A stretch of 64,000 nt of DNA, from assembly GCF_014205015.1 (NCBI RefSeq), contig NZ_JACHMO010000001.1:744001-808000 (forward strand). The letters run 5' to 3'. This document shows positions 1 to 64,000 of this stretch, piece after piece (position 1 is the stretch's first letter; each line of letters starts with the position of its first letter). The notes under the pieces were generated by a model. The model did not search any database. It saw only the letters and a program-made list of their open reading frames with translations, and was not told where the DNA came from. The translations under genes were made by a program, and so were the position numbers. The stretch comes from Saccharothrix ecbatanensis (GTDB taxonomy: Bacteria > Actinomycetota > Actinomycetes > Mycobacteriales > Pseudonocardiaceae).

Positions 1-44
1 GTCCGATTGTCCGGCAGTCGACGCCCGCTCGGACAGCCCCGGAT

Positions 45-90
45 CGTGTGGTTGCGGCCGACGCGCCATCGCGCCGGCCGCAACCACACG
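45..90. terminator. Strong hairpin downstream of the conservon
   Basis: A perfect 16-bp inverted repeat (arms 45-60 and 75-90, arm CGTGTGGTTGCGGCCG) encloses a 14-base loop. It sits 8 bases beyond the stop of the last conservon gene, so it is best read as the operon's terminator, although no T-tract follows. The first 44 bases of the window show nothing recognisable. Confidence 0.7.
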
Positions 91-97
91 AGCGCCG

Positions 98-1318
98 TTA
101 CTTGAGCCGAACGGGCAGGGATTCGTGGCCGTTGGAGATGAAGGACCGGCTCGGCTTCAGCTCGTCCGGCGCCACCGCCAGCTCCATCTCCGGGAACCTG
201 GCGAACAGGGCCGGGAGGGCGATCTCCGCTTCCATGCGGGCCAGCGGGGAGCCCAGGCAGTAGTGGGCGCCGTGACCGAAGGCGAGGTGGGTCTTGTCGG
301 CCCTGGTGACGTCGAACTGGTCGGCGGTCACGCCGTGGATCGCCTTGTCCCGGCCCGCCGCCGCGTACGCCGCCAGGATCGCCTCGCCCTTGCCGATGAC
401 GACACCGTCGCCGATCTCGATGTCCTCCACGGCGTACCGCAGGGGCAGGTTCGCCACGGGCGCCTGCCAGCGCAGGGTCTCCTCGATCACGTCCGCCCAG
501 CTGCTCGTCCCCGCGCGGACCGCGGCCAGCTGCTCCGGGTGCGTCAGCAGGGCCGTGATCGCCTGGTCCAGCAGGTTCACCGTGGTCTCGTAGCCCGCCG
601 AGATCACCAGGATCAAGGTGTCGACGAGTTCGGCTTCCTCCAGCTTCGTGCCGTCGTCCTCGCGCACCGCGATCAGGCCGCTGGCCAGGTCGTCACCGGG
701 GTTCTCCCGCTTCGACGCGACCAGCTCGTGGATGATCTCGTACAGCTTCACGGCGTTCGCCTGGGCCGCCTCGGGCGTGATCGCGGTGTTGAAGATGCCG
801 TCGACCACCGTCCGCAGCTTCGGCCGCGCCTCGGCCTCCACCCCGAACAGCTGGCAGATGACCTCGATCGGCACCGGGTAGGCGTAGCCCTCCCGCAGGT
901 CCACCGGCTGCTCCGCCGCGTCGAGCGCGTCCAGCAGCTGTTCGGTGATCTTCTCGATCCCCGGCCGCATCGCCTCGACGCGCCGCGGCGTGAACGCCTT
1001 GGACACCAGCGAGCGGAGGCGGCGGTGGTCGCTCCCGTACGCGGTGAACATGTTCTGCACCGACACCCACAGGTGCAGCGGCCAGTCCTCGGAGATCTCG
1101 CCGCTGGTGTACGCCGGCCAGTGCTGCCGCGGGTCCTTCGAGACCCGGGGGTCGGCCAGCAGGTCGCGTAACGTCTCCTGGCTGGTCACCGACCACGCAA
1201 GAACCTGACCAGGGAGCGCCACCAGGGCTGCCGGCCCTCGGGCGGCGATGGCCGCGGACTCGGCGTGGATGTCACGGCCTGCGGGGTCGAGGACGATGGG
1301 GTCGGCTGGACGTTCCAA
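98..1318 (-). CDS. Cytochrome P450, CYP154-like
   Basis: A 406-residue soluble bacterial class I P450 that needs ferredoxin and ferredoxin reductase partners, none of which are encoded nearby. The oxygen-binding I-helix motif AGYETT is at 241-246, the K-helix ExxR at 280-283 (ETLR), and the haem loop FGHGAHYCLG ends with the ligand Cys354. Length and N-terminus (DPAGRDIHAE) fit the CYP154 family. I chose the TTG start at 1318 because GGAG lies 7 bases upstream and the family's conserved N-terminus begins there. This start lies 133 bases inside the preceding P450 gene, in another frame. It is the last gene of a conservon; CYP157/CYP154 pairs occupy the same place in Streptomyces conservons. 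The substrate is unknown. Confidence 0.9.
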   Translation of the reverse strand: MERPADPIVLDPAGRDIHAESAAIAARGPAALVALPGQVLAWSVTSQETLRDLLADPRVSKDPRQHWPAYTSGEISEDWPLHLWVSVQNMFTAYGSDHRRLRSLVSKAFTPRRVEAMRPGIEKITEQLLDALDAAEQPVDLREGYAYPVPIEVICQLFGVEAEARPKLRTVVDGIFNTAITPEAAQANAVKLYEIIHELVASKRENPGDDLASGLIAVREDDGTKLEEAELVDTLILVISAGYETTVNLLDQAITALLTHPEQLAAVRAGTSSWADVIEETLRWQAPVANLPLRYAVEDIEIGDGVVIGKGEAILAAYAAAGRDKAIHGVTADQFDVTRADKTHLAFGHGAHYCLGSPLARMEAEIALPALFARFPEMELAVAPDELKPSRSFISNGHESLPVRLK

Positions 1319-2562
1319 CGGGGTTCTCCAGGTGACTCGTCGGGCTGGACGGGCACGGCTACCGGCGTGAAACGCACGGGCAGCTCGGTGAGCGCGCGGT
1401 GGAACGGGCCGGGCCGCCAGACCAAGTCGTCGACGGGCACGGCGAGCCGCATGTCGGGCAGGGCGTCGAGGATCTTCTCCATCGCCACCGACGCGATCAG
1501 CCTCGCCTGCTGCTGGGCCGGGCAGGCGTGCACGCCCGCGCTCCACGCCAGGTGGGCCCGGTTGCCCGAGCGCTGCTGGGCGGCCAGCGCGGGGTCGTTG
1601 TTGGCCGCCGAGAAGCTGATCACCACGGGCTCGGCGGAGGGCAGCCGGACACCGGCGAAGTCCGTGTCCTCGACCGGGTAGCTCGCCGAGTAGTTCGCCA
1701 TCGGCGGGTCGGTCCACAGCACCTCGTCCAGCGCCTCCTCGACCGGCATGCTGCCGCCGGAGAGGTCGCCCGCGAACCGGTCGTCGGCCAGCAGCAGCCG
1801 GATGCCGTTGGCGATCAGGTTCTGCTCGGGCTCGGTGCCCGCGCCCATGAGCAGGATGAGCTGGTGGATCAGCTCCTCGTCGGTCAGCCTGGCCGGGTGG
1901 GCCATCATCCACGAGGGCATGTCGTGGTCGGGCCGCTGCCGCTTGAGCGCGATCAGCTCCAGCATGCAGTGCGTCAGGTCGGCGTTGGCCTGCTCGGGGT
2001 CGACCATGTCGAAGATGGCGCTCATGGCGGCGAGCAGCCGGTGACCCAGCTCCGGCGGGCAGCCGTAGAGGTGGTTGAACATCATCAACGGCAGCAGCTT
2101 CGCGTACTCGCCGAGCAGGTCGGCCTCGCCGTTGCCGGCGAACCGCGCGATCAGCACGTCCGCGGTCTGCTCGACCTGGCCGCGCAGCGCGTTCGGGTCG
2201 ACCCGGGCCAGGCTGTCGGTGACCGCGGCGCGCAGCCGGGCGTGGTGGGCGCCGTCGGTGAACAGGCAGTTCGGCCGGTACATCATCATCGGCAGCACCG
2301 GGCAGTCCGGCGGCATCTTCGCCTGCCACCGCCGCGGGTCGCGCGGGAACGCGCTGGGATTGCGCAGGACGTCCAGCGCGGCGGCGTAACCGACGACGAG
2401 GTTGGCGTGCACGCCGGGCGCCAGCTCGACCGGGGCGACCGGACCGTGCTCGCGCAGGGCCCGGTACGTCGCGGCCGGGTCGGCGGCGAACTCGGGGCCG
2501 TACAACGGCATCCGGCCGTTGTGTGCGGGACATGCCTGCCCTGGGGCGGCTTGCGAGGTCAC
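1186..2562 (-). CDS. Cytochrome P450, CYP157-like, lacking the ExxR motif
   Basis: A 458-residue P450 with an I-helix motif at 241-246 (AGTEPE) and a haem-ligand Cys347 in an atypical loop (WSAGVHACPA). Where the K-helix ExxR should stand the sequence reads EVLW (280-283), so the usually invariant Arg is a Trp. That replacement is a published hallmark of the CYP157 family. A Pro/Ser-rich tail of about 55 residues ends in a Trp/Arg-rich segment and overlaps the next P450 by 133 bases. The GTG start at 2562 overlaps the cvnD stop (GTGA), so translation is probably coupled. Catalytic competence is uncertain. It might act with the neighbouring CYP154 or as a conservon-associated haem protein. Confidence 0.9.
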   Translation of the reverse strand: MTSQAAPGQACPAHNGRMPLYGPEFAADPAATYRALREHGPVAPVELAPGVHANLVVGYAAALDVLRNPSAFPRDPRRWQAKMPPDCPVLPMMMYRPNCLFTDGAHHARLRAAVTDSLARVDPNALRGQVEQTADVLIARFAGNGEADLLGEYAKLLPLMMFNHLYGCPPELGHRLLAAMSAIFDMVDPEQANADLTHCMLELIALKRQRPDHDMPSWMMAHPARLTDEELIHQLILLMGAGTEPEQNLIANGIRLLLADDRFAGDLSGGSMPVEEALDEVLWTDPPMANYSASYPVEDTDFAGVRLPSAEPVVISFSAANNDPALAAQQRSGNRAHLAWSAGVHACPAQQQARLIASVAMEKILDALPDMRLAVPVDDLVWRPGPFHRALTELPVRFTPVAVPVQPDESPGEPRWNVQPTPSSSTPQAVTSTPSPRPSPPEGRQPWWRSLVRFLRGR

Positions 2563-3185
2563 GCGTTCTCCTGGTTGCGGGTCGACAGGTACTCGACAAG
2601 GGTGATGAGCGCCTGCGTGGACGAGGTCACGTCGCGGGCGTCGCAGAACACCAGCGGCGTCTCGGGCAGCAGGTCCAGCGCGTCCCGCACTTCCGCGCCG
2701 GGGAAGGCCGGCGCTCCGTCGAAGGCGTTGACCGCCACCGCGTACGGGATGCCGAGTTCCTCCAGCAGGCCCATGACCTCGAAGGACTGCTCCAAGCGGC
2801 GGGTGTCGGTGAGGACGAGCGCGCCGAGCGCGCCGTAGGCGATGTCCTTCCAGATCTGGGTGAACCGCTTCTGGCCGGGCGCGCCGAACAGGTAGAGCAC
2901 CAGCTCGTCGGTGAGCGTCAGCCGGCCGAAGTCCAGTGCCACCGTGGTGGTGCTCTTGCCGTTCACGCCGGCGAGGTCGTCGACGAGGGCGCCGGCCTCC
3001 GTCATCGTCTCCTCGGTGCGCAGCGGGCGGATTTCCGAGAGGGTGCCGACGAAGGTGGTCTTGCCGATCGCGAAGGGACCCACGACCAGCAGTTTCACCG
3101 CCGTCCGCACGGTGTCGCGCAGGTAGACGCCGGCAGTGGCCGGCCCAGTGGGTGCGAGCCCGTCAGAGGCGAGCACGGAGGCCAT
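2559..3185 (-). CDS. cvnD: Conservon GTP-binding protein CvnD
   Basis: A 208-residue small GTPase-like protein of the conservon family. The P-loop is GPFAIGKT (36-43), and G3 is APGQ (102-105) in place of the Ras-type DxxG. The G4 position reads NAFD (153-156) rather than NKxD, as is common in MglA/CvnD-like proteins. In Streptomyces conservons CvnD forms a membrane-associated, heterotrimeric-G-protein-like complex with CvnA, CvnB and CvnC. It overlaps cvnC by 23 bases and the CYP157-like gene by 4. Confidence 0.92.
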   Translation of the reverse strand: MASVLASDGLAPTGPATAGVYLRDTVRTAVKLLVVGPFAIGKTTFVGTLSEIRPLRTEETMTEAGALVDDLAGVNGKSTTTVALDFGRLTLTDELVLYLFGAPGQKRFTQIWKDIAYGALGALVLTDTRRLEQSFEVMGLLEELGIPYAVAVNAFDGAPAFPGAEVRDALDLLPETPLVFCDARDVTSSTQALITLVEYLSTRNQENA

Positions 3186-3525
3186 CGAGCACGTCCTTCA
3201 GCAGCTTCATGTCGGGGCGGGCGGCGTGCGAGACCGCGGCGTGCGTGGCGATGTGACCGCTGTCGACCAGGTCGGACAACAGCACCTTGGTCACGCTGAT
3301 CGGCAGCGACAGGTGCGCGGCGATCTCGGCCACCGACAGCGCTCCGCCGCGGCAGAGCTCCATCAGCCGCTTCTTCTCCGGCGACAGCCCGGAGACCTGC
3401 TCGCGGGTGGCGATCACGACCGTGACCGCGTCGAGGGTGTTGCGGCTCGCGTGGGCCCGGCCGCCGGTCACCACGTACGGCCGCACCAGCCCCCGTAAGC
3501 GCCGGTCGGCGCTCTCGCCGCTCAC
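3163..3525 (-). CDS. cvnC: Conservon DUF742 protein CvnC
   Basis: A 120-residue DUF742 protein. The N-terminal RLRGLVRPYVVTGGR segment and the C-terminal winged-helix-like region (LSVAEIAAHLSLPISVTKVL) are both family hallmarks. It is the third conservon component, thought to bridge the kinase/roadblock pair and the GTPase. The GTG start at 3525 overlaps the cvnB stop (GTGA), and the 3' end overlaps cvnD by 23 bases. Confidence 0.92.
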   Translation of the reverse strand: MSGESADRRLRGLVRPYVVTGGRAHASRNTLDAVTVVIATREQVSGLSPEKKRLMELCRGGALSVAEIAAHLSLPISVTKVLLSDLVDSGHIATHAAVSHAARPDMKLLKDVLDGLRARL

Positions 3526-3947
3526 GCCGGGCTGCCTGCCACCCGCTGCGGCGGGCTTGTGGCTTCAGCCTGTCGCGGCGGGCTGGTGAGTTCCTTGCCC
3601 AACCGCTGGACCAGCTCCTGGATCCGGAAGGAGACCGCCTCCATGTCCACCTGCGCCGTCGCCGACACGGCCAGGTACGCGCCCGGACCGGCGGCGGCGA
3701 GGAAGACGTAGCCGTCGGCGAACTCGCTGACCGTCTGCTGCCACTCCGCGCTGGTCTGCCCGCAGAACTCGGCGGTGGCGCGGGCCAGCGACTGGAGCGC
3801 GGACATCGCGGCGGCGTGCCGTTCCGCGTCGTCCCGGTCGATGCCGGCGGAGTGCGCCATCAGCAGCCCGTCGGCCGACAGCAGGACCGCGTGCCGTGTC
3901 TCGGGCATCTTCAGGGCGTCGTCGAGCATCCAACCCAAAGTGTTCAT
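3522..3947 (-). CDS. cvnB: Roadblock/LC7 protein CvnB
   Basis: A 141-residue roadblock/LC7 protein (the fold of MglB-like GTPase regulators) beginning with the family motif LGWMLDDALKMPETRHAVLLSADGL. Members dimerise and modulate the partner GTPase, here CvnD. The ATG at 3947 overlaps the cvnA stop as ATGA. A roughly 20-residue polar tail follows the domain. Confidence 0.93.
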   Translation of the reverse strand: MNTLGWMLDDALKMPETRHAVLLSADGLLMAHSAGIDRDDAERHAAAMSALQSLARATAEFCGQTSAEWQQTVSEFADGYVFLAAAGPGAYLAVSATAQVDMEAVSFRIQELVQRLGKELTSPPRQAEATSPPQRVAGSPA

Positions 3948-5257
3948 GCCTGGGTGTTCCCTTCAGCGACAGGCGGCGGAGTGGTGGCGCGGCCCGAATC
4001 GGTCCCGCGTTTCCAGGCGGCAAGCCCGGCCGCGATCCGCAGCTGGCCCGATGACTCCTCGACGGGTACCCGCTCCATGGGGGCCGTCGCCGTGTCGGCC
4101 GTCCCTGCGGGGACCGACGACGGCGTGCCCTGGTCGGCGTTCTGGGTCCTCCGCCGCCGAGGCAGGCCACCGGGGGTGCGTCCCATGACGGAGTCGTCCA
4201 CGGCCGGGACCGGCCTCGGCCGCTGTTCGGGCGGCAGCGCGACGGCGTTGTCGGGCATGGCGGGCTTGCTGACGCGGGTGAGCAGCTCGGTCGGCAGGAA
4301 CACCACCGCGCGCACACCGCCGTACGGCGAGCGCGTGTCCACCGAGACACGGAAGCCGTAGCGCTTGGCCAGCACGCCGATGACCGCGAAACCGACCTGC
4401 GGCGGGTCGCCGAGCCGGTTGATGTCGCTGCCGCCGTCACCGGTCAGCAGCCGGGCCGCGCGCTGCAACTCCTCGACGGTCATGCCGACGCCGCCGTCGT
4501 CGATCATCACGACCATGCCGTTGTGCGCCTGCTGGAAGTTGACCTCGACGCTGGTAGTGGGCGGCGAGTGCCGCGCGCCGTTGTCGAGCAGCTCGGCCAC
4601 GGCCAGCACCACCGGCTCGACCGCGCGGCTGATCACCGCGACGTCGGACTCGGCCGGCACGTTGATCCGCAGGTAGTCCCGGATCCGCGAGGTCGCGCCG
4701 CGCACCACGTCGGTCAACGCCGACGCCGACCGCTGCTGCCCCGGCCAGGACCCGCAGAGCACCGCGGTGGCCTGGGCCCGGCGGTTCAGCTGGGAGTTCA
4801 TGTGGTCGATCCGCATCAGGCCGGCGAGGACGTCCGGGTCGTCGTGCCGGTCCTGCATGGCCGAGATCGCGACCTGCTGCTCGTTGGACAGGCTCTGCAC
4901 CGCGCGCATCATCGACTTGAGCGTGGCGCGGGCCGACTGCTCGCCCCGCGCGGTCGCGTTCCGGACGGAGTCGGCGAACAGCGCGAGCACCCGCTCGTCA
5001 CCCTCGGCCGCCTGCGGGTGCCGGGGACCCGGGACCTCGACCGGCCGGTGGTTCAGCGTCTCGGCCAAGGCCGGCAGCCGGGCGTCGACCAGGTGCTTCT
5101 CCTCCTCGGCCCGGATACGCGCCCAGGCCTCGGCGTGCTCGGCCCGGACCAGCAGCGCTCTTGTGACGCGTCGTTGGCGTACCAGCAGGAACACGGCGAT
5201 CAGCACGATGGCGAGCAGGAACCAGAACGCCACCGCGAGTCTTTGTTGGTCCATCAA
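3944..5257 (-). CDS. cvnA: Conservon sensor-histidine-kinase-like protein CvnA
   Basis: A 437-residue membrane-anchored sensor-kinase-like protein. One N-terminal membrane helix (about 8-27) comes with almost no extracytoplasmic part, so this is a short CvnA without a large sensor domain. A helical region with a DHMNSQLNRR segment (His152) precedes a HATPase domain: N-box AELLDNGARHS (221-231) and G1 box DDGGVGM (253-259). The last ~100 residues are Pro-rich and probably disordered. There is no response regulator nearby, as expected for conservons. GAGG lies 6 bases before the ATG. It heads the cvnABCD-CYP157-CYP154 operon. Confidence 0.92.
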   Translation of the reverse strand: MMDQQRLAVAFWFLLAIVLIAVFLLVRQRRVTRALLVRAEHAEAWARIRAEEEKHLVDARLPALAETLNHRPVEVPGPRHPQAAEGDERVLALFADSVRNATARGEQSARATLKSMMRAVQSLSNEQQVAISAMQDRHDDPDVLAGLMRIDHMNSQLNRRAQATAVLCGSWPGQQRSASALTDVVRGATSRIRDYLRINVPAESDVAVISRAVEPVVLAVAELLDNGARHSPPTTSVEVNFQQAHNGMVVMIDDGGVGMTVEELQRAARLLTGDGGSDINRLGDPPQVGFAVIGVLAKRYGFRVSVDTRSPYGGVRAVVFLPTELLTRVSKPAMPDNAVALPPEQRPRPVPAVDDSVMGRTPGGLPRRRRTQNADQGTPSSVPAGTADTATAPMERVPVEESSGQLRIAAGLAAWKRGTDSGRATTPPPVAEGNTQA

Positions 5258-5594
5258 TTCCTCTGATGCGGGCGAGCCTGCCGAATACCGGTGCGCGTCA
5301 GCAGGGTCTGATCTTTATCACGGGACTTCATCGGACGCCAAGTGGTTGCGGCAGTCTGCCCCGGATGGAGCAACTGTCCGGGAAAAGCAATACCATATGT
5401 CCACTATGGACATCTCCTGGCGGTCCTGAAGTCGACGGGCGGCGGCAGCTTCGCGGCAAGGGAAGCCCTCGGCATCGGCCCGTCGGTGGGAGCGGGGGAC
5501 CGGAACACCCCGGAACGGCGGCCCTCGTTGCCGCTTCCTGCAAACCGCCGGAGAAGGCTTCCCCGGTTTACGGCAATGCGGAACACTGGCCGTT
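5258..5594. promoter_or_regulatory. Divergent intergenic region, conservon/ABM gene
   Basis: This 337-bp gap separates cvnA (minus) from the ABM monooxygenase (plus) and must hold both promoters. The clearest element is a 17-bp palindrome at 5397-5413, ATGTCCA-CTA-TGGACAT, with perfect 7-bp arms, likely a dimeric-regulator operator. I see no convincing gene here. Confidence 0.5.
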
Positions 5595-5936
5595 ATGAGT
5601 ATCCTGGTCAGAGTCGAAGTCACTGTTCCCGAAGCGCAACTCGACGAGTTCCGCGAACTCGCGGAAAAGCTCACCACGGCGATCGAGGACGAGCCCGGGA
5701 CCATCCGATACCGTTGGTTCACGGGTAAGGACCCCTCGATGTTCGTGCTGATCGAGGAGTTCGTGGATGAAGACGCGGCTCTGGATCACAACCGCAACTG
5801 CGGCGCGCTGCTGGAGAAGATTGCCACCGTCTCCACGGTGACCAGGAACGACGTCTACGGCACCCTGAGCGACGACATCAAGCGGGAGTTGGAATCCAAG
5901 CAGGGGAAGTTCACCTTCGCACCGCTGTTCGACTGA
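5595..5936 (+). CDS. Putative quinol monooxygenase (ABM domain)
   Basis: A 113-residue protein with a ferredoxin-like alpha/beta ABM fold: N-terminal VRVEVTVPEAQLDEFRELAEKL, then TIRYRWFTGKDPSMFVLIEEF. ABM-domain proteins are cofactor-free monooxygenases or heme/quinone-related enzymes acting as dimers. The ATG start follows the divergent region, and an intrinsic terminator follows directly, so it is a single-gene unit. Its neighbours (LLM, FAD monooxygenase) are also oxidative, but no shared pathway is proven. Confidence 0.8.
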   Translation: MSILVRVEVTVPEAQLDEFRELAEKLTTAIEDEPGTIRYRWFTGKDPSMFVLIEEFVDEDAALDHNRNCGALLEKIATVSTVTRNDVYGTLSDDIKRELESKQGKFTFAPLFD

Positions 5937-5942
5937 CCGTCG

Positions 5943-5980
5943 CCGGGCGCTGATGACCCCGTGAATCAGCGCCCGGTTTT
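5943..5980 (+). terminator. Intrinsic terminator of the ABM gene
   Basis: Perfect 12-bp arms CCGGGCGCTGAT (5943-5954) and ATCAGCGCCCGG (5965-5976), with a 10-base loop, are followed by TTTT. This is one of the few hairpins in the window with a T-run. Confidence 0.9.
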
Positions 5981-5991
5981 ACCCGCCCGGA

Positions 5992-6588
5992 TCAGGACTT
6001 CATGATCTGCGGGCGGGCGATGTCCATCCACGCGCGCTCCCACCGGCGGGTGAGCGACGGGTAGACGATCAGGTAGCGGAACGGGAGGATGGCCAACATG
6101 TAAAGGCGGCCGAACAGGCCGTTGGGCTTGACCAGGGCGGCCATCCGCAATTCGTACTCGCCGCTCTCGGTGCGCACCCACCCGAGATGGGTGAGGTCGT
6201 GCACGGTCTTGTTCGCGAGTTCCTGGACGAACTCGTTCTCCAGCTCGTAGACGTTCTTGAACGGGATGAGGTCGAATTCCGCCCTCAGCGGCACGTCACG
6301 CATCTCCGCAGGAAGGCGCTCGCGCAACGAGCGCACCCGCCCTTTGAAGCCGGCTTCCGGGTCGTCCCACCCGAAAATGGCGCCGAGCTTCCAGCGGATG
6401 GCGAACAGGGCCCGGGTCGCCCAGGAGGCTTGACCGGAGATCTCCCGCAACGCCTCGATCATGAGGGGGAAGTCGTCCGGTCCGGCTCCGGGGGTGCGGA
6501 ACGACCAGACGTCCTCGATCCGGAAGTCGGGCGCGATCTCGTGGATCCGCCACGGCTGGTCGGTGTGGGCCGACTTCGGGAGCTTCAT
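5992..6588 (-). CDS. DUF2867 domain-containing protein
   Basis: A 198-residue protein of the DUF2867 family: conserved RIHEIAPDFRIEDVWSFRTPG near the N-terminus, and a C-terminal GLFGRLYMLAILPFRYLIVYPSLTRRW segment typical of the family. The function is unknown; members often accompany NAD-dependent epimerase-like or oxidative genes. The Trp- and aromatic-rich C-terminal stretch may contact membrane or lipid. The ATG at 6588 has an AAAAGGA about 11 bases upstream. Confidence 0.8.
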   Translation of the reverse strand: MKLPKSAHTDQPWRIHEIAPDFRIEDVWSFRTPGAGPDDFPLMIEALREISGQASWATRALFAIRWKLGAIFGWDDPEAGFKGRVRSLRERLPAEMRDVPLRAEFDLIPFKNVYELENEFVQELANKTVHDLTHLGWVRTESGEYELRMAALVKPNGLFGRLYMLAILPFRYLIVYPSLTRRWERAWMDIARPQIMKS

Positions 6589-6748
6589 GGCTGGTGCCGT
6601 CCTTTTCTGTCACGCAACCGGGAGCGGACCGCCGGGCTCGCTCACCTTTGTTTCGGAGCTTACCCCCGGTGACGAGGCAGTAGCTCAGTGCACCCGGTCA
6701 CACAGCCGGAAAGTGCGGCGGCCCCAAGGGAGTGGAAGAACCGCGACG

Positions 6749-6784
6749 CGCTGGAGAAGTGCCGGTCGGCCCACTTCTCCAGCG
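6749..6784. terminator. Hairpin downstream of the LLM gene
   Basis: Perfect 13-bp arms CGCTGGAGAAGTG (6749-6761) and CACTTCTCCAGCG (6772-6784) flank a 10-base loop, about 50 bases past the LLM stop. It is a probable terminator without a T-run. The rest of 6589-6833 shows no gene. Confidence 0.6.
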
Positions 6785-6833
6785 GCCGCGCGCAGCCCGT
6801 GGACCTGGTCATTTCGAGACCGTGGTTCGCGGT

Positions 6834-7748
6834 TCAGTTCCCGCTCTCGAACAGCAGGGGCGCCAGCTTTTCGAAGAGGTGCGGATCGGCCGTGACGATG
6901 CTCACCCGACTGATCCCGTAGCTCTCCAGATCACGCAGGTTCTCGGCGACCTTTTCCGGGCTGCCGAACAGTCCGCCGTACAAGGAGTCTTCGGTGAAGT
7001 GCGGGGTCAGGAACTGACTCATCGGGTCGTCACCGATACCGCACACCGCGCCGAAGCAGAGCTTCACGTCCTCCTCGACGCGACGCACCTGGTCGATCAT
7101 CTCGACGAGGCGCGTCTTCGGAATGGTCGCCAGGTCGGTGCCGTCGCTGTTGCCGTTGCGGGCCGTCGCCATGGCCGGCATGAGTTCGACCCAGTCCAGG
7201 TACGGCGTCCCGCCGGCGATGGTGCGGGGACCGGCCAGCGAGCCGATCAGCGGTGGCGGCGTCACGTCCTCGAAGCCACCGCATTCGGGCACGTTGATGT
7301 TGTAGTGCTCGCCCTCCAACACGCACTGGCCGGTGTCGAACAACTGCCGGACCACCTTGATGGCCTCGATGTAGCGGTCGGCCCGCTGCCGGGGAGCGGG
7401 GTAGACCTGGCCCGTGGAGTCCATTTCCGCCCGCGCCCACCCGGCGCCCAGGCCGGCGTTCCAGCGCCCGCCGCTGACCCGCTGCATGGTCAGCGAGGCC
7501 TGCACGAATTCGATCGGCGACCGGAACAGGTTGTTGGCGAAGCTGGACGACAGCTGCACCCGCTCGGTCGCGGCGGCCATCTGCGAGGCGGCGACCCACA
7601 GGTGGGGGTACCACCGCAGCTGGGTGCCACCGTTGTCGAGGAAGTAGTGGTCGGCGACGGCGACCGCGTCCCACCCCTCGGCCTCGCGGGTGGCGGCCCA
7701 GGTGCCGGGGTCGACATCGGGTTCCACCAGGTTCGCCAGGAACTCCAC
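6834..7748 (-). CDS. LLM-class flavin/F420-dependent oxidoreductase
   Basis: A 304-residue luciferase-like TIM-barrel oxidoreductase that would use reduced FMN or F420. Family hallmarks: WDAVAVADHYFL, TERVQLSSSFANNLFRSPIEFVQASLTMQRVSGGRWNAGLGAGW, and the C-terminal FGSPEKVAENLRDLESYGISRVSI. The GTG start at 7748 was chosen because AAAGGAG lies 5 bases upstream; longer in-frame starts lack a ribosome site and give an unlike N-terminus. It lies downstream of the FAD monooxygenase on the same strand (76-bp gap), so they may be co-transcribed. Confidence 0.85.
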   Translation of the reverse strand: MEFLANLVEPDVDPGTWAATREAEGWDAVAVADHYFLDNGGTQLRWYPHLWVAASQMAAATERVQLSSSFANNLFRSPIEFVQASLTMQRVSGGRWNAGLGAGWARAEMDSTGQVYPAPRQRADRYIEAIKVVRQLFDTGQCVLEGEHYNINVPECGGFEDVTPPPLIGSLAGPRTIAGGTPYLDWVELMPAMATARNGNSDGTDLATIPKTRLVEMIDQVRRVEEDVKLCFGAVCGIGDDPMSQFLTPHFTEDSLYGGLFGSPEKVAENLRDLESYGISRVSIVTADPHLFEKLAPLLFESGN

Positions 7749-7824
7749 GCGCACTCCTTTCCAGGAACTTGTCGAACGGGCCGCAGAGGCCTGTGCTGCG
7801 TCGGCCACCCGCGGCGCCGAGATG

Positions 7825-9042
7825 TCAGAGTTGCGCCGAGGAGTCCGCTTCGGCGGTGGAACGAGTGGCCTCGCCCGCCGGCGCGTCGAGGTCGAAGGCG
7901 TTCTTGATCCGCTCCAGTTCCTGTTTGAGGCGGTTGGTGTTGTCCTCGTCGTCCTCGAACGGATTGCTGCTGTCAGGGATCAGCGTCTGGTTCTGCTCGG
8001 CGAAGTCCCGGACCCGGCTCTCGTACCGCTCGAACGCGGACCGGTGGTCGGCGCCGGAGTCCTCGGCCGACGTGAGTTCCTGCGCCAGCACGTACGCCTG
8101 CACGAGCGCGACACTGGTGCCCTGGCCGGTCAGCGGCGACGGCGACGACGCGGCGTCGCCCACCAGCACCACCCGCCCGCTCGACCAGTTCTCCATGCGC
8201 ACCTGGGCCATCGCGCCGAAGTAGAAGTCGCTGGACTCCGCCAACGTCGCGTGCATCGCCTCGGTCTGCCACGAGACCATGTCGATCCGCTCGGCGACCA
8301 TCTGGCGGTGCAGCTCCACGTCCCGGTCCTCGATCAACTCCGGTGACGCGATGCCGACGATCACGCGCACTTCGCTGTTGTCCCTGGTGGGGTAGAGCAC
8401 GTACGTCGAGGCCGGGTCCTGCACCCACAGCTCCCAGTCCTGCAGGTCGAACCGGTTGACCCCGCCGAACGTGGCGATGTAGGCGTTCAGGTGGTGGAGG
8501 TACTTCTCGTGCGGGCCGAAGACGAGCCGGCGGACGTCGGAGTAGAGCCCGTCCGCGCCGATCACCAGGTCGAACTCGCGCGGCGCCATGTGCTCGAAGG
8601 TGACCCGCACCCCGTCGGCCTGCTCGTCGAGCCCGGTGATCCAGTCGCCGAAGACGAGTTCGGTAGCGGCGTCGGCACGGGAGGCGTCCACCTGGTCGAG
8701 GTTGGCGCGCAGGACGGCGCTCAGGTCCTCGCGGAGGATCTCGATGTCCTCGCTGCCCACCTGGCCACTGCTGAAGACGTACTCTTCCGACCGCCACTGC
8801 TCGACGCCCGCACCGTCCACGTTGGACATGCCGCGCAGCCTGGTGCGCAGCCGCTCGAGCTCGTCGATGATCCCCATCCGCTGGGCCACGGTGAGGGCCA
8901 CGCCGCGGATGTCGACGGCCACGCCGGTGGACCGGGGCTGAGGGGAGCGTTCGATCACGGTGACCGTGCTGCCGTGTCGCCTGAGCAGGGCGGCGAGAGC
9001 CAACCCGGCCACACCGCAGCCGGAGATGAGCACCTTGGACAT
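7825..9042 (-). CDS. FAD-dependent aromatic-type monooxygenase
   Basis: A 405-residue group A flavoprotein monooxygenase. It starts with the dinucleotide-binding motif SGCGVAGLALAALLRRHGS and has the second FAD motif GDAASSPSPLTGQGTS. It resembles the PHBH/TetX type, which hydroxylates aromatic or polyketide substrates with NAD(P)H and O2. The ATG at 9042 has GGAAGG 7 bases upstream. The upstream region carries CTTAC-NNN-GTAAG palindromes, so a TetR-like repressor is likely. The C-terminal ~40 residues are charged and probably flexible. Confidence 0.87.
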   Translation of the reverse strand: MSKVLISGCGVAGLALAALLRRHGSTVTVIERSPQPRSTGVAVDIRGVALTVAQRMGIIDELERLRTRLRGMSNVDGAGVEQWRSEEYVFSSGQVGSEDIEILREDLSAVLRANLDQVDASRADAATELVFGDWITGLDEQADGVRVTFEHMAPREFDLVIGADGLYSDVRRLVFGPHEKYLHHLNAYIATFGGVNRFDLQDWELWVQDPASTYVLYPTRDNSEVRVIVGIASPELIEDRDVELHRQMVAERIDMVSWQTEAMHATLAESSDFYFGAMAQVRMENWSSGRVVLVGDAASSPSPLTGQGTSVALVQAYVLAQELTSAEDSGADHRSAFERYESRVRDFAEQNQTLIPDSSNPFEDDEDNTNRLKQELERIKNAFDLDAPAGEATRSTAEADSSAQL

Positions 9043-9102
9043 CAAGCACCTTCCGATCGACACGCCGTGTGCCTTGTAATACATCCAGTACAAGCGGATG
9101 TT

Positions 9103-9123
9103 GGGCCTTACGACGTAAGGCCC
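9103..9123. promoter_or_regulatory. Operator palindrome 1
   Basis: GGGCCTTAC-GAC-GTAAGGCCC: perfect 9-bp arms with a 3-base spacer, about 60 bases upstream of the FAD monooxygenase start. It shares the core CTTAC-NNN-GTAAG with three other sites in this gap. Confidence 0.75.
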
Positions 9124-9140
9124 GTGAAGCCGGACGCTAC

Positions 9141-9155
9141 ACTTACGCCGTAAGT
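9141..9155. promoter_or_regulatory. Operator palindrome 2
   Basis: ACTTAC-GCC-GTAAGT, perfect 6-bp arms with a 3-base spacer, in the promoter region of the FAD monooxygenase. The spacing from site 1 is 38 bases between starts. Confidence 0.75.
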
Positions 9156-9359
9156 AGTGTCAACGGCATCCTACGGCATCCTGAGAGTTCGCTGATGACG
9201 TGTGACCTGCGCCGCACGCGGGCCTGTTCACCGGCCCGGGGCGCTGTCGGACCGTCCATAAGCGACGATCAACAGCGGTCGACTTCGAAAGTCGCGGACT
9301 TCGGGCATTTGTCTAGTTTGTCGCTGTTTCCGGGCAATTCCGCGTTGACGTTGACACTC

Positions 9360-9372
9360 CTTACGGCGTAAG
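9360..9372. promoter_or_regulatory. Operator palindrome 3
   Basis: CTTAC-GGC-GTAAG, perfect 5-bp arms, on the side of the gap nearer the carboxymuconolactone decarboxylase-like gene. Confidence 0.7.
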
Positions 9373-9390
9373 CGTAATATTCCGACTTGA

Positions 9391-9407
9391 GGCTTACTCT
9401 GTAAGCC
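9391..9407. promoter_or_regulatory. Operator palindrome 4
   Basis: GGCTTAC-TCT-GTAAGCC, perfect 7-bp arms with a 3-base spacer, 31 bases from site 3. Apart from the four sites, the 600-bp gap 9043-9642 holds no gene I can support. Confidence 0.75.
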
Positions 9408-9642
9408 GCAGTCGTCGCCGCGAGGGGTGTCGACGACGTGTTCGCAGGTGACAGGCAGCAGAGCTACGGGTGCGGGGGTTCACCGAAGCTGTCCACGACG
9501 CGCCGCGACGGCGGAACGGGATGCCCCGGCACTCATCCGCTGAAGGAATGAGGCACATGCTGAACTTCCACGCAGAACCCGTAAAAGTGCGGCGGAAACG
9601 GCCATCTGCGGTTCCGCGGCCGGATGGGGACGGGCGCCTGTC

Positions 9643-10242
9643 GTGACCATCCGGAAAGCGCCCGCGCGCATCGCCCCGGCGCCCGCGGAACAGATCCGTC
9701 CGCTGGTCGGCTTGCCCGCCAACGCGCCGACCGGCCCCGATGGACCGCTGGCGCACATCGAGGGCCGTCCCGTGCTCAACGTCCAGGCGGTCATCGGCAA
9801 GCACCCGGAGCTGTTGGTCGCGCTGAGCCCGATGCTCACCGCGCTCGGCCTCGGGGTGCTGCCCCTGCGCGACCGTGAACTGGCCGTGCTGCGCGTCGGG
9901 TACGGCCTGCGCTCCGACTACGAGTGGGCGCACCACGCGGCCGTCGGGGCCAAGGCCGGTCTCACCGAGCAGGAGATCGCCCGGGTCGCGATCGGTCCGG
10001 ACGCGCCCGGTTGGTCGGAGTTCGACGCCGCGTTGCTGCGGGCGGTCGACGAACTGCGCGGTCCTCGGGCCAGGGTGTCCGATCGGACGTGGGCGCAGTT
10101 GATCGTCCGCTACGACGAACAGCAGATGGTGGAGCTGCTGGCGACGATCGGCGCGTACACGATGCTCGCGTACATCCTGAATTCCTGCGACGTCGCCATC
10201 GAGGACTGGTTCACCGACCCCCCTGCCCTTCCGGAGGTATGA
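9643..10242 (+). CDS. Carboxymuconolactone decarboxylase family protein
   Basis: A 199-residue CMD/AhpD-fold protein: LRDRELAVLRVGYGLRSDYEWAHHAAVGAKAGLTEQEIARV is the family core. It has the DYEWAHH motif but no CxxC, so it is not a typical AhpD peroxidase. Such proteins decarboxylate gamma-carboxymuconolactone-like substrates or have unassigned roles. The GTG start at 9643 has only a weak upstream purine run. Two CTTAC-NNN-GTAAG operators upstream suggest co-regulation with the divergent FAD monooxygenase. Confidence 0.8.
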   Translation: MTIRKAPARIAPAPAEQIRPLVGLPANAPTGPDGPLAHIEGRPVLNVQAVIGKHPELLVALSPMLTALGLGVLPLRDRELAVLRVGYGLRSDYEWAHHAAVGAKAGLTEQEIARVAIGPDAPGWSEFDAALLRAVDELRGPRARVSDRTWAQLIVRYDEQQMVELLATIGAYTMLAYILNSCDVAIEDWFTDPPALPEV

Positions 10243-10253
10243 ACCACGGAAGG

Positions 10254-10294
10254 CGTGGGAACGCCCGCCACTGGGGGTGGCGGGCGTTCCCACG
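10254..10294. terminator. Bidirectional terminator between convergent genes
   Basis: Perfect 18-bp arms (CGTGGGAACGCCCGCCAC at 10254-10271 and its complement at 10277-10294) with a 5-base loop. It lies in the 57-bp gap between the CMD-like gene and the S8 protease, and can serve both. Confidence 0.9.
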
Positions 10295-10299
10295 TCAGG

Positions 10300-12027
10300 T
10301 CAGAGGAAGTCGCCGCCGCGCGTGACCGCGCCGTAAGCGTCCACGATGCCGTGGCCGTAGAAGCCGTTGAACGCCTCGTCCCCGACGCAGGTCGCGGTGA
10401 ACTCGGCCGACCGGCCCACGTTCTCGTAGGACACGGTCCGCGGCTCCGGGCACGCCCGCTTCGTGGCCGTCTTGTACAGCACCTGCTCGACCTTGTCGGG
10501 TGACAGCGTCAGCGTGCCGGGGTGCGACCGGTCCTTCTTGCCGTACTGGCTGACCACCAGCGCGGCCACGCCCGCGGCGTGCGGAGCGGCCATCGAGGTG
10601 CCCTGCGCGTAGCGGTAGTACCCGCAGGAGGAAGCGTCGCAGTACTTGGTCACGCCGGCCGCGAGGGCCGTCGGGCTGATGTTGCCTTCCGCGTCGATGT
10701 CGCCCGCGGCCAGCGCGACGTTGCGCGCGTACGCGGAGCGGATCAGGTTCTCGTTCGTCCGGTACCAGTCCGTGCCGAGGCCGTCGCGGAAGTAGCCGCC
10801 GGGAGCGGACAGGGAGGTCTGCTCGGTGCCGTAGTTGGAGTAGTCGGCCTTGGCGGTCGACGGGCCGAGGGCGGACACCGAGATGACGTGGTCGCCCTCG
10901 GTCGGGAGGTTGAGGCACGTCGCGTTGTCGATCGGGCGCGGGTAGGCCGCCCCGGGCGGGTAGTTCGGGCTGGCCACGTCGGTCCGCGGGTTGCCGAGGT
11001 CCTCGTGGTTGTTGCCGCCGGCGCCGATCAGGGTCACGCCCTTGCCGTGCGCGTAGTTCAGCGCGCGCTGGATCGCGGCGATCGTGGTCCGCTGGGCGAT
11101 CTGCGCTTCGGGGCTGTCGGCCGGGTTGGCCGCGCAGTTCATGTACCACGGGTCGACGTAGAACGACATGTTGATCACGTCGAGGCCGATGTCGGCGCCG
11201 TAGGTCAGCGCGTCCACCACCGGCTGGAGGAAGAACGAGCCGGAGTCCTGGCCGCCGCGGATGTTGACCAGCGACACGTTCGGGGCGACACCGGAGATGC
11301 CGAAGCCGTTGGCCGCCGCGCCGATGGTGCCCGCGACGTGCGTGCCGTGGCCCTGGTCGTCGTGGTCCGCGGGGTCGACGCAGCCGCGGAACTCGCACGG
11401 CCCGTCGAACTCGTCGCCGTTGGTGTCGTTCGGGATGTCGAAGGTGAAGTTGCGGGACAGCGCGCGGTTGAAGTTGGGCGCGATGTCCGGGTGCGTGCCG
11501 TCGACGCCGGTGTCCAGCACGCCGACGTAGACGCGCCGGTCACCGGCCTGCTTCGCCCGTGCGATGTCCGAGCGGACCAGGCGCAGGCCCCACAGGGCGT
11601 CGTCGAGCGGGTCCAGGCCGGCCGTGGTCGAGGGAGCGACCTTGCGGGTGGTCACGCCCGGCGCGCCGACGTGCTCGTTCTCCACGTCATGGGCTTTCCG
11701 CGCGCCGCGGTTGCCGTTGGCCGGGAGCTTCCCGATCGGTGTCACCGGTGCGGCTCCGAACACCGCGTCGGAGGCGGTGACGCGCTGGACGAAGCCGGTG
11801 GCGGGCGCCTTCACGGTCAGCGTGCCGACCGCGGTGTTCTCGACCGTGACCCGACCGCCCGCGGCCCGGACCGCGGCACGTGCCGCCTGGCTGGTCGCGC
11901 CGACCTCCACCAGCACGGTGTAGTCGGTGGTCCGCTGTTCGCCTGACGCGGGTTGGACGCCCGCTACGAGCATCGCCGCCGCACTCGCCAGCGCAAGCGC
12001 GGGGCGGGTGAGTCTGTGTGCCCTCAC
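10300..12027 (-). CDS. Secreted S8 family (subtilisin-like) serine peptidase
   Basis: A 575-residue secreted protease. A signal peptide (about 1-29, ending ASG) is followed by a propeptide-like region (DYTVLVEVG... to about 140) and the S8 domain. The triad is Asp172 (VLDTGVDGTHP), His227 (HGTHVAGT) and Ser477 (GTSMAAPHAAG), with oxyanion Asn in AGGNNH near 339. Cys pairs (211/216, 462/467) suggest disulphides. The GTG start at 12027 has GGGAG 5 bases upstream and begins a normal signal peptide. It is a single-gene unit with its own promoter region (12028-12242) and a terminator. Confidence 0.92.
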   Translation of the reverse strand: MRAHRLTRPALALASAAAMLVAGVQPASGEQRTTDYTVLVEVGATSQAARAAVRAAGGRVTVENTAVGTLTVKAPATGFVQRVTASDAVFGAAPVTPIGKLPANGNRGARKAHDVENEHVGAPGVTTRKVAPSTTAGLDPLDDALWGLRLVRSDIARAKQAGDRRVYVGVLDTGVDGTHPDIAPNFNRALSRNFTFDIPNDTNGDEFDGPCEFRGCVDPADHDDQGHGTHVAGTIGAAANGFGISGVAPNVSLVNIRGGQDSGSFFLQPVVDALTYGADIGLDVINMSFYVDPWYMNCAANPADSPEAQIAQRTTIAAIQRALNYAHGKGVTLIGAGGNNHEDLGNPRTDVASPNYPPGAAYPRPIDNATCLNLPTEGDHVISVSALGPSTAKADYSNYGTEQTSLSAPGGYFRDGLGTDWYRTNENLIRSAYARNVALAAGDIDAEGNISPTALAAGVTKYCDASSCGYYRYAQGTSMAAPHAAGVAALVVSQYGKKDRSHPGTLTLSPDKVEQVLYKTATKRACPEPRTVSYENVGRSAEFTATCVGDEAFNGFYGHGIVDAYGAVTRGGDFL

Positions 12028-12242
12028 ATTGTCTCCCTCATACCAAGTTCGGGTGGATCCGACACCCTGACACAGGGAACGGCCCATGGTCAGGAGCCTT
12101 TCGTCGGTATCGGGACGTGGGCGCACTATTGCGGACTGTTGTCTTTTAACGGATGCACTGCTCCGCGCGCCGATCGCGGAAATGGTGAGGGTTGATCGGA
12201 AATCGGCACGGCGGCACGGCGCGTCCGTCACGTGGTCGGTCG
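12028..12242. promoter_or_regulatory. Upstream region of the S8 protease
   Basis: This 215-bp stretch precedes the protease start and follows the end of the MFS gene, both on the minus strand. Only the ribosome binding site (GGGAG) can be pointed to; no gene is seen. Confidence 0.35.
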
Positions 12243-13457
12243 TCAGCGCGTGACGGCCTGCGCGAGGTCGCCCGGCTCGCGCACCGCGGCGGCGGCGGCA
12301 GCCCTGGCGGCCCTGGTCCGGCGGTCGAGGTGAGCGGCGAGGAACGAGAGCAGCAGGGCCGTGCCGGACAGCACCGCGCCGACCCAGTTCGGTGACGTGT
12401 AGCCGAAGCCAGCGGCGATGACGATGCCACCGAGCCACGCGGCCAGCGCGTTGCCGAGGTTGAAGGCGCCGATGTTGGCGGCCGAGGCCATGGTGGGCGC
12501 CGCCGAGGCCTGGTCGAGGACCCACTTCTGCAACGGCGGCACGGTGGCGAAGCCCAACGCGCCGATCACCGTCAGCGTCACCGCGGCCAGGACCTGGTTG
12601 TGCGCGGTCAAGGTGAACAGCAGCAGTGCCAGCGTGAGGGCGCCGAGCGTGGTGAAGAGCATCGGCATCAGGGCGCGGTCGGCGAACCGGCCGCCGATCA
12701 GGTTGCCCGCGAACATGCCGATCCCGAACAGGACGAGCAGCCAGGTCACCGCGCCGGCGGAGTAGCCGGTGACCTCGGTCATCATCGGCGTGATGTAGGT
12801 GATCGCGGCGAACACGCCGCCGTAGCCGAGGACGGTCATCGCCATGGCCAGCCAGACCTGGACGTTGCGGAAGGCGGCGAACTCGGAGCGCACCGTGCCG
12901 CCTTCGGGTCGACCGGTGGACGGCACGAGCTTGGCCACGCCGAGCAGTCCGACCACGCCGAGCACCGCGACGAGGGCGAAGGTGACCCGCCAGCCCGAGG
13001 TCTGGCCGATGTGGGTGCCGAGCGGGACGCCGACGATCGTCGCGAGGGTGAGACCCATGAACATCAGGGAGATGGCGGACGCCTTCTTGTCCGGGGCGAC
13101 GAGGTTGGCGGCGACCACCGAGCCGATCCCGAAGAACGCGCCGTGGGCCAGCGAGGCGACGACGCGGCCGACGAGCATGACGCCGAACACGGGTGCCACG
13201 GCGGAGAGCACGTTGCCGACGATGAACAGGCCCATGAGCAGGATGAGCATCTTCTTGCGGGACACCCTGGTGCCCAGGATGGTGAGCAGCGGGGCGCCGA
13301 GCACGACACCGAGGGCGTAACCGGTCACCAGCCACCCGGCGGTGGGGATCGTGACGCCGAACTCGCCGGCGACCTCGGGCAGCACCCCCATGATCACGAA
13401 TTCGGTGGTGCCGATGCCGAATGCCCCGATGGCGAGGGCCACGAGCGCGAGAGGCAT
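12243..13457 (-). CDS. MFS transporter, DHA1 type (AraJ/ChlR-like exporter)
   Basis: A 404-residue, 12-helix major facilitator of the DHA1 drug:proton antiporter kind. The N-terminal AIGAFGIGTTEFVIMGVLPEVAGEFGV is typical of the AraJ/YdhP/chloramphenicol-resistance subgroup; motif A is reduced to TRVSRKK. The Ala/Arg-rich C-terminal tail is cytoplasmic. It is divergent from a MarR-family gene 161 bp away, the usual arrangement for a MarR-repressed exporter. The substrate is unknown. Confidence 0.9.
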   Translation of the reverse strand: MPLALVALAIGAFGIGTTEFVIMGVLPEVAGEFGVTIPTAGWLVTGYALGVVLGAPLLTILGTRVSRKKMLILLMGLFIVGNVLSAVAPVFGVMLVGRVVASLAHGAFFGIGSVVAANLVAPDKKASAISLMFMGLTLATIVGVPLGTHIGQTSGWRVTFALVAVLGVVGLLGVAKLVPSTGRPEGGTVRSEFAAFRNVQVWLAMAMTVLGYGGVFAAITYITPMMTEVTGYSAGAVTWLLVLFGIGMFAGNLIGGRFADRALMPMLFTTLGALTLALLLFTLTAHNQVLAAVTLTVIGALGFATVPPLQKWVLDQASAAPTMASAANIGAFNLGNALAAWLGGIVIAAGFGYTSPNWVGAVLSGTALLLSFLAAHLDRRTRAARAAAAAAVREPGDLAQAVTR

Positions 13458-13558
13458 GTGATGAGCCTTCCAGTGATGGGCGCATGAGTACTACAGGCGT
13501 GCGACGTTAGTTGCACACGCGGGGTATCTGCAAGCGCGGGATAACGCTGGGCGCTGGT

Positions 13559-13576
13559 AATGTGAGTAGTATCATT
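13559..13576. promoter_or_regulatory. Candidate MarR operator
   Basis: An imperfect palindrome AATGTGAGTAGTATCATT lies in the MFS/MarR divergent gap, 43 bases before the marR-type start. The size and place fit a MarR site, but the symmetry is partial, so this is tentative. Confidence 0.35.
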
Positions 13577-13618
13577 TGCTGTGGGCAGCTACCGGCCCGA
13601 TTGCCAGGGAGGCTCCTG

Positions 13619-14080
13619 ATGACCGCGACCGCTTCGACGCCCACCGCGCCGGCACTGGCCGCCGGCTGGTGCACTCTTTCCTTGCTGCACGGGCGGATCG
13701 AGGCGCGCGTCGAGGGGGCGCTGGCCGTGCACGACCTGAGCGTGCGCGAGTACTCGCTGCTCGACGTGTTGAGCCGCCAGCACAACGGCGAGGGTGGTCA
13801 TTTGCAGATGAAGCAGGTGACGGAGGCCGTCGTGCTGAGCCAGAGCGCGACGACCCGACTGGTCACCCGGCTCGAAGACCGGGGGCTGCTGTCGCGCTAC
13901 CTGTGCCCGACCGACCGGCGCGGTATCTACACCGACGTCACGGACGCCGGGCTCGCCCTGTTGGAGGAGGCGCGGCCGACCTACCTCGCCGCGTTGGGTG
14001 AAGCGCTCGAAGAGGCGGGCCGCGACCCCAAACTGCGTCCGCTGGTCGACGTCGTCAGGGCGCTGGGCACGTCGGCCTGA
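13619..14080 (+). CDS. MarR family transcriptional regulator
   Basis: A 153-residue winged-helix regulator. The wHTH runs through VREYSLLDVLSRQ, LQMKQVTEAVVLSQSATTRLVTRLEDRGLLSR with the wing CPTDRRGIYTDVTDAG. The ATG at 13619 follows GGGAGG by 6 bases; longer in-frame starts lie in the promoter. It probably represses the divergent MFS gene. Confidence 0.9.
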   Translation: MTATASTPTAPALAAGWCTLSLLHGRIEARVEGALAVHDLSVREYSLLDVLSRQHNGEGGHLQMKQVTEAVVLSQSATTRLVTRLEDRGLLSRYLCPTDRRGIYTDVTDAGLALLEEARPTYLAALGEALEEAGRDPKLRPLVDVVRALGTSA

Positions 14081-14097
14081 GTGGCACGGCGGTCCGT

Positions 14098-14373
14098 TCA
14101 GTTCGTGTTGGGCCTCGGTCCGACTGACCACACGGCGATCGCGGGTGCGGCCGGTACCGCGAAGATCATCAGGAAGATCGGCAACTCCTCGGCGAGGCCG
14201 TATCCCGCTTCGAGGACGCCGATGGCGAGGTTGCCCGCGGCGAGGGCGAACCACACCAGCAGGAAGTCCTCCATCGCGCGCCGGACGCCGATCGCCTTCA
14301 CCCGGCGCCCGGCGGCGAGGAACACCACCAGCAGGACCAGGCCCACGACGATGATCACGGCAGTTCTGGGCAT
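14098..14373 (-). CDS. Small membrane protein
   Basis: A 91-residue protein with three hydrophobic segments (about 4-21, 38-57, 65-82) separated by a basic loop (GRRVKAIGVRR). I do not recognise a named family. The ATG at 14373 has TGGAG 5 bases upstream. It ends a TetR-SDR-SDR operon on the minus strand, and may be a carrier or membrane partner for that unit. Confidence 0.65.
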   Translation of the reverse strand: MPRTAVIIVVGLVLLVVFLAAGRRVKAIGVRRAMEDFLLVWFALAAGNLAIGVLEAGYGLAEELPIFLMIFAVPAAPAIAVWSVGPRPNTN

Positions 14374-14413
14374 CGCCACTCCAGAGGTCCGCACCCGAGC
14401 CGCCTCGGTGGCC

Positions 14414-15315
14414 TCACGTCGTCTGGTAGTTCACGGGCTTGAGCACGTCCGCCAGACCGATGCGCTCCAGGAACTCCACCCGGACGCGGTCCGCCACTTC
14501 GGACACTTCCGCAGACCCGTCGTCGGTCGGGTCGATGTGGGTGCGGAACGGGCGCTTGCCGCGGGGTGCGTTGACGATGTCCACCACGGCGTCGGCCACG
14601 GCCGACACGTCGGCGTCCAGGGGCGTGATCGCGGCGAGCCGCTGGGCCACCTGCTCCATCAGCCCGGCGTAACCGCGGTCGTACGCGGTGACGGTGGACT
14701 GGTCGGCCGGATGGCCGCCGTTGGCGAAGTGGTTCGTGCCCGAGGTGAACGCGCCCGGCACGATGATCGACGTCTCGATGCCGAACCGGGCCACCTCGGC
14801 CGCGTAGCTCACCGCGAGAGCGTCCATCGCGGCCTTGGCGGCGAAGTACGGCGCGAGGTAGGGCGGCGTGCCACCGCGTGTGCTGCTGCTTCCGGTCCAC
14901 ACGAGCAGTCCGTGGCCTTGGGCGCGCATCAGGGGCAGTGCGGCCCGGTTGACCCGCTGCGCGCCGAGCACGTTGGTGTCGTAGACCGCGGCCATCTCCT
15001 CCGGGGTGAACGCCTCGGCCGGGCCCGTCACCATGTGGCCCGCGTTGTGCATCAGCACGTCGATCCGGCCGTGCGCACCGCGGACCGCGTCGATCGCGCG
15101 TTCGCCGAGTCCTGACTGGACACGTCCAGTTCGACCGTCCGCAGGTCGATGCCGTGCTCGGTGGCGTACGCGGCGATCCTGGCGACGTTCGCCGCGTTGC
15201 GGCCTGTGGTGTCACGGACGCCCGCGTAGACGGTGTGGCCCGCGTGCGCCAGTGCCTTGGCGCTCAGCACGCCGATACCGCTGGAGGCCCCGGTGATGAC
15301 GATGATCTCGCTCAT
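14414..15315 (-). pseudogene. SDR family oxidoreductase, frameshifted
   Basis: A short-chain dehydrogenase split by a one-base deletion. The N-terminal part starts at ATG 15315 (AAAGGA upstream) with the NAD(P) motif TGASSGIG and runs to VELDVSSQDS. From about 15105-15113 the reading frame must shift to continue with RAIDAVRGAHGRIDVLMHNAG. The C-terminal part has NAG, the catalytic Ser (WTGSSS), Tyr and Lys (PYFAAK), although the usual Y-x-x-x-K is PYFAAK. Restoring one base would give about 300 residues. Without it, translation stops at 15052, or a 214-residue C-terminal fragment could start at 15058. A sequencing error is an alternative explanation. Confidence 0.8.
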
Positions 15316-15344
15316 GATGGTCGGTCCTTTCTGGACAGTGCGGA

Positions 15345-16073
15345 TCAGATCGCGCCGCCGTTGGTGCGGATGACCTGGCCGTTGATCCACCGGGACGGGC
15401 CGGCGAGGAACGAGACGAGGTCGGCGACGTCGGACGGTGTGCCCAGGCGCTGGAGCGGCGCGATGGCCTTGAAGCGGTCGATCGTGGCCTCGTCCTTGCC
15501 GTTCAGGAACAGGGCGGTGGCGGTCGGGCCGGGTGCCACGGCGTTGACCGTGATGTCCCGGCCGCGCAGTTCCCTGGCCAGGACGAGCGAAAGGGTCTCG
15601 ACGGCCGCCTTGGTCGCGGCGTAAGGGCCGTAGGTCTCGGTGCGCAGTCCGACCTGCGAGGAGGAGAAGGTGATGACGGCGCCGCCGTCGCGGACCCGGC
15701 GGGCCGCCTGGCGGGCGATGACGAACGTGCCGCGGACGTTGGTGCGGACCATCCGGTCGAACGCGTCGAGGTCCAGGTCGGCGACCGTCGACAGGTGCAT
15801 GACCCCGGCCGCGTTGACGACGACGTCGACCCCGCCGAAGGTCGACTCCGCGGCGTCGAACAGCGCTTCGGCCTGCTCGGCGTCGGCGACGTCGGCCCGG
15901 AACGCGATGGCCTCGCCACCGGCGTCGGTGATCGCCGCGACGGTCGCCTCCGCCTCGGTGACGTTGCCCGCGTAGTTGACGACGACCGCGAGGCCGTCGG
16001 CGGCCAGTCGTTGTGCGGACTCACGGCCGATGCCACGGGATCCGCCGGTGACGATGGCGACGCGCTTGCTCAT
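15345..16073 (-). CDS. SDR family oxidoreductase (3-ketoacyl-ACP reductase-like)
   Basis: A 242-residue classical SDR. NAD(P)-binding TGGSRGIG is near residue 8, NAAG near 87, the catalytic Ser is in SSSQVG, and the Tyr/Lys pair is YAATK. It ends with the GQVIRTNGG segment typical of FabG-like enzymes. The ATG at 16073 has AAGGGG 6 bases upstream. It lies between TetR and the frameshifted SDR on one operon, so its expression is probably controlled by that TetR. Confidence 0.9.
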   Translation of the reverse strand: MSKRVAIVTGGSRGIGRESAQRLAADGLAVVVNYAGNVTEAEATVAAITDAGGEAIAFRADVADAEQAEALFDAAESTFGGVDVVVNAAGVMHLSTVADLDLDAFDRMVRTNVRGTFVIARQAARRVRDGGAVITFSSSQVGLRTETYGPYAATKAAVETLSLVLARELRGRDITVNAVAPGPTATALFLNGKDEATIDRFKAIAPLQRLGTPSDVADLVSFLAGPSRWINGQVIRTNGGAI

Positions 16074-16149
16074 GGGATTCCCCTTCAGGGCGTGTTTCAT
16101 CGCCGGTTGACGCGAGTGCGGCAACCGTTGGTTCTTCTCTTGGGTCAGG

Positions 16150-16827
16150 TCAGCTGCTGAGGCGGGTGAGCCATTCCTGGAGCAGCGCGGTTTCGTTGGT
16201 GGTGAGCGTGGCCGGTGGTGACTGGCGCAGTTGCGCGCCGAGTGCCGCCGCCGCCGCGCCGGTCACCTTCGGGGCGGGCGTTTCCGCGTCGGGCACGAGG
16301 ATCGCGGCGTGGATCGCGTCACGGACCCGGTTCGAGACGTCGGGCGCGTAGAGCTCGGACCGGGTGATCAACACGAGGGCGACGCCGGTGTTGGCGGACA
16401 TGACCATCTGGGCCGCCACCTCGGGTGGGACGGTGAGCTTGCCCGCCGCCGCGCACCGTTCGAGCACGTCGAGCAGCAGCCGGTGCGCCTCCACCGCCGC
16501 GGCGGGCGTGCCGCTCACGGTGGGGGAGTACATCAGCCGGTAGAAGCTCGGGTTCTGCAACGCGAACGCGACGTGCGTGTTCCAGCCGCTCCGCAGGTCC
16601 TCGACCGGGTCGGCGGAGGGCTTGGCCGCCCGCTTGGTCGCCAGGTACCGCTCGAACCCGTAGTCCACGACCGCGGACAGCAGGCCTTCCTTGTCGCCGA
16701 ACTGCCGGTACAGCGCGGGCGCTCCCACCCCCGCCGCCTCGCAGACGGCCCTCGTGGACACATCCGCGATCGGCGACTCGGCGAGCAGTTCGGCCGCCGC
16801 CTCCAGTATCCGCGTTCTCGTGCTCAT
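16150..16827 (-). CDS. TetR/AcrR family transcriptional regulator
   Basis: A 225-residue TetR protein. The HTH is RILEAAAELLAESPIADVSTRAVCEAAGVGAPALYRQFGDKEGLL (about 5-50), followed by a helical ligand domain. It heads the operon with two SDR genes and a membrane protein. Three 12-bp repeats lie just upstream (16831-16888), consistent with autoregulation. No good Shine-Dalgarno precedes the ATG. Confidence 0.9.
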   Translation of the reverse strand: MSTRTRILEAAAELLAESPIADVSTRAVCEAAGVGAPALYRQFGDKEGLLSAVVDYGFERYLATKRAAKPSADPVEDLRSGWNTHVAFALQNPSFYRLMYSPTVSGTPAAAVEAHRLLLDVLERCAAAGKLTVPPEVAAQMVMSANTGVALVLITRSELYAPDVSNRVRDAIHAAILVPDAETPAPKVTGAAAAALGAQLRQSPPATLTTNETALLQEWLTRLSS

Positions 16828-16830
16828 GGA

Positions 16831-16888
16831 AGCAACGCTAACACGAGCTGCGTAGCGACGCTAACTTCGTGATGTAAGCAACGTTAAC
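16831..16888. promoter_or_regulatory. Three 12-bp operator repeats at 23-bp spacing
   Basis: AGCAACGCTAAC (16831-16842), AGCGACGCTAAC (16854-16865) and AGCAACGTTAAC (16877-16888) are direct repeats with an exact 23-base period. The middle copy contains the palindrome TAGCG-A-CGCTA. They sit immediately upstream of the TetR start and are probable binding sites for it. Confidence 0.7.
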
Positions 16889-16925
16889 GACGGTCGGATG
16901 CCCTGCGAACGTGCCTAGAGAGTCC

Positions 16926-18710
16926 TCAGCTGTACGCCTTCGCCTGCAACGCGAACAACTCCGCGTAGAGACCGTCGGCGGCGGTGAGCGTGGTGTGGTT
17001 GCCGGTCTCCACCACCCGGCCGTCCTTGACCACGATGATCAGGTCGGCCATGCGCACCGTGGAGAACCGGTGGGACACGAAGACGGTGATGCCCCCGGTT
17101 CTGCTCGCCACCCGTTTCGCGTGGTCGGCGTTGCGCTGGAACAGGACGTGCTCCGCCTCGGGATCCAGCGCCGACGTCGGCTCGTCGAGAACGAGGAGCA
17201 GCGGGGCCTCCCGCATCATCGCCCGGCCGAGCGCCAGCTTCTGCCACTGACCCCCGGACAGCTCCGCGCCGTCGGCATAGCTCTTGCCGAGGTGCGTGCG
17301 CAGGCCATCGGGCAGGTCGTCCAGCACGCCCGTGGCGTTGGCGCGGTCCAGTGCCGCACGGACCGCCGGCTCCGACCCCATCCGCGGCAGGTCGCCGAGG
17401 CCGACCACCTGCTGGGCCGGGAACTCGTACCGGACGAAGTCCTGGAACCCGGCCGCGATCCGCGTGCGCCACTGGTCGACCGGCATGCCGTGCAGGTCCA
17501 CCCCGTCGACCAGGATCCGACCCTCGGACGGCCGGTAGAACCCGCAGAGCAACTTGACCAGAGTCGACTTCCCGGCGCCGTTCTCGCCCACGACCGCGAC
17601 GGTGGCGCCGGCCGGGAGGTGGAGATCGACCTTGTGCAGCACCGGAACGTCGGTGCCGGGATAGGTGAAGGCCACCCCGTCGAGCGAGATCCCGGCGTGC
17701 AGCCGTTGCGGCGGCGAAGAACGGCGAGGCGCCGGATCGTCCCCGGTCACCAACGCGGCGGCCTCCGTGAGGCGTCGGTACGCGCCGGCCATCCGCTGGA
17801 GATCCTGAAGGAGGGTGACGGCCGTGGCGACCTGCTGGTTGACCTGGGCGGCGAGCACGATCACCAACACGACGTCGCCGACCCCGCGCCTCCCGGCTAT
17901 CGCGTCGCGCACCACGAGCAGCACACCCGCGGTGTACGCGAGCGCGAAGACGACCTGTCCCGCCGCGCGTATCCACGTCGCGGTCAGGTGCGCCCGCCAC
18001 AGCCCTCCCGTCGCCCTCGTCCACAGCCGGTTGTGCCGGGCACGCAGTTCGGCCTGGACCCCCGACACGCGTAGTTCTCCGGCCAGACGTGCGGACGTGG
18101 CGAGGTGGAACAGGTTGAGCGCGGTCCTGGTCGGCTCGGCGGTCGCCGTCCTGGCCCGGTCGAGCACCCGTTCGGCCAGGCGGCCGGCGAGCAGGGGCGG
18201 CACCGCGGCGACGGGGAGCAACAACAGCAACGGGTTCTGCACGGCCAGCAGCACGCCGGTGAGCACCACGGCGAGGATGAGGCCGAAACCGTTGAGCAGC
18301 GCCTCAAGACCGGTCCGGAACTGCCTGCCCTCCTGCCGCAGCACGGTCCACGTGTCGGCGTGCTCGGCCCGCTCGTGGTGCTCGATGCCGGCGGAACCGT
18401 TCGACACCTCGATCACGCGCTCGTCGAAGTCCAGCTCGGCCAGCTCGGAAAGCTCGTAGTAGGCCACGTGGCCGAAGTGCGCGAGGGCCAGCACCATCAC
18501 CGCCAGCACGGCGACGGTCAGGCCGGCGAACACCGCGTGCCCGGCGTCGCCCGCGACGACCTCGCGGGTCATCCAACCGAGCGCGGCAGCCAGCAGCGGG
18601 GCGGCGACGGCGCCGGCCGTCATCAGGAACACCGCCAGCGCCGTCTTGCGCCGGTTCAGCCGCCACGCCGTGGCGATCATGGTCCACGCGCCGGTCAGCA
18701 GGACCTTCAC
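16926..18710 (-). CDS. ABC transporter, fused membrane/ATPase exporter subunit
   Basis: A 594-residue half-size ABC exporter. An N-terminal region with about six helices (roughly 20-310) precedes the ATPase: Walker A GENGAGKST (375-383), signature LSGGQ (484-488), Walker B LLLVLDE (504-510) and the H-loop SHRFST. The GTG at 18710 overlaps the upstream ABC gene's stop (GTGA), so the two halves probably form a heterodimer. The operon begins with a GT2 glycosyltransferase, so the cargo may be a glycosylated product. The substrate is unknown. Confidence 0.9.
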   Translation of the reverse strand: MKVLLTGAWTMIATAWRLNRRKTALAVFLMTAGAVAAPLLAAALGWMTREVVAGDAGHAVFAGLTVAVLAVMVLALAHFGHVAYYELSELAELDFDERVIEVSNGSAGIEHHERAEHADTWTVLRQEGRQFRTGLEALLNGFGLILAVVLTGVLLAVQNPLLLLLPVAAVPPLLAGRLAERVLDRARTATAEPTRTALNLFHLATSARLAGELRVSGVQAELRARHNRLWTRATGGLWRAHLTATWIRAAGQVVFALAYTAGVLLVVRDAIAGRRGVGDVVLVIVLAAQVNQQVATAVTLLQDLQRMAGAYRRLTEAAALVTGDDPAPRRSSPPQRLHAGISLDGVAFTYPGTDVPVLHKVDLHLPAGATVAVVGENGAGKSTLVKLLCGFYRPSEGRILVDGVDLHGMPVDQWRTRIAAGFQDFVRYEFPAQQVVGLGDLPRMGSEPAVRAALDRANATGVLDDLPDGLRTHLGKSYADGAELSGGQWQKLALGRAMMREAPLLLVLDEPTSALDPEAEHVLFQRNADHAKRVASRTGGITVFVSHRFSTVRMADLIIVVKDGRVVETGNHTTLTAADGLYAELFALQAKAYS

Positions 18711-20587
18711 CTGACCGCTCCCTCGACTGCGCGGACGGTGTCCGGGGTGTCGACGAACCGGTCCGCTTGCAGCCGGAACAGCTCCGCGTAACGACCGTCG
18801 CGGGCCAGCAGGTCCTCGTGGCCGCCCTGCTCGGTGACCCGGCCGTGCTCCAGCACGACGATGAGGTCGGCGTGCCGCACGGTCGAGAACCGGTGCGAGA
18901 TCAGCAACGTGGTCGCGCCCTCGGCGAGACCGGCGAACTCCTCGAAGAAACCGGTCTCCGCACGCACGTCCAGGCTCGCCGTCGGCTCGTCCAGCACCAC
19001 GACCCGTGAACCGTGGCGCAGCGCGAACAACGCCCTCGCCAGCGCGACGCGCTGCCACTGGCCGCCGGACAGCTCCGTTCCGTCGGTGAGGTGCCGCGCC
19101 AGCCGCGTGTCCAGCCCGCGGGGGAGGCGGTCCACGACCTCCGCGAGGCCCACCGAGTCGACCACCTCGCGGATCCCCGCCCGGTCGTCCAGGAAGCCGA
19201 CGGCGCCCAGACCGACGTTGTCCGCGACGGACGACTCGTACCGCACGAAGTCCTGGAAGATCACACTGAGCCTGGCACGCCACTCCTCGACCGGGAACGC
19301 GCGGATGTCGACGCCGTCCAGCGTGATCCGGCCGGCCGTCGGCTCGTAGAGCCTGGCGAGCAGCTTGACCAGGGTGGTCTTGCCGGCGCCGTTCACGCCG
19401 ACGATGGCCGTGCAGCGTCCGACCAGGATCGTCAGGTCCAACCCGTCGAAGATCATCCGTTGGTGACCGGGATAGCGGAAGCCGACCTGCTCGAACCGGA
19501 TGGCGGCGACCGGCTCGGGCACCGTCTGCCGCCGCACCGGGCCCGAGTCCTCCTCGTGGGCGTCGACGTGCTCGGCGAACCGTCGTACCGAGTCGTAAGC
19601 CCTCATGCCGATCGCCGTCGGCAGGTCCGCCTCCGGGTAGTGCTCGGCCAGCCGCAGCAGGCTGAGGGTCGCCGTCGCGGTCAGGACGAACCCGGTCAGC
19701 GTCATCTCGTGCGCCGTCGCGCCGACCACCGCGAACACCACGCCCGTGACCGTGAGACCCGCGACCGAGAACCAGACGAACGGCCACAGGTAGATGCGGC
19801 GGCGCTCGGCCCAGAGGGGTTCGAGGAAGCGGAGGTGGGTGTCCCGCAGGCGTTGCCGCAGCCAGCCGGCCAGGCCGAAGACCCGGATCTCCTTGCCGGC
19901 GGCGGCGCCACCGGCCAGTTCGCGCAGGTAGTCGATCTCGCGCTGGTCGGCGGCGAGCAGGGACCGGGTCTTGGCGTACCGGCGCAGCCCGCCGCGCTGG
20001 CCGTGGCGGAACAGCATCACGGTGGCGACGAGCGCCACGGCCGCCGGCCACGAGAACACCACCCCCACCGCGATCGCGCTGCCGGTCAGCTCGGTGTACC
20101 GCGCGATCAGCGCGAGCAGGCCGGTGGCGGCCCGGCCAGGGCTCTGCACGCCGAACTCGACCTCCCGCGCGGCGGTCCGGAGCGCGTCGAGTGCCTGCTG
20201 ATCCTCAAGCGGGCCAAGGCCGGGGCTTCGCAGTGACGCGGCCATCAGCTCGTCGTACACCTGGCCGTCGATCCGGCGCGTCATCAGCTCGGCCATGGCC
20301 CGCTCCGCCGGGGAGATCAGCTGCCTGGCGACGAACGCGCCGGCCGCGACACCGAACAGCGTGACCAGCGAGTCCCACGCGCCGGAGTCCAGCCCCGCGT
20401 CGACGGCCGCCGGAACCCGTCCGAGCACCATCGCCGTCGCCACCGTGAACACGACCGGGAGGCACCCGAGCACCAGGTTGACCGCGACCAGACCGGCGAC
20501 CAGTCGGCGGCCGGCGCGGGGGAGGAGCCGGACGATGTCCCGTCGTGCGGCGAACTGCTCTCGTGCCGTGCCGCCCCGGTTCCTCAT
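18707..20587 (-). CDS. ABC transporter, fused membrane/ATPase exporter subunit
   Basis: A 626-residue half-size ABC exporter with an N-terminal membrane domain and a C-terminal ATPase. It has Walker A GVNGAGKTT, signature LSGGQ, Walker B VVVLDE and SHRFST. It overlaps the glycosyltransferase upstream by 4 bases (ATGA) and the second ABC gene downstream by 4 bases. The two ATPases are paralogues with similar loops (QDFVRYE in both), which supports a heterodimer. Confidence 0.9.
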   Translation of the reverse strand: MRNRGGTAREQFAARRDIVRLLPRAGRRLVAGLVAVNLVLGCLPVVFTVATAMVLGRVPAAVDAGLDSGAWDSLVTLFGVAAGAFVARQLISPAERAMAELMTRRIDGQVYDELMAASLRSPGLGPLEDQQALDALRTAAREVEFGVQSPGRAATGLLALIARYTELTGSAIAVGVVFSWPAAVALVATVMLFRHGQRGGLRRYAKTRSLLAADQREIDYLRELAGGAAAGKEIRVFGLAGWLRQRLRDTHLRFLEPLWAERRRIYLWPFVWFSVAGLTVTGVVFAVVGATAHEMTLTGFVLTATATLSLLRLAEHYPEADLPTAIGMRAYDSVRRFAEHVDAHEEDSGPVRRQTVPEPVAAIRFEQVGFRYPGHQRMIFDGLDLTILVGRCTAIVGVNGAGKTTLVKLLARLYEPTAGRITLDGVDIRAFPVEEWRARLSVIFQDFVRYESSVADNVGLGAVGFLDDRAGIREVVDSVGLAEVVDRLPRGLDTRLARHLTDGTELSGGQWQRVALARALFALRHGSRVVVLDEPTASLDVRAETGFFEEFAGLAEGATTLLISHRFSTVRHADLIVVLEHGRVTEQGGHEDLLARDGRYAELFRLQADRFVDTPDTVRAVEGAVR

Positions 20588-21495
20588 GCCTGCCCGGCGG
20601 TCCGGTAGTCGGCACAGCGGGGCAGTCCGCGTTCCTCGACGACCTCGTTGAACATCGAGAAGCGGATCGAGGGCTCCTCGACCAGCAACCGGATGATCGG
20701 CGTCCCGTACTTCTCCACGATGTAGCGGTAGTTCTCCCGGGCGAACCTGGCGTTGTCGCCGTGGTCCTTGTCATGCGGGTAGTGGATGGCGCTCGCCTCG
20801 CGGTGCACACCGAACCGGGCGCCGTCGCGGTGCAGCCGGTAGGCGAGGTCGAGGTCCTCCCCGCCCCACTGCCGGAACTCCTCGTCGTACATGCCGACCT
20901 CGCGCACCTGCTCCGTCCGTGCCGACGCGTGGCACGTCCAGTACATCAACCACGGCGCGGGGAGGTGGTGGAAGTCGTCGGAGTACCGCTCGTAGAACGG
21001 TTCGCGCACGTCCGGCCACGCCCCGGTTCGCGCGATGGACGCGATGGAGGAGTCGATGTCGTCGACGTCGACGACCTTGCGGATGAGCCGGGCGTCCTCG
21101 TTGTCCAGGTTGAAGCAGTACACGTACCCGTTGAGCGCCAACGGTTCCACGGAGGCCTCATGGGCCGTCACGTGCGCGCTCAGGCTCGCGGAGTGCAGCA
21201 GCACACCGGAATCCACGAAGACGCAGATGTCGCCGGCGGCGTGCCGGATACCGACGTTCCGCGCCTTGGCGACCCGGAAACCCTCGTCCGGCTGGTAGAA
21301 GTACCGCAGGTCGAACCGGTCCTCGAAACCCCGCACCATGGCCGCCGTGTCGTCACTGGAGCCGTCATCGACCACCAGCACCTCGAACTGGTCGCGGGGC
21401 AGGTCCTGCTTGTCGAGCGAGTCGAGCGTGAGCTCGAGTAATCGTCTCCGGTTGTAGGTCGGGACGATCACCGTGCAGCGCACAGAGCTACCCAC
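20584..21495 (-). CDS. Family 2 glycosyltransferase with galactosyltransferase-like C-terminus
   Basis: A 303-residue GT-A fold enzyme. VPTYNRRRLLELTLDSL, the nucleotide-binding VVDDGSSDD (41-49) and FVDSG (93-97), a DxD variant, are followed by WGGEDLDLAYR (210-220), the acceptor/catalytic motif of Glyco_transf_7C-type proteins. There is no signal peptide, so it acts in the cytoplasm. The GTG at 21495 has AGGAGA 7 bases upstream. It leads an operon with two ABC exporter subunits, which suggests glycosylation followed by export. The acceptor is not evident. Confidence 0.87.
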   Translation of the reverse strand: MGSSVRCTVIVPTYNRRRLLELTLDSLDKQDLPRDQFEVLVVDDGSSDDTAAMVRGFEDRFDLRYFYQPDEGFRVAKARNVGIRHAAGDICVFVDSGVLLHSASLSAHVTAHEASVEPLALNGYVYCFNLDNEDARLIRKVVDVDDIDSSIASIARTGAWPDVREPFYERYSDDFHHLPAPWLMYWTCHASARTEQVREVGMYDEEFRQWGGEDLDLAYRLHRDGARFGVHREASAIHYPHDKDHGDNARFARENYRYIVEKYGTPIIRLLVEEPSIRFSMFNEVVEERGLPRCADYRTAGQA

Positions 21496-21641
21496 GAGAG
21501 GCTCTCCTTCAGAGGTCCGCGCAAGTCTGCCGAGGTTCGAGAGCGTTGGTCAACACCGCGGACGAAGTCACTCGCGCGGTCGGCGCGACGGCGCACCGGT
21601 CCGGCGTTCGGCCCGTATCGGGACTGTTCGTGGTGTGACGA

Positions 21642-21654
21642 TCACTATTAGTGA
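21642..21654. promoter_or_regulatory. Palindromic operator in the GT/MFS divergent gap
   Basis: TCACTA-T-TAGTGA is a perfect 13-bp palindrome, about 117 bases before the MFS start and 147 before the glycosyltransferase start. GTGACGA flanks it. It is a likely dimeric-repressor site; the regulator is not in the gap. Confidence 0.5.
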
Positions 21655-21770
21655 CGAGATTGGCTCGCGCGGAAGATTTTTTCGACTTGTTCCGGCTCAC
21701 ATGTCGATCTGGGCCGGTGCCGTTCGACGGAAGGATGACGGGACACGATCGAGACCTTGGGGAGACGACG

Positions 21771-23303
21771 ATGAGGGCAGGACGACGCGAGTGGTGGGGG
21801 TTGGCGGTGCTGGCGCTGCCGACGCTGCTGTTGTCGCTGGACATGAGCGTGCTCCACCTGGCGGTCCCGCACCTGGCCGCCGATCTGCGGCCGAGTAGCT
21901 CCCAACTGCTGTGGATCATCGACATCTACGGCTTCATGATCGCCGGCTTCCTGGTCACTATGGGCACCCTCGGTGACCGGATCGGTCGGCGGAAGCTGCT
22001 GATGGTCGGTGGCGCCGCCTTCGGCCTGGCGTCGATCGTGGCGGCTTTCACCACCAGTCCGGAGATGCTGATCGCGGCGCGGGCCGTGCTCGGGGTCGCC
22101 GGGGCGACGCTGATGCCGTCCACGTTGGCGCTGATCAGCAACATGTTCCAGGACCCAAGGCAGCGCGGTACCGCGATCGCGGTGTGGATGAGCTGCTTCA
22201 TGGGCGGCATGGTGATCGGGCCGGTGGTCGGTGGCGTGCTGCTGGAGCAGTTCTGGTGGGGCTCGGTGTTCCTGATGGCCGTGCCGGTCATGGTCCTGCT
22301 GCTGGTCACGGCGCCGAAGCTGCTGCCGGAGTACCGCGACACCGCCGCCGGACGGCTCGACCTGGCGAGCGTGGCACTGTCGTTGGGCGCCATCCTGCCC
22401 ATCGTCTACGCCCTCAAGGAGACCGCGACGGACGGGCTGTCGCTGACCAAGATGGCCGTGCTGGCCGTGGGTGTGGCGATCGGCGTGGTGTTCGTCCGCC
22501 GGCAGCGCGGCCTGGCCGACCCGATGCTGGACCTGAAGCTGTTCCGGGTGCGGGCGTTCAGCGCGGCCGTGAGCATCATGCTGGTCGGCGCGCTCACCAT
22601 GGGCGGCGTCTTCCTGCTGGTCAGCCAGTACTTGCAGATGGTCGCCGGGCTGACCGCGGTGGAGGCAGGGGTCCTGCTGGTGCCGCAGGCCGGTGCGGTG
22701 GTGGTCGGGTCGCTGATCGCGCCACGGCTGGCGCGGCGGTTCCGGCCGGAGTTCGTGCTCGGCTTCGGGATGCTGGTCGCGGCGGGCGGGATCTTGCTGT
22801 TCACGCAGGCTGACGGTGTGGGCGGCGTGGCGTTCGTGGTGGTGGGCATGTCGATCGCCGGCTTCGGGATGGGACCGCAGGGCGTGCTGTGCACCGAGAT
22901 GGTGGTCAGCTCGGTCCCGCCGCAGAAGGCCGGCGCCGCTTCGGCGATGTCCGAGACCAGCGCCGAGTTCGGCATCGCCATGGGAATCGCGGTGTTCGGC
23001 AGCGTCGCCACGGCCGTCTACCGCGGCGAGGTCACCGTTCCCGAACAGGTGCCCGCCGAGGCCGCCGCTCTGACGACGGACAGCATGGCCGGAGCCCTTC
23101 AGGCGGCGGGCACTCTTCCCGGCCCGCTGGCGGACGATGTGGTTGCCACCGCACGGGACGCCTTCTCGTCCGGCCTGCACACCGTCGCCGTCATCGGCGC
23201 CGTGATCGTCGTGGTGTTCGCGGTGGTCGGCATGATCGCGCTGCGCAGGATCCGCCCGGTGGAAGCCGTGGAAACGCCGGTTCCCGTCCTGGAGACCACC
23301 TGA
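21771..23303 (+). CDS. MFS transporter, DHA2 type, 14 helices
   Basis: A 510-residue drug:proton antiporter of the EmrB/QacA type. It has the N-terminal LLSLDMSVLHLAVPHLAADL with an acidic residue in helix 1, motif A GTLGDRIGRRKLL, and motif C region VLGVAGATLMPSTLALI. The ATG at 21771 follows GGGGAG; an ATG 36 bases upstream has GGAAGG directly abutting it and is less likely. It is divergent from the glycosyltransferase-ABC operon. The substrate is unknown. Confidence 0.9.
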   Translation: MRAGRREWWGLAVLALPTLLLSLDMSVLHLAVPHLAADLRPSSSQLLWIIDIYGFMIAGFLVTMGTLGDRIGRRKLLMVGGAAFGLASIVAAFTTSPEMLIAARAVLGVAGATLMPSTLALISNMFQDPRQRGTAIAVWMSCFMGGMVIGPVVGGVLLEQFWWGSVFLMAVPVMVLLLVTAPKLLPEYRDTAAGRLDLASVALSLGAILPIVYALKETATDGLSLTKMAVLAVGVAIGVVFVRRQRGLADPMLDLKLFRVRAFSAAVSIMLVGALTMGGVFLLVSQYLQMVAGLTAVEAGVLLVPQAGAVVVGSLIAPRLARRFRPEFVLGFGMLVAAGGILLFTQADGVGGVAFVVVGMSIAGFGMGPQGVLCTEMVVSSVPPQKAGAASAMSETSAEFGIAMGIAVFGSVATAVYRGEVTVPEQVPAEAAALTTDSMAGALQAAGTLPGPLADDVVATARDAFSSGLHTVAVIGAVIVVVFAVVGMIALRRIRPVEAVETPVPVLETT

Positions 23304-23330
23304 TCACAGCGGTCGAATAGGATCAGGTCG

Positions 23331-23789
23331 GTGGCGGAGGTTGCGATCCTGATCGGGCTTCAGGCGTCGGGGAAGACGAGCTTCTACCGCAGCGTCCTGG
23401 CCGTGACGCACGTCCACGTCAGCAAGGACGCCTTCCCGAACGCGCGGCGGCGGCAGGTTCGGCAGTTGCGGCTGGTCGGCGAAGCGCTGGACGCGGGGCA
23501 CGACGTGGCGGTCGACAACACCAATCCCTCGGCCGAGGAATGGGGACCGTTGATCGCGGCCGGTCGGGAGCGCGGGGCGCGGGTCATCGGGTACTGGTTC
23601 CCGCCGGACCTCACCGGGTCGGTGGCGCGCAACGCCGCCAGGGACGACAAAACGAGGGTGCCCGACGTGGGGCTGTATGCCACAGTGAAGCACCTTCGGC
23701 GGCCGCGGCTCGCTGACGGATTCGACGCGTTGTCCACCGTGCGGTTCGACGGCCGGGGCGGGTTCGACGTTCAACCCCTAGGGGAGTGA
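23331..23789 (+). CDS. P-loop kinase, polynucleotide-kinase-like
   Basis: A 152-residue single-domain P-loop protein: Walker A GLQASGKTS (9-17), lid-type Arg segment NARRRQVRQLRLVGEAL, and DNTNPSAEEW, which resembles bacterial and T4 polynucleotide 5'-kinases. The phosphatase and ligase domains of full Pnkp are absent. A TAGGAT -10-like hexamer at 23318-23323 ends 7 bases before the GTG, suggesting a leaderless transcript. It overlaps the Thg1-like region by a few bases, so the pair is probably an RNA repair unit. Confidence 0.75.
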   Translation: MAEVAILIGLQASGKTSFYRSVLAVTHVHVSKDAFPNARRRQVRQLRLVGEALDAGHDVAVDNTNPSAEEWGPLIAAGRERGARVIGYWFPPDLTGSVARNAARDDKTRVPDVGLYATVKHLRRPRLADGFDALSTVRFDGRGGFDVQPLGE

Positions 23790-23791
23790 CG

Positions 23792-24544
23792 ATGCGGTTC
23801 ACCGAGTTCGAGGCCGGGCAACGTGCCAGGGAGTGGTTCCACGCGTTGACGGTGCCGGCCGGTGTCTGGATGGTCGTGCGGGTGGACGGGCGCGGGTTCT
23901 CGCGGTTCACCGAGGAGCGTTTCGACAAGCCGTTCGACGCGAGGTTCTCCGGGCTCATGGTGGAGACCGCGCAGGCGTTGCTGACCGAGTTCGACGGCCG
24001 CTACGCCTACACCGAGAGCGACGAGATCTCCGTCGTGCTCCACCCCGGCCACCACCTGTTCGCACGAAGCGTGGAGAAGATCGTGTCGATCTCCGCGGGC
24101 ATCGCGTCCTCCGCTTTCACCCACGCCGCAAGCGAACCCGCGCACTTCGACAGCCGGATCTGGATCGGCGCGGGCGCGAGTGACGTGATCGACTACGTCT
24201 CCTGGCGGCAGGCCGACGCCACCCGCTGCGCGCTGAACGGCTGGTGCTACTGGACCCTGCGCAAGGCCGGCGCGTCACGCGAGGAGGCGACTCGGCGTTT
24301 GAGCGGAACGTCCACCGCGGACAAGAACGAGATCCTGTTCGAGCACGGGATCAACTTCAACGAACTGCCCGCCTGGCAACGCCGGGGCATCGGCCTCTGG
24401 TGGGAGGACCACACCCGGACCGGCCGCGACCCCGTCCGCGAGGTCGACGTCACCGCCACTCGGCGCCACGTCCACATCGAACGCGGCCTGCCGATGAAGG
24501 ACGACTACCGCGCCCTCGTCACCCGGCTGATCGGCGCACCCTAG
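23792..24544 (+). CDS. tRNA(His) guanylyltransferase-like protein (Thg1 family)
   Basis: A 250-residue Thg1/TLP protein, a 3'-5' nucleotide polymerase that adds or repairs nucleotides at tRNA 5' ends. The metal ligands are Asp32 in VRVDGRGFSRFT and the Asp/Glu pair 77-78 in YTESDEISVVL; the C-terminal KNEILFEHGINFNELP is also family-typical. The ATG at 23792 follows GGGGAG by 5 bases; a GTG 6 bases earlier overlaps the kinase stop. Bacterial members usually repair truncated tRNAs. The stop codon shares a CTAG with the convergent cupin gene. Confidence 0.9.
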   Translation: MRFTEFEAGQRAREWFHALTVPAGVWMVVRVDGRGFSRFTEERFDKPFDARFSGLMVETAQALLTEFDGRYAYTESDEISVVLHPGHHLFARSVEKIVSISAGIASSAFTHAASEPAHFDSRIWIGAGASDVIDYVSWRQADATRCALNGWCYWTLRKAGASREEATRRLSGTSTADKNEILFEHGINFNELPAWQRRGIGLWWEDHTRTGRDPVREVDVTATRRHVHIERGLPMKDDYRALVTRLIGAP

Positions 24545-25128
24545 AAAGCTGTCGGATAACGGAGTTCGACCACGAACCACTCGCCGGCGAGCACGCACGG
24601 CCCGCCCGGGTGGAGCCGTACTTCGTCCGAGTCGAGCGCGGCAAGCACGTGCGGCCCTGACAGGTCCACCTCACCACCGGTGACCGTCCACACGCCGACG
24701 TGGTCGTGCAGCAGCACCGGCACCCGTCCGTCGGGCAGTGGTTCGGCGGGCTCACCCTCGACGCTGCGCGCGCCCGGCCCGACGTCCAGCGGCTCGGTGC
24801 GGTGCTCACCGAGGTCCTTGAGCTCGACAAGCCGGTTGCGGTAGAAGGACTTCCCGATGTTCGTCAGCCGGTGCACGGGCGACACCGGCCGGTACACCGC
24901 GCCTCCCCGGTACTCGGAGAGGAACCGCGGTTCGCTGCCGTCGAGCCAGTCCATCCGGCCTGCCGAACCGGCGATGCTCAGCACCACATAAGGGTTGTGG
25001 TGCAAATGCCACGGATGGGTCTCGCCCGGTTCGAGCGCGACGTCCCACACGCGGACCAGCGCGTCGTCGTGCAGCACGACCTGCCCGACGTCGGCGAGAA
25101 CGATCTCGTCGCCGGAGGGCGAGACCAC
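24541..25128 (-). CDS. Cupin domain protein
   Basis: A 195-residue protein with a cupin barrel: WDVALEPGETHPWHLHHNPYVVLSIAGSAG carries metal-ligand-like His residues, and a second, weaker half follows (DHVGVWTVTGGEVDLSG). It could be a small dioxygenase or a binding protein. The GTG at 25128 was chosen for GAGGGG 7 bases upstream; a GTG at 25143 overlapping the hydroxylase is possible. It follows the FAD hydroxylase closely, so it probably acts on the same aromatic pathway. Confidence 0.75.
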   Translation of the reverse strand: MVSPSGDEIVLADVGQVVLHDDALVRVWDVALEPGETHPWHLHHNPYVVLSIAGSAGRMDWLDGSEPRFLSEYRGGAVYRPVSPVHRLTNIGKSFYRNRLVELKDLGEHRTEPLDVGPGARSVEGEPAEPLPDGRVPVLLHDHVGVWTVTGGEVDLSGPHVLAALDSDEVRLHPGGPCVLAGEWFVVELRYPTAF

Positions 25129-25132
25129 GACG

Positions 25133-26704
25133 TCACCCCTCACGGCGCACCTCCTGCCGGTAACGCTCCTGGACGTGCCGCCCGGAGTCGGTGGTCCAGG
25201 GTTCGACGTGGGCGATGTGCGCGTCGGGCCGCAGCAGCACCACGACATCGCCGAGCCCGAAACGCGTGCGCACCGTCTCGCCGGGATCGAAGTACGCGCG
25301 GTCCCGCAGGCCCGAGTCGTGCGGGGCGTCCCAGCGGCTCACCACCACCTGCCGCAGGCCGGCGGGGTCGTGCGCGGGAATCGGCGGCCGGCGGCGCGCG
25401 TCGGTGAGGTGCAGGGCGACGAACGAGTCCCGGCACAGCTCGTGGAGGTGCACCGGTCCGCGCCGCCCGAACACGCGCAGGTCGGGGACCCGTTCACCCA
25501 CCCGGATCGGGGTAGGGGTGGCCGTGTCGCGCACCATCGACCACTCGCCGTCGACGTTCAGCCGCACCCCGAGCAGCGTGCGCGTCATCGCGTCGCCCCA
25601 CCCGCCCGCGCCCATCCCCGTGGTCGAGTCGAGACGCCGGTCCATGACCGCGCGGGCCGCCTCCGCCATCTCACCCGAACCGCGGACGGCCACCGGCGCC
25701 TGCTCGGCCTCGTAGCCGCGGAGCAGGGCCTCGCCCGCCCACCCCCGGCGCACCCACGCGATCCGCCACGGCAGGTTGGACGCGTCGAGGACGCCGGTGT
25801 TCAGGCCCAACGCCCACATCGGGGTGATCAGGTGCGCGGCGTCGCCCAGCAGGAACACGCGGTCCCGTTGCCACGACGTCGCCACGCGGTGGTGCACGGT
25901 GTAGACGTTGCTGCCGAGGACCTTGATCTCGTCGACGTCACCGATGAAGTGGCGTGCCTTGTCCCGCAGCTCGTCGGACGTCGGCTCAGGTCGGCCGGGC
26001 CCGAGCGGGAAGACGAACCGCCAGCAGTGCGGCTGCCGCACGAGGACCATCCACTCCTCGCGGTCGCCGAAGTAGGCCAGGTACGGGTAGTCCCGCGGAT
26101 TGCCGATGTCCAGGTCGCACACGAGGTCGACCAGCATGTAGCGCTGCTCCAGCGTGTAGCCGCTGACCTCGATGCCGAGTCGTTCCCGAATGGTGGATCG
26201 CCCGCCGTCGCACGCCAGCACGTGACTGGCCTCGACGGTGACCGTGCCGCCGGGCGTCGACAGGCGCAGCGTCACGCCGTTCGCGTGCTGCTCGAAGTCG
26301 TCCAACCGGTGCCGCATCCGCAACGATCCCGGCGCACGGCGTTCCAGCACGTCGGCGAGCACCGGTTCCAGCTCGTGCTGGGGGATGTTGACGACGAACG
26401 GGAACCGCGTCTCGCCGGCCAACGCCGAGGTGAGGACGCTGCCCGTGGACACGCCGGTGGCGCGGTCCAGCTCGCCGATCTCGTCGATGCGCAGGCTCGC
26501 CCCGAGCACCGGCCCGAGCGCGTCGTACCGGTCCAGCACTTCCAGCGTTCGGGTGAGGATCGTCCCGGCTTTGGTGTCGGCGGACAGGTCGGCGCCGGCC
26601 TCGAAAACCACCACGGGCACGCCGTGAGACACCAGGCCGAGCGCGGTGATCAGCCCGATCGGGCCGCCGCCGATGACCGCCACCGGCGGATTGGTCGTGT
26701 CCAT
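25133..26704 (-). CDS. FAD-dependent aromatic hydroxylase (MhpA/PheA-like)
   Basis: A 523-residue group A flavoprotein monooxygenase: N-terminal IGGGPIGLITALGLVSHGVPVVVFE, the DG motif CDGGRSTIRERLGI, and GDAAHLITPMWALGLNTGVLDASNL, which is typical of phenol and 3-(3-hydroxyphenyl)propionate hydroxylases. The C-terminal thioredoxin-like region (RVPDLRVFGRRGPVHLHEL...) is also family-typical. It is divergent from an NMT1-type ABC importer, which may supply its substrate. Confidence 0.87.
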   Translation of the reverse strand: MDTTNPPVAVIGGGPIGLITALGLVSHGVPVVVFEAGADLSADTKAGTILTRTLEVLDRYDALGPVLGASLRIDEIGELDRATGVSTGSVLTSALAGETRFPFVVNIPQHELEPVLADVLERRAPGSLRMRHRLDDFEQHANGVTLRLSTPGGTVTVEASHVLACDGGRSTIRERLGIEVSGYTLEQRYMLVDLVCDLDIGNPRDYPYLAYFGDREEWMVLVRQPHCWRFVFPLGPGRPEPTSDELRDKARHFIGDVDEIKVLGSNVYTVHHRVATSWQRDRVFLLGDAAHLITPMWALGLNTGVLDASNLPWRIAWVRRGWAGEALLRGYEAEQAPVAVRGSGEMAEAARAVMDRRLDSTTGMGAGGWGDAMTRTLLGVRLNVDGEWSMVRDTATPTPIRVGERVPDLRVFGRRGPVHLHELCRDSFVALHLTDARRRPPIPAHDPAGLRQVVVSRWDAPHDSGLRDRAYFDPGETVRTRFGLGDVVVLLRPDAHIAHVEPWTTDSGRHVQERYRQEVRREG

Positions 26705-26768
26705 CGTCCCCTCCCAGCCTCTATGTTCGGGTATCGGGGGATGACATGGGTGGTGTCAGGGGAGGATC

Positions 26769-27782
26769 ATGAAGTCCTTTTCAGCAGTCTTGCTCGTGAT
26801 CGCGATGGCCGCCACCGGCTGCGGCGGTTCGGACGGCGACAGCGGGTCGGACGACGGTTCAGCGGGCCTGGACAAGGTCGCCTACCTGACGTCGTTCAGC
26901 ACCTTCGGGCGCGACGCCTACGCCTATGTCGCCTTGGAGAAGGGATATTTCGCCGAAGCGGGTCTCGACGTCACGATCACTCCGGGCACCGGCAGCGTCG
27001 ACGTGCTCAAGCTGGTCGCCAGTGGTCGCGCGGACTTCGGCATCGCCGACTTCACCGCCACGGCGATCACCGTGGCCAAGGAGAAGCTGCCGGTGACGGC
27101 GGTCGCGGCGATCCACCAACGGTCCCTCGCCGCGATCGTCTCGTTGGAGGGCAACGGCATCTCGAAGCCGGCCGACCTGGTCGGGAAGAAGATCGGCGAC
27201 CAGCCGGGTTCGACCAATCAGGTGATGTTCCCCGTCTACGCCAAAGCCGCCGGCATCGATCCCGCCAAGGTCGAGTTCGTGCCGTCGGCACCGCCCTCCC
27301 TGCCCCAACTGCTGGCGGCGGGTCAGGTGGACGGCATCGGGCAGTTCGTCGTCGGCAAACCGCTGATCGAGGCCGCGGTGAAGGGGCGGAAGGTGGTCGT
27401 GCTGCCGTACGGCGACCTGGTGCCCGACCTGTACGGCAACGCGCTCGTCACGTCGAAGGAACTCGCCGCCGACGATCCCGAGCGGGTGCGGCGGTTCACG
27501 GGCGCGCTGCTCAAGGGCCTCGCGTACTCGATCGAGCACCCTGACGAACTTGGTCGGATCCTCAAGAAGCACCAGCCGACCCAGGACGCGGGCGTGGCCG
27601 GCGCCGAGGTCACGCTGATGGGCCCCTACGTCAAGCCGTCCGGGTTCGGCGGCCCGGTGGGCGAACTGACCGAGGCGCGGGTCGAGAAGATCATCGGCAC
27701 CCTCGTGGACGCCGGCGCGGTCCCCGACGGATCGGTGAAGCCCGGCGACGTCGTGTCCTTCGGGCTGGTGCCGAAGCCGTGA
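26769..27782 (+). CDS. ABC transporter substrate-binding lipoprotein, NMT1/SsuA type
   Basis: A 337-residue periplasmic-type binding protein. The lipobox ends at Cys18 (AMAATGC), and is followed by a Gly/Asp/Ser linker and an NMT1/THI5-like domain (GYFAEAGLDVTITPGTGSVDVLKLVASGRADFGIAD). The family binds taurine, sulfonates, nitrate, HMP precursors or aromatic acids. GGGGAGG precedes the ATG. The three-gene importer is 64 bp from a divergent FAD hydroxylase, which hints at an aromatic acid or sulfonate. Confidence 0.88.
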   Translation: MKSFSAVLLVIAMAATGCGGSDGDSGSDDGSAGLDKVAYLTSFSTFGRDAYAYVALEKGYFAEAGLDVTITPGTGSVDVLKLVASGRADFGIADFTATAITVAKEKLPVTAVAAIHQRSLAAIVSLEGNGISKPADLVGKKIGDQPGSTNQVMFPVYAKAAGIDPAKVEFVPSAPPSLPQLLAAGQVDGIGQFVVGKPLIEAAVKGRKVVVLPYGDLVPDLYGNALVTSKELAADDPERVRRFTGALLKGLAYSIEHPDELGRILKKHQPTQDAGVAGAEVTLMGPYVKPSGFGGPVGELTEARVEKIIGTLVDAGAVPDGSVKPGDVVSFGLVPKP

Positions 27783-28525
27783 TCCGCCTGCGTCAGGTCG
27801 CCAAGGTCTTCGACGGCCGCGCCGGTGCGGTCCCCGCGTTGGCCGGTATCGACCTGGAGGTGGGCGCGCACGAGTTCGTCGCGGTGATCGGGCGGTCCGG
27901 CTGCGGCAAGTCGACGTTGTTGCGGCTCGTCGCGGGCCTGGTGACGCCGACGTCAGGGCGGATCACCGTGGCGGGAGAGCCGGTGACCAAGCCGCGCCGC
28001 GACGTGTCGTTCATGTTCCAGCGCCCCGCGTTGCTGCCGTGGCGGTCGGTGCTGTCCAACGTCCTGCTGCCGATCGAGATCTTCGGCTTGGACCGGCGGT
28101 CAGCCAGGGAGCGGGCGCACCGGCTGCTGGACCTCGTGGGGCTCGGCGGGTTCGAGAAACGGCTGCCGCACGAGCTGTCCGGTGGGATGCAGCAACGCGT
28201 GTCGCTGTGCCGGTCGTTGATCCAGAGTCCGAAGGTGATGCTGATGGACGAGCCGTTCTCGGCGTTGGACGCGTTGACGCGCACGGAGCTTTCCGAGGAG
28301 CTGCAACGCGTTCAGCTGGAGCTGCCGCGGGCGGTGGTGTTCGTGACGCACTCGATCGAGGAGGCCGTCGTGCTCGCCGACCGGATCGTGGTGCTCAGCC
28401 CGCGGCCCGGCCGGATCCACCGGGTCGTCGACGTCGCCGCGCCCCGGCCGCGCGAGCTCGGGCGGGCCGACCTGGACCAGGTGAGCCGTGAGCTGCGCGG
28501 GCTGCTGGGCGAGGTGACGGCGTGA
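27779..28525 (+). CDS. ABC transporter ATPase, TauB/SsuB/ThiZ type
   Basis: A 248-residue ATPase with Walker A GRSGCGKSTLL, Q-loop FQRPALLPW, signature ELSGGMQQR, Walker B VMLMDEPFSALD and H-loop VTHSIEEAV. It overlaps the binding-protein gene's stop at 27779-27782 (GTGA) and the permease start by 4 bases. It powers the NMT1-type importer. Confidence 0.93.
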   Translation: MIRLRQVAKVFDGRAGAVPALAGIDLEVGAHEFVAVIGRSGCGKSTLLRLVAGLVTPTSGRITVAGEPVTKPRRDVSFMFQRPALLPWRSVLSNVLLPIEIFGLDRRSARERAHRLLDLVGLGGFEKRLPHELSGGMQQRVSLCRSLIQSPKVMLMDEPFSALDALTRTELSEELQRVQLELPRAVVFVTHSIEEAVVLADRIVVLSPRPGRIHRVVDVAAPRPRELGRADLDQVSRELRGLLGEVTA

Positions 28526-29274
28526 CCATCGTGTTGCCGGTGGTCGGGCTGCTGGTGATCATCGGGCTCTGGTGGCTGGCCACGATCGTGTTCGGGATCG
28601 AGTCGTTCCTGGTGCCGTCGCCGGCCGATGTGGTGTCGTCGTTCGCGGAGTTGCCGGGCTACCTGCTGGAGCAGAGCCTGGTGACGTTGGGTGAGACCGT
28701 TCTGGGCTTTCTGCTGTCCATTGTGGTCGGTGTGCCGCTGGCGCTGCTCATCGTCGGCTCGAAGGTCCTGGAGCGGATGTTCTACCCGTTGCTGGTAGCC
28801 CTGAACGCCGTGCCCAAGGTGGCCATCGCGCCGATCTTCGTGGTGTGGTTCGGGTTCGGCATCGAGTCGAAGGTGCTGCTGATCGTGCTGGTGTGCGTCT
28901 TCCCCGTGGTCATCTCGACCGCGTCCGGCATGAAGTCCACGCCGCACGAACTGGTGGAACTGCTCCGTTCGCTGGACGCCACGCGTCGGCAGGAGTTCTT
29001 CAAGCTGCGCTTCCTGTATGCCCTGCCGCAGGTGTTCGTCGGACTGAAGGTGGCGATCTCGCTCGCGGTCATCGGTGCGGTGATCGCGGAGTTCATCGGC
29101 GCCCGCGCCGGGCTTGGTTACGTCATCTCCCAGTCCGGCGCGAGCGCCGACACGTCGCTGGCTTTCGCGGCGATGTCCTTGCTGGCGATCATGAGCATCA
29201 CGCTCTTCTACGGGATCGCGTACATCGAGCGGAAGGCGCTGCCTTGGGCCGAGGAGCACAGGGAAGTGGTTTAG
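28522..29274 (+). CDS. ABC transporter permease, TauC/SsuC/ThiX type
   Basis: A 250-residue permease with about six helices and the EAA-type loop (ELLRSLDATRRQEFFKLRFLYALPQVFVGLK). It overlaps the ATPase stop by 4 bases (GTGA) and is the last gene of the importer operon. Confidence 0.92.
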   Translation: MTIVLPVVGLLVIIGLWWLATIVFGIESFLVPSPADVVSSFAELPGYLLEQSLVTLGETVLGFLLSIVVGVPLALLIVGSKVLERMFYPLLVALNAVPKVAIAPIFVVWFGFGIESKVLLIVLVCVFPVVISTASGMKSTPHELVELLRSLDATRRQEFFKLRFLYALPQVFVGLKVAISLAVIGAVIAEFIGARAGLGYVISQSGASADTSLAFAAMSLLAIMSITLFYGIAYIERKALPWAEEHREVV

Positions 29275-29284
29275 CTCGCGCGCG

Positions 29285-29839
29285 CTACGTCCGCGCCGAG
29301 CGGCCGAGGCGCACCGCCGAGACGAGGAAGAACAAGCCGCCGACGGCGGCGTAGCCGGCCAGGTTGACCAGGGACGCGTTCGGCTGCGCGGCTTGCAGGA
29401 CGAACGACGTTCCTGCGATCGTGGAGAGCCCGCCGCTGATGATCATCGGCCACTGGCCGCCCAGTGTGCGGCGGCTGACGCCGACGATGAGTTGGGTGAG
29501 GCCCGAGACGACCGCCCACGCACCCCACACGCGCAACACCGCCGGGATGCCGGAAGCGGCGGCGACGGCGAGGCCTACGCCGGCGACCCCGCTGATCGCG
29601 ATGTTCAGGTACAGGCCCAGCGCGGGTTTGGCGGCCTGTGATGAGCGAACGTCGATGAGAACGGCGACGACGTCGAACAGGGGGTACAGGACGAGCAGCG
29701 TGACGCTGATCGGCCCGAGCTCCGACGCGCTCGTGAACAGCAGGCCGGCCCAGACCAGGGCGAATCCGAAGCGGACGAAGTACAAGCGTCGTAGTGCGGG
29801 CGCGATGGTGGTGGGCGCGGCGACGGTACTGGCACTCAC
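29285..29839 (-). CDS. HdeD/DUF308-like membrane protein
   Basis: A 184-residue protein with about six hydrophobic segments. The Gly-rich ISGVAGVGLAVAAASGIPAVLRVWGAWAVVSGLTQLIVGV pattern resembles HdeD/DUF308 proteins. The GTG at 29839 has AAGGAG 5 bases upstream. It is divergent from a TetR gene, with paired GAACGTTC operators between them, so it is probably that TetR's target. Confidence 0.75.
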   Translation of the reverse strand: MSASTVAAPTTIAPALRRLYFVRFGFALVWAGLLFTSASELGPISVTLLVLYPLFDVVAVLIDVRSSQAAKPALGLYLNIAISGVAGVGLAVAAASGIPAVLRVWGAWAVVSGLTQLIVGVSRRTLGGQWPMIISGGLSTIAGTSFVLQAAQPNASLVNLAGYAAVGGLFFLVSAVRLGRSART

Positions 29840-29855
29840 GAGAGCTCCTTGAGGA

Positions 29856-29921
29856 GGAGAACGTTCGGTCTTGTGTGACGTTGTCAGCTCCGCGCGAGCA
29901 CGTCAAGACCGAACGTTCTCC
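29856..29921. promoter_or_regulatory. Paired TetR operators, 18-bp inverted repeat
   Basis: GGAGAACGTTCGGTCTTG (29856-29873) and its exact reverse complement (29904-29921) face each other across 30 bases, between the divergent HdeD-like and TetR genes. Each arm holds the palindrome GAACGTTC. A third GAACGTTC lies at 29944-29951, inside the 5' end of the TetR gene. Confidence 0.85.
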
Positions 29922-29926
29922 CTGCT

Positions 29927-30514
29927 ATGGTGACGATGATGACGAACGTTCACGGCCAGGTCTCCGAAGCGAGGTCGCGGCTGCTCACCACGGCCACCCG
30001 GCTCTTCTACACCGAGGGCATCCACGCCGTCGGCATCGACCGGATCGTGGCCGAGGCGAAGGTGACGCGGGCGACGCTGTACCGGCACTTCCCCGGCAAG
30101 GACGACCTGATCGTGTGCTACCTGCGGGAAGCCGACCAGGCCATCCGGAGCCAGGCGGACGCCATCCTCGCCCGGGGACTGTCGGCGCCCGACACCCTCC
30201 GGGCCGTTGCCGGGTCCATCGCGGAGGGCATCCGGTCTCCCGGCTTCCGCGGGTGTGCCTTCCTCAACGCCGCGGCGGAGTACCCCGACCGGGCCCACCC
30301 CGTGCACCAAGCCGTCCTCGCGCACCGCGAGTGGTTCGCGCGCACGATCACCGAGTTGCTGGCCCGCATCGGGGACGCACCGGCTGAACCCGCCGCCCGT
30401 CACGTCGTCATGTTGCGGGACGGGGCGATGGCCACCGGCTGCCTGTCCGACCCCGAACCGATCTGTGAAACCTTCCTCCAAGGAGTCGAGGGTCTACTCC
30501 AGGTCCGTGCCTGA
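29927..30514 (+). CDS. TetR family transcriptional regulator
   Basis: A 195-residue TetR protein. The HTH spans ARSRLLTTATRLFYTEGIHAVGIDRIVAEAKVTRATLYRHFPGKDDL (about 14-60). Several starts are possible (29927, 29936, 29939) and no clear ribosome site precedes them, which fits a leaderless message. It probably controls itself and the divergent membrane protein via the GAACGTTC sites. Confidence 0.9.
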   Translation: MVTMMTNVHGQVSEARSRLLTTATRLFYTEGIHAVGIDRIVAEAKVTRATLYRHFPGKDDLIVCYLREADQAIRSQADAILARGLSAPDTLRAVAGSIAEGIRSPGFRGCAFLNAAAEYPDRAHPVHQAVLAHREWFARTITELLARIGDAPAEPAARHVVMLRDGAMATGCLSDPEPICETFLQGVEGLLQVRA

Positions 30515-30535
30515 GCCGCTTTCGTGATCGCCTGC

Positions 30536-31252
30536 TCAGCACAGGCGGGATCGGGCGGTGGGGGTGAGTCTGAGGTGTTGTGGCGGGGTGCTCAGCCGTT
30601 GCGACAGTTCCGGTAGCACCTCCTGCCGCCAACTTGTCGTCCGGGACAGTCGTCGCTCGTGGTCCTGGCGGTGGGCCGGGTCGGCGAACACGGTCAGCCA
30701 GACGAAGACATTTTCCCCTGTCCGCACGGGAAGTGCGGGGTAGGTGTTGGCTGCTGGTTCGGTCGAGAAGTACGCGACCGGTGGTGCGCCGGTCTCCGTC
30801 ATCACCGGCTTCACGCACTCCTCGAAGAAGCCGACGAACTCCTCGTCCACCGGGGCGTCCAGGTGGTAGATGGTGATCGCCACCCGGGAGTTCGGCACCG
30901 CGTCGACCGGGGGACGTTCGGCCGCTGACAGGGCGAACCCGGATTGAGGTCGGGCGGGACGCAGCAGCAGGGCGTCGGAGGTGTCGAGCATCGTGGCGCG
31001 GGCTGCGGCGCTGTGCTCTCGCCACGCGGCTCCGTCCACGTAGAACGCGGTCAGCGCCTCACGTCGGGCGTCCATGTCGGGGAACGCGCGGAGCCACACG
31101 AACCGGTCCGGGTCGTCCTCGTCACGGAACTGGCCGACCACACGGATTCCCACGTCCTCCTGGGTTTCCACGAACTCGCGGTCGAACAGGTCGATCAACA
31201 CGTCACGCTGCCCGGGGCGCAGGGTGTACTGCCGCAACTCGACAACGTTCAT
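30536..31252 (-). CDS. NIPSNAP family protein
   Basis: A 238-residue protein with two ferredoxin-like halves: VELRQYTLRPGQRDVLIDLFDREFVETQEDVGIRVVGQFRD and RVAITIYHLDAPVDEEFVGFFEECVKP. The family is dimeric alpha-beta barrel-like; the biochemical role is unclear. It is divergent from a GlxA-like regulator 93 bp away, which may control it. Confidence 0.8.
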   Translation of the reverse strand: MNVVELRQYTLRPGQRDVLIDLFDREFVETQEDVGIRVVGQFRDEDDPDRFVWLRAFPDMDARREALTAFYVDGAAWREHSAAARATMLDTSDALLLRPARPQSGFALSAAERPPVDAVPNSRVAITIYHLDAPVDEEFVGFFEECVKPVMTETGAPPVAYFSTEPAANTYPALPVRTGENVFVWLTVFADPAHRQDHERRLSRTTSWRQEVLPELSQRLSTPPQHLRLTPTARSRLC

Positions 31253-31345
31253 GAGGTTCACGGCCGGGGACGATGCCGGCGCCGTCCCGCACCCGCGAGT
31301 GGCAGGGCTTCCACTGTTCGCACGATTCCTGCCACACTCACGGCC

Positions 31346-32314
31346 ATGAGCCCCGGGTCGGTCGCTCTGGCCGTGATCGACGACATGCCGCTGTTCGAGT
31401 TGGCCATCGCCTGCGAAGTGTTCGGCCCGAAGCGGACGGACCTGGCCGACCCCTGGTACGACCTGCGGCTGTGCGCGGCGGACCCGTCCGGCACCCGCGG
31501 CGAGTTCGGCTTCTGGCAGCGCGCCGACCACGGTCTCGAACACCTGGCCGACGCGGAGACGGTGATCGTGCCGGCGCTGCCGTACGCGTGCGTCCAGTCC
31601 GGTCGCCCCATTCCGCCGGAGTTGATCGCGGCCGTGCGTGCCGCCGCCGACGCGGGCGCGCGCATCGTCTCGCTGTGCACCGGTTCCTTCGTCCTGGCCG
31701 CGGCCGGGCTCCTCGACGGCAGGCGTGCGGCCACGCACTGGATGTACGCCGCGACGTTGGCGATGCTCCATCCTCTGGTGCAAGTGGACGACACCGTGCT
31801 GTACGTGGACGACGGTGACGTGCTCACCAGCGCCGGCCGTAGTGCGGGCATCGACCTGTGCCTGCACGTGGTCCGCCGTGACCTCGGCGCGCACGTCGCC
31901 AACCAGGTGGCCCGCCGCATGGTGCTGCCCGCCCACCGGGCCGGGGGTCAGTCGCAGTACGTCGCCGTCTCAGTGCCCGACACCGACGACGACGGCCTCG
32001 GCCCGCTTCTGCACTGGGCCACCGAAAACCTCGACCAGCCGCTGACCGTGGACGTCCTTGCGCGGAGAGCCGGCATGAGCGCCCGCACGTTCGTCCGCCG
32101 GTTCCACGACGCGACCGCGACGACGCCGCTGCAATGGCTGCTCACCCAACGCGTCATCCGCGCGAGGAGCCTGCTGGAGTCGACCGATCTGGCGGTGGAC
32201 CAGGTCGGCGAACGCAGTGGACTCGGCTCGGCCGCGAACCTGCGCCGCCACTTCGCCCTGCACCTGGGCGTCACCCCGACCGCATACCGCCGGGCCTTCC
32301 GCGCGACGACATAG
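31346..32314 (+). CDS. GlxA/FtrA-like transcriptional regulator (DJ-1/PfpI + AraC)
   Basis: A 322-residue regulator. The N-terminal DJ-1/PfpI-like domain has nucleophile-elbow Cys111 (SLCTGSFVL); the C-terminal AraC HTH pair spans about 215-315 (LARRAGMSARTFVRRFHDATATTPLQWLLTQRVIRARSLL). The ATG at 31346 begins the domain. It is divergent from the NIPSNAP gene, and its stop is 2 bases from the convergent methyltransferase stop. Confidence 0.88.
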   Translation: MSPGSVALAVIDDMPLFELAIACEVFGPKRTDLADPWYDLRLCAADPSGTRGEFGFWQRADHGLEHLADAETVIVPALPYACVQSGRPIPPELIAAVRAAADAGARIVSLCTGSFVLAAAGLLDGRRAATHWMYAATLAMLHPLVQVDDTVLYVDDGDVLTSAGRSAGIDLCLHVVRRDLGAHVANQVARRMVLPAHRAGGQSQYVAVSVPDTDDDGLGPLLHWATENLDQPLTVDVLARRAGMSARTFVRRFHDATATTPLQWLLTQRVIRARSLLESTDLAVDQVGERSGLGSAANLRRHFALHLGVTPTAYRRAFRATT

Positions 32315-32316
32315 CG

Positions 32317-32949
32317 CTACTGGTCTTGCGGCTTGCGTACCAACAGGTGTGCCTGCTGGAACCGCTCGCCTTCGTGCGGCTCGCGCAGCAGTCGGGCGAC
32401 CTCGACGAACCCCGCGTGGCGCAACAGTCCCGCGAGGCTGTCGGGTGACCACCGATAGGCGAGCGTGACCTTGTGGTCGAATTCCTGCGGCACGGGATCG
32501 TCGCCGGCGAAGAATCCGAGCAGCAGGTGGCCGCCGGGCGCCAGCACCCGCTGGAACTCGGTGAACACGGCCGGCAGTTCGGGCGGGTGCGTGTGGATGA
32601 CGGAGTACGAGGCGAGGATGCCGCCGAGAACTCCGTCCGCGAGGTCCAACGCGCTCATCGTGCCCACGTCGAACCGCAGCTCTGGATGCGCTTCGCGGGC
32701 GAGGGTGATCATCGCGGGCGACAGGTCGATGCCGAACGTGGTCGGCCCGAGCGCGTGCAGGTGCGCGGTGACGTGGCCGGGACCGCATCCGATGTCGGCG
32801 ACCGGTCCGGCGTTGTGGGCCTGCACGAGCTCGGCGAACGCGGCCAGCAGCGCGCGCTCCAGCGGTCTGGTGTCGAGCATGTCGCTGAAAAGCTCGGCGT
32901 AGAGGGACGCGACCGCGTCGTACGCGGCCCCGGTGTCGTGCACGGTCAT
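32317..32949 (-). CDS. Class I SAM-dependent methyltransferase
   Basis: A 210-residue Rossmann methyltransferase. Motif I is VADIGCGPGHVTAHL, motif II region GIDLSPAMITLAREAHP, and the post-motif DLADGVLGGILASYSVIH. The ATG at 32949 begins the family-typical MTVHDTGAAYDAVASLY. The substrate is unknown. Confidence 0.85.
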   Translation of the reverse strand: MTVHDTGAAYDAVASLYAELFSDMLDTRPLERALLAAFAELVQAHNAGPVADIGCGPGHVTAHLHALGPTTFGIDLSPAMITLAREAHPELRFDVGTMSALDLADGVLGGILASYSVIHTHPPELPAVFTEFQRVLAPGGHLLLGFFAGDDPVPQEFDHKVTLAYRWSPDSLAGLLRHAGFVEVARLLREPHEGERFQQAHLLVRKPQDQ

Positions 32950-33031
32950 GGCACGAAACCCTATGCATGGCGGTTCGGGAGGAGGGCACCGGGAAAGGAC
33001 CGCACCGCAGGCCTTCGCCGGTGCCCCCACG

Positions 33032-33466
33032 TCACGCGACGGCGGTTCCCTCGAGCTCGACCATCAGGTCGGGGAACGCCAGCCGCGTCACCCCGAGCAT
33101 CGTGGTGGTCGGTGCCACCCTGGCGGCGCCCAAACGCGACGCCAGCACGCCGTAGTGCTGGAACAGCAGATCGACGTCGGTGGTGTAGACGTTGAGCCGG
33201 ACGAGGTTCGAGAGGGACATGCCGGCCTCGCCGAGCACGGCCTCCAGGTTGTCGAGGCTGAGCGCCACCTGCGCCGCCATGTCATCGGCGTGCTGGGGCT
33301 TGCCGTCACCGCTGGTCGCGGTCTGCCCGGAGCAGTACAGGGTGCGGGTGTGCCCGGAGACGACCTCACCCTGGTTGAATCCCATCGCCACCGACCACGT
33401 CACCGGGTTGACGGCCGTTCGCTCCACTGCCACATCAGCTTCAGTTGATTCGATCTTCGATGCCAT
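33032..33466 (-). CDS. RidA family protein
   Basis: A 144-residue RidA/YjgF-like protein (imine/enamine deaminase fold, trimer). SGHTRTLYCSGQTATSGDGKPQHADDMAAQVALSLDNLEAVLGEAG and RLNVYTTDVD are family features, but the usual Arg of the IGPYSQA/PARS motifs is not obvious, so activity is uncertain. GGAGG lies 8 bases before the ATG. It is divergent from a WYL regulator. Confidence 0.82.
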   Translation of the reverse strand: MASKIESTEADVAVERTAVNPVTWSVAMGFNQGEVVSGHTRTLYCSGQTATSGDGKPQHADDMAAQVALSLDNLEAVLGEAGMSLSNLVRLNVYTTDVDLLFQHYGVLASRLGAARVAPTTTMLGVTRLAFPDLMVELEGTAVA

Positions 33467-33488
33467 GTGGACGAGCCTCCCAGCGAAT

Positions 33489-33507
33489 CACGACATCCTG
33501 TGTCGTG
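33489..33507. promoter_or_regulatory. Operator palindrome in RidA/WYL gap
   Basis: CACGACA-TCCTG-TGTCGTG has perfect 7-bp arms around a 5-base spacer. It lies upstream of a CATAAT -10-like hexamer (33517-33522) that is 7 bases before the WYL-regulator ATG. A site here could control both divergent genes. Confidence 0.6.
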
Positions 33508-33529
33508 TATTCCCGGCATAATTTTCCGC

Positions 33530-34504
33530 ATGAGAGCCGACCGGTTGGTCTCGCTGGTCCTGCTGCTGCGCCAGCGCGGTCGGCTGTCCGCGACCGCCCT
33601 GGCCGGCGAGCTGGGCGTGTCGACCCGCACCGTGCTGCGCGACATCGAGGCGCTGTCCGCGGCCGGCGTCCCGGTCTACGCCGAACGCGGCCGGCTCGGC
33701 GGTTTCGCTTTGCTGCCCGGTTTCCGGACCGAGCTCACCGGACTGAACAACGACGAGGCCCTTGCCCTGCTGGTCGCCGGATCACGACGTGGCGCGCAGG
33801 CGTTCGGCCTCGGCTCGGCGCTGGCCTCGGCCATGCTCAAAGTGGTCGACGCGCTACCCGAAAGCCATCGGGACACCGCGGCCGGCGTGGCCGAGCGACT
33901 GCTCATCGACCCTGAGACCGATCTTCTCTCTCGCCGCGTGGTCGCCGACGAGGTGCCCGACGCCATCGTGAGCGAGGTCCGGCGCGCGGTGTTCGCCGGG
34001 CACAAGGTGCGCATCCACTACGCGGCGGTGGACCAGCCGCCGACATGGCGCACGGTGGACCCGATCGGTCTGGTCACCGTGCGGGACCAGGGCTACCTGC
34101 TGGCCACGAGATCAGGCGCGGACCGCACCTACCGGCTGTCCCGCATCCTGGCCGCCGAGGAACTGGCCGAGCCCGCGCAGCGACCGGACCGGGTCGACCT
34201 GGACCGGGCCTGGCAGGAACGCAGCACGCGGTTCCGGGCCGGGGACGACCAGGTCACCGTGCTGGTGCGGGTGCACCCGGCGCGGCGGGAAGAACTGGTG
34301 GGCACCGCGGTGGCCGTCCTCGCCGAAGAAGCCGACGCGGACGGCTGGCTGCGGCTGGAGGTGAGCTTCCAGGATTCGAGGCACGCCGTCTGGGCGTTGT
34401 GGCAGCTCGCCACGAGCGCGGAAGCCCTGTCCCCGCAGTGGTTGCGCACTTCCCTGCGCGACCGCGCCGCCGCCGTCGCCACTCGCTACGGCGTCTCGCC
34501 CTGA
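33530..34504 (+). CDS. HTH/WYL domain transcriptional regulator
   Basis: A 324-residue regulator with an N-terminal DeoR-type winged HTH (RLVSLVLLLRQRGRLSATALAGELGVSTRTVLRDIEALSAAGVPVYAERG) and a central/C-terminal WYL-type domain (IHYAAVDQPPTWRTVDPIGLVTVRDQGYLLA). The CATAAT hexamer ends 7 bases before the ATG at 33530, which suggests a leaderless transcript. It is divergent from RidA and its stop is 2 bases from the DUF1801 stop. Confidence 0.88.
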   Translation: MRADRLVSLVLLLRQRGRLSATALAGELGVSTRTVLRDIEALSAAGVPVYAERGRLGGFALLPGFRTELTGLNNDEALALLVAGSRRGAQAFGLGSALASAMLKVVDALPESHRDTAAGVAERLLIDPETDLLSRRVVADEVPDAIVSEVRRAVFAGHKVRIHYAAVDQPPTWRTVDPIGLVTVRDQGYLLATRSGADRTYRLSRILAAEELAEPAQRPDRVDLDRAWQERSTRFRAGDDQVTVLVRVHPARREELVGTAVAVLAEEADADGWLRLEVSFQDSRHAVWALWQLATSAEALSPQWLRTSLRDRAAAVATRYGVSP

Positions 34505-34506
34505 CG

Positions 34507-34866
34507 TCAAGCGGTCTCCAGCTCTAGGGCCTGCCGCAGCCATGCCGTGAACAGGTCGTCGTTGACGTCGTCGGTGCTGCGGAGCTTGAGAGCGGCCATG
34601 CGCGCACCGGGTTCGAGGCGGCCGGACAGGTCCTCGATCTCCTGGCCACGCCAGAAGCCGAAGGTCACGTGCGCGGGGTAGGCCTTGACGAGGCAGACGG
34701 GCTGCTTGCCGGGCGTCGGGCCCAGGCTCCATACCGGGTGCCCGTGCCAGACGGCGCCGGTGCCGGGCAGGGCGTCCTCGATCAAGTCGAGGAGCCGGAC
34801 GGCGATCTCGCGCTGCTTCTCGGGCAGGGAGTGGACGTACTCGGCGACCGTGGCGAACTTCGGCAT
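34507..34866 (-). CDS. DUF1801 domain protein
   Basis: A 119-residue protein of the DUF1801/YdhG-like fold: VAEYVHSLPEKQREIAVRLLDLIEDALPG and VWHGHPVWSLGPTPGKQPVCLVKAYPAHVTFGFWRGQE. GAAAGGA precedes the ATG. The function is not established. It is divergent from the YCII/sigma unit. Confidence 0.78.
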   Translation of the reverse strand: MPKFATVAEYVHSLPEKQREIAVRLLDLIEDALPGTGAVWHGHPVWSLGPTPGKQPVCLVKAYPAHVTFGFWRGQEIEDLSGRLEPGARMAALKLRSTDDVNDDLFTAWLRQALELETA

Positions 34867-35004
34867 GTCGGTAATCCTTTCTCGGATTCGGTTCTCACCC
34901 CTCCGTCGATCGGACGATGTGACAGGGAATGCGCCCGTTCCCTGTCGGATAGGTTGGTCGTCGTCAAGGTGACAGCACGTCACCGACAGCGAAAGGCCAG
35001 ACCG

Positions 35005-35328
35005 ATGCGCTACCTGATGATGCAGATGGCGACCGAGCACGCCCCCGACGAGCGGCTCTTCGCCGAGATGGGCAGGTTCATCGAGGAGATGGCCGCGTCC
35101 GGGCTGCTGCTGGCCACCGGTGGGCTGGACGCGGCCGGCACCCGGATCACCTCCGAGGGTGACGAGATCACCGTGACCGACGGGCCGTTCACCGAGGCCA
35201 AGGAGGTCGTGGCCGGGTTCGCGCTGATCGAGGTCCGCTCCAAGGAAGAGGCCGTCGAGCTGGGCCGTCGGTTCCGCCGGATCGTGGGGGACGGTGAGAG
35301 CCGCATCCACCAGGTCTTCGGGCCGTGA
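35005..35328 (+). CDS. YCII-related (DGPF) domain protein
   Basis: A 107-residue YCII-like protein with the DGPFTEAKEVVAGFALIEVRSKEEA motif of the DGPF family. These proteins are the usual genomic partner of ECF42-type sigma factors. GAAAGG lies 8 bases before the ATG. The stop overlaps the sigma-factor start (GTGA), so translation is coupled. Confidence 0.88.
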   Translation: MRYLMMQMATEHAPDERLFAEMGRFIEEMAASGLLLATGGLDAAGTRITSEGDEITVTDGPFTEAKEVVAGFALIEVRSKEEAVELGRRFRRIVGDGESRIHQVFGP

Positions 35329-37316
35329 CCGATGTCCGCCGCACGATCGACGCGGTCTGGAAGCTCGAGTCCGCCGCCCTCATCGGCGGTCTGACCCGCT
35401 TGGTGCGGGACGTCGGACTCGCCGAAGAGCTGGCCCAGGACGCGCTGGTCACGGCGCTGGAGCAGTGGCCGTCCTCGGGCGTGCCGGACAACCCGGCGGC
35501 CTGGCTGATGACCACGGCCAAGCGGCGCGGGATCGACCACATGCGGCGGGCCGAACGACTCACGCGCAGGCACGAGCAGCTTGCGCGTGAGCTGGACCAG
35601 CCGCGTGACGTCGAGCAGCGGGACGTCGAGCACCACGACGTTCAGCACGATGACGTCCTGCGGCTGATGTTCCTGTCCTCGCACCCGGTGCTGCCGACCG
35701 AGCAACGGGTCGCGTTGACGCTCCGGGTGGTCGGCGGGCTGACGGCCGCGGAGATCGCGCGGGCGTTCCTGGTCACCGAACAGCGGATCGCGCAGCGCAT
35801 CGCCGCGGCGAAGCAGGCCCTCTCCGGTGTGCCGATCGAGCTGCCGGAGGGGGCTTCGCTCGCGGAACGGCTGTCGTCGGTGCTGGAGGTCGTGTACCTG
35901 ATCTTCAACGAGGGCTACTCGGCGACCGCCGGGGACGACTTGATGCGGCTCGACCTGACCCTGGAGGCGTTGCGGCTGGGCAGGTTGCTGGCCGAACTCG
36001 CGCCGGACGAGGCCGAGGTGCACGGGCTGGTCGCGTTGATGGAGATCCAGGCGTCGCGGTCGGCCGCGCGGACCGGGCCGTCCGGCGAGCCGGTCCAGCT
36101 GCACGAGCAGAACCGCGGCCGCTGGGATCGGTTGCTCATCCGGCGCGGGTTCACCGCGTTGCTGCGGGCGCGTGACATCGGTGGTCCACCGGGGCCGTAC
36201 GTGCTCCAGGCGGCGATCGCGGTGTGCCACGCGCAGGCCCGCACCGCCGAGGACACCGACTGGCGGCAGATCTCGACGTTGTACGACGCACTCGTCCGCC
36301 TGCGGCCCACGCCGGTCGTGCGGCTGAACCGGGCGGTCGCGGTCGGCTTCGCACAGGGTCCGGAAGCGGGGCTCGCGCTGGCCGACGAGCTGTCGACGGA
36401 CCGCACCCTGCTGGACTACCACCTGCTGCCCGGCGTCCGAGGTGATCTGCTGGCGAAGTTGGGACGGCCGGCCGAGGCGAGGGTGGAGTTCGCGCGTGCC
36501 GCGGCGTTGACGAGGAACGCGGCCGAGCGGGACTTCCTGCTGCGGCGTGCGGACGAACTGGGCACGGCCGCGCCGGTGGTGACGCTGGGGCAGGCGGCCA
36601 CGGACTTCCTGGCCCGTGACGACCTGGACGCGGCGACGAAGCGGTCGTACGCGCAGACCTTGCGGCGGCTGTGCTCGGCGCTGGGGGACAGGCGGCCACT
36701 GGAATCCCTGACCGCCGACGAGATCGCGGCCGTGTTCGAAGTGGCCTGGGGTGACGCGGCGGCCAAGACGTGGAACCGGCACCGGTCGACGGTCCGGTCG
36801 TTCGGCGCGTGGGCCGCGTTGCCGGACTTGCCGGACTTGCCGCACTTGGCGGCCATGGTGGAGCGGCGGGTCGAGAGCAGTGTGCGAACCCCCGGCCTCA
36901 CCGCCGCGCAACTGGAACGGCTGTGGGAGTTCGAGGTTCCGGTGCGGGAGCGGACGTTGTGGCGGCTGCTGCACGAATCGGCCGCGGGAGTGCGCGTGGT
37001 GTTGTCGCTGAACGTGGAGGACCTGGACCTGGACGACCGCCGCGCCCGCGTGGCCGGCCGGTGGGTGACCTGGCGTTCCGGCACGGCGCGACTGCTGCCC
37101 GTCCTGCTCGCCGGGCGCGGACGCGGGCCGCTGTTCCTGGCCGACCGCCGCCCCGGACCGGCGCGCCCGCGAGCAGCGGCGGACCTGTGCCCGGACACCG
37201 GCCGGGGACGACTGTCGTACGAACGGGCGGAATACCTGTTCAAGCGGGCGACGCGAGCCCTTGATCCCGCTGGACAGGGGCACACGTTGCGGCAGCTGTG
37301 GTCAGGTCGGCGCTAG
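35325..37316 (+). CDS. ECF42-like sigma factor fused to a tyrosine-recombinase-like domain
   Basis: A 663-residue fusion. Residues about 1-170 are an ECF sigma factor: sigma2 DAVWKLESAALIGGLTRLVRDVGLAEELAQDALVTALEQW, sigma4 region PTEQRVALTLRVVGGLTAAEIARAFLVTEQRIAQRIAAAK. Residues ~175-410 are the ECF42-type C-terminal domain (VVYLIFNEGYSAT, TPR-like end). Residues ~420-663 resemble a tyrosine recombinase: a core-binding segment (AATDFLARDDLDAATKRSYAQTLRRL) then a catalytic-like domain (LLHESAAGVRVVLSLNVEDLDLDDRRARV). HTLR at 653-656 matches HxxR, but the first catalytic Arg appears to be Gly and the protein ends 7 residues after HTLR, before any Tyr. It is thus probably a non-cutting DNA-binding appendage. 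GTGA overlap with the YCII gene. Confidence 0.85.
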   Translation: MTDVRRTIDAVWKLESAALIGGLTRLVRDVGLAEELAQDALVTALEQWPSSGVPDNPAAWLMTTAKRRGIDHMRRAERLTRRHEQLARELDQPRDVEQRDVEHHDVQHDDVLRLMFLSSHPVLPTEQRVALTLRVVGGLTAAEIARAFLVTEQRIAQRIAAAKQALSGVPIELPEGASLAERLSSVLEVVYLIFNEGYSATAGDDLMRLDLTLEALRLGRLLAELAPDEAEVHGLVALMEIQASRSAARTGPSGEPVQLHEQNRGRWDRLLIRRGFTALLRARDIGGPPGPYVLQAAIAVCHAQARTAEDTDWRQISTLYDALVRLRPTPVVRLNRAVAVGFAQGPEAGLALADELSTDRTLLDYHLLPGVRGDLLAKLGRPAEARVEFARAAALTRNAAERDFLLRRADELGTAAPVVTLGQAATDFLARDDLDAATKRSYAQTLRRLCSALGDRRPLESLTADEIAAVFEVAWGDAAAKTWNRHRSTVRSFGAWAALPDLPDLPHLAAMVERRVESSVRTPGLTAAQLERLWEFEVPVRERTLWRLLHESAAGVRVVLSLNVEDLDLDDRRARVAGRWVTWRSGTARLLPVLLAGRGRGPLFLADRRPGPARPRAAADLCPDTGRGRLSYERAEYLFKRATRALDPAGQGHTLRQLWSGRR

Positions 37317-37340
37317 CCGTGCCCATGCCCGTCCGGCCGA

Positions 37341-38129
37341 TCAGCCTTGGACACCCAGGTCCAAGCGGTCGAGCAGCCCGGCGTCGGTGAAAGCGGCGAC
37401 CAGTTCGTCACGGCCCTCGGTGAAGTGCGCCCAACTGTCGTAGTGGACGGGAACCACCTGGCGCGCGCCGAGGATCTTGGCCGCCTCGGCGGTCTGGGCG
37501 CTGTCGAGGACGAGGAGCGCGCCGTCGTAAAGGACTGGGAAGCGCGGAGCACCGGCGAAGAGGATGGCGGTGTCCACCGGGCCGAAGCGTTCGGCGATCT
37601 GCTTCACGGCGTCCAGCGAGGCGTTGTCGCCGCTGACGTAGACCGTGGGCAGGCCCTCCCCGGTCAGGACGAAACCGACGACCTGGCCGCTGATCGGTTC
37701 GACCTCTTCACGGGTCAGGGGACCGTGGATCGCGGGCACGCCCGTCACGGTGATCGCACCACCGTCGGGGCGGTCGAGCCGGACCGACTCCCAGTCCGCG
37801 AGTCCCTTGGCCTTGTCCCCCAAGCGCTGTCCACCACCGGGTGTGGTGACGGTGAGCGGGACGTCGGCGAGGAATGCCCGGCCGGAGTTGTCGAGGTTGT
37901 CGGGGTGCTGGTCGTGCGAGAGCAGGACCACGTCGACGCGGCCGAGGTCCACCGGTGCGGCGGCTGCGGGGGCCGTCTTGGTCAGCCGGCCCACCGGCAC
38001 CGGGTAGTCGCCGGGAGCGTCGAAAGTGGGGTCGGTCAGGAATCGCAGACCGCCGTACTCGAACAGGGCGGTCGGGCCGCCGAAGACGCGGACGGTGATC
38101 CGCTCACTGGTCATGCTGGTGCCGGCCAT
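37341..38129 (-). CDS. MBL-fold metallo-hydrolase
   Basis: A 262-residue protein of the UlaG/YcbJ-like metallo-beta-lactamase fold. VVLLSHDQHPDNLD is a variant of the HxHxDH metal motif (the usual first His pair reads SHDQH), with PAIHGP and SGDNASLDAV following, and VPVHYDSWAHF near the end. The ATG at 38129 has AGG 7 bases upstream; the Met at 38114 is an alternative. It is divergent from a CGNR regulator, with three CTCACGGA elements between them. Confidence 0.82.
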   Translation of the reverse strand: MAGTSMTSERITVRVFGGPTALFEYGGLRFLTDPTFDAPGDYPVPVGRLTKTAPAAAAPVDLGRVDVVLLSHDQHPDNLDNSGRAFLADVPLTVTTPGGGQRLGDKAKGLADWESVRLDRPDGGAITVTGVPAIHGPLTREEVEPISGQVVGFVLTGEGLPTVYVSGDNASLDAVKQIAERFGPVDTAILFAGAPRFPVLYDGALLVLDSAQTAEAAKILGARQVVPVHYDSWAHFTEGRDELVAAFTDAGLLDRLDLGVQG

Positions 38130-38137
38130 CAAGGAAC

Positions 38138-38190
38138 CTCACGGATGAGAAGTGGTTTATCCGTGAGTGACCGTACGTCGTTCTCACGGA
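38138..38190. promoter_or_regulatory. Three CTCACGGA elements in the MBL/CGNR gap
   Basis: CTCACGGA (38138-38145), its complement TCCGTGAG (38160-38167) and CTCACGGA again (38183-38190). The first two form a 9-bp inverted repeat (CTCACGGAT/ATCCGTGAG, 12-base spacer). They are likely binding sites for the adjacent regulator. Confidence 0.55.
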
Positions 38191-38207
38191 CAAGCGCAAG
38201 CCGTACC

Positions 38208-38816
38208 ATGAGAGTCATGAGCGAGGAGTTGACCGACGTGCCCGCGGTCCCGCCCGCGCCCGGCGCGGAGGACTACCTGGCCCTGGATTTCGTCAACAGC
38301 GCCATCGCGCTGCCTGGAGGGCAGTTCGTCGACTTGCTCGGCACCGCCGGCGCGACGAACCAGTGGCTCACCGGACACGGGCTCGCCCCGCCCGATGCCG
38401 GCGTGCAGGAGACGTGCGCGACACGCCTTCGCTCGCTGCGCGAACACATCAGGGCGCTGTTCGTCGCCCACGTCGGTGGGCTGCCCGCGTCGCCGGAGGC
38501 CGTGTCCGCCCTCAACCACGCCCTGAGCAGGGCGCCCACCGCCGCCCTGCTCCTGTGGGACGAGAAATCCGGCCCCTACCGCGCGGCGCCGTGCCCGACG
38601 CACGAGATTCTCGACCACGCCCTCGCGGCGCTCGCCGCCAACGCCGCCGACCTGCTCACCGGACCGGACGCCGACCGCCTGACCAAGTGCGGCTCCAGCC
38701 CGTGCAACCGCCACTTGCTCCGCCACGGTCGCCGCCACTGGTGCTCCACCCGCTGCGGCGACCGGGCCCGCGCCGCCCGCGCCTACGCCCGCCGCACCGA
38801 GCCGCAACCGGACTGA
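38208..38816 (+). CDS. CGNR zinc-finger transcriptional regulator
   Basis: A 202-residue protein with the ABATE/CGNR layout: N-terminal DYLALDFVNSAIALPGGQFVDLLGTAGATNQWLT and a C-terminal zinc finger KCGSSPCNRHLLRHGRRHWCSTRCGDRARAARAY. This finger holds four Cys and carries SSPC-N-R in place of the strict C-G-N-R. The start (38208 or 38217) has no clear ribosome site. The last codons (EPQPD then stop) are the first unit of a 16-bp tandem repeat. It is divergent from the MBL protein, which it may regulate. Confidence 0.82.
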   Translation: MRVMSEELTDVPAVPPAPGAEDYLALDFVNSAIALPGGQFVDLLGTAGATNQWLTGHGLAPPDAGVQETCATRLRSLREHIRALFVAHVGGLPASPEAVSALNHALSRAPTAALLLWDEKSGPYRAAPCPTHEILDHALAALAANAADLLTGPDADRLTKCGSSPCNRHLLRHGRRHWCSTRCGDRARAARAYARRTEPQPD

Positions 38817-38942
38817 GCCGCAACCGGACTGAGCCGCAACCGGACTGAGCCGCAACCGGACTGAGCCGCAGTCGGACTGAGCCGCAACCGGACTGAGCCG
38901 CAGCCGCACCGAGCCGCAGCCGGACTGAGCCGCAGTCGGACT
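38799..38942. repeat. Nine-copy 16-bp tandem repeat
   Basis: Nine contiguous 16-bp units start at 38799, 38815, 38831 and so on. Five units read GAGCCGCAACCGGACT (1-4 and 6); units 5, 7, 8 and 9 vary at a few positions. The first unit encodes the last five residues of the CGNR protein, and the stop codon TGA spans units 1 and 2. There are no spacers, so this is not CRISPR. Confidence 0.92.
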
Positions 38943-39008
38943 GACGAACGCCTTCCGCTCGTCGTCGACCAGGCAGGCGACGGTGTCCCGACCGTTCGAG
39001 GGAACGGA

Positions 39009-39040
39009 TGGTCGTCGCCTTCCGTCGAAAGCGACGACCA
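39009..39040. promoter_or_regulatory. Inverted repeat upstream of the proline-rich protein
   Basis: TGGTCGTCGC (39009-39018) and GCGACGACCA (39031-39040), perfect 10-bp arms with a 12-base spacer, end 16 bases before the ATG at 39057. It could be an operator, a leader hairpin or the terminator of the preceding gene. Confidence 0.45.
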
Positions 39041-39056
39041 AGAGCGGGAGGGCCGC

Positions 39057-40079
39057 ATGACGTATCCGCAGCAGCCGTTCGGTGGGCAGGACTCATCCGG
39101 CCAGTTCCCGGGGGCGACACCGCCGCCGGGTCATCACGGGCCGCCCACCCAGTACGGCGCTCCGCAGTTCGGCGCTCCCCAGTACGGCGGTTTCGGCACA
39201 CCTCCGCCTCCGAAGAAGAACACGGCGGCGATCGCGGGGGCGGTCGCGGTGGTGGTGCTGGTGCTGGGCGGCGTCGCGTTCACCGGGTTCGTCGCGCCCG
39301 GCTACTTCCTCGGAACGGGCGGGAGCAGCACGACCACCACCCCGCCGCCCACGACGGCGTCCTCCTCCGTGCCGCCCGACGCCGACCCCGAGCGGCTGCT
39401 GGGAGCGGTGGCCGAGGCGATGGACTCGCAGGACACCGACTTCCTGGAGGGCGTCGCCTGTCCGAAGGCCGGGTCCGCCGTGCACAACGTCATCGACGAC
39501 GTCGCCCCGTTCCGCGGGGCTGAACTCGTGGGCAGCCCGAAGACCTCCGCCGACGTGGCCGTGGGGACGGTAGAGGTGGTCAAGACGGGGAAGAAGGACG
39601 AGTTCGAGGTGAAGGTCGTCCGGGACGGCGACACCTGGTGCTGGGAGAACATCGCCCGCGCCGGCAAGACCAGCAAGGCGCCGAGTCCCACCACCAGCCC
39701 GAAGACCACCAGCCCCAAGACCACGCCGTCCGCCCCGGGAACGCCCACCGCGGGTGGGAAGCCGGTCGACCCCGCCGCGCTGGCGGCCTCACAGGCCTTC
39801 GTGGACAACGTCAACGCGGGCGACGCGGCGAAGGCCAAGGCCCAGCTCTGCGCGGACGGCATCAAGAAGCCGGAGGACGTCGACGAGCTGATCGGGCACC
39901 AACCGGACCTCGGGATCAACTCGGCGAAGGACGGCATCACCTCGGGCCCCAACTCGTTCCAGCTCTACCTGAAAGGTACGGCAAAGGGGCAGAAGATCGA
40001 CGGGCACTCGGGGAAGGTGTGGGTGACCAACTACGACGGGCCGTGGTGCGTGCACGCGTTCAGCGTCGTCGTCATCTGA
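39057..40079 (+). CDS. Proline/Gln-rich single-pass membrane protein with two repeats
   Basis: A 340-residue protein. A Pro/Gln/Gly-rich cytoplasmic N-terminus (1-52) precedes a single membrane helix (about 57-82). Two extracytoplasmic domains of similar plan follow, joined by a Thr/Pro/Ser linker (SPTTSPKTTSPKTTPSAPG). Each carries a Cys pair (ACPKAGS...DTWCWENI and QLCADGI...GPWCVHAF) and resembles DUF4878/lumazine-like small domains. GGGAGG lies 5 bases before the ATG. The function is unknown; a cell-envelope or ligand-binding role is plausible. Confidence 0.7.
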   Translation: MTYPQQPFGGQDSSGQFPGATPPPGHHGPPTQYGAPQFGAPQYGGFGTPPPPKKNTAAIAGAVAVVVLVLGGVAFTGFVAPGYFLGTGGSSTTTTPPPTTASSSVPPDADPERLLGAVAEAMDSQDTDFLEGVACPKAGSAVHNVIDDVAPFRGAELVGSPKTSADVAVGTVEVVKTGKKDEFEVKVVRDGDTWCWENIARAGKTSKAPSPTTSPKTTSPKTTPSAPGTPTAGGKPVDPAALAASQAFVDNVNAGDAAKAKAQLCADGIKKPEDVDELIGHQPDLGINSAKDGITSGPNSFQLYLKGTAKGQKIDGHSGKVWVTNYDGPWCVHAFSVVVI

Positions 40080-40112
40080 ACGCGATCCGAACGCGGCCAC
40101 TATTGTGGACGG

Positions 40113-40547
40113 ATGGCGTCGGTCAAACAGTTCCAAGTCACCTTCGACTGCGCAGAACCCGAGCGCGTCGCCCGTTTCTGGTGCGAGGTGTTGGGGTACG
40201 TCGTGCCGCCACCGCCCGACGGGTTCGCCACCTGGGACGATTACACCCGCGCGCAGCCGCCCGAGCGTCAGGGGGAGTGGTTCGCCTGCGTCGATCCCAC
40301 CGGTGTGGGCCCGCGGCTGTACTTCCAGCGCGTTCCGGAAGGCAAGGTCGTCAAGAACCGGCAGCACCTCGACGTGCGGGTCGGCACCGGGCTCGTGGGT
40401 GAAGAGCGCCTCGCCGCGCTTCAGGCCGAGTGCGCACGACTGGTCGCCCTGGGTGCGGTGCAGGTGCAAGTGCTGGTTGCCGACGACGAAAACGAGTCGT
40501 GCATCGCCATGCAGGACGTCGAGGGCAACGAGTTCTGCCTCGACTGA
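40113..40547 (+). CDS. VOC family protein (glyoxalase/dioxygenase fold)
   Basis: A 144-residue two-module VOC protein (FDCAEPERVARFWCEVLGYVV; LDVRVGTGLVGEERLAALQAECARLVALGAVQVQ; AMQDVEGNEFCL). A TATTGT hexamer at 40101-40106 ends 6 bases before the ATG, hinting at a leaderless message. The substrate is unknown. Confidence 0.82.
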   Translation: MASVKQFQVTFDCAEPERVARFWCEVLGYVVPPPPDGFATWDDYTRAQPPERQGEWFACVDPTGVGPRLYFQRVPEGKVVKNRQHLDVRVGTGLVGEERLAALQAECARLVALGAVQVQVLVADDENESCIAMQDVEGNEFCLD

Positions 40548-40611
40548 GCATGTTCGCAGCCGCGCGAAGTAGTTGAGGAATCAACCAGCGCGTCGAGGTG
40601 TTCCACGAGGC

Positions 40612-41634
40612 GTGAAGAGAATCGGATTCCTCTCGTTCGGGCACTGGTCCGAGACGCCGCACTCGCGGACCAGGACGGCGTCGGACGCGTTGTTGCAGGC
40701 CATCGACCTCGCCGTCGCCGCGGAGGAGCTCGGCGTGGACGGCGCCCACTTCCGGGTGCACCACTTCGCACGCCAGCTGGCCTCGCCGTTCCCGTTGCTG
40801 GCCGCGATCGGCGCGAAGACCGAACGCATCGAGATCGGCACCGGCGTGATCGACATGCGCTACGAGAACCCGATGTACATGGCCGAGGACGCCGGCGCCG
40901 CGGACCTCATCGCGGGCGGCAGGCTCCAGCTCGGCATCTCCCGGGGATCGCCGGAGCAGGTGATCGACGGGTGGCGCTACTTCGGTTACGAGCCGAGCGA
41001 GGGCGACACGGACGCCGACATGGCCCGCAAGCACACCGAGGTGCTGCTGGCGGTGCTGGAGGGCAAGGGTTTCGCCCAGCCCAACCCGCGCCCGATGTTC
41101 CCGAACCCGCCAGGGCTGCTGCGCGTCGAGCCGCATTCGCCGGGTCTGCGGGAGCGGATCTGGTGGGGCGCGGGCTCCAACGGCACCGCGGTCTGGGCGG
41201 CGAAGCAGGGCATGCACCTGATGAGTTCGACGCTGAAGAACGACGAGGGCGGTGCGCCGTTCCACGTGCAGCAGGCCGAGCAGATCCGGGCGTTCCGCAA
41301 GGCCTGGTCCGAAGCCGGCTGGCAGCACGAGCCGCGCGTCTCGGTCTCCCGCAGCATCTTCGCGCTGACCTCGGACCTCGACCGGGCCTACTTCGGTGAC
41401 GACGGCGACAGCACCGACAAGGTCGGGTACATCGACGCCGACACCAAGGCCATCTTCGGCCGCACCTACGCCGCCGAGCCCGACGTCCTGGTCAAGCAAC
41501 TGGCCGCCGACGAGGCGATCGCCGAGGCCGACACGCTGCTGCTGACCGTGCCCAACCAACTCGGCGTCGACTACAACACGCACGTCCTCGAGAGCATCCT
41601 CACCCACATCGCCCCGGCTCTCGGCTGGCGCTGA
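40612..41634 (+). CDS. LLM-class flavin-dependent oxidoreductase
   Basis: A 340-residue luciferase-like TIM-barrel enzyme: GFLSFGHW, AEELGVDGAHFRVHHFARQLASPFPLLAAIGAKTERIEIGTGVIDMRYENPMYMAEDAGAADLIAGGRLQLGISRGSPEQVIDGW. It would use reduced flavin or F420. The GTG at 40612 was chosen at the family-typical N-terminus; the nearby GAGG is very close, so the start is not certain. Confidence 0.82.
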   Translation: MKRIGFLSFGHWSETPHSRTRTASDALLQAIDLAVAAEELGVDGAHFRVHHFARQLASPFPLLAAIGAKTERIEIGTGVIDMRYENPMYMAEDAGAADLIAGGRLQLGISRGSPEQVIDGWRYFGYEPSEGDTDADMARKHTEVLLAVLEGKGFAQPNPRPMFPNPPGLLRVEPHSPGLRERIWWGAGSNGTAVWAAKQGMHLMSSTLKNDEGGAPFHVQQAEQIRAFRKAWSEAGWQHEPRVSVSRSIFALTSDLDRAYFGDDGDSTDKVGYIDADTKAIFGRTYAAEPDVLVKQLAADEAIAEADTLLLTVPNQLGVDYNTHVLESILTHIAPALGWR

Positions 41635-41724
41635 CCAGAGCCTTGCCCCGGAAGGCCGACCCGTACAGTACGACGGCAGTCAGGCTGGACCGAGGACGCG
41701 GTCGACCGCGGGAACGGAACGGGG

Positions 41725-42333
41725 ATGTCCGAGGAACGGCTGACCATGCGCGAGCGCGCCGCACTGCTGGTGCTGATGGCGGAGGCGCGCGAGTTGACCA
41801 ACGCCGAACTCCGGGAACTCGCCGGCTTCACCCTCGACGGCGCGTGCCGCCGCCGCCTCAACGAGCTCGGCCTGGTCATCAGCACCAAGACCGGCCGCGC
41901 CTACGTGCACGACCTCACCGACGACGGCGCCGTGCGATGCCAGGCCGAGCTGTCCGTCCAGCGCCCTCCCCGGGCCGGTTACGCCGGTGGAGCCCTCTAC
42001 GTGGTGCTGGCCGGACTGCGACGCCACCTGGAGGCCACCGGCGGCACGCTCGGCGAGCTCTTCACCGCGGACCTGGGTCACCGGGTCGAGAACGCCTACC
42101 TCGTGCTGGCGTCCCGACCCGGCGACGCGGTGCCCCTGCTCGCGCTGCGTGAACACCTCGGCGACGTGCCGACCGACCGACTCGACCGGGCACTGACGGC
42201 CCTCGCGGACCGCTCCGACGTCCACCTGCGGGCCGAAGCCGACCAGAAGTCGCTCACCGAGCAGGACAGGCTGGCCGCGTTGGTGCTCGGCGGCAGCCCC
42301 CGACACACCCTGATGATCGAGACCGCCGGGTGA
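41725..42333 (+). CDS. Small two-winged-helix-like protein, partner of the ATPase
   Basis: A 202-residue protein I cannot assign to a named family. The N-terminal ~70 residues look like a winged helix (RERAALLVLMAEARELTNAELRELAGFTLDGACRRRLNELGLVIST). A second HTH-like unit occurs near 140-185 (PLLALREHLGDVPTDRLDRALTALADR). The stop overlaps the ATPase start (GTGA), so the two are translationally coupled. It may recruit the ATPase to DNA or regulate the operon. The ATG at 41725 or 41746 could be used. Confidence 0.7.
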   Translation: MSEERLTMRERAALLVLMAEARELTNAELRELAGFTLDGACRRRLNELGLVISTKTGRAYVHDLTDDGAVRCQAELSVQRPPRAGYAGGALYVVLAGLRRHLEATGGTLGELFTADLGHRVENAYLVLASRPGDAVPLLALREHLGDVPTDRLDRALTALADRSDVHLRAEADQKSLTEQDRLAALVLGGSPRHTLMIETAG

Positions 42334-45300
42334 ACGAGGAGCAGCGCCACGCGCTGTCGTCGGTGCAGTTCGGCTGGGCGGTGACACCGGACGACATCTG
42401 GAATCCGATGGACCACCACGTCGACGGCCTGCACCCGCGTGCCGTCGCCACCACCACCCAGGCGGTCGCCTCGGCCGGACGACGTGCGCAGGTCAGCCCG
42501 ATGGGCATCGTGCTGCGCGGTGAACGGGGTGTGGGCAAGACGCACATGCTGGGCTGGCTCAGACAGCACGTGCAACAGCAAGGCGGGTCGTTCTTCCTGC
42601 TCAAGCTCCTCGACGGCTACTCGTTCTGGGCGGGCGCGGTGCACGGCGTGGTCGGCGGCCTGCTCGACCGCCAAGGCGGTCAGTTGGGCCACCTGCTCGG
42701 CGAACTCGCCCGCCGCACCGGTCAGGACCGGGAAACCGGCATGCGCCTCACCGGCACGTTGCCCGTGCGCAGGCAGGACATCGACGGCCTGCTCGACGGG
42801 CTGCGCTCACTCGACCCCCAGGTCGCGGTCGAGTGCCAGGACACCCTGCGGGCGCTGATCCTGTACCGGGCCAAGGGGAAGGCGTGGGAAGCGGGCAACG
42901 CCTACCTCGTCCTGCCCGACGGGGTCGATGCCGTCGACCGCGTCGAGTGGGGGTTCCACGCGCCGTTCCGAGCGCCGCAGTTGCTGCTCGGCGACCTGTC
43001 CAGGATCTTCGCCCTGATCGGTCCGGTCGTCATGGCCGTCGACCAGGTCGACAGCGTCATCACCCAGGCTGCCGACTCGCCGGGGGAGGAGTCCCTGGTC
43101 GACCGGTTGGCGGACGGGCTCATGCGGGTGCGCGAGGAGACCCGGCGCACCATCGTGGTGGTGGCCTGCCTGCCGCGCTCGTGGGACCTCATCGAGCACC
43201 ACGCCGTCAACTCCGCGGCCGACCGGTTCCGCGTGCTCGACCTGCGCACCGCGATGCCCAGCGCGGCCGTGGCGACCGCGATCGTGGAACGGCACCTGGG
43301 CGGTCTCTACGGCGAGATCGGCTTCACCCCGCCCCACGCCACCTGGCCCGTCCACCCGTCGGCGTTCGCAGGGCCGGACGTGGCCCACTGGACGCCCCGA
43401 CGGCTGCTGCAACGCGTTGACGAGCACATCCGCCGGTGCCTCACCCACGACGCGGTCGAGGAACTGCGGGACTTCGCCGCCACCGCACCCGAGCCCGCGG
43501 TCCAGCCCGCCGTGGACTCGCGGGAAGCGGACGAACTCGATGCCCTCTTCGCCCGACTGCACGACACCGCCGACGTGCTGGCTCCCCTGGACCACCACCG
43601 GGAGGACGAGCGCATGCAGGCCTTGCTCGGCGCGGCCCTGCACTGCTTCGTGCTCGAACAAGGTGCCACCGGGCCCGCGCTGACCATCGACGCGTCACGC
43701 GGCGGCAACCCGCCCCTGCACGCCCGGCTGCGCCTCACCATCGACGAGGCCGGTGAAGGCGAGGTCCACTGGAGCTTCCGCGCCATCGCCCACACCAACG
43801 CCCGCGCCGTGCTCGCGCGGCTCAAGTCGGCGCAACTGGAAGCGGAACTCCACCAGGGCAACGACAAGCGGCACCTGGTCGTGCTGCGCAACACGGCGTT
43901 CTCCAGTGGACCCGCCACCAGGGCGGCGCTGGAGGAGTTCCGCTCCGATGGCGGCCTGGACCTGCCGATCGCCGAGAGCGACCTGCGCCGGTTCACCGCC
44001 TTGGAGAAGATGCGCGACCAGTCGCCGCCGGGGTTCCTGCCGTGGCTGCTCACCCGCCGCCCCGCGACCTCTTCGCTGCTGCTGACGAGGGCACTGGCCG
44101 ATCTCGACCACTACGCGGCAACGTCAGTGCCGCAGGCTCGTCAGGACAGCGCCGACCCGGAGCCGGAGTGGCCGGGGGTCAGCGGCACACTGTCCGACGC
44201 CATCCCCGACGCCATCCCCGGGTTTCCCGCCGCACCACGCGGATCCGCGACCGCGCCGGGGACGGCCGCCGCCCCTTGGGCACCCGTGACCGCGCCGGGA
44301 AAGATCGCCGCACTGCGCGAATCCGCAACCACACCAACGGAATCCGCAACCGCACCCGGCGCTGTGGCGCTGAGCGAATCCGCCGCCTCCGACGAGCCGA
44401 CCGTGCGCCTGGGCACCGGCATCGTCACCGGCAAGCCGTTCACCGTCCCGCTCACGCTGCTGCGCAAGCACACCGCCGTCTTCGCCGGCAGCGGCTCGGG
44501 CAAGACCGTGCTCTTGCGCCGCCTGATCGAAGAGGTCGCCCTGCACGGGGTCTCCTCGATCGTCATCGACACCAACAACGACCTCGCCCGACTGGGCGAC
44601 CCCTGGCCCTCCCCGCCCGCTCTCTGGGAACCCGGCGACGCCGAACGCGCCGAACGCTACTTGCGCGACACCGACGTGGTCGTCTGGACGCCCCGGCGCG
44701 AGGCCGGCAGGCCGCTCACCCTCGACCCGTTGCCCGGCTTCGACCGCGAACCCGACGACCCGGACGAGTTCCGCAGCGCCGTCGACGCCGCCGTGGCCGG
44801 GCTGGTGCCGCGCATCAACCTCGGCGGACGCAGGGCCACCACCGGCAGGGCCGTCCTCACCCAGGCCCTGACGCACTTCGTCCGTGACGGGGGAGGCGAG
44901 CTGCGGGACTTCCTCGAGTTCCTGGCCGACCTGCCGTCCGGGATCAGCACCGTGCGCGACGCGACGCGCCTCGCGTCCGACATGGCCGATGGCCTCAACG
45001 CCGAGATGATCAACGACCCGGTGTTCGGCGGGGCGGGCGAACGGCTGGACCCCGGTGTGCTGCTCACCCCTCCGGCCGGCAAGCGGGCCAGGGTCTCCGT
45101 GATCAGCTGCATCGGCCTGCCCAACGACGACCAGCGCCAGACCTTCGTCAACCAGCTCCAGCTCGCCCTGTTCTCGTGGGTCAAGCGCAACCCCGCCAAG
45201 GACCGGCCGCTCGGCGGGCTCTTCGTGCTGGACGAGGCCCAGACGTTCGTGTCCTCGCGCACCACCACCGCCTCCACCCAGAGCACGCTGACGCTGGCGT

Positions 45301-45647
45301 CACAGGCGCGCAAGTACGGGCTGGGCATGGTCTACGCGACGCAGGCCCCCAAGGCGCTGCACAACGTGGTCACCGGCAACGCCGCGACGCAGTTCTTCGG
45401 CCTGCTCAACGCCCCCGTTCAGATCCAGGCGGCGACCGACCTGGCCCGTGCCAAGGGCGGTCGCATCGACGACGTCTCCCGCCTGCCCGCCGGCCAGTTC
45501 TACGGCGCCACCGAGGGAACCGGGCTGTCCAAGCTCCGGGTGCTGATGTGCCTGAGCCACCACCCGCCCACCGCGTTGACGGAGGAGGAGGTCCTTATGC
45601 GGGCCCAGACGTCGGCAGAGGACACCGCGGACGTGCGCGCAGGCTGA
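42330..45647 (+). CDS. Dual-ATPase protein: AAA-like plus HerA-like helicase module
   Basis: An 1105-residue cytoplasmic protein with two P-loop modules. The first (about 1-370) has Walker A GERGVGKT (64-71) and Walker B VVMAVD (233-238). A middle region (~370-600) is followed by an Ala/Pro/Thr/Ser-rich linker (~600-690). The second module (~690-1105) has Walker A GSGSGKT (near 720), Walker B GLFVLDEAQTFV (near 965) and ASQARKYGLGMVYATQAPKALHNVV, as in HerA/DUF87 DNA translocases. Two-ATPase architectures like this appear in phage-defence and DNA-translocation loci, but no nuclease is seen here, so that role is inferred. The partner is the coupled 202-residue protein. Confidence 0.85.
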   Translation: MNEEQRHALSSVQFGWAVTPDDIWNPMDHHVDGLHPRAVATTTQAVASAGRRAQVSPMGIVLRGERGVGKTHMLGWLRQHVQQQGGSFFLLKLLDGYSFWAGAVHGVVGGLLDRQGGQLGHLLGELARRTGQDRETGMRLTGTLPVRRQDIDGLLDGLRSLDPQVAVECQDTLRALILYRAKGKAWEAGNAYLVLPDGVDAVDRVEWGFHAPFRAPQLLLGDLSRIFALIGPVVMAVDQVDSVITQAADSPGEESLVDRLADGLMRVREETRRTIVVVACLPRSWDLIEHHAVNSAADRFRVLDLRTAMPSAAVATAIVERHLGGLYGEIGFTPPHATWPVHPSAFAGPDVAHWTPRRLLQRVDEHIRRCLTHDAVEELRDFAATAPEPAVQPAVDSREADELDALFARLHDTADVLAPLDHHREDERMQALLGAALHCFVLEQGATGPALTIDASRGGNPPLHARLRLTIDEAGEGEVHWSFRAIAHTNARAVLARLKSAQLEAELHQGNDKRHLVVLRNTAFSSGPATRAALEEFRSDGGLDLPIAESDLRRFTALEKMRDQSPPGFLPWLLTRRPATSSLLLTRALADLDHYAATSVPQARQDSADPEPEWPGVSGTLSDAIPDAIPGFPAAPRGSATAPGTAAAPWAPVTAPGKIAALRESATTPTESATAPGAVALSESAASDEPTVRLGTGIVTGKPFTVPLTLLRKHTAVFAGSGSGKTVLLRRLIEEVALHGVSSIVIDTNNDLARLGDPWPSPPALWEPGDAERAERYLRDTDVVVWTPRREAGRPLTLDPLPGFDREPDDPDEFRSAVDAAVAGLVPRINLGGRRATTGRAVLTQALTHFVRDGGGELRDFLEFLADLPSGISTVRDATRLASDMADGLNAEMINDPVFGGAGERLDPGVLLTPPAGKRARVSVISCIGLPNDDQRQTFVNQLQLALFSWVKRNPAKDRPLGGLFVLDEAQTFVSSRTTTASTQSTLTLASQARKYGLGMVYATQAPKALHNVVTGNAATQFFGLLNAPVQIQAATDLARAKGGRIDDVSRLPAGQFYGATEGTGLSKLRVLMCLSHHPPTALTEEEVLMRAQTSAEDTADVRAG

Positions 45648-45739
45648 CCGGCCCCGAGCCTCCGTAAAACCTGTTGGCGACCACGGCGGCCACTGCTATC
45701 TTTCCGGCGGCCGTGCGAGAGAACGAGGAGGTGGTACCC

Positions 45740-45790
45740 GTGAACGTATCGACATGGGTGCTCTCCTCCGGGGTCACGGTCGGACGCTAG
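45740..45790 (+). CDS. Putative 16-residue leader peptide
   Basis: A GTG-initiated ORF encodes MNVSTWVLSSGVTVGR and ends 45 bases before the hydrolase start. GAGGAGGT lies 7 bases upstream, one of the strongest Shine-Dalgarno sequences in the window. A complementary CTCCTC lies inside the peptide coding region, so the site could be occluded by pairing. It is too short for homology; treat as a candidate. Confidence 0.45.
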   Translation: MNVSTWVLSSGVTVGR

Positions 45791-45835
45791 GTCGTCCGGG
45801 AGCGCCGTTCACGAGCACTCCCGAAAGGCACGACC

Positions 45836-46561
45836 ATGCGATTCACTTCCGAACAGCGCCTCGAAGACGGCGTCCTCGAACGCGAGTTCACCCTCGGCGA
45901 GATCCCAGGCATCCTGTGGACGTCCGGATCCGCACCGGCGCCGCTGATCCTGGTCGGCCACCCCGGCGGATTGCGCATGATGTACCCCCGTCTGGTCGCC
46001 CGTGCCCGGCACGCCGTGGCGGAGGGCTTCGCCGCGGCCACCATCGAGCTACCCGGGGCCGGTGGCCGACCCCGTTCCGCCGTCACCGAGGACGCCCGCG
46101 CCGACCTGCTCCGGGCGCTGGAGGCCGGCGAGCCGGTCGGCGACGGGATCGTCGACCGGCTCGTCCTCCCGCTGGTCGACAAGGCGGTCCCGGAATGGCG
46201 GGCCGCCCTGGACGCCCTGCTCCCGCTGCCGGAGATCGGCGGCCCGGTCGGGTACTCGGGCGGGGTGATCTCCATCGGCATCCGGCTGGCGGTGGTCGAG
46301 CCGCGCATCTCGGCCGCCGTCCTGTTCGCCGGGAGTTTCGTGCCCCGCGCCGTGTTCGAGGAGGCCCGGCAGGTCACCATCCCGTTGCAGGTCCTGTTGC
46401 AGTGGGACGACGAAGGAAACGACCGGCAGCAGGCCCTGGACCTGTTCGACGCCTTGGGCTCCAAGGAGAAGACGCTGCACGCCAACATGGGTGGGCACAC
46501 CGGCGTCCCGTCGTTCGAGGGTGACGACGCGAACCGGTTCTTCGCCCGGCACCTGAAGTAG
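45836..46561 (+). CDS. Alpha/beta hydrolase
   Basis: A 241-residue alpha/beta hydrolase (dienelactone hydrolase/prolyl-oligopeptidase-like). The nucleophile elbow is GYSGG (Ser141), with the oxyanion region VGHPGGLR and a C-terminal GGHTG His near 219. No signal peptide. GAAAGG lies 7 bases before the ATG. It is convergent with the GH127 gene across a strong hairpin. Confidence 0.85.
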   Translation: MRFTSEQRLEDGVLEREFTLGEIPGILWTSGSAPAPLILVGHPGGLRMMYPRLVARARHAVAEGFAAATIELPGAGGRPRSAVTEDARADLLRALEAGEPVGDGIVDRLVLPLVDKAVPEWRAALDALLPLPEIGGPVGYSGGVISIGIRLAVVEPRISAAVLFAGSFVPRAVFEEARQVTIPLQVLLQWDDEGNDRQQALDLFDALGSKEKTLHANMGGHTGVPSFEGDDANRFFARHLK

Positions 46562-46576
46562 GGCCACGACGAGCCT

Positions 46577-46614
46577 CGACCCGACGTCGGCGAAGGTTCG
46601 ACGACGTCGGGTCG
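46577..46614. terminator. Bidirectional terminator between hydrolase and GH127
   Basis: Perfect 13-bp arms CGACCCGACGTCG (46577-46589) and CGACGTCGGGTCG (46602-46614), with a 12-base loop, fill the 60-bp gap between the convergent genes. Confidence 0.85.
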
Positions 46615-46621
46615 GCTGGGA

Positions 46622-49357
46622 TCAGATGAAACGCCAGAGGTGGTCGGCGGCGGCGTTGTCGTCGTACAGGACCACCTGCGCGCCGCGGGCGGTGGAGCCG
46701 CCGGACAGGCCGAGGACCCGTCCGCCGTTGCCGCACTGGATGCGGAAGTAGCCGTTGCCGCCGTGCCGCAAGCGCCACTTGTGGTCGTTGGTGCCGTTGT
46801 CGGCCCATTGCAGCACTCTGGCGTTGTTGGCGTTGGCGCCGTTCTCGACCCCGAGGACCTTGCCGCTGTGGGAGTTCCGCAGCCGGAAGTAGCCGTCGGG
46901 GTCGAGAACGGCGGTCCACAGGTGGTCGGCGGTGCCGTTGTCGTCCCACTGCACGGCCAAGCCGCCGTCGGCGGTGGACATGTCCTGCACGCCGAGCACA
47001 AGGCCGCTGGCGCGGTTCTGCACGCGGCGGGCCCCGGTGGGAACGAACCGCCACCGGTTGTCGGCCGAGCCGTTGTCGGGGTCCTGCACGGCTTGGGCGC
47101 CCTGCGCCGTCGAGGCGTTCAGGATGCCCAGCAGCTTGCCGCTGTTGACGTTGCGCAGCTTGTGCGTGCCGTCGCCGTTGTCCAGCACGGTCCAGCGGTG
47201 GTCTGCGGTGCCGGTGTCGCCCCATTGCAGGACGCGGGCGTTGTCGGCGGTGGACATGTTCTCGACGCCGAGCACCTTGCCGCTGTTCAGGTTGCGCAGC
47301 CGGACGTTGCTCCCGTCCACGACGACCTGCCAGTTGTGGTCTGCGGTGCCGTTGTCGCTCCACTGCACGGCCAGACCGCCGTCCGAGGTGGACATGTTCT
47401 GCACGCCGAGCACAAGGCCGCTGGCGGCGTTGAGCAGCCGGTAGCCGGCCTCGGACCCGCCGCCTCCGCCGCCGCTGGTGTTCCAGTAGACGGTGTAGTT
47501 GTAGCCGTGGGCGTCGTGGAACGGCCCGAGGTTGACCGTCGCGCCGTCGGCCTGAGCGGTGAACGCCAACGACGACGTGCTGGTGCGGGTGATGGAGTCG
47601 ACGTTGAGCGACGGCAGCCGGGACAGGGCGGTGTTGCCGTAGTTGCCCGCCAGGACGGCCGGACCGTACGTGATCGCGGCGACGGCCGGGTTGTCGTTGG
47701 CCGCCTGCATGATCACCCGCATGGGCAGGCGCAGGGTGACCGTGTCGCCGGAGGCCCACGTCCTGGTCAGCGAGGCGTAGCTGCCCGGGGTGGTGGTGAC
47801 GTTCTGGGCGACGCCGTTGACGCTGATGGTGGCGCCGGTCGTCCACGCGGGGATGCGCAGGCGCATCGTCCACGACCCGCCGCCGCCGACGGTGAAGGTG
47901 GTGGTGTCGGAGGCCGGGTAGGTCGTGGTCTGGGTGACCGTGATGCCGCGCTCCGACCACGTCAGCACCGACGGGGTGTAGAGGTTCACCGTGAGCGTGG
48001 CGCCGTTGTAGAAGTAGATCGAGTTCGCCAGGGACGTGTTGACTTCCAGCGCGGTGCCCTGGCAGCACCAGAAGGTGGTGTAGTCGGTGCTCCAGTTGCC
48101 GCCTCCCCACGCGGGCCCGGTGTTGCCCCGCCGGTGGCCGGGGTTGAGGCCGGTGAAGTAGCAGATGTGACCGTGCGGGTCGGCCGGGTTCTGCTGGCCG
48201 ATCAGGTGGTTGATCAGCGCGCGCTCGTAGTAGTCGAAGTACGCCGCGTTGTCGGGGCTGAGCAGCCACAGCTCGCGGGTCAGCTTGAGCATGTTGTAGG
48301 TGTTGCACGCCTCGGCCGTGTCCGTGTTGAGGAAGGTGGCGATGGCGTTCGGCGCGCGGAAGTGCTCGGCCTGGCTGTTGCCGCCGATCACGTAGCTGTG
48401 GGCGGCCGTCGTGATGTTCCAGGCATTGCTCGCGATGTCCCGGTAACGGGTGGTGCCGGTGGCCTTGTACTCGCGGGCCGCGCCGATCCACTTGGGCACC
48501 TGGGTGTTGGCGTGCAGTCCGCTGAGCTGGTCCCGGTTCGCGGCCAAGGGGTCGAACACGGCGGCGTGGTCGAACCGCTGGGCGGTGGCAAGCCACCGGG
48601 CGTCCCCGGTCTGCTGGTACAGGTCGGTCAGCACCGCGTTCATGCCGCCGAACTCGGTGCCCAGCACGCGTTGCATCTGGCTGTACGACAGCCTGGCGGT
48701 GCGCCAGTCCACCCAGCCGGCGAACCGCAGCAGCACGTCGCGCGCCTGCGTGCTGCCGATGTAACGCCACACGTCCAGCAGGCCCGCCAGGGTCTTGTGC
48801 AGCGAGTAGTACGACACGGACTTCGGGCTGCCCGCCTCCATCGCGTCGAAGTCCGATTCGGGGAACCCGGACAGGTACCCGGTGTTGAACCCGGCCGCCG
48901 CGTTGTTCGCCTGGCACTTCGCCAGCTCGGCCACCATGAAGTTGGCCCTGTCCCGGCAAGTGGTGTCGCCGAGCACCGCCCACGCCTGTGCCCACGCGCT
49001 GAGGAAGTGCCCCTGGCTGTGGGTGCGGAACGGGAAGTTGGGCGCCTCCCACCCGCCGAGCGCCGCCGCGCCGTTCGTGGACAGCCGGTGGTTCAGCCGG
49101 AAGTTGTAGAGCAACCGGTTCACGTCCGCGAAGCGCAGGTAGGACAACGTGCGGTTCTGGTTGTCCAGCCATCGCCCCTGGGTCAGGCGGACCTGGCCCA
49201 GGTCGAACGGGTGCGCCGACACGCCGACGTCGCCGCGGACCGGCGGGACCGAGGCCGCGTCGGCCGTTCCGGCGAACAGGGACGGCGCGGTGCTCGCCAC
49301 CGCGACGACCCCGGCGGCCTGGAGCAATCTGCGTCGGTTCAACGGTGTGGACGACAT
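46622..49357 (-). CDS. Secreted GH127 beta-L-arabinofuranosidase with RICIN repeats
   Basis: A 911-residue enzyme with a Tat-type signal (NRRRLLQAAGVV). The GH127 domain (~45-640) contains the catalytic glutamate Glu331 (SQAEHF) and Cys351, Cys431 and Cys432 (TAEACN; TFWCCQG), matching the Glu-Cys3 Zn/nucleophile set of HypBA1. After a Gly linker (GGGGGG) come six or so beta-trefoil (RICIN/CBM13-like) subdomains. It would release L-arabinofuranose from arabinan or arabinoxylan-type side chains. The ATG at 49357 follows ACAGGAG by 4-5 bases. It is the last of four secreted GH genes on the minus strand. Confidence 0.9.
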   Translation of the reverse strand: MSSTPLNRRRLLQAAGVVAVASTAPSLFAGTADAASVPPVRGDVGVSAHPFDLGQVRLTQGRWLDNQNRTLSYLRFADVNRLLYNFRLNHRLSTNGAAALGGWEAPNFPFRTHSQGHFLSAWAQAWAVLGDTTCRDRANFMVAELAKCQANNAAAGFNTGYLSGFPESDFDAMEAGSPKSVSYYSLHKTLAGLLDVWRYIGSTQARDVLLRFAGWVDWRTARLSYSQMQRVLGTEFGGMNAVLTDLYQQTGDARWLATAQRFDHAAVFDPLAANRDQLSGLHANTQVPKWIGAAREYKATGTTRYRDIASNAWNITTAAHSYVIGGNSQAEHFRAPNAIATFLNTDTAEACNTYNMLKLTRELWLLSPDNAAYFDYYERALINHLIGQQNPADPHGHICYFTGLNPGHRRGNTGPAWGGGNWSTDYTTFWCCQGTALEVNTSLANSIYFYNGATLTVNLYTPSVLTWSERGITVTQTTTYPASDTTTFTVGGGGSWTMRLRIPAWTTGATISVNGVAQNVTTTPGSYASLTRTWASGDTVTLRLPMRVIMQAANDNPAVAAITYGPAVLAGNYGNTALSRLPSLNVDSITRTSTSSLAFTAQADGATVNLGPFHDAHGYNYTVYWNTSGGGGGGSEAGYRLLNAASGLVLGVQNMSTSDGGLAVQWSDNGTADHNWQVVVDGSNVRLRNLNSGKVLGVENMSTADNARVLQWGDTGTADHRWTVLDNGDGTHKLRNVNSGKLLGILNASTAQGAQAVQDPDNGSADNRWRFVPTGARRVQNRASGLVLGVQDMSTADGGLAVQWDDNGTADHLWTAVLDPDGYFRLRNSHSGKVLGVENGANANNARVLQWADNGTNDHKWRLRHGGNGYFRIQCGNGGRVLGLSGGSTARGAQVVLYDDNAAADHLWRFI

Positions 49358-49462
49358 GGGACTCCTGTCATCGGTTGCATCGGTTGTTTCGGACGTCGTG
49401 ACGGGCACGGTGGCGTCGGGGTCGGGTGTTCGCGGGGTGCGGTCGAAGGTCCGCTCGGTGCG

Positions 49463-51565
49463 TCAGGGTGTGGTGAGGTCGAACTTGCGCACGGTGACGG
49501 AGCCGCCGATGGCTTGGGTGGCGTGGTTGAAGATGCCGAAGCGGTAGCCCATGAAGAACTGCCAGGCGTTGTTGAGCGTGAACGCCGGTCCGAGCGACGA
49601 GAAGTTCACGCCGTCGGTGCTGTAGGAGAAGCGGGCGACGCGGTTGGAGCCGGGTTGGATGTCGGCGTTGACCCGCAACCAGATCCGGCCGCCGCTGACC
49701 GCCGCGCTCGCTGCTTCGGCGCCTGTGTTCGTGGTGCGCCAGCTGCTGTCCATGGCGAGGCCGTTCGTCATGGACACGCGGGTCTGGCCGTTGTCGCGTT
49801 TGACGCCGATCCACGCCGAGGACTGGCGCAGCATGGCGAGGCCGGACCGGTCACCGTCGCGCATGGTGCTGTAGTCGAGCTCGATGGTGGCGGTGGAGGT
49901 CGGTCCCTGGATGCGGTGGGTCAGCGTGTTGCGGGCCGCGTACAGGTCGTTGGTGACGGTGGCCGTCCGCAACGTGAGCCCGTTGTTCACCGAGTACCGG
50001 GCAGTGTCCGGGTCGTGGTTCCACTCCCACTGCGGTCCGAGCGCCGTGCCGGCGAACGTGTCGGTCCCGGTGAGGGGTTTCACCGGCCGTGTCGGCAGCG
50101 GAGCGGGGTAGTTCACGCCCCACCGTCCGTTGACCGTCTGCAACGTCGGCCAGCCGTCGGCGGTCCAGGTGATCGGGGCGAGGGCGGGTACCCGGCCGCC
50201 GGGGTAGGCGTCGACGAAGGACATGTAGTGCCAGTCGCCGTTCTGCGTCTGCACCAGGCTGCCCTGGTGGGGCACGCCACCACCGGGGATCGGGCCGGGC
50301 AGGTCGAGCAGCACCTGCCGCAACGTGTAGGGCCCGAACGGGTTGCTGGCCTTGAGGACGTACTGCCCGTTGGCCGGTCGGGTCAGCCAGATGTAGTAGC
50401 TGCCGTTGCGCTTGTAGAACCGTGCCCCCTCCAGCGTCCCGATGTTCGAGGGCGTCTGGAACACCTGCTGTGCGCGGACTTGCGTGCGGCCATCGGCGGA
50501 CAGCTGGGCAACGCTGATAGTGCCGTTGCCGTAGGCGACGTACATCGTGTCGTTGTCGTCGATGAGCATGCCGGCGTCGTAGTAGCAGTTGTCGATCTGG
50601 GCGTGCCGGTTCCACTGCCCGTCGACGCTGGTGGCGGTGTAGATGTAGGTGTCGTTGAAGTCGATGCACCCGGCCCAGTAGTAGGTGCGGTTGCTCGCCC
50701 GGTATTGCAGGGTCGACGCCCAGATGCCGTTGACGTAGGCCCGTTGGCCGTTGGTCAGGTCGTACTTGGCGCCGAAGTCCAGCGACGGCACGGAGTGGCC
50801 GGCGAACTCCCAGTTGACCAGGTCGTAGGAACGCAGGATCGGCGCGCCGGGGGAGTAGTGCATCGTGGACGCGGTCATGTAGTACACGTCTCCGACGCGG
50901 ATGACCTCGACGTCGGCGAAGTCCTGCCACACCACCGGGTTGGTGTACTGCCCGCCCGGTGCAGGGGTGGTCGTCGTGGTGGTGGGGTTGCCGCCACCGA
51001 CGCGCACCAACTGCCACTGCTGGTTCGCGCCACCCCAGTCGCTGTACTGGACGATGTTCCCGCCGTCGTTGGTGGCCGCGTTCTGCACCTCGACCGCCTT
51101 GTTGCTGTTGCGGTTGATCAGGCGGACGTGGCCGCCGTCGGAGTCGGCGAGGCGGAACTGCTGGTTGGCGCCGTTGTGGTCGGTCCACTGCTGGATCGCG
51201 GCGCCGTCGGCGGTGGACGAGTTCGGCACGTCGAGGACCTTGCCGGAGTGCTTGGACTTGAGCCGGTAGTAGCCGCCGCCGGAGTCGACGAACTGCCACT
51301 GCTGGTTCGCGCCGTCACTCCGGGTCCACTGGGTGATGCGGCCGCCGTCGGCGGTGGAGAGGTTGTAGACGTCCAACGCCTTGCCGCTGTTGCGGTTCAC
51401 CAGCACGTACCAGGCGTTGGTGTCGACGGTGGCCGCGGAGCTGGTCGCCGAGCCGAAGACGACCATCACACCGCCGAGCACGACCGCGGCCATGACCGCG
51501 GCCATCCTCGACAACCGGCCACGCCTGCGCGCCAAGCGTCGTGGGAGTTCATCGGGGACGGACAT
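49463..51565 (-). CDS. Secreted RICIN-GH43 arabinofuranosidase/xylosidase
   Basis: A 700-residue protein. A signal peptide (to about 44, SSAAT) precedes an N-terminal RICIN/CBM13 domain of three subrepeats (~46-190), then a Thr/Pro linker. A five-bladed GH43 propeller follows (PVVWQDFADVEVIRVGD; DAGMLIDDND; EGARFYKRNGSYYIW), then a C-terminal beta-sandwich (~510-700, FAGTALGPQWEWNHDPDTARYSV), the beta-xylosidase-type C2 domain. AAGGAG is 5 bases before the ATG. Arabinoxylan debranching is likely; exact specificity cannot be read. Confidence 0.87.
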   Translation of the reverse strand: MSVPDELPRRLARRRGRLSRMAAVMAAVVLGGVMVVFGSATSSAATVDTNAWYVLVNRNSGKALDVYNLSTADGGRITQWTRSDGANQQWQFVDSGGGYYRLKSKHSGKVLDVPNSSTADGAAIQQWTDHNGANQQFRLADSDGGHVRLINRNSNKAVEVQNAATNDGGNIVQYSDWGGANQQWQLVRVGGGNPTTTTTTPAPGGQYTNPVVWQDFADVEVIRVGDVYYMTASTMHYSPGAPILRSYDLVNWEFAGHSVPSLDFGAKYDLTNGQRAYVNGIWASTLQYRASNRTYYWAGCIDFNDTYIYTATSVDGQWNRHAQIDNCYYDAGMLIDDNDTMYVAYGNGTISVAQLSADGRTQVRAQQVFQTPSNIGTLEGARFYKRNGSYYIWLTRPANGQYVLKASNPFGPYTLRQVLLDLPGPIPGGGVPHQGSLVQTQNGDWHYMSFVDAYPGGRVPALAPITWTADGWPTLQTVNGRWGVNYPAPLPTRPVKPLTGTDTFAGTALGPQWEWNHDPDTARYSVNNGLTLRTATVTNDLYAARNTLTHRIQGPTSTATIELDYSTMRDGDRSGLAMLRQSSAWIGVKRDNGQTRVSMTNGLAMDSSWRTTNTGAEAASAAVSGGRIWLRVNADIQPGSNRVARFSYSTDGVNFSSLGPAFTLNNAWQFFMGYRFGIFNHATQAIGGSVTVRKFDLTTP

Positions 51566-51601
51566 GACTGCTCCTTACCCGCCGCTTCGGGCGGTGTGCG
51601 G

Positions 51602-51635
51602 CCCGGCGCCCCGCACGGGTGTGCGGGGCGCCGGG
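51602..51635. terminator. Hairpin between GH62 and GH43 genes
   Basis: Perfect 15-bp arms CCCGGCGCCCCGCAC (51602-51616) and the complement (51621-51635) with a GGGT loop, in the 75-bp gap. No T-run follows. It could terminate GH62 transcripts or protect a processed end. Confidence 0.7.
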
Positions 51636-51640
51636 AGCGG

Positions 51641-53170
51641 TCAGCGTTGCAGTGTCAACACGCCCGGGCGGTACGGCAGCAGGCCGTAGTCCACGCCGTT
51701 GGAGCGGGGGTCGCGGCCCTGGTAGAGCAACTGGAGGTTGCAGGGGTCGATGGTCTTGGTCTGGTCGGCGTTGGTGCGGATCAGGTCGCCGTGGCTGATG
51801 TCGTTGGTCCAGGTGGCGCCGCTGTTGGCCTTGCCCGCGAAGGGGTTGCCCTCGGTGGCGGCCTGCGGGGTCCACGAGCCGCTCAGGCTGCTGGACGTGA
51901 ACGAGCGGAAGTAGCGGCCGTTGGACCCGATCGCCTCGACGATCATGAGGTACTGGTTCTGGCCTTGGACCTTGTAGACCTCAGGGGCTTCGAACAGGTT
52001 GTTCGTCGTGTCGCTCATGATCGTGGTGTAGGACGAGCCGAAGCTGCTCGGGAAGTTCCCGAGCGGCATGACCTGGCGGTAGATCTTGCCGTTGTCACCG
52101 GCGAAGAACAGGTACATGTTCTGGCCGTCGCCGATGAGCGTCTGGTCGATGGGTCCCGTGCCGGAGCCGGTGATACTGGCCGTGGACAGCACCTGCTGCG
52201 CCGACCACCCGTTCGGGTTGGTGGGGTCGGTCGACGTCCGGTAGCTGAACGCGGTGCCACCCCACTGGTAGGCGAGCACCCAGATGTTCTTCGGGGCGAA
52301 GTAGAGCAGCGTGGGCGCGACGGTGCCGATGTTCATGGCCTGCTGGGGCGCCGAGGCCATGTCGGACCAGTTGCTGAAGAGCCCGAAGTTCATCGACCCC
52401 CAGGACGTTCCCGTGTCGTGGGTCGTGCCGTAGACCAGGTGCTTGCCGTTGTGCGGCACGTAGGTGAAGTCCTTGAGCGAGACCCAGCCCGACCTCGGGT
52501 TCGCCAGCACGCCCGTCGACGACCAGCGGTAGGTCGACGGAAGGGAGCACTGGCCGGGGTTCGTGGTCGTCGTGGTGGTGGGACCGCCGCCGCCGACGCG
52601 GACGAGCTGCCACTGCTGGTTGGCGCCGCCCCAGTCGCTGTACTGGACGACGTTGCCGCCGTCGGCCGTGGACGCGCCCTGGACCTCGAGGGCCTTGTTG
52701 CTGTTGCGGTTGATGAGCCGCACGTGGCCGCCGTCGGAGTCCGCCAAGCGGAACTGCTGGTTGGTGCCGTTGTGGTCGGCCCACTGCACGATGGCCGCGC
52801 CATCTGCGGTGGAGAAGTTGTGGACGTCCAGGACCTTGCCCGAGAGCCGCGACTTCACCCGGTAGTAGCCGCCGCCGGAGTCCACGAACTGCCACTGCTG
52901 CTGGTTGCCGTCGTTGCGGGCCCACTGCGTGATGCGCGCGCCGTCGTTGGTGGCGAGGTTGTAGACGTCCAACGCCTTGCCGCTGTTGCGGTTCACCAGC
53001 ACGTACCAGGCGGTCGTGTCCACAGTCGCCGCGGACGCGGTCGGCGTGCCGAGAGCCGTCATCAGGCCACCGAGCAGCACGGTGATGACGGCGACGGCGA
53101 CACCCGCCAGACGACGGCTTCGGCGGATTCGCGGAACGGTGGTGGGTGGGGCTTGGCCTGACCCGGCCAT
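51641..53170 (-). CDS. Secreted RICIN-GH62 alpha-L-arabinofuranosidase
   Basis: A 509-residue protein with a signal peptide (to about 46), an N-terminal RICIN domain (three subrepeats), a Thr/Asn linker, then GH62 ([67 protein letters not shown]). GH62 enzymes remove arabinofuranosyl groups from xylan. The neighbouring GH10 cuts the backbone, so the two act together. The RICIN-coding DNA is almost identical to that of the GH10 gene. Confidence 0.9.
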
Positions 53171-53206
53171 GGGCGTGCTCCTCTTCTTCGAGGTGGGGGT
53201 TGGGTG

Positions 53207-53238
53207 CCCGTGCGGCGGGCGGTTGCCCGCCGCACGGG
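53207..53238. terminator. Hairpin between GH10 and GH62 genes
   Basis: Perfect 14-bp arms CCCGTGCGGCGGGC (53207-53220) and the complement (53225-53238) with a GGTT loop, 15 bases past the GH10 stop. Same kind of element as after GH62. Confidence 0.72.
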
Positions 53239-53252
53239 AGGGGTGGACCGGA

Positions 53253-54740
<1,488 letters not shown>

Positions 54741-54768
54741 TCACGAATCAGAACACCGCTGATCTTGG

Positions 54769-54782
54769 TGTTAGCGCTAACA
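54769..54782. promoter_or_regulatory. LacI-type operator of the GH10 gene
   Basis: TGTTAGCGCTAACA is a perfect 14-bp palindrome centred on the CG-type core typical of LacI-family operators, 38 bases upstream of the GH10 start. It is followed by CAATTGTGAG on the plus strand. Confidence 0.8.
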
Positions 54783-54970
54783 ATTGTGAGTTGAAGTTGC
54801 CCCGGCTGAAATCGGAACGCAGTGGGGCGCGTTAGTCGTCACGCGAGTACCTGTCGCGTCTTCAGACTGTGAACGATGACACACGCTGGGTCAAGACGTC
54901 ACGCAAATGTTTCGGACAGGTCGGGGACGTGTCCAGGTCGAACGCTGTTCGACAGTGAAATCCGCCTACG

Positions 54971-55000
54971 GAGCTAAAGTTAGCGCAAACAATTTAGCTC
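54971..55000. promoter_or_regulatory. Composite LacI-type operator A
   Basis: The half-palindromic core GTTAGCGCAAACAATT (54979-54994) is flanked by perfect inverted arms GAGCTAAA (54971-54978) and TTTAGCTC (54993-55000). It lies at the end of the permease relic, whose stop codon falls in the core. Confidence 0.65.
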
Positions 55001-55180
55001 TCGGCGCAGCATTGCGAACATCAGCGGCAATGGGGCGATGAGCAGCAGCGATCCGGCGCAGAGCAGGGGCACGTCCGTGCCCCACCGGCCTTGGGGCGCG
55101 CCGAGCGCACCCGCCGCCGTCCGTCGCGCGGGGTCGTCCACCAGCACGATCGACAGCAGGAAGTGGTTCCACGTCCAGAC
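54980..55180 (-). pseudogene. C-terminal relic of a MalG-type sugar ABC permease
   Basis: About 66 residues read VWTWNHFLLSIVLVDDP..., then GAPQGRWGTDVPLLCAGSLLLIAPLPLMFAMLRREL, the end of a carbohydrate ABC permease (compare FGFVTAWNDFLWPF... in the intact permease at 61279-62127). No start or upstream permease sequence is found, so it is a remnant. An intact importer is now about 4 kb away. Confidence 0.75.
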
Positions 55181-55466
55181 GGCCGGTGGAGGTGCTCTTC
55201 GCGGCGGCGGAGCGGCGGACCCGGCCCAAGGGCGCACCTGTCGTGCACCGCGTGCCGATGTCCGTCCAGCTCGGCGACTCGGTCGCGCTCGTGCCCGCAC
55301 CGACGCGGCAGAGCTGTCGCAGGAGCGTTGTTCACGCTCACAGGCCGAAGCGAAGGTCGGGTCCCGTTCAAGCGGCTGAACGGAGTAATCTCCGGCCTAA
55401 ATGCTCCCCCTGCTGCATGAATGGGGTGCAGTTTGAGCGCCCTGGACCGTACTGCCGGGCCAATCT

Positions 55467-55495
55467 AGCTAAAGTTAGCGCTCACAATTTTAGCT
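55467..55495. promoter_or_regulatory. Composite LacI-type operator B upstream of GH27
   Basis: Core GTTAGCGCTCACAAT (55474-55488) with inverted arms AGCTAAA (55467-55473) and TTTAGCT (55489-55495). It ends 112 bases upstream of the GH27 start, and matches composite A in layout. Confidence 0.7.
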
Positions 55496-55607
55496 TTGAC
55501 CGCGCTGTCGGGACGTGGTTACTGTGGCGTCACAGCCAAGGCCGCTCCGCTTTCCCGGCGTGATCCCGCCGCGCTGAGCGCCGTCAATGTCGACGTGGGG
55601 AATTCCG

Positions 55608-58880
<3,273 letters not shown>

Positions 58881-58889
58881 CAAGGGTTC

Positions 58890-58934
58890 TTGACGGCCCT
58901 TGTGACACAGCTTACTGTCGTGAGCGTTAACAAT
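58890..58934 (+). promoter_or_regulatory. Promoter and LacI-type operator of the sugar importer
   Basis: A -35 hexamer TTGACG (58890-58895) and -10 hexamer TACTGT (58913-58918) are 17 bases apart. The site GTGAGCGTTAACAAT (58920-58934) overlaps the expected start point, so a bound repressor would block transcription. This is the best-formed sigma-70 promoter I see. Confidence 0.7.
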
Positions 58935-59066
58935 CGGCGTCGAGCGCGAAAGTTTCGGTCGCAGGCTGGGGCCGGCTCTCGACCCCGGTTCACACGATCG
59001 CCGGCCTGCGGTAGCCAATCGCACGGTGGCGGTGCCGCCTGTTCTCGCCCACCTTGGAGAAGCGCC

Positions 59067-60332
59067 GTGAAACTCCGCTTGCCCCTGCTCTGCACCGCCA
59101 CGGTCCTGGCCCTCGCCACCGCCTGCACACCCGGTACAGGCGGCGGCGGGGGAGGGGACGGCAAGTCGTTCGAGTTCTGGTCCTTCTCCGCCATCAACCA
59201 GAAGCTGACCGTCGACGCGTACCAGGCGAAGCACCCGGACGTCCAGATCAAGCTGACCGAGGTGGGCTCCTCCACCGAGACCGCACAGTCGCTGACGACC
59301 GCGCTGGCCGGCGGGAAGGTGCCGGACCTGGTGCTGATCCAGGGCGACAACCTGCCGCAGTTCGTCGACCAGCCGCAGAACTTCGTGGACCTGCGGACGT
59401 TGGGCGCCGACGACGTCAAGGGCGACTACCTGGACTGGGTGTGGAAGCAGAGCGTCGCCAAGGACGGTGAGGTCCTGGGGGTCCCCACCGACGTGGGCGG
59501 CATGGCCGTGGCGTACCGGACCGACCTGTTCGCGGCAGCCGGGCTGCCGACCGACCGTGAGGCCGTGAGCGCGCTGTGGCCGACGTGGGACGCGTTCATC
59601 GAGACCGGTAAGCGCTACAAGCAGGCCACCGGCAAGGCGTTCACCGACAACGCGGCGACCAGCGTGTTCTACCAGGCGGTCAACCAGGTCTCGGAGAAGT
59701 ACTACAGCGATGACCGCAAGGTGGTCTACGGCACCAACCCGCAGGTGAAGGCGGCGTTCGAGCTAGGCATCAAGGCGGCCACCTCCGGGATCACCGCCGG
59801 GCAGTCGTCGTTCGAGAGCGCGTGGAGCGCAGGCATGGGCCAGGGCGCGTACGCCGCGGTGTCCGCACCGTCGTGGATGCTCAACAGCATCCGCAGCACC
59901 GCACCCGACACCAAGGGCAAGTGGGACATCGCCAGGATTCCCGGCGCCTCCGGCAACTGGGGCGGCAGCTACCTGGCCATCCCGAAGGGCGCGAAGAACC
60001 CGCAGGCCGCCTGGAACTACATCAAGGAGATGCAGTCGCCCGCCGGGCAGCTGGAGCACTTCACCCGCGTCGGCGCGCTGCCCTCGACCCCGTCGGTCTA
60101 CAAGGACCCCAAGCTCACCGACGGCAAGGACCCGTTCTTCTCCGACGCGCCGACCGGCAAGATCTACACCGAGTCGCTGCTGGGTCTCAAGCCGTTCTAC
60201 ATCGGTCCGGACAGCGCCGCCATCGGCCAGGAGTTCCTCGACGCCATCACCAACGTCGAGCAGGGCGGCGGCAACCCGGCCACCGCGTGGGACGACGCGG
60301 TGCGCAACATCAAGACCGCCATCGGCGAGTGA
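59067..60332 (+). CDS. Sugar ABC transporter substrate-binding lipoprotein
   Basis: A 421-residue family 1 extracellular binding protein. The lipobox ends at Cys20 (LATAC), then a Gly-rich linker. Typical features: EFWSFSAINQKLTVDAYQAKHPDVQIKLTEV, KVPDLVLIQGDNLPQFV and the YKQATGKAF/WGGSYLAIPKGAKNPQAAW segments. It probably binds xylo- or arabino-oligosaccharides. GGAGA is 6 bases before the GTG. First gene of the importer operon. Confidence 0.92.
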   Translation: MKLRLPLLCTATVLALATACTPGTGGGGGGDGKSFEFWSFSAINQKLTVDAYQAKHPDVQIKLTEVGSSTETAQSLTTALAGGKVPDLVLIQGDNLPQFVDQPQNFVDLRTLGADDVKGDYLDWVWKQSVAKDGEVLGVPTDVGGMAVAYRTDLFAAAGLPTDREAVSALWPTWDAFIETGKRYKQATGKAFTDNAATSVFYQAVNQVSEKYYSDDRKVVYGTNPQVKAAFELGIKAATSGITAGQSSFESAWSAGMGQGAYAAVSAPSWMLNSIRSTAPDTKGKWDIARIPGASGNWGGSYLAIPKGAKNPQAAWNYIKEMQSPAGQLEHFTRVGALPSTPSVYKDPKLTDGKDPFFSDAPTGKIYTESLLGLKPFYIGPDSAAIGQEFLDAITNVEQGGGNPATAWDDAVRNIKTAIGE

Positions 60333-61282
60333 CCGCCGTGACCGCCACGCTCACACCGGCGCCTTCGGCCGAACTGCCGCCCCCTGCCTCGCCCAGAGGC
60401 AGGGGGCTCGCCGAGCGCCTTTCGGCGTACGCCTACATCGCCCCGTTCTTCGTCCTGTTCGGGGTGTTCGGGCTGTTCCCGCTCGCCTTCACCTTCTATG
60501 TGGCCCTGTTCGACTGGAACCCCATCGGCGACCAGGTGTTCATCGGCACGGACAACTTCACCCGCATGTTCGCCGACCCGCGGTTCTGGAACGCCGCGGG
60601 CAACACGGTGAGCATCTGGGCGCTGTCCACGATCCCGCAGTTGCTGCTGGCCCTGGTGCTGGCGCACGTGCTCAACAACGCCCGGCTCCGGTTCGCGCTG
60701 TTCTTCCGGATGTCGGTGATGGTGCCCTACATCACCTCGGTGGCGGCGACGGCGGTCGTCTTCGCGCAGCTGTTCGACCGCGACTACGGGCTGCTCAACT
60801 GGCTGCTCGGGCTGGTCGGGGTCGAGCCGGTGGACTTCGTCCAGTCCACTTGGGGCAGCCACGTCCTCATCGCCACGATGGTGACCTGGCGGTGGTTCGG
60901 CTACACCACGCTGCTCTACCTCGCCTCGCTGCAATCGGTGCCGCGGGCGGTGTTCGAGGCCGCGGCCATCGACGGCGCGGGGCCGTGGCAGCGCTTCCGG
61001 CACATCACCGTCCCCTCGCTGCGACCGGTGATCATCTTCACCGTGGTCACGTCCACCATCGGCGGCTTGCAGATCTTCACCGAGCCGCTGCTGACCGGGT
61101 CGGGGCTGACCTGCGGCGCGGTGCGCCAGTGCCAGACGTTGACGTTGTTCCTGTACGAGCAGGGCTTCGGGCAGTTCGAGTTCGGCTACGGCTCGGCGAT
61201 CGGGGTCGCCCTGTTCGTCATGGTCGTGGCGATCGCCGCGATCAACTTCGTGCTGTCCACCCGGATCAAGGCGGACCGATGA
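60329..61282 (+). CDS. Sugar ABC transporter permease (MalF/UgpA type)
   Basis: A 317-residue permease with six helices; EAA loop ...SLQSVPRAVFEAAAIDGAGPWQRFRHITVPSLRP. The GTG at 60329 overlaps the binding-protein stop (GTGA); a GTG at 60338 is an alternative. It pairs with the next permease. No ATPase is encoded in the operon, so a shared MsiK-like ATPase elsewhere is likely. Confidence 0.93.
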   Translation: MTAVTATLTPAPSAELPPPASPRGRGLAERLSAYAYIAPFFVLFGVFGLFPLAFTFYVALFDWNPIGDQVFIGTDNFTRMFADPRFWNAAGNTVSIWALSTIPQLLLALVLAHVLNNARLRFALFFRMSVMVPYITSVAATAVVFAQLFDRDYGLLNWLLGLVGVEPVDFVQSTWGSHVLIATMVTWRWFGYTTLLYLASLQSVPRAVFEAAAIDGAGPWQRFRHITVPSLRPVIIFTVVTSTIGGLQIFTEPLLTGSGLTCGAVRQCQTLTLFLYEQGFGQFEFGYGSAIGVALFVMVVAIAAINFVLSTRIKADR

Positions 61283-62127
61283 CGAGCACCACGACGCGCG
61301 GCCGGCGCCCCGGCCGGGTCCGCTGGTGGACCTACCTCCTGCTGTCCGCGGCCACCGCCGCGTGCCTGTTCCCGCTGTACTGGATGTTCATCGTCGCCAC
61401 CACCGACACGGCGACCGCGACGGAGATGCCTCCCGAGGTCGTGCCCGGCGGCAACTTCTTCCACCTCATGGGCCTGGTCCTGGAGACTGTGCCGTTCGTG
61501 CAGTCACTGCTCAACAGCCTCGCCGTGTCGACCGCGATCGGCGTCGGGCAGGCGGTGCTGTGCTCGCTGGCCGGGTTCGCCTTCGCGAAGCTCCAGTTCC
61601 CCGGCCGCAACACCCTGTTCGTGATCGTCGTGCTCACGATGACGGTGCCCACGCAGCTCTCGGTCATCCCGCAGTACATGATCATGTCCGAGCTGGGCTG
61701 GGTCGACACCCTCCAGGCGCTGATCGTGCCCGGCCTGGCCAGCGCGTTCGGCATCTTCTGGATGCGCCAGCACATCTCGGCCACGATCAGCGACGAGCTG
61801 ATGCAAGCGGCCCGCATCGACGGCGCGAGCACGGGGCAGGTGTTCTGGCGCATCGCGTTCCCGATCGTGCGCCCGGCCGCGTTCGTGCTCGGCCTGTTCG
61901 GGTTCGTCACCGCGTGGAACGACTTCCTGTGGCCGTTCATCGTGCTCAAGTCGCCCGAGCGCTACACCGCCCAGATCGCGATCAAGGCGCTCCAGAACAG
62001 CCTCGACGTGGACCTCGGCCTGGCCATGTCCGGCTCCTTCCTGGCCACGATCCCGCTCGTCGTGCTGTTCGTCATCGTCGGACGCCGCATGGTCGCCGGG
62101 ATCCTCGAAGGCGCCTTCAAGGGCTGA
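61279..62127 (+). CDS. Sugar ABC transporter permease (MalG/UgpE type)
   Basis: A 282-residue permease with six helices; EAA loop ISDELMQAARIDGASTGQVFWRIAFPIVRPAAFV. It overlaps the previous permease by 4 bases (ATGA). The C-terminal FGFVTAWNDFLWPFIVLKSPERYT is the counterpart of the relic at 54980-55180. Confidence 0.94.
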   Translation: MTSTTTRGRRPGRVRWWTYLLLSAATAACLFPLYWMFIVATTDTATATEMPPEVVPGGNFFHLMGLVLETVPFVQSLLNSLAVSTAIGVGQAVLCSLAGFAFAKLQFPGRNTLFVIVVLTMTVPTQLSVIPQYMIMSELGWVDTLQALIVPGLASAFGIFWMRQHISATISDELMQAARIDGASTGQVFWRIAFPIVRPAAFVLGLFGFVTAWNDFLWPFIVLKSPERYTAQIAIKALQNSLDVDLGLAMSGSFLATIPLVVLFVIVGRRMVAGILEGAFKG

Positions 62128-62151
62128 AGCCCTCGCACAACAAGGGAAACC

Positions 62152-63720
62152 ATGACCTCACCGAAGTCCGAGGCGTCGTTCTACGACAACCCCGTGATCC
62201 CCGGGTTCCACCCCGATCCCAGCGTGTGCCGGGTCGGTGACGACTACTACCTGGTGTGCTCCAGCTTCGAGTACTTCCCGGGCGTGCCGATCTTCCACAG
62301 CCCCGATCTGGTGAACTGGCGGCAGATCGGCAACGTCCTGGACCGCCCGTCCCAGCTGCCGCTGCCCGCCGACGCGATGGCGTCCGACGGCATCTACGCG
62401 CCCACGATCCGGCACCACGACGGCCGGTTCTGGATGATCACCACGAACGTCTCGCACGGCGGCAACTTCGTCGTCACCGCGGAGCGGCCCGAAGGCCCCT
62501 GGTCGGAACCGGTGTGGATCGACCTGCCCGGCATCGACCCCGACCTGGTCTGGGACGACGACGGCAACTGCTGGTCCGCGTTCGCCGGAGCCCACGGGCC
62601 CGCCTTCGACGGCGTGCAGATCGCCCGCGTGGACCCCGAAGCCGGGAAGGTGCTGGAGGGACCGTTCCCGGCCTGGGCCGGGACCGGGTTGCAGTGGCCG
62701 GAAGCGCCCCACCTGTACCGCATCGGGGAGTGGTGGTACCTGATGATCGCCGAGGGCGGCACCGAACGCGGCCACGCCGTGACCATGGCACGCGCCCCCT
62801 CGCCGCGGGGTCCGTGGGAGTCGGCGCCCGGCAACCCGATCCTGTCGCACCGGAGCACGAGCCACCCGATCCAGAGCACCGGCCACGCCGACCTCGTGAC
62901 CACTCCGGACGGGGAGTGGTGGATGGTCCTGCTGGCCACCCGTCCGGTCGGGTACAGCCCCAAGTTCCACGTCCTGGGCCGGGAAACGTTCCTCACGCCC
63001 GTGCGGTGGGAGGACGGTTGGCCGCGCGTCGGTCCCGTGCGGCTGAGGGAACAGGCGCCGGGCGGTGCGCGGACGGTGGAGGTGGCCCCGCAGCGCGACG
63101 ACTTCGACTCCGCCGGGCTCGCGCCGTGGTGGATCTCGCCGCGGTCGCGCCCGGACGGTTCCTGGTCGCTGGTCGAGCGGCCGGGGTGGCTCGCCCTGCA
63201 CGCCACCGGGTCCACATTGGACGAGCCGGGCTGCACGTTCCTCGGCCGACGCCAGCAGCACCCCGAGAGCCGAACCGCGGTGCTGCTCGACCACGTCGCC
63301 GGGCGTGCCGGCCTGACGGTGCGACTGGACGAGGGCCACCACTACGACCTGGAGGTGGCCGACGGGCAGGCCACGGTCATCGCCCGCATCGGCCCCCTGC
63401 GCACGAGCGTGGCCACGCGTGCCGTGGTCCCGGGTCCGGTGACCCTCGTGATCACCACCCGGTCGGCCCGGAAGTGGTCCGAGGAGGAGGAGAGGCGGGC
63501 GGGCCTGCACGTCGCCGCGCCCGACTACATCGCGTTCCACATCGGCGAGGACCCGGAACCACTGGCCGAACTGGACGGCAGGTACCTGTCGACGGAGGTG
63601 GCCACCGGGTTCACCGGGCGGGTGATCGGCATGTACGTCACCGAGGGCACCGCGTGGTTCGACTGGTTCGACCACGGTCCACTCGACGACGGTCCACCCG
63701 ACGACGCCGAGCGCTCCTGA
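62152..63720 (+). CDS. Intracellular GH43 beta-xylosidase/alpha-L-arabinofuranosidase
   Basis: A 522-residue cytoplasmic enzyme with no signal peptide. The GH43 propeller has base Asp ([17 protein letters not shown]), modulator Asp (PGIDPDLVWDDDGNCW) and acid Glu (LQWPEAPHLYRIGEWWYLM). A C-terminal concanavalin-type domain (~320-510) follows. It would finish imported arabino-xylo-oligosaccharides. AGGGA precedes the ATG. Its 5' end is duplicated as a relic at 57301. Confidence 0.93.
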   Translation: MTSPKSEASFYDNPVIPGFHPDPSVCRVGDDYYLVCSSFEYFPGVPIFHSPDLVNWRQIGNVLDRPSQLPLPADAMASDGIYAPTIRHHDGRFWMITTNVSHGGNFVVTAERPEGPWSEPVWIDLPGIDPDLVWDDDGNCWSAFAGAHGPAFDGVQIARVDPEAGKVLEGPFPAWAGTGLQWPEAPHLYRIGEWWYLMIAEGGTERGHAVTMARAPSPRGPWESAPGNPILSHRSTSHPIQSTGHADLVTTPDGEWWMVLLATRPVGYSPKFHVLGRETFLTPVRWEDGWPRVGPVRLREQAPGGARTVEVAPQRDDFDSAGLAPWWISPRSRPDGSWSLVERPGWLALHATGSTLDEPGCTFLGRRQQHPESRTAVLLDHVAGRAGLTVRLDEGHHYDLEVADGQATVIARIGPLRTSVATRAVVPGPVTLVITTRSARKWSEEEERRAGLHVAAPDYIAFHIGEDPEPLAELDGRYLSTEVATGFTGRVIGMYVTEGTAWFDWFDHGPLDDGPPDDAERS

Positions 63721-63727
63721 CCGCGGG

Positions 63728-63764
63728 CCTGCGGCCGTCCCGACCTACGGGGGACGGCCGCAGG
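63728..63764. terminator. Bidirectional terminator after the arabinoxylan operon
   Basis: Perfect 14-bp arms CCTGCGGCCGTCCC (63728-63741) and the complement (63751-63764), with a 9-base loop, lie between the GH43 stop and the convergent partial gene. Confidence 0.85.
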
Positions 63765-63776
63765 TCTCGGGACAGG

Positions 63777-64000
63777 TCAACGCCCCGATCCGGTGGCGGG
63801 ATCGAGGGTGCCGAGAACTCGCGCGGACAGGTCGGCGACGGTGTGCGCCCGCAAGTCGGTGAGCGGGTCCGTGGTGAACCGGCCGGCGACGGCTCGCACG
63901 TGATCCTCGGCGGGGCCGGCGAGACCGTCGTAGACGGCGGTGAACAGGTCGCGGGCGGCCATGCGCGGCCATCCCGGAGGCAGCAGGTCGAGGGGCAGGC
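63777..64000 (-). CDS. C-terminal part of a PaaX-type transcriptional regulator (partial)
   Basis: The last ~74 residues of a gene that begins beyond the right edge. LPLDLLPPGWPRMAARDLFTAVYDGL matches the PaaX C-terminal pattern (LLPPDWPG..AR.LF..LY..L). The stop is at 63777. No start is visible. Moderate confidence, because only the tail is present. Confidence 0.55.
   Translation of the reverse strand, partial: LPLDLLPPGWPRMAARDLFTAVYDGLAGPAEDHVRAVAGRFTTDPLTDLRAHTVADLSARVLGTLDPATGSGR

Follow-up and report, generated by a model that had tools for sequence, protein, structure and literature searches.

We describe an ECF42-type sigma factor of Saccharothrix ecbatanensis that continues, in a single frame, into a degenerate tyrosine recombinase, and propose that this dead domain has probably taken over the reading of the −35 region at a bidirectional promoter. 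The gene lies in the window, by which we mean the whole stretch of 64,000 nucleotides that was analyzed. We also lean, with somewhat less confidence, towards a stronger version taken as a whole, in which −35 reading has been outsourced to the captured dead domain, sigma4 no longer reads DNA, and a single bidirectional promoter is all that is left of the regulon, the change being recorded by living intermediates.

The fused gene

An earlier note on this DNA, made from the letters alone, had read one 663-codon frame running from sigma2, sigma4 and an ECF42-type C-terminal domain into a recombinase-like part, beside a DGPF/YCII gene. The fusion and the frame hold, while one motif assignment (HTLR, see below) does not. 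The frame is free of internal stops (Table 1), the upstream gene is YCII/DGPF by Pfam, and Sigma70_r2 (residues 21-78), Sigma70_r4_2 (121-166) and DUF6596 (182-282) are all above the Pfam cut-off. The protein therefore has the ECF42 features, i.e., sigma2 and sigma4 without sigma3, a C-terminal DUF6596 and then TPR-like helices, the TPR label being weak because the Pfam matches to TPR families are below the cut-off. DUF6596 was found at 12 places in this genome. As for the recombinase part, Phage_int_SAM_1 (436-497) passes the Pfam cut-off and Phage_integrase falls short of it (E 0.056 when only the C-terminal part was the query). Structure searches returned tyrosine-recombinase folds, with a SAM-like core-binding domain and a truncated catalytic-domain fold; among these matches were SroF and MrpR. 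The predicted model of the full-length protein had a pTM of 0.57. Sequence profiles searched against PDB chains gave only one chance-like match for the C-terminal domain, and only sigma factors for the full-length protein. No second match to the recombinase part was found in the window's genome at E ≤ 1e-3, only the protein itself. Elsewhere in the window, at about 38790-38940, minus-strand frames with a short repeated unit (SGCGSVRLRLSPVAAQ...) correspond to a stretch of tandemly repeated DNA that separates two genes.

Table 1. Features of the fused gene, its operon and its promoter region (positions in the window).
Feature	Position	Strand	Remarks
Divergent gene, DUF1801	34507..34866	-	
Putative mirrored divergent promoter	34904..34929	-	left arm + CGACG (34904-34908)
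Inverted repeat	34917..34950	.	13-bp arms 34917-34929 / 34938-34950, spacer 8; recombinase core-site geometry
Putative forward promoter	34938..34963	+	right arm at −35, CGTC (34959-34962) as −10
YCII/DGPF gene, first in putative operon	35005..35328	+	Pfam
ECF42-type sigma factor + degenerate tyrosine-recombinase domain	35325..37316	+	663 codons; GTG start at 35325 overlaps DGPF stop; TAG ends at 37316
Sigma region 2	35349..35564	+	about residues 9-80
Sigma region 4	35685..35822	+	residues 121-166; Pfam
Sigma4 recognition helix	35772..35807	+	residues 150-161; position 161 is Ala in the window
DUF6596, typical of ECF42 extensions	35868..36170	+	residues 182-282; Pfam
Helical, weakly TPR-like part of ECF42 extension	36171..36557	+	residues 283-411; TPR below cut-off
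Recombinase core-binding (SAM-like) domain with TWNRHR	36603..36869	+	residues 427-515
Catalytic-like recombinase domain, truncated, ending at former HxxR box	36909..37298	+	residues 529-658
G555 at catalytic Arg I site	36987..36989	+	alignment
R656-Q-L-W659, site of lost HxxR box	37290..37301	+	alignment

Distribution and phylogeny of the fusion

Searching with the C-terminal part retrieved 583 protein matches at E ≤ 1e-3 (7,994 candidates scored), and the best 120 of them were mostly about 650 amino acids long with the same Pfam domains, those with names that we examined being Actinomycetota. From a genome scan, 80 of 156 encoding loci were retained as named loci. Sigma similarity lay in the same open frame in 76 of the 80, and a DGPF gene just upstream in 74; the fused counts leave out four stand-alone loci. 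Two loci, L056 and L086, have their sigma part distributed over two frames, and L081 is partial, covering residues 307-412 only. An even draw from the class gave matches in 33 of 394 genomes at E ≤ 1e-30 (stand-alone relatives counted in), and a phylum-wide draw gave three of 296, one of them the window's own genome. Out of 60 relatives, 20 had a match at E ≤ 1e-3 and only three a collinear fused gene, namely the own genome, G033 (70% identity) and G047 (63%), with nearly full-length alignments; the same fusion thus occurs in other genomes, as the earlier note had proposed to check.

In a tree of the recombinase part (91 rows, L081 left out) all fused proteins fall on one side of a branch with support of 99/91, the bootstrap not being settled. 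A quick-method tree of the sigma part (114 rows; L056, L081 and L086 left out of the alignment) also places them on one side of a branch, with an SH-aLRT of 99, the only support computed there and accompanied by a long-branch warning among the unfused rows. The fused proteins are a large, conserved family of actinobacteria and, judged by both trees, a single clade. Its first branch consists of five Streptosporangiaceae loci (L105, L115, L116, L119 and L122), which we term early; the rest is termed the main clade. One Sphaerisporangium MAG carries both a main-clade (L054) and an early-type fusion (L105).

Loss of the catalytic residues

The catalytic set of tyrosine recombinases (Arg I, Lys, HxxR, His/Trp and Tyr) is missing from the window protein, which has G555, R656 and W659 at the aligned sites and no counterpart of the Lys, His/Trp or Tyr. 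The earlier note was right that the first Arg had become Gly and that the protein ends ahead of the Tyr. Its HTLR at residues 653-656, taken for the HxxR box, is three residues off register and was rejected; TLHQLRHS of the catalytic relatives aligns with R656-Q-L-W659, so both the H and the R of the box have been replaced. Throughout the 79 fused rows (76 loci, the window, G033 and G047), Arg I is Arg in three, HxxR is whole in five, the next His is present in four and the Tyr in one. This last is L105, the sole fused row to keep Arg I, HxxR, His and Tyr. Judged by the same alignment columns, HxxR, His and Tyr are all intact in the four closest stand-alone proteins, of which L100 and L117 also have Arg I and Lys whole, L108 is without both and L120 without Lys. 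By these residues, catalysis is lost in the fused recombinase domain, and strand exchange by the window protein is expected to be absent.

None of the 79 fused rows has changed the W, N or R of TWNRHR in its core-binding domain, and among 58 aligned proteins residues 601-658, the final part of the catalytic-like domain, contain 24 invariant columns with a mean majority of 0.86 (19 and 0.85 for sigma4).

An inverted repeat with recombinase-site geometry

Core sites of tyrosine recombinases consist of inverted arms of about 11-13 bp around a short spacer. When we read the stretches that precede DGPF in 75 promoters (those of the window and of the 74 loci that have a DGPF gene), a consensus repeat emerged, ATGTGACAGGGAA-N8-TTCCCTGTCACAT, which in its sequence has this inverted core-site layout. 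The window copy has two mismatches and did not occur in any of 100 shuffles; a relaxed pattern, TGACAGGGAA-N5-10-TTCCCTGTC, matches exactly once in the 9.69-Mb genome, at the repeat itself. The full repeat (at least 20/26) is present in 63 of the 75 fused promoters, with a spacer of 8 in 50, 9 in eight, 10 in three, 12 in one and 16 in one. At least one arm (≥11/13) stands within 200 bp of DGPF in 70/70 main-clade and 5/5 early loci and in 0/40 unfused ECF42 operons, these 40 being 11 from the window's genome and 29 best matches elsewhere rather than a random draw. The repeat as a general feature of ECF42/DGPF promoters is thus ruled out. L043 and L104 retain the left arm upstream of DGPF and miss the right one.

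The same repeat, with a spacer of 7, was found near all four of the closest stand-alone recombinase genes, where no sigma similarity was found and no CG[AT]C stands 8-9 nt from the repeat. This is why the repeat looks like the ancestral core site of the recombinase, and the spacer at fused loci, which varies and differs from 7, fits a site no longer used for strand exchange. Another 58 loci, mostly of more distant recombinase relatives and searched within short stretches of DNA, included three (L166-L168) with a weaker repeat (21-22/26) and 55 with none. The exact repeat was present in five of the 394 class genomes (the reversed control pattern in no genome listed): three times at fused genes, once at a stand-alone gene and once beside an ECF42 fragment. 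The stand-alone case is Thermomonospora echinospora (G297), and it is not independent of L117. The fragment case, L189 of G371, has a spacer-7 repeat beside the ECF42 fragment (near 5133 and 9921-10426), with pieces of the fused sigma-recombinase gene and of DGPF about 5 kb away; it is possibly a decayed or rearranged locus. The T. echinospora genome carries, besides the stand-alone L117 with its 13-7-13 repeat, a main-clade fusion (L066) with its own repeat, and cross-talk between the two is possible. Near L117, frames read by eye at about 4090-4800 and 6538-7800 resemble a ParA-type partition protein and a group II intron reverse transcriptase, which hints at a mobile-element origin.

The arm at the −35 position

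The −35 element of ECF42 promoters is TGTCGA. Many of the unfused operons have a TGTCGA-like −35 and a CG[AT]C-like −10, and TGTCGA-N16-18-CGW was found in 21/40 of them, in 3/5 early fusions and in 1/70 of the main clade (L089, upstream of its repeat). As 19 of the 40 unfused promoters lack the exact hexamer, the ordinary −35 is looser than one hexamer; in the early fusions, the two promoters without the exact form have GGTCGA. A first search of the fused promoters for TGTCGN-CG[AT]C gave 13/75. In the window no TGTCGA −35 is present and the arm stands there instead. Early fusions have one or two arms farther away, at −124 to −189, upstream of their ordinary ECF42 promoter. In contrast, an arm followed by the −10 was found at 59 of the 70 main-clade loci. 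When G033 and G047 were added (n=77; both recur among the ten further loci below), the right arm ended 8-9 nt ahead of CG[AT]C in 61 of 65 repeat promoters, and nine of its 13 bases were 92-100% conserved in these 65, which were chosen for having the repeat. Together, the counts show that in the main clade the arm has replaced the ECF42 −35 hexamer, as far as promoter sequence can tell.

In 44 of the 65, a mirror image of this arrangement stands on the left at the corresponding distance of 12 nt, which points to a divergent promoter. On that side, 53 of 75 loci have a divergent gene family with one member assigned to DUF998 by Pfam. A DUF1801 homologue is found at 26/80 loci and is directly divergent in nine, as it is in the window. 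We also searched 12 genomes for the arm plus −10. In six (G000, G033, G047, G297, G323 and G440) the sole matches were the divergent pair of the fused operon. G199 had the pair and two other matches, G128 a single match near its fused gene, G236 one elsewhere, and three genomes none; the reversed control gave one match each in G033 and G144.

Relaxation of the sigma4 recognition helix

Arg stands at position 161, the last of the recognition helix, in 40/40 unfused and 5/5 early proteins and in only 1/69 of the main clade (L087); in the main clade, 11 different residues occupy this position. The four largest rises in entropy over residues 9-281 are at 161, 154, 151 and 150, all in this helix. 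Sigma2 and DUF6596, on the other hand, vary less on average in the main clade than among the unfused proteins, which are a more diverse set. These residue changes show a relaxed sigma4 helix in the main clade. R158 is nevertheless kept in 66 of the 69 proteins, so sigma4 may still touch DNA.

Ten loci outside the motif derivation were also inspected, leaving out five of 13 regions whose genomes were already among the named loci; G144 and G217 belong to the genus Microbispora, of which two other genomes were already in the set. Seven have the repeat, with T, A, T, D, A, R (G323) and A at position 161. The other three have half-sites and no repeat, Arg in every case, and in two the TGTCGA promoter. 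Arg161 thus coexists with arms at the promoter in L087 and G323. L087, a main-clade member, has a long spacer of about 22 between its arms and looks like an intermediate. L214 (G379) combines a main-clade-like truncated tail with an early-type promoter (half-sites and TGTCGA) and Arg161, by which tail loss seems separable from the promoter switch.

A proposed history and its alternatives

We suggest that a tyrosine recombinase was gained once at the C-terminus of an ECF42 sigma factor, since both trees unite the fused proteins in a single clade. The recombinase then lost the catalytic residues as well as some 50 residues at its end and kept the DNA-reading half, to judge from sequence and predicted fold. 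We infer that the −35 contact of sigma4 has given way to binding of the arm by this domain, and continued recognition of the ancestral 13-bp core-site arm is suggested by the same arm standing at fused and closest stand-alone loci. In a first stage, which early-branching fusions would still represent, arms lay upstream of an ordinary ECF42 promoter. In the main clade, window included, the arm would have moved into the −35 position, the ECF42 hexamer vanished, and the sigma4 helix been freed from constraint. Most likely, the holoenzyme is brought to the promoter by the dead domain on the arm and sigma2 on the −10, sigma4 now mainly holding RNA polymerase. With their mirrored arrangement, the two arms would let one bidirectional promoter serve both the DGPF-sigma operon and the divergent gene (DUF1801 here, often DUF998 elsewhere), and the pattern searches suggest that the sigma factor works mainly, or even exclusively, on its own gene and the neighboring one. 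On the tree, the change in the main clade happened a single time, and the match between promoter and sigma4 therefore counts as one history, although position 161 now carries 11 different residues. Against the handover stand L043 and L104, without a right arm, and L087 and G323, with Arg161 despite their arms. The retention of R158 in most of the main clade also counts against it, as does the clash that would follow if the domain and sigma4 met the same bases. The earlier note had seen in the recombinase part a possible DNA-targeting or dimerization module for the sigma factor, an interpretation that our comparisons support; the inverted repeat and the changed sigma4 helix were absent from it.

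Since the repeat overlaps the −35 region of the operon's own promoter, the domain could instead be an autorepressor that binds it as an operator and shuts its own operon, with sigma4 driving transcription when the operator is free. Recombinase-fold repressors do exist (MrpR, PMC10516654), and SroF and MrpR were among the fold matches. We consider this unlikely because an operator alone would leave the ECF42 −35 and the sigma4 helix unchanged, and the ordinary −35 with its −10 is gone from 69 of the 70 main-clade promoters and the helix is relaxed. Another reading, for which we see even less of a case, is that sigma4 itself was respecified to read TTCCC at −35, leaving the recombinase domain another role. 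Sigma4 has indeed changed, and the outer half of the arm sits where the −35 hexamer was; against this, the variety of residues at position 161 contrasts with the near-constancy of most right-arm bases, and an identical arm is found at the closest stand-alone recombinases.

According to PMC8999054, ECF42 extensions are believed to act through protein contact, and the remnant might accordingly be a regulatory or structural appendage, or a relic, with another factor reading the repeat. This we regard as very improbable, given that the arm tracks the domain (75/75 fused against 0/40 unfused), occurs at the four closest stand-alone recombinases, and that the window's genome gave no second match to the domain at E ≤ 1e-3. 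A sequencing or assembly error joining two genes, a check that the earlier note had called for, has a negligible chance of being the explanation. L056 and L086 do show a frame change within the sigma part, but most of the 80 named loci and of the best 120 database matches have the same architecture, and the collinear fusion in independent genomes, aligned over nearly the whole length, refutes it. The takeover of −35 reading by the dead domain is the account that we favor.

Comparison with known systems

The ECF42 protein and neighbor features and the recombinase fold are known; the promoter and the dead enzyme are what differ. The window protein shares with ECF42 sigma factors sigma2, sigma4, DUF6596, the helical extension, a DGPF gene directly upstream and a CG[AT]C −10. 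Unlike them, it adds a 248-residue recombinase domain and has the arm in place of the −35 hexamer, and its family has a relaxed sigma4 helix and, by pattern search, few genome-wide sites. The sites of XerH, Tn1549 integrase, lambda integrase and Cre have inverted 13-bp arms around a short spacer. With these enzymes the window protein has in common the core-binding domain and most of the catalytic fold, but it is without Arg I, Lys, HxxR, His and Tyr and ends at the HxxR box; the spacer in the fused family is mostly 8 and up to 16, compared with 7 at the closest stand-alone recombinases.

MrpR (YopR) of the Bacillus phage SPbeta is described in PMC10516654 as a recombinase-fold transcription repressor that has lost recombination. 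Together with SroF of phi3T (known from PDB titles), it resembles the case proposed here in using a recombinase fold that binds DNA for gene control; both are phage repressors and, in these sources, are not described as sigma-fused. Of a possible kinship to them, fold matches are what was observed. In Table 3 of PMC11256431, S. venezuelae RS35505 is labeled "r2, r4, phage int", and from these domain labels it is probably a member of the fused family; in the main text, RS35505 and "phage int" each appear once, in that table. Integrase or recombinase parts are not mentioned in the available portions of the ECF-extension reviews PMC8999054 and PMC8103513, nor in those of a cyanobacterial sigma survey that treats DUF6596 (PMC11119718). 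Within the portions of the open-licence PMC literature covered, the fusion is not described beyond that Table 3 entry, and there is no account of the repeat site or of a −35 handover. The new result is the arm repeat upstream of DGPF.

Implications

Sigma factors are taught as proteins in which sigma2 reads the −10 and sigma4 the −35. The family described here suggests that a DNA binder with no ancestry in common can take on the −35 job, and that living genomes still preserve this handover at an early and a late stage. It would link mobile-element enzymes to the core transcription machinery and offers a ready test case for the re-plumbing of promoter specificity. As a natural chimera of a sigma factor and a DNA binder, with seemingly very few sites per genome, it may also be of interest for orthogonal gene circuits.
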